Assembly (NCBI GenBank): GCA_003135495.1
Contig: PLBX01000291.1
Location: forward strand, 1-10,348
Origin: Acidobacteriaceae bacterium
GTDB taxonomy: Bacteria > Acidobacteriota > Terriglobia > Terriglobales > Acidobacteriaceae
Direction: 5' to 3'
Length of the DNA: 10,348 nt
Position numbers and translations under genes: made by a program. Positions 1 to 10,348 of this stretch are shown here, in pieces. Numbering within the stretch: the first letter of the stretch is position 1; every line of letters starts with the position of its first letter. The notes under the pieces were generated by a model. The model was not told where the DNA came from. It ran no database searches and saw nothing but the letters and a program-made list of their open reading frames with translations.

Positions 1-1430
1 GAACGCGAGCCCGCGGCGTGGCGTAGTTCCTGGCGCAGCACCGCCGACTCGATTCCCAGTCGATGCGAGATCTCGTTGGCCCACTCGTCGCGCACAATGC
101 GGCTGGGCACGCGTTGAATGTGCGGCAGCAGATAATTCAAGGCCTTCACTTTGCCTTCGGGAGTGCGAGCGGGGAACAATGAACGCGAGCGCTCGATCAG
201 GTAATCGAAATATTTCTGTGAGTGGGAAAGCGCCTCGCCATATGTTGCTGCGCCCTTGCGCCGAATAAACAGGTCAGGATCGAAGCCGGCCTCCAGGGTG
301 AGAACCTTGATCTGGAACTCTTCGCTCACCAGCAGCGCCAGCGAACGCTCAGCCGCCGCGGCACCGGCGGTGTCGGGATCGAAATTCACCACGATGTTCT
401 TGCTGAAGCGTCCCAGCAGCCGCGCTTGCAACTCGGTGAACGCCGTGCCGGAACTGGCGATCACGTTGCGAAAGCCCGCGGTGTACACCGAGATGCAATC
501 CATCTGGCCTTCGACCACGATGGAGTAGTCGAGCTTACGAATCGCCTCTTTAGCATTGTCCAGATTGAAAAGCACTCGCGACTTCGAGTAGATCGGCGTC
601 TCCGGAGAATTCAGATATTTTGGGCCCGCCTTCTCGTCGGTAGCAAGCGTGCGCGCGGTGAAGCCAATGACCTTTCCTTGATCGTTGCAGATCGGAAACA
701 TGACACGATTGCGGAACTTAGAGTAGATAGCGGCCGGCTGCGAGGTACGCGCTTCTGGCTGCGGGCCAGCACTACCCCCAAACTTGTCATCCTGAGCGGA
801 GCGAAGGACCTGCTTTTGCCGAGAGCTGACAGCTGACGGCTGAGCGCTGCTCTCCTTCCACGAGAACAGCCCGCTCTCCCGCAACAGCTCTTCATCAAAC
901 TCGCGTCGTAGCGCATCTCGCAGCAGGAATCCGGAATCCGGCGCATAGCCGATGCGAAAGCGATCAATCATCTCCGCATCCAGGCCGCGTCCTTTTAGAT
1001 ACTCGCGGGCAGTCGCGCCTTCGGGACGCCGCAGGCATTCTTGAAAGAACGCGGTCGCGCGAACATGCACATCGAGCAACGCCATCCGAACCTGAGCGTC
1101 GCGAGCCTCCGCCGGACTGGAAAAACTGACCTTCGGCATCGGCACGCCCAGCTTGTGCGCAACCAGGCGAAGAGCCTCCGGGAATGTGATGTTCTCGACT
1201 TTCTGAACGAAAGTGAATACATCGCCCGACTCTCCACACCCAAAACAATGAAAAAATTGCCGCGTAGCATGCACCGAAAACGACGGCGTCTTCTCGGGAT
1301 GAAACGGGCACAGCCCGGAAAAATTCTGCGCCCCCGCCTTCCGCAGCTTGACGTAATCGCCCACAATGCGGACGATGTCCGCCTGCTGCTTGAGCGACTC
1401 TTTGAAGTTATCGGAAGAAGTCGAGTTCAT
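1..1430 (-). CDS. dnaG: DNA primase DnaG, N-terminal 476 residues (3' end outside window)
   Basis: DnaG synthesises the RNA primers for chromosome replication, acting with the replicative helicase at the fork. Reading from the ATG at 1428-1430 gives one uninterrupted frame of 476 codons that runs off the left edge. The N-terminal CHC2 zinc finger is visible (C41, H44, C62, C65, in CPFH and CFGC). It is followed by the RNA-polymerase core with RNRVMFPI near 240-247 and KYLNSPET near 271-278. The TOPRIM motifs are VVEGQMD (E308, D311) and NFDPDTAG (D351, D353). The helicase-binding C-terminus is missing because the window ends. About 45 residues (roughly 192-236) sit between the end of the N-terminal core and YSKFRNRVMFPI, where E. 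coli has only about ten. This insert is Ser/Gln/Ala-rich and includes VLRSAQDD, the translation of a dispersed repeat. Outside it the family motifs are intact, so the gene is probably functional. No clear Shine-Dalgarno site precedes the ATG. The start is chosen because it gives the normal distance to the zinc finger. Confidence 0.96.
   Translation of the reverse strand, partial: MNSTSSDNFKESLKQQADIVRIVGDYVKLRKAGAQNFSGLCPFHPEKTPSFSVHATRQFFHCFGCGESGDVFTFVQKVENITFPEALRLVAHKLGVPMPKVSFSSPAEARDAQVRMALLDVHVRATAFFQECLRRPEGATAREYLKGRGLDAEMIDRFRIGYAPDSGFLLRDALRREFDEELLRESGLFSWKESSAQPSAVSSRQKQVLRSAQDDKFGGSAGPQPEARTSQPAAIYSKFRNRVMFPICNDQGKVIGFTARTLATDEKAGPKYLNSPETPIYSKSRVLFNLDNAKEAIRKLDYSIVVEGQMDCISVYTAGFRNVIASSGTAFTELQARLLGRFSKNIVVNFDPDTAGAAAAERSLALLVSEEFQIKVLTLEAGFDPDLFIRRKGAATYGEALSHSQKYFDYLIERSRSLFPARTPEGKVKALNYLLPHIQRVPSRIVRDEWANEISHRLGIESAVLRQELRHAAGSR
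785..844 (+). repeat. Dispersed repeat copy inside dnaG, with adjoining heptamer tandem repeat
   Basis: Positions 785-812 read TGTCATCCTGAGCGGAGCGA followed by AGGACCTG. The same unit, diverged, occurs at 1623-1640, inverted at 1776-1793 and inverted at 8261-8286. Next to it AGCTGAC is repeated at 824-830 and 831-837, followed by the related GGCTGAG at 838-844. The whole stretch lies in frame within dnaG, in the linker before the RNA-polymerase core motif. In dnaG orientation part of it is translated as VLRSAQDD. From general knowledge, both sequence types are common short dispersed sequences in acidobacterial genomes. The claim that this copy moved into the gene is inference. Confidence 0.75.
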
Positions 1431-1571
1431 TGGAGGTGCACACTGCTTCAGTAGTGATTATGAGGGCTGAAGGAGCTGGCGGAATATAGCTTTGATGGTA
1501 TTGCTGTGGGAAACGTGTGGATTACCAGCCTTGATCGTTCACGCCATTGGAAAAGTGCGCAGTTCTACTCA

Positions 1572-1609
1572 GCATCCGCCTTTCCGCTCGGCATCCGCTT
1601 TTCCCCTCG
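1572..1609. repeat. Short tandem repeat, two 19-bp units
   Basis: Two adjacent 19-bp units (1572-1590 and 1591-1609) share the pattern GCATCCGCyTTTCCsCTCG and differ at two positions. A truncated third unit (GCAATCC) follows at 1610-1616. The array sits immediately left of the inverted-repeat element that begins at 1623. No coding or regulatory role can be read from it. Confidence 0.6.
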
Positions 1610-1622
1610 GCAATCCACTCTT

Positions 1623-1793
1623 TGTCATGCTGAGCGCAGCAGGGCGATTCGCGAAGCGAATCTCCCTGCGGGGTCGAAGCACCCCTGCTCCCTCCCGAAT
1701 CTTTCATCCGAGGCACCATCCCTCACGCAGTATTGCAGGGCCTAGGGTCGCATCTCTTCGCTTCGTGAAGAGAATGCTGCGCTCAGGTTGACA
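1623..1793. mobile_element. MITE-like element with terminal inverted repeats
   Basis: The left end TGTCATGCTGAGCGCAGC (1623-1640) and the right end GCTGCGCTCAGGTTGACA (1776-1793) are inverted copies matching at 16 of 18 positions, and together they bound 171 bp. Inside the left end, 1639-1669 forms a hairpin: GCAGGG, one mismatch, then GATTCGC, a GAA loop and the complementary arm. Inside the right end TCTCTTC (1753-1759) pairs with GAAGAGA (1767-1773). No transposase or convincing protein is encoded, so if mobile it would move non-autonomously. No clear target-site duplication is visible beyond a possible TT. Alternatively, it may be two independent copies of a REP-like unit that happen to face each other. 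Confidence 0.55.
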
Positions 1794-1854
1794 TTTGATG
1801 GGGAAGGCTTGCCAAGCTGTCATCACTTCCAAATTAGTTGGATCCTCGCAGCTG

Positions 1855-1900
1855 CAAAAAAACAAATGCGGCCCGGACCAGCCACCCAAGCCGCATTGTT
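1855..1900 (-). terminator. Intrinsic terminator, minus strand
   Basis: On the minus strand AACAATGCGGC (1900-1890) pairs with GCCGCATTTGTT (1872-1861), giving an 11-bp stem with one bulged base and a 17-nt loop. The 3' arm runs directly into seven T residues (plus-strand A-tract 1856-1862). This is a textbook Rho-independent terminator on the minus strand. The plus strand has no T-tract after the stem, so the direction is clear. It lies about 425 bp upstream of the dnaG start and no minus-strand protein gene precedes it. The transcript it ends is therefore probably the structured RNA proposed at 1855-2149. Confidence 0.75.
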
Positions 1901-2149
1901 ATCGCGGACGTTCTGACTGCTGTCTTTCGCCGAAGCGAAAGATCATCGCGCAACGTCGCTCCGAAGAGCGCCACGCGTCCGATGACACCCTCAAGCTCGC
2001 GCTTCAGGGTTATGATTCGGCATTTCCGTCTCTCTTTTCAGAAAGACGTCCGAGGAGGCCGCTAAGCCCGGGCACCAACGCACTGGACATGCGCCGATTT
2101 TTCCCCCGGTGATTCACTCTCGAGAAAATCACCGGCAACGCCGAATCAT
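1855..2149 (-). ncRNA. Candidate structured non-coding RNA, family not recognised
   Basis: Read on the minus strand, this segment is a chain of strong stems. A 12-bp closing helix pairs 2149-2138 with 2023-2012 (AUGAUUCGGCGU with AUGCCGAAUCAU). It encloses a 9-bp hairpin (2135-2106) and a hairpin with a GAAA loop (2048-2027). Next comes ACCCU/AGGGU with an inner AAGC/GCUU stem and a GCGA loop (2010-1987). Then a CGGACG/CGUCCG helix (1981-1976 with 1910-1905) encloses two hairpins capped by C(UUCG)G tetraloops (1970-1957 and 1941-1924). The intrinsic terminator follows. The tetraloops have their stable form only on the minus strand, in agreement with the terminator. I found no hallmarks of tmRNA, RNase P, SRP or 6S RNA. 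The 5' end and promoter are uncertain. GATAAT at 2216-2211 (minus) is a weak -10 candidate, which would make the transcript about 350 nt. Confidence 0.55.
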
Positions 2150-2366
2150 TGTCGCAGCAGTTTCAGAACATCTCACGCTTTGACTGAAGACACTTTGCTG
2201 CAGTTGAGAAATTATCGCAACCGCAAATTGCGGCTTCGTTGTGTAAAAACTGTGGAGCGGCGCAACTTCCTGTGGAAGGGAAAGGAAAAAGAGGGCTTTA
2301 TTCCCGTGGACCATTGTCGCGGCCTTTGATGTGGGTCGCCACCGTTTGCTGCCGTACAATACGCCA
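2150..2366. other. Intergenic region upstream of ruvA
   Basis: No protein gene can be supported here. The one clear local structure is the near-perfect palindrome CCGCAAATTGCGG at 2221-2233 (six-base arms around one A), which could be a protein-binding site. It lies about 135 bp upstream of ruvA and about 75 bp upstream of the start of the structured segment on the minus strand. No LexA-type box could be recognised. Confidence 0.4.
2355..2360 (+). promoter_or_regulatory. Possible -10 element of a leaderless ruvA transcript
   Basis: TACAAT at 2355-2360 resembles a sigma-70 -10 hexamer and ends six bases before the ruvA ATG. Transcription would then begin at or within a base or two of the start codon. 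There is no Shine-Dalgarno sequence between them, which fits a leaderless mRNA. No good -35 hexamer is found at 16-18 bp; TTGATG at 2326-2331 is 23 bp away. The assignment is tentative. Confidence 0.3.
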
Positions 2367-2951
2367 ATGATTGCGCACCTTCGCGGGAGCCTGCTGGCGA
2401 AACGCCCGAACCAGGCGATTGTTGAAGCTCACGGCGTGGGCTACGATGTCACCATCAGCGTGCCCACTTTTTCGGAGCTCCCGGCGACGGGCGCTGAAGT
2501 TGCCCTCCACATTCACACCCACGTTCGCGAAGACGCGCTAAGCCTCTACGGATTTCTGCGTCTTGGCGAAAAGCAACTTTTTGAAAAGCTGCTGACCGTG
2601 AGCGGAATCGGCCCGAAGCTGGCGATTACTATTCTTAGCGGGATGCCTGCCGATGAGATGGTTGGAGCGATTCGCGGTGGCGACCTGGCGCGGCTTACAC
2701 GCATTCCCGGAATCGGCAAAAAAACCGCGGAGCGCATGGTGCTCGAACTCCGAGACAAGCTGCCGGTGCAGTCTGGGTCGGAAACCGCTACAGCGCTTGC
2801 AACTCCTATGGAAGAAGACGTGGTTTCAGCCTTGGTGAATCTTGGATATCAACGTGCCGCAGCAGAAAAGGCTTTACAAGCAGTGCGCGGAAAAAATGCT
2901 CAGAGTTTTGAATTGTTGTTTCGCGAAGCGCTGGGCACGCTTTCGAAGTGA
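2367..2951 (+). CDS. ruvA: Holliday junction branch migration protein RuvA
   Basis: RuvA binds four-way DNA junctions as a tetramer and loads the RuvB motor for branch migration in recombinational repair. The 194-aa product starts MIAHLRGSLL, the normal RuvA N-terminus, and is close to the usual length of about 200. The OB-fold domain covers roughly 1-63 and contains VREDALSLYGF, with the acidic pin at E55 and D56. Two helix-hairpin-helix motifs follow: TVSGIGPKLA near 77-86 and RIPGIGKKTAERM near 112-124. The C-terminal RuvB-contacting three-helix domain is at about 148-194. An upstream in-frame GTG at 2331 would add twelve residues, but the ATG at 2367 matches family N-termini. Neither ruvB nor ruvC is next to it: downstream is a convergent unrelated gene. 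ruvA is therefore apparently transcribed alone here. Confidence 0.96.
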   Translation: MIAHLRGSLLAKRPNQAIVEAHGVGYDVTISVPTFSELPATGAEVALHIHTHVREDALSLYGFLRLGEKQLFEKLLTVSGIGPKLAITILSGMPADEMVGAIRGGDLARLTRIPGIGKKTAERMVLELRDKLPVQSGSETATALATPMEEDVVSALVNLGYQRAAAEKALQAVRGKNAQSFELLFREALGTLSK

Positions 2952-2960
2952 AGGCGCTTA

Positions 2961-2996
2961 ATTGCCGACGAGTTTATTGCCGATCTCAATTGCCGA
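2961..2996. repeat. Octamer ATTGCCGA repeated three times
   Basis: ATTGCCGA occurs at 2961-2968, 2976-2983 and 2989-2996, just after the ruvA stop. The third copy overlaps the last codons of the convergent minus-strand gene. Spacing is 15 and 13 bp. The copies could be binding sites or simple duplications. Nothing in the sequence distinguishes these. Confidence 0.4.
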
Positions 2997-3279
2997 CAAA
3001 ACGCAGATATAAGTCGCGATCATCGCGACATAGCTCGGCCATGCTTTTTACTTTCGTCCAAGCCTCAAGCTGGGTATCATCGCGGACTCTGTCTTTTACT
3101 CGATCCCAGTCCTTAAGGAACGCTGCCATTTGCAGATGATTAAATACCGTTTTTCCAAATAGATCGATGCCGCCTAGCAGCGCGAAATCACCATTCACGG
3201 AGTCGGGAAGTACGCCATTCAGAATCACCCACTCACTGCGTTCGCCGAGATCGTCTTCCAGTTTTACGATCAGTGACAT
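2986..3279 (-). CDS. Hypothetical protein, 97 aa
   Basis: I do not recognise this protein. The chosen start is the ATG at 3277-3279 (MSLIVKLEDD), preceded on the minus strand by GGTGAG a few bases upstream, a reasonable ribosome-binding site. A TTG start at 3318 would add 13 residues but has no such support. The product is soluble-looking and acidic, with no signal peptide or membrane helix. It ends in a charged stretch containing ELCRDDRDLYLRF. A segment near residues 50-85 (HLQMAAFLKDWDRVKDRVRD) is predicted by eye to be helical and amphipathic. It lies between ruvA (convergent) and the minus-strand histidine kinase whose stop is 137 bp upstream, so it could be read from its own promoter or from the kinase transcript. 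Its coding status is likely, and its function is unknown. Confidence 0.6.
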   Translation of the reverse strand: MSLIVKLEDDLGERSEWVILNGVLPDSVNGDFALLGGIDLFGKTVFNHLQMAAFLKDWDRVKDRVRDDTQLEAWTKVKSMAELCRDDRDLYLRFVGN

Positions 3280-3336
3280 GGCTGCCTCACCAAAGGAATG
3301 CAACGCTACTGGCCGCAATGTAACAGCCTCGGAGAG

Positions 3337-3397
3337 CGTTGTCCAAGGCCAAACGCGTATCCGAAGTAACCGCTAACGTAACCGCCAAGGGACAACG
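3337..3397. repeat. Inverted repeat with internal direct repeat
   Basis: CGTTGTCC (3337-3344) and GGACAACG (3390-3397) are perfect 8-bp inverted arms enclosing 45 bp. Inside, GTAACCGC is directly repeated at 3366-3373 and 3378-3385. The structure lies between the end of the kinase gene and the start of the 97-aa gene, both on the minus strand. It could be a hairpin in their shared transcript or a regulatory site for the smaller gene. No T-tract follows, so it is not an intrinsic terminator. Confidence 0.4.
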
Positions 3398-3415
3398 GAT
3401 TACGACCCGCCGATC

Positions 3416-5683
3416 TCAAGCTTCGGCCACTTGCGTGCCGTGTTGGAAGTGGTATTGAAGAATCTTTGCCGCTAGTGCTGCATTGATTCCGTGGCCCGGA
3501 GCCATCGAGCGCACCACCTCTCCTCGGCAGATAACTTCGGTAGCCGCGATTCCCGCAATTTCCGGCGGAAGCACCAGCTTGATCTCTACCTGGACGTTCG
3601 GATGCAAGAATTCCTGACCTTGAAACAGCACTCCCGAGCGACTGATGTTCTGGGTCGTGCCCGCTCGCCAGCTCTCCTCCCCCAACGGGCGATACCGCAA
3701 CGGAATCTGCAGATGAAAGCGGCGGGCACGAAATGGCGGGACCTTCTTTTCCGCGCGAACGGTCGAGCCTTTGCCGATCGACGTTTCCGAATCCTGCGGT
3801 ATCGGTTCCGAATCCAGAACCTCGCGTACCCGATCTTTTAATAATGGGAGGCTGAACGGCTTTTGCAGCAAGTTGATCTTCGGATCCAACATGCCATCGT
3901 GTCCGATTGCATTTTCCGTGTAGCCCGACATGTAGATCACGCGAAGGTTTGGAAGCAGGCGCGTGATCTGTGTTGCCAACTCGCGCCCGTTCATTCCCGG
4001 CATGATCACATCGGTCAGAAGAAGATCAATCTCACCCTGATGGCCGTCAACAATTTGAAGGGCGGCGGCTCCGTCCTCAGCTTCCAGAATTTTATAGCCC
4101 TGATTTTCGAGATACTGCCGTGCCAAACGCCGTAAATTTATTTCATCCTCAACCAGCAGGATCGTCTCCTGCCCGCGATCGACGCGCGGAAGGCCCAGAG
4201 AATCCTGTACCGAGGCTGCATCTTCGTGCCCTTCAACTCGCGGAAAGTAGGCACGGAAGTGCGTTCCCCGCTGCGGCTGGCTGTCTACAAAAATGTAGGC
4301 GCCACTCTGTTTCAACACGCCATATACGGTGGAGAGCCCAAGTCCCGTACCCTTCGCGCCTTTCGTAGTAAAGAAAGGCTCGAAGATTCGCGTCTGCGTT
4401 TCGATATCCATGCCCACGCCCGTATCACTGATAGCAAGCATCACGTAGTCGCCCGGAATGATGGGGCTGTGCATGCGCGCAAAGCTTTCGTCGAGAGCGA
4501 CGTTGGCGGTTTCGATGGTCAGTTTCCCGCCTTGCGGCATGGCATCGCGCGCGTTGACGGCAAGATTCATAATCACTTGATCGATCTGTCCAGGATCGGC
4601 GCGGACCGCTCCCAGAGCGGGCCCCGGCACCATCACGAGATCTATGTCCTCGCCAATCATGCGAGTCAGCATTTTCAAATTCTCAGCTACGACCTCGTTC
4701 ATGTCGAGCACCTTCGGAGTAAGCATCTGTTTGCGGCTGAAGGCGAGCAACTGCCGCGTAAGCGATGTCGCGCGCTGCGTAGCATTGGAGATCTCCTGCG
4801 CGGGACCCCGCAAACGCGGATCGGGACCCAGACGTTCCAGAAGAAATTCCGAGTATCCGGAAATCACCATCAACAGGTTATTAAAATCGTGGGCAATGCC
4901 TCCGGCGAGGCGCCCGATGGCTTCCATCTTTTGCGCTTGTCGTAGTTGCATCTCGAGAATTCGGGTTTCAGTTACGTCCTCGATAAAAATCTCGAAGCTG
5001 CCTCCCGCTTTACCGTTCGGAATGGAGCGGCCTGAGATGCGAGCCACTATGGCTGCGCCGTCTTTGCGCACGCAATCGGTGGTCAGGTCATTGAATTCCT
5101 TACGCGCGTGAAAGTAGTCTGCGGTTTGGAACCACTGCTGCGCGTCCGCATACAGGCTTCCCAGATGCCTGCCCGTAAGCTCATCGGCGCTGCCATATCC
5201 AAACATCGCCACCAGCGCCGGATTCGCATTCTGTAGAATTCCATGCGCGTCGCAGCGACAGATGCCGTAGGGCGCATTCATTACCAGCGAACGGAAGTTG
5301 CTTTCAGATCGCCGGAGGCTCTCTTGCGTGGCCCGCAGCGCGGCGTTGAACCAGCAAATCAACAGCGCAACCGCAAAAAATAAAACGAGGTGCGCGATCG
5401 CTTTGTGATACTCGCTCGGAGTCTGTTCACCGGTTAACGAATAGTAGGCGCTTACGGTGAGAGCAAAGGAAGTTGCGGCAAGCCCAGGTTTCCATCCTCC
5501 GTACCATGCGCTGACCATCACCGCCACGGCGAACACAACCAGGCGGCTCTCCGCGATATCGGAGAAAAATAAGGTCGGAATCAACGCGAGAAGGGTGCTG
5601 AGGAGAGCAACTCCATAGCGCAATATTGGCGCGCGCGACGGAGCTACGACCAGGCTGCGGATGAGGGGGAGTTTCATTCGCAT
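3416..5683 (-). CDS. Membrane hybrid histidine kinase: 4 TM, PAS, HisKA/HATPase, receiver, PilZ
   Basis: This 755-aa sensor kinase should autophosphorylate on histidine and pass the phosphate to its own receiver. Four hydrophobic helices (about 22-40, 47-63, 66-82, 95-116) resemble the KdpD-like DUF4118 membrane module. A PAS domain spans about 125-240. The H-box is AHDFNNLL with H265. The ATP-binding domain shows N377 (NLAVNARDAM), DTGVGM at 420-425, FEPFFTTKG at 434-442 and GTGLGLSTV at 445-453. The receiver (about 507-623) has D513, phospho-acceptor D558, S586 and K608, all the expected residues. After a charged linker comes a PilZ domain (about 652-745) with the N679-x-S681-x-x-G684 motif. 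The second Arg of the usual RRxxxR cyclic-di-GMP motif appears to be Gln659 (RRFHLQ), so ligand binding is doubtful. No DNA-binding output is present and no separate regulator gene is adjacent. The ATG at 5683 is used, although an ATG two codons later is equally possible, and neither has an obvious Shine-Dalgarno site. Confidence 0.92.
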   Translation of the reverse strand: MRMKLPLIRSLVVAPSRAPILRYGVALLSTLLALIPTLFFSDIAESRLVVFAVAVMVSAWYGGWKPGLAATSFALTVSAYYSLTGEQTPSEYHKAIAHLVLFFAVALLICWFNAALRATQESLRRSESNFRSLVMNAPYGICRCDAHGILQNANPALVAMFGYGSADELTGRHLGSLYADAQQWFQTADYFHARKEFNDLTTDCVRKDGAAIVARISGRSIPNGKAGGSFEIFIEDVTETRILEMQLRQAQKMEAIGRLAGGIAHDFNNLLMVISGYSEFLLERLGPDPRLRGPAQEISNATQRATSLTRQLLAFSRKQMLTPKVLDMNEVVAENLKMLTRMIGEDIDLVMVPGPALGAVRADPGQIDQVIMNLAVNARDAMPQGGKLTIETANVALDESFARMHSPIIPGDYVMLAISDTGVGMDIETQTRIFEPFFTTKGAKGTGLGLSTVYGVLKQSGAYIFVDSQPQRGTHFRAYFPRVEGHEDAASVQDSLGLPRVDRGQETILLVEDEINLRRLARQYLENQGYKILEAEDGAAALQIVDGHQGEIDLLLTDVIMPGMNGRELATQITRLLPNLRVIYMSGYTENAIGHDGMLDPKINLLQKPFSLPLLKDRVREVLDSEPIPQDSETSIGKGSTVRAEKKVPPFRARRFHLQIPLRYRPLGEESWRAGTTQNISRSGVLFQGQEFLHPNVQVEIKLVLPPEIAGIAATEVICRGEVVRSMAPGHGINAALAAKILQYHFQHGTQVAEA

Positions 5684-5848
5684 AGAAAATTGATGCTAAA
5701 CGCTCACGATGACGGGCGCGAGTTACAACAGTTCAACTCGCAATAGCGGCCTATTGGCCAGAGGTACAACCTATGAGGACAGGCCAGTGCCCTCAAAAGA
5801 ACCGATATGGAAGAAACGGGAAAAGCCGTGTCCACAGCCTAATCTCAG

Positions 5849-6016
5849 ATGCCGTTTGCCCCAAACTCGCTTGTGCAGAATCGTGCGGACGAACCTAGTC
5901 CTACAACAGCGCTTGCATCAGCGCACCGCAACATTGAAACTAACGGGACACTAAAAGCGGCAAAAGAGCTCACAACATTAACTATTGATATAAGACATAA
6001 CGAAACAGAGACATAA
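5849..6016 (+). CDS. Doubtful small ORF, 55 aa
   Basis: ATG at 5849 opens 55 codons ending in TAA at 6014-6016, with an ordinary-looking composition (Thr/Ala/Glu/Asn-rich, starting MPFAPNSLVQ). No ribosome-binding site precedes the ATG and no domain, signal peptide or membrane segment is visible. It lies 58 bp upstream of nadD on the same strand. It may simply be a chance ORF in the leader or promoter region. Confidence 0.2.
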   Translation: MPFAPNSLVQNRADEPSPTTALASAHRNIETNGTLKAAKELTTLTIDIRHNETET

Positions 6017-6020
6017 CAAA

Positions 6021-6041
6021 ACGTTCGGCAGGCGCGAACGT
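6021..6041. promoter_or_regulatory. Inverted repeat upstream of nadD, possible operator or leader hairpin
   Basis: ACGTTCG (6021-6027) and CGAACGT (6035-6041) are perfect 7-bp arms around a 7-bp spacer, 33 bp upstream of the nadD start codon. This could be a repressor-binding site or a small hairpin in the 5' leader. It is not the Gram-positive LexA pattern, which has the half-sites in the opposite order with a 4-bp gap. No regulator can be named. Confidence 0.4.
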
Positions 6042-6074
6042 GAAGATGAAATGGCGCGCGGGAAATAATCGCAA

Positions 6075-6791
6075 ATGAATATTGGCCTTTTTGGCGGCAC
6101 CTTCGACCCGATTCATAACGGGCACGTGGCATTGGCGCATGCGGCTCTCGGCCGCTATGGCCTCGGGCAAATATTATTTGTTCCAGCGAATATTCCGTCG
6201 CACAAGCAGAAGCATCCGTTGACCCCTTTTCTTCACCGATATGCCATGGTGGCACTGGCGACGCAGGATGACAAAAAATTTGTCCCATCGCTGCTTGAAG
6301 GGCCAGAATTTGTAGTGCAGGATGCAGCGAAGGTTAACGGCCCCTCCGCAGAACGCAAGCCCGCTATAAATTATTCCATCGATACGGTACGGCGGCTGAA
6401 GCAAAGCCTCAAAAAATCAGACCGGCTTTTCTTTTTGATCGGAATTGACGCCTTCCTCGACATTGCAAAATGGCGCGAGGCCGTGGCTCTCCTGCGGGAA
6501 TGCGAATTCGTAATTGCGAGCCGACCTGGATTTTCTCTGCGCGATGTGGCCGAGTCGCTTCCAGAAGGCTTGCGTCCCTCCGCAGCCGTAAGCCGCCCTT
6601 TCGATAAACATCCAGCGCAGGGCGATCTTGTGCTGCCGGGATTAAAACTTCATTTACTCGAAGGCGTAAATCAGAGCGTCTCCGCAACAACGATCCGGGC
6701 CGCCGCCGCCCAATCCAGGCCTCTGAAGCGCTGGGTCGATTCACGCGTCGCCGACTACATTCGAAAAGAGCGCCTCTACCAGAACAAATAA
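6075..6791 (+). CDS. nadD: Nicotinate-nucleotide adenylyltransferase NadD
   Basis: NadD transfers AMP from ATP to nicotinate mononucleotide, making deamido-NAD in the common route to NAD. The 238-aa product begins MNIGLFGGTFDPIHNGH, the family signature, with the nucleotidyltransferase HxGH motif at H14-H17. Further hallmarks are YSIDTVRRL (100-108), IGIDAFLDIAKW (122-133), SRPGF (149-153) and the ATP-binding SATTIR (203-208, the ISSTxIR equivalent). The region of about 155-195 is longer than in many homologues, which accounts for the slightly large size. The ATG at 6075 is fixed by the signature directly after it. It is the first gene of the plus-strand cluster with rsfS, 152 bp downstream, an arrangement widespread in bacteria. 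Confidence 0.96.
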   Translation: MNIGLFGGTFDPIHNGHVALAHAALGRYGLGQILFVPANIPSHKQKHPLTPFLHRYAMVALATQDDKKFVPSLLEGPEFVVQDAAKVNGPSAERKPAINYSIDTVRRLKQSLKKSDRLFFLIGIDAFLDIAKWREAVALLRECEFVIASRPGFSLRDVAESLPEGLRPSAAVSRPFDKHPAQGDLVLPGLKLHLLEGVNQSVSATTIRAAAAQSRPLKRWVDSRVADYIRKERLYQNK

Positions 6792-6809
6792 TTCCAGACT
6801 CAGTGGAGC

Positions 6810-6829
6810 GACGGGCGTCCCCGCCCGTC
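6810..6829. repeat. REP-like palindrome after nadD
   Basis: GACGGGCG (6810-6817) and CGCCCGTC (6822-6829) form a perfect 8-bp stem with a TCCC loop, starting 18 bp after the nadD stop. No T-tract follows on either strand, so an intrinsic terminator is unlikely. GC-rich palindromes of this kind are commonly dispersed between genes in bacteria. It could stabilise the 3' end of nadD mRNA or attenuate read-through into rsfS. Confidence 0.55.
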
Positions 6830-6943
6830 CAGCCTGCTAATCGTATTTATACAAAAGAAAACAACTCTGCCAATCGCTCCAGCCCGGCGGAAACCCAGCC
6901 AATCGCCGGTTTCAATTAATAAAGTTACAATCAATAAATACGT

Positions 6944-7399
6944 ATGAAGAAAAAAGACGACCTCAAACTCCAGGTTAACGAAGCCATTCTTGCCTGCCAG
7001 GATAAACAAGCGGAAGATGTCGCGATTCTAGAACTCGAAAAAGATTCTGGAGCTTTCACGGATTACTTTGTGATGTGCAGTGGAACAAATCCACGGCAGA
7101 TCCAAGCCATTGCTGACGCGGTTGACGAGCGTTTGGAGGCTCTCGGACTTCGCGTCGCGCATTCCGAAGGCTACAAGCAAGCGGAGTGGGTGCTGCTCGA
7201 TTATGTGGACTTCGTCGTTCACATATTCTCCGAAAAGGCGCGCCAGTTCTACGATTTGGAACGGCTTTGGAAATCGGCCAAGCGCTTGGAGCCCGCTGAA
7301 CTGTTGGCGAAACCGAAGCGCAAGACTGCGGCCATCAAATCGACCACTTCCCACGCGGTTTCAACCGTAGCGACGAAGCCGCGCAAAAAGAGGGCGTGA
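6944..7399 (+). CDS. rsfS: Ribosomal silencing factor RsfS (Iojap/DUF143 family)
   Basis: RsfS binds ribosomal protein L14 on the 50S subunit and blocks joining with 30S, lowering translation in starvation. The 151-aa product carries the family core from about 8 to 113. Its motifs are DYFVMCSGTNPRQIQAIAD (40-58), EGYKQAEWVLLDYVDFVVHIF (75-95) and the terminal FYDLERLW (102-109). A basic tail of about 38 residues (114-151, Lys/Arg/Thr-rich, ending KPRKKRA) extends past the usual end and may contact rRNA. TACAAT at 6926-6931, twelve bases before the ATG, is a possible -10 for a separate short-leader transcript, but no -35 is convincing. The stop codon lies one base before the next gene's GTG, so the two are probably co-translated. 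Confidence 0.94.
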   Translation: MKKKDDLKLQVNEAILACQDKQAEDVAILELEKDSGAFTDYFVMCSGTNPRQIQAIADAVDERLEALGLRVAHSEGYKQAEWVLLDYVDFVVHIFSEKARQFYDLERLWKSAKRLEPAELLAKPKRKTAAIKSTTSHAVSTVATKPRKKRA

Positions 7400-7400
7400 A

Positions 7401-8234
7401 GTGTCGATTGCAAATCCAGCGCCGTGGGGCTCTTCTTTTCGATTGGTCGCCGCAGAACAGTGGAAGGCAAAATCAGCGCTGCTAGGCAGCGCGGTCACTG
7501 AAGCATTGGTTGAGTTTGCGCGTCCGCTCTCTGGCATGCGCGTTGTTGATCTCGCCAGCGGGACTGGCGAGCCCGGAATCAGCCTTGCGGAAAGAGTTGG
7601 TTCCAGCGGTTCGGTCACAGCGGTGGATCAGAGTTCAGAACTCCTCGAGATTGCCGCCGCGCGCGCCCAAAGTAAAAAGCTGCTCAACTTCAGCACGCAG
7701 CAGTCAGATGCGCACCAGTTGCCATTTGCCGATCATAGTTTCGATCTTGCCACGTGCCGCTTCGGAGTGATGTTCTTTAGCGATGCGCGCGGGGCGCTGA
7801 CGGACCTGCGGCGAGTGTTGAAACCCGGCAGCCGCGCGTGCTTTGCTGCCTGGGGACCGATCGATCAGCCGTATTGGCAGACCACGATGCAGATTGTCCA
7901 CCGTCACGCCGGCGGCGCAATTCTGCCTGCGGCAGGCGCCGATCCTTTTCGCTTCTCCGCGGCCGACTCTCTCTCGAAAGTCCTCCGCGACTCTGGGTTT
8001 CATGCGGTAGAGGAGTCGAATCGGAACCTGCCCTGGACGTGGCCGGGAAGCGCCGAGGAAGTTTTTGATTATGCATGCGCGGTTGCTGCTCCGTTCCGTC
8101 CCATGATCGAACGGGTGCCGGAAAAAGATTGGCCCGCCATCCGTGCTGAGGCGGTTCAGGCGATGGAGAGATACAAAGTGGCCGATGAGATTCGCTTCGG
8201 CGCGGATGTAATTTTCGCGTCTGGGAAAGCCTGA
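7401..8234 (+). CDS. Class I SAM-dependent methyltransferase (UbiE/Methyltransf_11 type)
   Basis: This 277-aa protein has a standard Rossmann methyltransferase core. Motif I is VVDLASGTGEPG (48-59), the acidic residue ending strand 2 is D76 (VTAVDQS), and SDAHQLPF (102-109) probably packs around the adenine. Motif IV is FDLATCRFGVMFF (114-126), followed by DLRRVLKPGS (135-144). The substrate cannot be told from sequence. The fold is shared by quinone and small-molecule enzymes and is not a known rRNA methylase signature. The GTG start at 7401 is preceded by AGAGGG (7389-7394), a good ribosome-binding site embedded in the end of rsfS. The one-base gap to rsfS implies translational coupling. 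Downstream, 76 bp containing a repeat copy separate it from rlmH. Its insertion between two ribosome-linked genes is suggestive of a translation-related role but does not prove it. Confidence 0.9.
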   Translation: MSIANPAPWGSSFRLVAAEQWKAKSALLGSAVTEALVEFARPLSGMRVVDLASGTGEPGISLAERVGSSGSVTAVDQSSELLEIAAARAQSKKLLNFSTQQSDAHQLPFADHSFDLATCRFGVMFFSDARGALTDLRRVLKPGSRACFAAWGPIDQPYWQTTMQIVHRHAGGAILPAAGADPFRFSAADSLSKVLRDSGFHAVEESNRNLPWTWPGSAEEVFDYACAVAAPFRPMIERVPEKDWPAIRAEAVQAMERYKVADEIRFGADVIFASGKA

Positions 8235-8255
8235 GGCCGCGAAATTGTGGCGGGA

Positions 8256-8286
8256 GCAGGGGTCCCTCGCTTCGCTCGGGATGTCA
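8256..8286 (-). repeat. Dispersed repeat copy upstream of rlmH (inverted orientation)
   Basis: Read on the minus strand, 8286-8261 is TGACATCCCGAGCGAAGCGA followed by GGGACC. It matches the copy in dnaG at about 22 of 26 positions, and the flanking GCAGGG (8256-8261) also recurs inside the element at 1623. It occupies the gap between the methyltransferase and rlmH, ending 24 bp before the rlmH start. It therefore lies in the rlmH 5' leader or promoter region. Confidence 0.7.
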
Positions 8287-8310
8287 GATTATTAACCACT
8301 AAAAAACATC

Positions 8311-8799
8311 GTGAAGATTAAAGTGGCATGGATCGGGAAGACGAAAGAGCCAGCGATTGAGGCTCTGACTGGTGAATATCTAAAGCGCATCTCGCACTAT
8401 GCCGAAGTAGAAGGCGTCGCTTTCAAGGACGAGTCTGGAGTTTTATCGCTCGCCAGCGGCGCTGGACGCAAGAATCAGAACCCTCAAAAAAACAGCAGTA
8501 AAAATAAGAATAAGAATAAAGACCGTCACAAGCTGGTTCTGCTCGATACGCGGGGAAAACAGCTTTCATCAGAAGAGCTGGCTCAGTTTCTGGAACGCGA
8601 GCAACTGAACGCGCTGCCCTTGCTCTTTGCGATCGGCGGCAGTGACGGCTTTAGCGACGACGCGCGCCGTTTAGCCGGCTTTAGCCTATCGCTTGGAAAG
8701 ATGACGCTCCCCCACGAACTGGCACGCGTCGTGCTTCTCGAACAGCTCTACCGCGCTTTCACTATTCTCAAGAAGTATCCCTATCATTTGGGGCATTAA
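8311..8799 (+). CDS. rlmH: 23S rRNA (pseudouridine-1915-N3) methyltransferase RlmH
   Basis: RlmH, a SPOUT methyltransferase acting as a homodimer on assembled 70S ribosomes, methylates pseudouridine 1915 in helix 69 of 23S rRNA. The 162-aa product (usual length about 155) starts with a GTG read as MKIKVAWIGKTKE. It has the family motifs LLDTRGK (77-83), FAIGGSDGF (106-114, SAM-binding knot), LPHELARVVLLEQLYRA (133-149) and the C-terminal YPYHLGH (156-162) that contributes to catalysis. Residues about 50-73 are replaced by a Lys/Asn/Ser-rich low-complexity segment encoded partly by AATAAG-type hexamers at 8503-8520. In E. coli this region is an ordinary helix. The reading frame and catalytic parts are intact, so function is likely kept. 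No clear Shine-Dalgarno sequence precedes the GTG. Confidence 0.95.
   Translation: MKIKVAWIGKTKEPAIEALTGEYLKRISHYAEVEGVAFKDESGVLSLASGAGRKNQNPQKNSSKNKNKNKDRHKLVLLDTRGKQLSSEELAQFLEREQLNALPLLFAIGGSDGFSDDARRLAGFSLSLGKMTLPHELARVVLLEQLYRAFTILKKYPYHLGH
8503..8520. repeat. Hexanucleotide tandem repeat within rlmH
   Basis: AATAAG at 8503-8508 and 8509-8514 is followed by AATAAA at 8515-8520. In the rlmH frame it encodes alternating Asn and Lys (about residues 65-70). The surrounding 8485-8520 is A-rich, unlike the rest of the gene. Such runs are prone to slippage, but a six-base unit keeps the frame. Confidence 0.6.
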
Positions 8800-8956
8800 C
8801 TTTCTGGTAACTGGGCAGCGGCCAGTCGGCCTTTCTTCCTGCCGCAAGGTTTCATCTCTTCGATGCACCTCTGGGACTTTCCAGCAATTCGAATATCACT
8901 TACTGTATCTCTAACAGGCAACGCAAAAGTTTAATTAGTAAAGAGGCCCTCCCCCA

Positions 8957-9124
8957 ATGAAAAACCCGTACGACGTTTTGAGAGCGAAAGAGCAGGAGCT
9001 GTTGCGAGTCCGTAAGGAGATGGACGCGCTGCGAATTGCAGCGCGATTACTTGGCGCCGAGGATTCGGGCGCCGGGAAAAGTGAAGATCAACCCAAACTG
9101 CAACGCGTCGTCGAAATGCCCTAA
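8957..9124 (+). CDS. Small coiled-coil protein, 55 aa
   Basis: The ORF from the ATG at 8957 to TAA at 9122-9124 encodes MKNPYDVLRAKEQELLRVRK at its start, then EMDALRIAARLLG and a polar tail ending QRVVEMP. Residues about 5-33 show heptad-like spacing of Leu/Val/Ile with charged residues between, typical of a short coiled coil. AAAGAGG at 8940-8946, ten bases upstream, is a usable ribosome-binding site, and a clear terminator follows the stop. From memory, small proteins with the NPYDVL...KE...RVRKE pattern recur in Acidobacteria, but their function is unknown to me. It is separated by 157 bp from rlmH and converges with the membrane-protein gene, so it is probably its own transcription unit. 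Confidence 0.75.
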   Translation: MKNPYDVLRAKEQELLRVRKEMDALRIAARLLGAEDSGAGKSEDQPKLQRVVEMP

Positions 9125-9146
9125 GTACCTTCCCCTACCCGTATAG

Positions 9147-9174
9147 AGGCGGACGGAACCCCAACCGTCCGCCT
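9147..9174 (+). terminator. Intrinsic terminator after the 55-aa gene
   Basis: GGCGGACGG (9148-9156) and CCGTCCGCC (9165-9173) form a perfect 9-bp GC-rich stem with an 8-base loop, extended by an A-T pair at 9147/9174. It begins 23 bp after the stop codon. The following tract (TTCGCGTTTG) is only partly T-rich, so termination may be imperfect. It lies in the convergent gap with the minus-strand membrane-protein gene. Confidence 0.6.
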
Positions 9175-9251
9175 TCGCGTTTGTGAGAGATGGCCCGCAA
9201 ACGGCCTGCGCACGTCCCTTAAAAGATAGCCAAGCATGAAATCCGCGTTTA

Positions 9252-9629
9252 TCAGTCCGCAGATCGGGAAGCTGTTTTCACAAACGAAATTATGAAGAGA
9301 ACGCCAAACAGCAAATCAATCCCCGCAAACGCAAGATCGGCACGGTGAAGGCGGCTTTGCATATAGAGAACTGTAAGGGCCGCCGCATAACTGAATTTCT
9401 CCGCGATGCAGGGAATTATGAGCGGGCGGAAGCGCACGGGGTTGGTGGCAATAATGCAGAAGGCGATCTGCCAACTTAGGCCGACGCCCACAAAACCATA
9501 GTAAAACGCGGGGTGAGTAATCGGCGGAGGGTCCTGCTTGCCGATTAAATCGAACATAAAATACAAAGGAGTAAGTACCAGCACGCCCCAGATGCCAGCA
9601 ATCCAGAAAGCTATTTTTGCGAATTTCAT
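9252..9629 (-). CDS. Hypothetical four-helix membrane protein, 125 aa
   Basis: I do not recognise the family. The product is strongly hydrophobic, with four likely membrane helices at about 5-27, 40-62, 73-91 and 99-117, short loops and a basic C-terminus (VKTASRSAD). Pro-rich KQDPPPITHPAF lies in the first loop. There is no cleavable signal peptide beyond the first helix and no catalytic motif is seen. The ATG at 9627-9629 begins MKFAKIAFW. It is 29 bp downstream of the pmbA/tldE-like gene on the same strand, so the two probably share a transcript. No functional link with that protease is evident. Confidence 0.75.
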   Translation of the reverse strand: MKFAKIAFWIAGIWGVLVLTPLYFMFDLIGKQDPPPITHPAFYYGFVGVGLSWQIAFCIIATNPVRFRPLIIPCIAEKFSYAAALTVLYMQSRLHRADLAFAGIDLLFGVLFIISFVKTASRSAD

Positions 9630-9658
9630 CGGGCTTCGCGCTTAAGACGTCAACTCAT

Positions 9659-10348
9659 CTACTCTCCGCCGACGGTCAGTCCGTCAATGCGAATCGTCGG
9701 AGAGGCCGTGCTGCCGCGGAATTCCAGGTCATTGCCAATTTCAGAAATATTGTTGAACATATCTTTGAGATTGCCGGCGACTGTAATTTCTTCCACCGGA
9801 TATGCGAGTTCGCCGTTGACGATCCACATGCCGGAGGCTCCGCGAGAGTAGTCGCCAGTTACTAAATTCGCGCCGTGACCGAGAAACTCGGTTATGTAGA
9901 GACCGTCTTTTATGTCGGCAATGATTTCCTTCGGAGTTTTCGGGCCGGGCTCGAGGAAATAATTTCCCGGGCCAATGCCGGGAGTGCCAGCGAGTCCGCG
10001 AGAAGCGTTGGCAGTGGTTTCGAGTCCCAACTTTTTAGCCGTGTAAGTATTCAGCAAATACGATTTCAAAACGCCATCCTGAATGACCACCGTGCGCCGC
10101 GTAGGAATGCCTTCGCTATCGAAGGGTGAGGTGCCGAAGCCTCCGGGAATGGTGCCGTCATCGACGATGGTGACGTTCGGTCCGGCAATTTTCTCTCCCA
10201 ATTTTCCGGCCAGGAAGGAGGCTCCGCGATAAACGGAGTCGCCGTTCACACCCTCGAAAATATGTCCGAGCATGGAAGTCGCGACCATGGGATCGAGAAC
10301 AACCGGAACGTGCGCGGTCTTCACTTTGCGCGCGCCGAGGCGGCGAAG
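9659..10348 (-). CDS. pmbA: TldD/PmbA family metalloprotease subunit, C-terminal part (TldE/PmbA-like)
   Basis: The C-terminal 229 residues of a TldD/PmbA-family protein run from the right window edge to TAG at 9659-9661. The first visible residues are LRRLGARKVKTAHVPVVLDP, in frame with the rest, so the gene is cut by the window and the GTG at 10324 is not its start. Family motifs are TSPFDSEGIPTRR, GDYSRGASGMW, YPVEEITVAGNLKDMF and IGNDLEFRG. They align by eye with E. coli PmbA (TldE) better than with TldD, and no zinc-binding HExxxH is present in the visible part. In E. coli TldE pairs with TldD to make a protease that matures microcin B17 and degrades CcdA. The partner gene is not in the window but could lie just beyond 10348. 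The four-helix protein gene follows 29 bp downstream. Confidence 0.92.
   Translation of the reverse strand, partial: LRRLGARKVKTAHVPVVLDPMVATSMLGHIFEGVNGDSVYRGASFLAGKLGEKIAGPNVTIVDDGTIPGGFGTSPFDSEGIPTRRTVVIQDGVLKSYLLNTYTAKKLGLETTANASRGLAGTPGIGPGNYFLEPGPKTPKEIIADIKDGLYITEFLGHGANLVTGDYSRGASGMWIVNGELAYPVEEITVAGNLKDMFNNISEIGNDLEFRGSTASPTIRIDGLTVGGE

Follow-up and report, generated by a model that had tools for sequence, protein, structure and literature searches.

The window, by which we mean the whole stretch of 10,348 nucleotides analysed here, encodes on its minus strand a structured non-coding RNA of about 330 nt, one of a class that recurs in many genera of a soil phylum whose RNA biology is little known. 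The RNA has a covarying fold, ends in a terminator hairpin with a near-invariant loop, and lies downstream of a box arrangement that it has in common with replication genes. The reading we favour, at roughly even chances, is that it is an independently transcribed, trans-acting structured RNA of the family's DNA-replication regulon, and as such it may help tune chromosome copying. A first-pass annotation had proposed a lineage-specific, unclassified non-coding RNA with its own terminator at 1855..2149; homologues with covarying stems, the lack of an Rfam match, broken reading frames, and a conserved promoter-like element all uphold the proposal, although the interval starts too late and omits about 36 nt holding the 5′ strand of the outer helix P1. 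The RNA is also broader than was supposed, since a replication-type operator lies upstream and operator and hairpin occur together in 24 genus labels of one family. We place the 5′ end near 2185 because of the position of the promoter-like element, and the 3′ end near 1856 because of the U-run. The features, by window position, are these:

3..1430, minus strand: dnaG (primase; TIGR01391), cut by the window edge; downstream of the RNA, same strand
1504..1523, minus strand: AATCCACACGTTTCCCACAG, similar boxes upstream of dnaG (compare L110)
1856..2185, minus strand: structured non-coding RNA, about 330 nt (homology, covariation, frame-breaking indels)
1861..1900, minus strand: terminator hairpin, then U-run to 1856; two-sided changes in alignments A1 and A5
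1878..1884, minus strand: apical terminator loop UGGCUGG, 7 nt, near-invariant across loci
1903..1922, minus strand: P1, 3′ strand; pairs with 2155-2177
1924..1984, minus strand: P8/P9 region; a gap in the G015 row of the alignment
1941-1937/1928-1924, minus strand: P9, UUCG loop
1984-1981/1947-1944, inner part 1970-1966/1961-1957, minus strand: P8, UUCG loop
1988..2009, minus strand: P7 hairpin, GCGA loop; seen in sequence and fold, with only 2 consensus pairs
2014..2147, minus strand: P2 domain, enclosing P3, P4, the conserved GCGGCCUCC segment, and P6
2147-2137/2024-2014, minus strand: P2, 11 pairs in the consensus
2135-2129/2112-2106, minus strand: P3, inside the P2 domain
2097-2089/2083-2075, minus strand: P4, inside the P2 domain
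2062-2054, minus strand: conserved GCGGCCUCC segment, inside the P2 domain
2047-2041/2034-2028, minus strand: P6, GAAA loop, inside the P2 domain
2155..2177, minus strand: P1, 5′ strand; pairs with 1922-1903; strand co-evolution over genera
2192..2220, minus strand: putative promoter, TTGCGA-N17-CAAAGT
2240..2278, minus strand: operator of three phased (T)CCACA/NCACA boxes, DnaA-box-like, upstream of the promoter-like element
2278-2270, minus strand: operator box 1, CTTCCACAG
2258-2250, minus strand: operator box 2, GCTCCACAG
2249-2240, minus strand: operator box 3, TTTTTACACA
2361..2951, plus strand: ruvA (TIGR00084), divergent from the RNA

The minus strand of 1850-2160 folds with a minimum free energy of -149.4 kcal/mol (z = -7.0) and the plus strand with z = -4.3, and for neither did any of 100 shuffles fold as well; since both strands beat their shuffles, the fold alone prefers the minus strand only by degree. 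The strand originally assigned is confirmed. The molecule is closed by P1 (2177-2163 with 1916-1903, plus 2160-2155 with 1922-1917), and the 12-bp helix first taken as the closing one exists as the inner P2. The hairpins described at the outset are present with their GAAA loop (about 2048-2027) and GCGA loop (2009-1988), as is the terminator with its T7 run (1900-1856); both C(UUCG)G hairpins are likewise in the sequence, but in the minimum-free-energy and consensus folds P8 encloses one while the second adjoins it, rather than a single helix enclosing the two. The tetraloops are not conserved in relatives and so are no hallmark of the RNA; conservation is strongest in the terminator loop UGGCUGG and in segments of which CGGCCU is an example.

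Compensatory change carries the structure. RNAalifold on 24 sequences gives 87 pairs, of which 36 show two-sided compensatory change; in a recount 95.7% of cells are paired and the covariation score is 0.251, against 0.196 for shuffled and at most 0.091 for slid controls, and none of 500 shuffles reaches any of five measures, these controls ignoring phylogeny and taking the structure from the same alignment. Two-sided changes are found in 6 of the 11 pairs of P2, 1 of 7 in P3, 4 of 9 in P4, 4 of 6 in P6, 1 of 2 in P7, 3 of 4 in P8, 3 of 5 in inner P8, and all 5 in P9; the GCCC/GGGC/GGCC core pairings of the P2 domain have none (0/7), being nearly invariant and so outside the reach of covariation. 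In the terminator they affect 6 of 17 pairs in A1 and 10 of 14 in the 69-row A5, where the percentage of pairing is partly by construction because rows were picked by the loop plus 8-10 of 12 pairing flanks (chance sites L057:6942 and L062:1368 were left out). Within the genus alignment P1 has two-sided changes in 2 of 11 pairs, with 93.5% of cells paired. Over genera its strands co-evolve: among the 53 of 58 loci usable (5 left out), pairing with the locus's own partner averages -24.6 kcal/mol and with the partners of other loci -19.6, a difference equalled in 0 of 5000 permutations over all loci, 0 of 5000 over the 33 loci outside the genus, and 8 of 5000 within it.

These results bear on the plainest alternative, that the locus is a chance fold, a repeat, or a coding region. 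The region is GC-rich and has short ORFs on both strands in the window (up to 106 amino acids across the RNA in single relatives), yet homologues, covariation, and frame-breaking indels contradict this explanation, and we leave it a very slim chance. Among homologous loci, most indels counted against the window have lengths not divisible by three, so no reading frame is kept; a coding region was rejected, in line with the early statement that no protein is encoded. The first reading of the locus, for which compensatory change, homologues in related genomes, and an Rfam comparison had been suggested as checks, is thus confirmed as real and more than chance by homologues, covariation, and shuffles. 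Separately, GC-rich inverted sequences resembling a repeat element (e.g. ATTCGCTTCGCGAAT) lie at 1600-1790 of the window, between the RNA and dnaG.

The RNA also matches no known family. The window against Rfam 15 (E up to 5) gave 2 matches, both away from the RNA locus; a 581-nt stretch (E up to 10) gave 5, all sub-threshold, the best being S10-Clostridia at 18 bits (cut-off 35.1, E 0.33); and 18 homologous loci gave one tRNA and two Acido-Lenti-1 matches, all outside the RNA (the RF01687 matches, near two of the loci, are L163:348-394 and L002:2086-2132). A CRISPR-DR29 match at 6805-6841 of the window lies below threshold (24.7 bits, cut-off 39) and is probably chance. Since no Rfam family reaches its gathering cut-off at the locus, tmRNA, RNase P, SRP, and 6S RNA stay set aside, as they were at first. 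Specifically, i) 6S RNA (RF00013) has no match at the locus, and the genome carries a genuine 6S, also a structured RNA with a gene of its own, at another position (G000:C421:14866-15054, 49.7 bits, over the cut-off); ii) bacterial class A RNase P RNA (RF00010) has no match at the locus and none in the window's own genome (75% complete), and is matched elsewhere in 36 of 46 genomes, 35 of them over the cut-off; and iii) ARAGORN finds 0 tmRNA or tRNA genes in the window, and Rfam has no tmRNA match. A search of open-licence literature, a weak test, turned up no description of this RNA among the titles listed. By these searches the class is new; in kind, we take it for a probable bacterial trans-RNA, unusual in its link to replication.

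A DNA search found the RNA in 23 of 24 genomes of the same genus (the window's own counted) and fragments in two other genera, for a total of 25 of 61 genomes; the exception within the genus, G011, was missed by this search and by the terminator model R2 alike. Scanning named genomes for the core pattern gave 60 loci, 50 of which match the model R1 at E < 1e-8 and bear the names Candidatus Sulfotelmatobacter, Acidobacteriaceae, Acidobacteriales, Terriglobia, or Acidobacteria MAGs; the other 10 (L057, L061, L064, L065, L068, L076, L090, L091, L098, L100), from scattered non-acidobacterial taxa, have no R1 match or E > 0.2 and were taken as chance. Class-wide, R1 matches 10 of 399 genomes and R2 matches 23, of which 17 have the UGGCUGG loop, all in one family, and 6 without the loop were set aside (G248, G362, G038, G070, G294, G391). 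Neither model spans the whole RNA, and both were run under strict filters with 8-11 candidates scored per genome, and the counts are too low, since later R2 scoring of up to 150 candidates per genome recovered the RNA in G034 and G465. No R2 match was obtained in genera g31 (G074), g35 (G154), g45 (G327), and g13 (G035).

Several members depart from the common form. G015 has a reduced RNA without P8-P9; that of G033 (L151), about 100 nt by eye, has lost the P2 domain and its internal CGGCC segment and keeps the operator, a P1-like pairing, and the UGGCUGG hairpin. In G036 the hairpin is present and the operator was not found, and in G095 UGGCUGG sits in an 8-nt loop with the sole operator match 683 nt away.

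The annotated placement between ruvA and dnaG is true of the window, but the RNA is not tied to either gene elsewhere. It precedes dnaG in part of the window's genus, and dnaB or other genes in other genomes: dnaB is among the two nearest downstream genes, on the same strand, in 25 of 58 loci; in 7 of the 58, rpoD is one of the two genes closest on the upstream side. In these neighbour counts many stretches are short or come from the window's genus, in which ruvA and dnaG adjoin. The full order dnaG-rpoD-RNA-dnaB occurs in L043, L046, and L066 (gene families checked for the first two). The same-strand position before dnaG or dnaB would suit a cis-acting leader or attenuator of the downstream gene, but which gene that is differs from genus to genus, a terminator hairpin closes the RNA about 425 nt short of dnaG in the window, and 9 of the 25 dnaB loci carry separate triple boxes for dnaB; we think such a cis role very improbable.

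The arrangement upstream of the RNA offers a clue to function that most orphan RNAs lack. All 58 RNA loci have the triple-box spacing (Markov null 0.0000). Upstream of the promoter-like element, loci keep TTTTCC..TTCCACA-N14-TCCACAG-TTCTGCACA or near variants. The promoter-like TTGCG-N17-CAnAGT is kept upstream of homologues, by eye with TTGCG and an AGTG-type hexamer constant and a diverging spacer; a simple sigma-70 scan misses the element at 2192..2220, from which transcription would presumably start. The two-box form TCCACA-N14-TCCACAG matches 47 times in 80 genomes of the family, whereas the reversed control matches 5 times. Of these, 30 were retrieved and classified: 18 are followed by the UGGCUGG hairpin, while the genes behind five others are a DnaC/IstB-like helicase loader, dnaE, parA (twice), and parB. 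The remaining seven precede unrelated genes or ORFs without a Pfam match (the latter at L141, L145, L154, L155, and L156) and speak, with the G036 and G095 loci, against the regulon reading; at L131 (PNPOx-like) and L140 (LolA-like) the boxes lie at least 450 nt from the unrelated genes. A related box motif matches 25 times in 41 genomes; 19 of these sites are at the RNA, and of the 6 others two precede loaders and one dnaG; at L120, L123, and L126 no replication gene was seen. The triple box is upstream of dnaB in 9 of 25 loci and missing from the other 16.

Individual sites may be recorded here: dnaB has its own triple CCACA operator at L043, L054, L055, L058, L066, L074, L081, L085, and L088; DnaC/IstB-like loader genes lie behind the same two boxes, 20 bp apart, at L104, L127, and L150, the last with a TTGCGC...CACAGT promoter-like pair upstream as well; and TCCACA-N14-TCCACAG precedes parB, dnaE, and parA genes at L128, L132, L133, and L149.

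The factor presumed to act on this operator is most likely DnaA, an assignment we base on the resemblance of the boxes, on an arrangement common to replication genes, and on boxes at dnaA loci. The boxes match the DnaA consensus only in part; the third fits TTWTNCACA, which we take to be that consensus. By eye, a TCCACA box stands just ahead of a conserved TGCTAGTAT-like motif in 8 of 20 dnaA loci, and a box ahead of dnaA is expected under DnaA autoregulation. The box arrangement by itself also offers a way to define a replication regulon in these bacteria that can be put to the test.

The phased, DnaA-box-like triple could instead act as DNA, as a box cluster that titrates DnaA or belongs to an origin, the transcript being only a by-product, and in keeping with this the RNA lies 5-72 kb from dnaA in G003, G015, G029, G356, and G425, where both are on one contig (in the other RNA-bearing genomes of the comparison they are on separate contigs). 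Such an element would leave the compensatory change in RNA structure unexplained, and the RNA is not at the GC-skew minimum in 180 kb of the 837-kb G015 contig or in 159 kb of G029, so that we regard the idea as decidedly improbable. A replication origin at the RNA finds no support: in the first 180 kb of G015:C12 the skew minimum is near 105 kb, with the RNA at 43 kb and dnaA at 73 kb, while G029:C15 shows no skew minimum at the RNA in the 159 kb covered. Since about 30 kb separate dnaA from the minimum within the 180 kb of G015:C12 (L202-L210), this genome may have its origin at some place other than dnaA.

UGGCUGG with a pairing stem is found in 57 of 58 distinct loci, and the one remaining, L060, is truncated by the end of its stretch but complete in the duplicate L015. 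Compensatory changes vary the terminator stem while the loop stays constant, and because terminator loops have no evident reason for such constancy, the loop is probably a working end of the RNA. The RTGGCTGGY...TTTNTT pattern (downstream stem half only) has many matches in 25 genomes, and among the matches listed the RNA locus stands out. The one loop variant, CGGCUGG, lies outside the 58-locus set in a terminator-like hairpin of G028 (L249, contig C93), a possible diverged member. Pairing of the loop with the internal CGGCC, for which 5 pairs are possible by eye, was set aside, both sides being near-invariant and the segment being absent from L151; dnaB mRNA was rejected as a target, the loop complement occurring in 0 of 25 dnaB leaders.

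Of 34 genomes that bear the RNA, 11 do have the complement CCAGCC[AG] in the dnaA leader, at 28-38 nt before the start codon (CCAGCCA in 6 genomes, and CCAGCCG, with one G-U pair, in 5), these 11 leaders being related rather than independent. The dnaA-leader set comprised 42 loci, with no leader from G437, G412, and G031. In 9 of the 11 the complement has a mean unpaired probability of at least 0.76; it was found in 0 of 4 leaders from genomes without an R2 match (G035, G074, G154, G327), a contrast drawn from four leaders only, three of seven genomes at first taken to lack the RNA having since matched a model, which weakens it. The leaders concerned are L186, L187, L189, L190, L192, L196, L220, L221, L222, L227, and L232, and the complement in them is usually a hairpin loop whose stem differs between genera. 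The dnaA on G000:C484 (L194), among the 34 leaders, resembles that of other genera and not of the window's genus, a possible binning error. Because the window's genus lacks the complement (0 of 5 leaders, one of them truncated), as do most other genera with the RNA, dnaA is no general target, and as a universal one it is unsupported in the window's genus; judged by leader sequences, it is a candidate target for only some members of the family.

Alternatively, a protein, perhaps one of replication or one that binds RNA, may recognise the body and UGGCUGG as a scaffold or decoy, by a logic like that of 6S RNA and with no mRNA pairing. The large multibranch body and the invariant segments inside P2 go beyond the needs of a simple antisense RNA, and the loop is kept even where no mRNA complement is found, which together make this a possibility to be taken seriously, if well short of probable; against it, the reduced L151 has lost the P2 domain yet keeps loop and operator, and no protein partner is indicated.

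For the trans-acting regulon RNA that we prefer, the following steps may be envisaged: i) a replication-linked transcription factor, most likely DnaA, would bind the triple box; ii) the same factor would set transcription of the RNA together with that of dnaB, the helicase loader, and others, genes at which the box arrangement is observed; iii) the RNA would fold into the P1-closed multibranch body that covariation supports; iv) this body would present the 3′ terminator hairpin, with its loop probably exposed; v) the loop would pair with an mRNA or bind a protein; and vi) in several genera a likely partner would be the hairpin loop that precedes the dnaA start by about 30 nt, a candidate route for feedback on DnaA synthesis. 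A more specific proposal, rather unlikely in our estimation, is a DnaA-controlled feedback RNA with a DnaA-box promoter, in which UGGCUGG kisses the CCAGCC[AG] hairpin of the dnaA leader (7 bp) and thereby links DnaA activity to DnaA synthesis, the same loop serving other replication targets in other genera. If the regulon reading is right, a lineage distant from both Caulobacter and Rhizobia has a replication regulon with an RNA arm.

Among known systems, raiA/ModT RNA is likewise a conserved, structured class of trans-RNA, reported from other phyla (Bacillota), whereas no Rfam family exceeds its cut-off here (PMC11706538). For the mode of action proposed above, the closest working analogue would be EcpR1 and the second CcnA, both as functional comparisons. 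EcpR1 is an sRNA of the Rhizobiales whose conserved GC-rich loop pairs with dnaA mRNA and represses dnaA, so that a conserved loop and a link to replication control make up the functional likeness; it has 101- and 142-nt forms and the motif UCCGCCGCAUCU, whereas the RNA described here has about 330 nt and UGGCUGG, and belongs to a different lineage (PMC4414408). CcnA, a cell-cycle ncRNA of Caulobacter proposed to act on 5′ UTRs, is similar in presumably being activated by a replication-linked regulator; it is located at the origin and tied to CtrA, whereas our RNA lies off the skew minimum in the stretches examined (PMC8959179).
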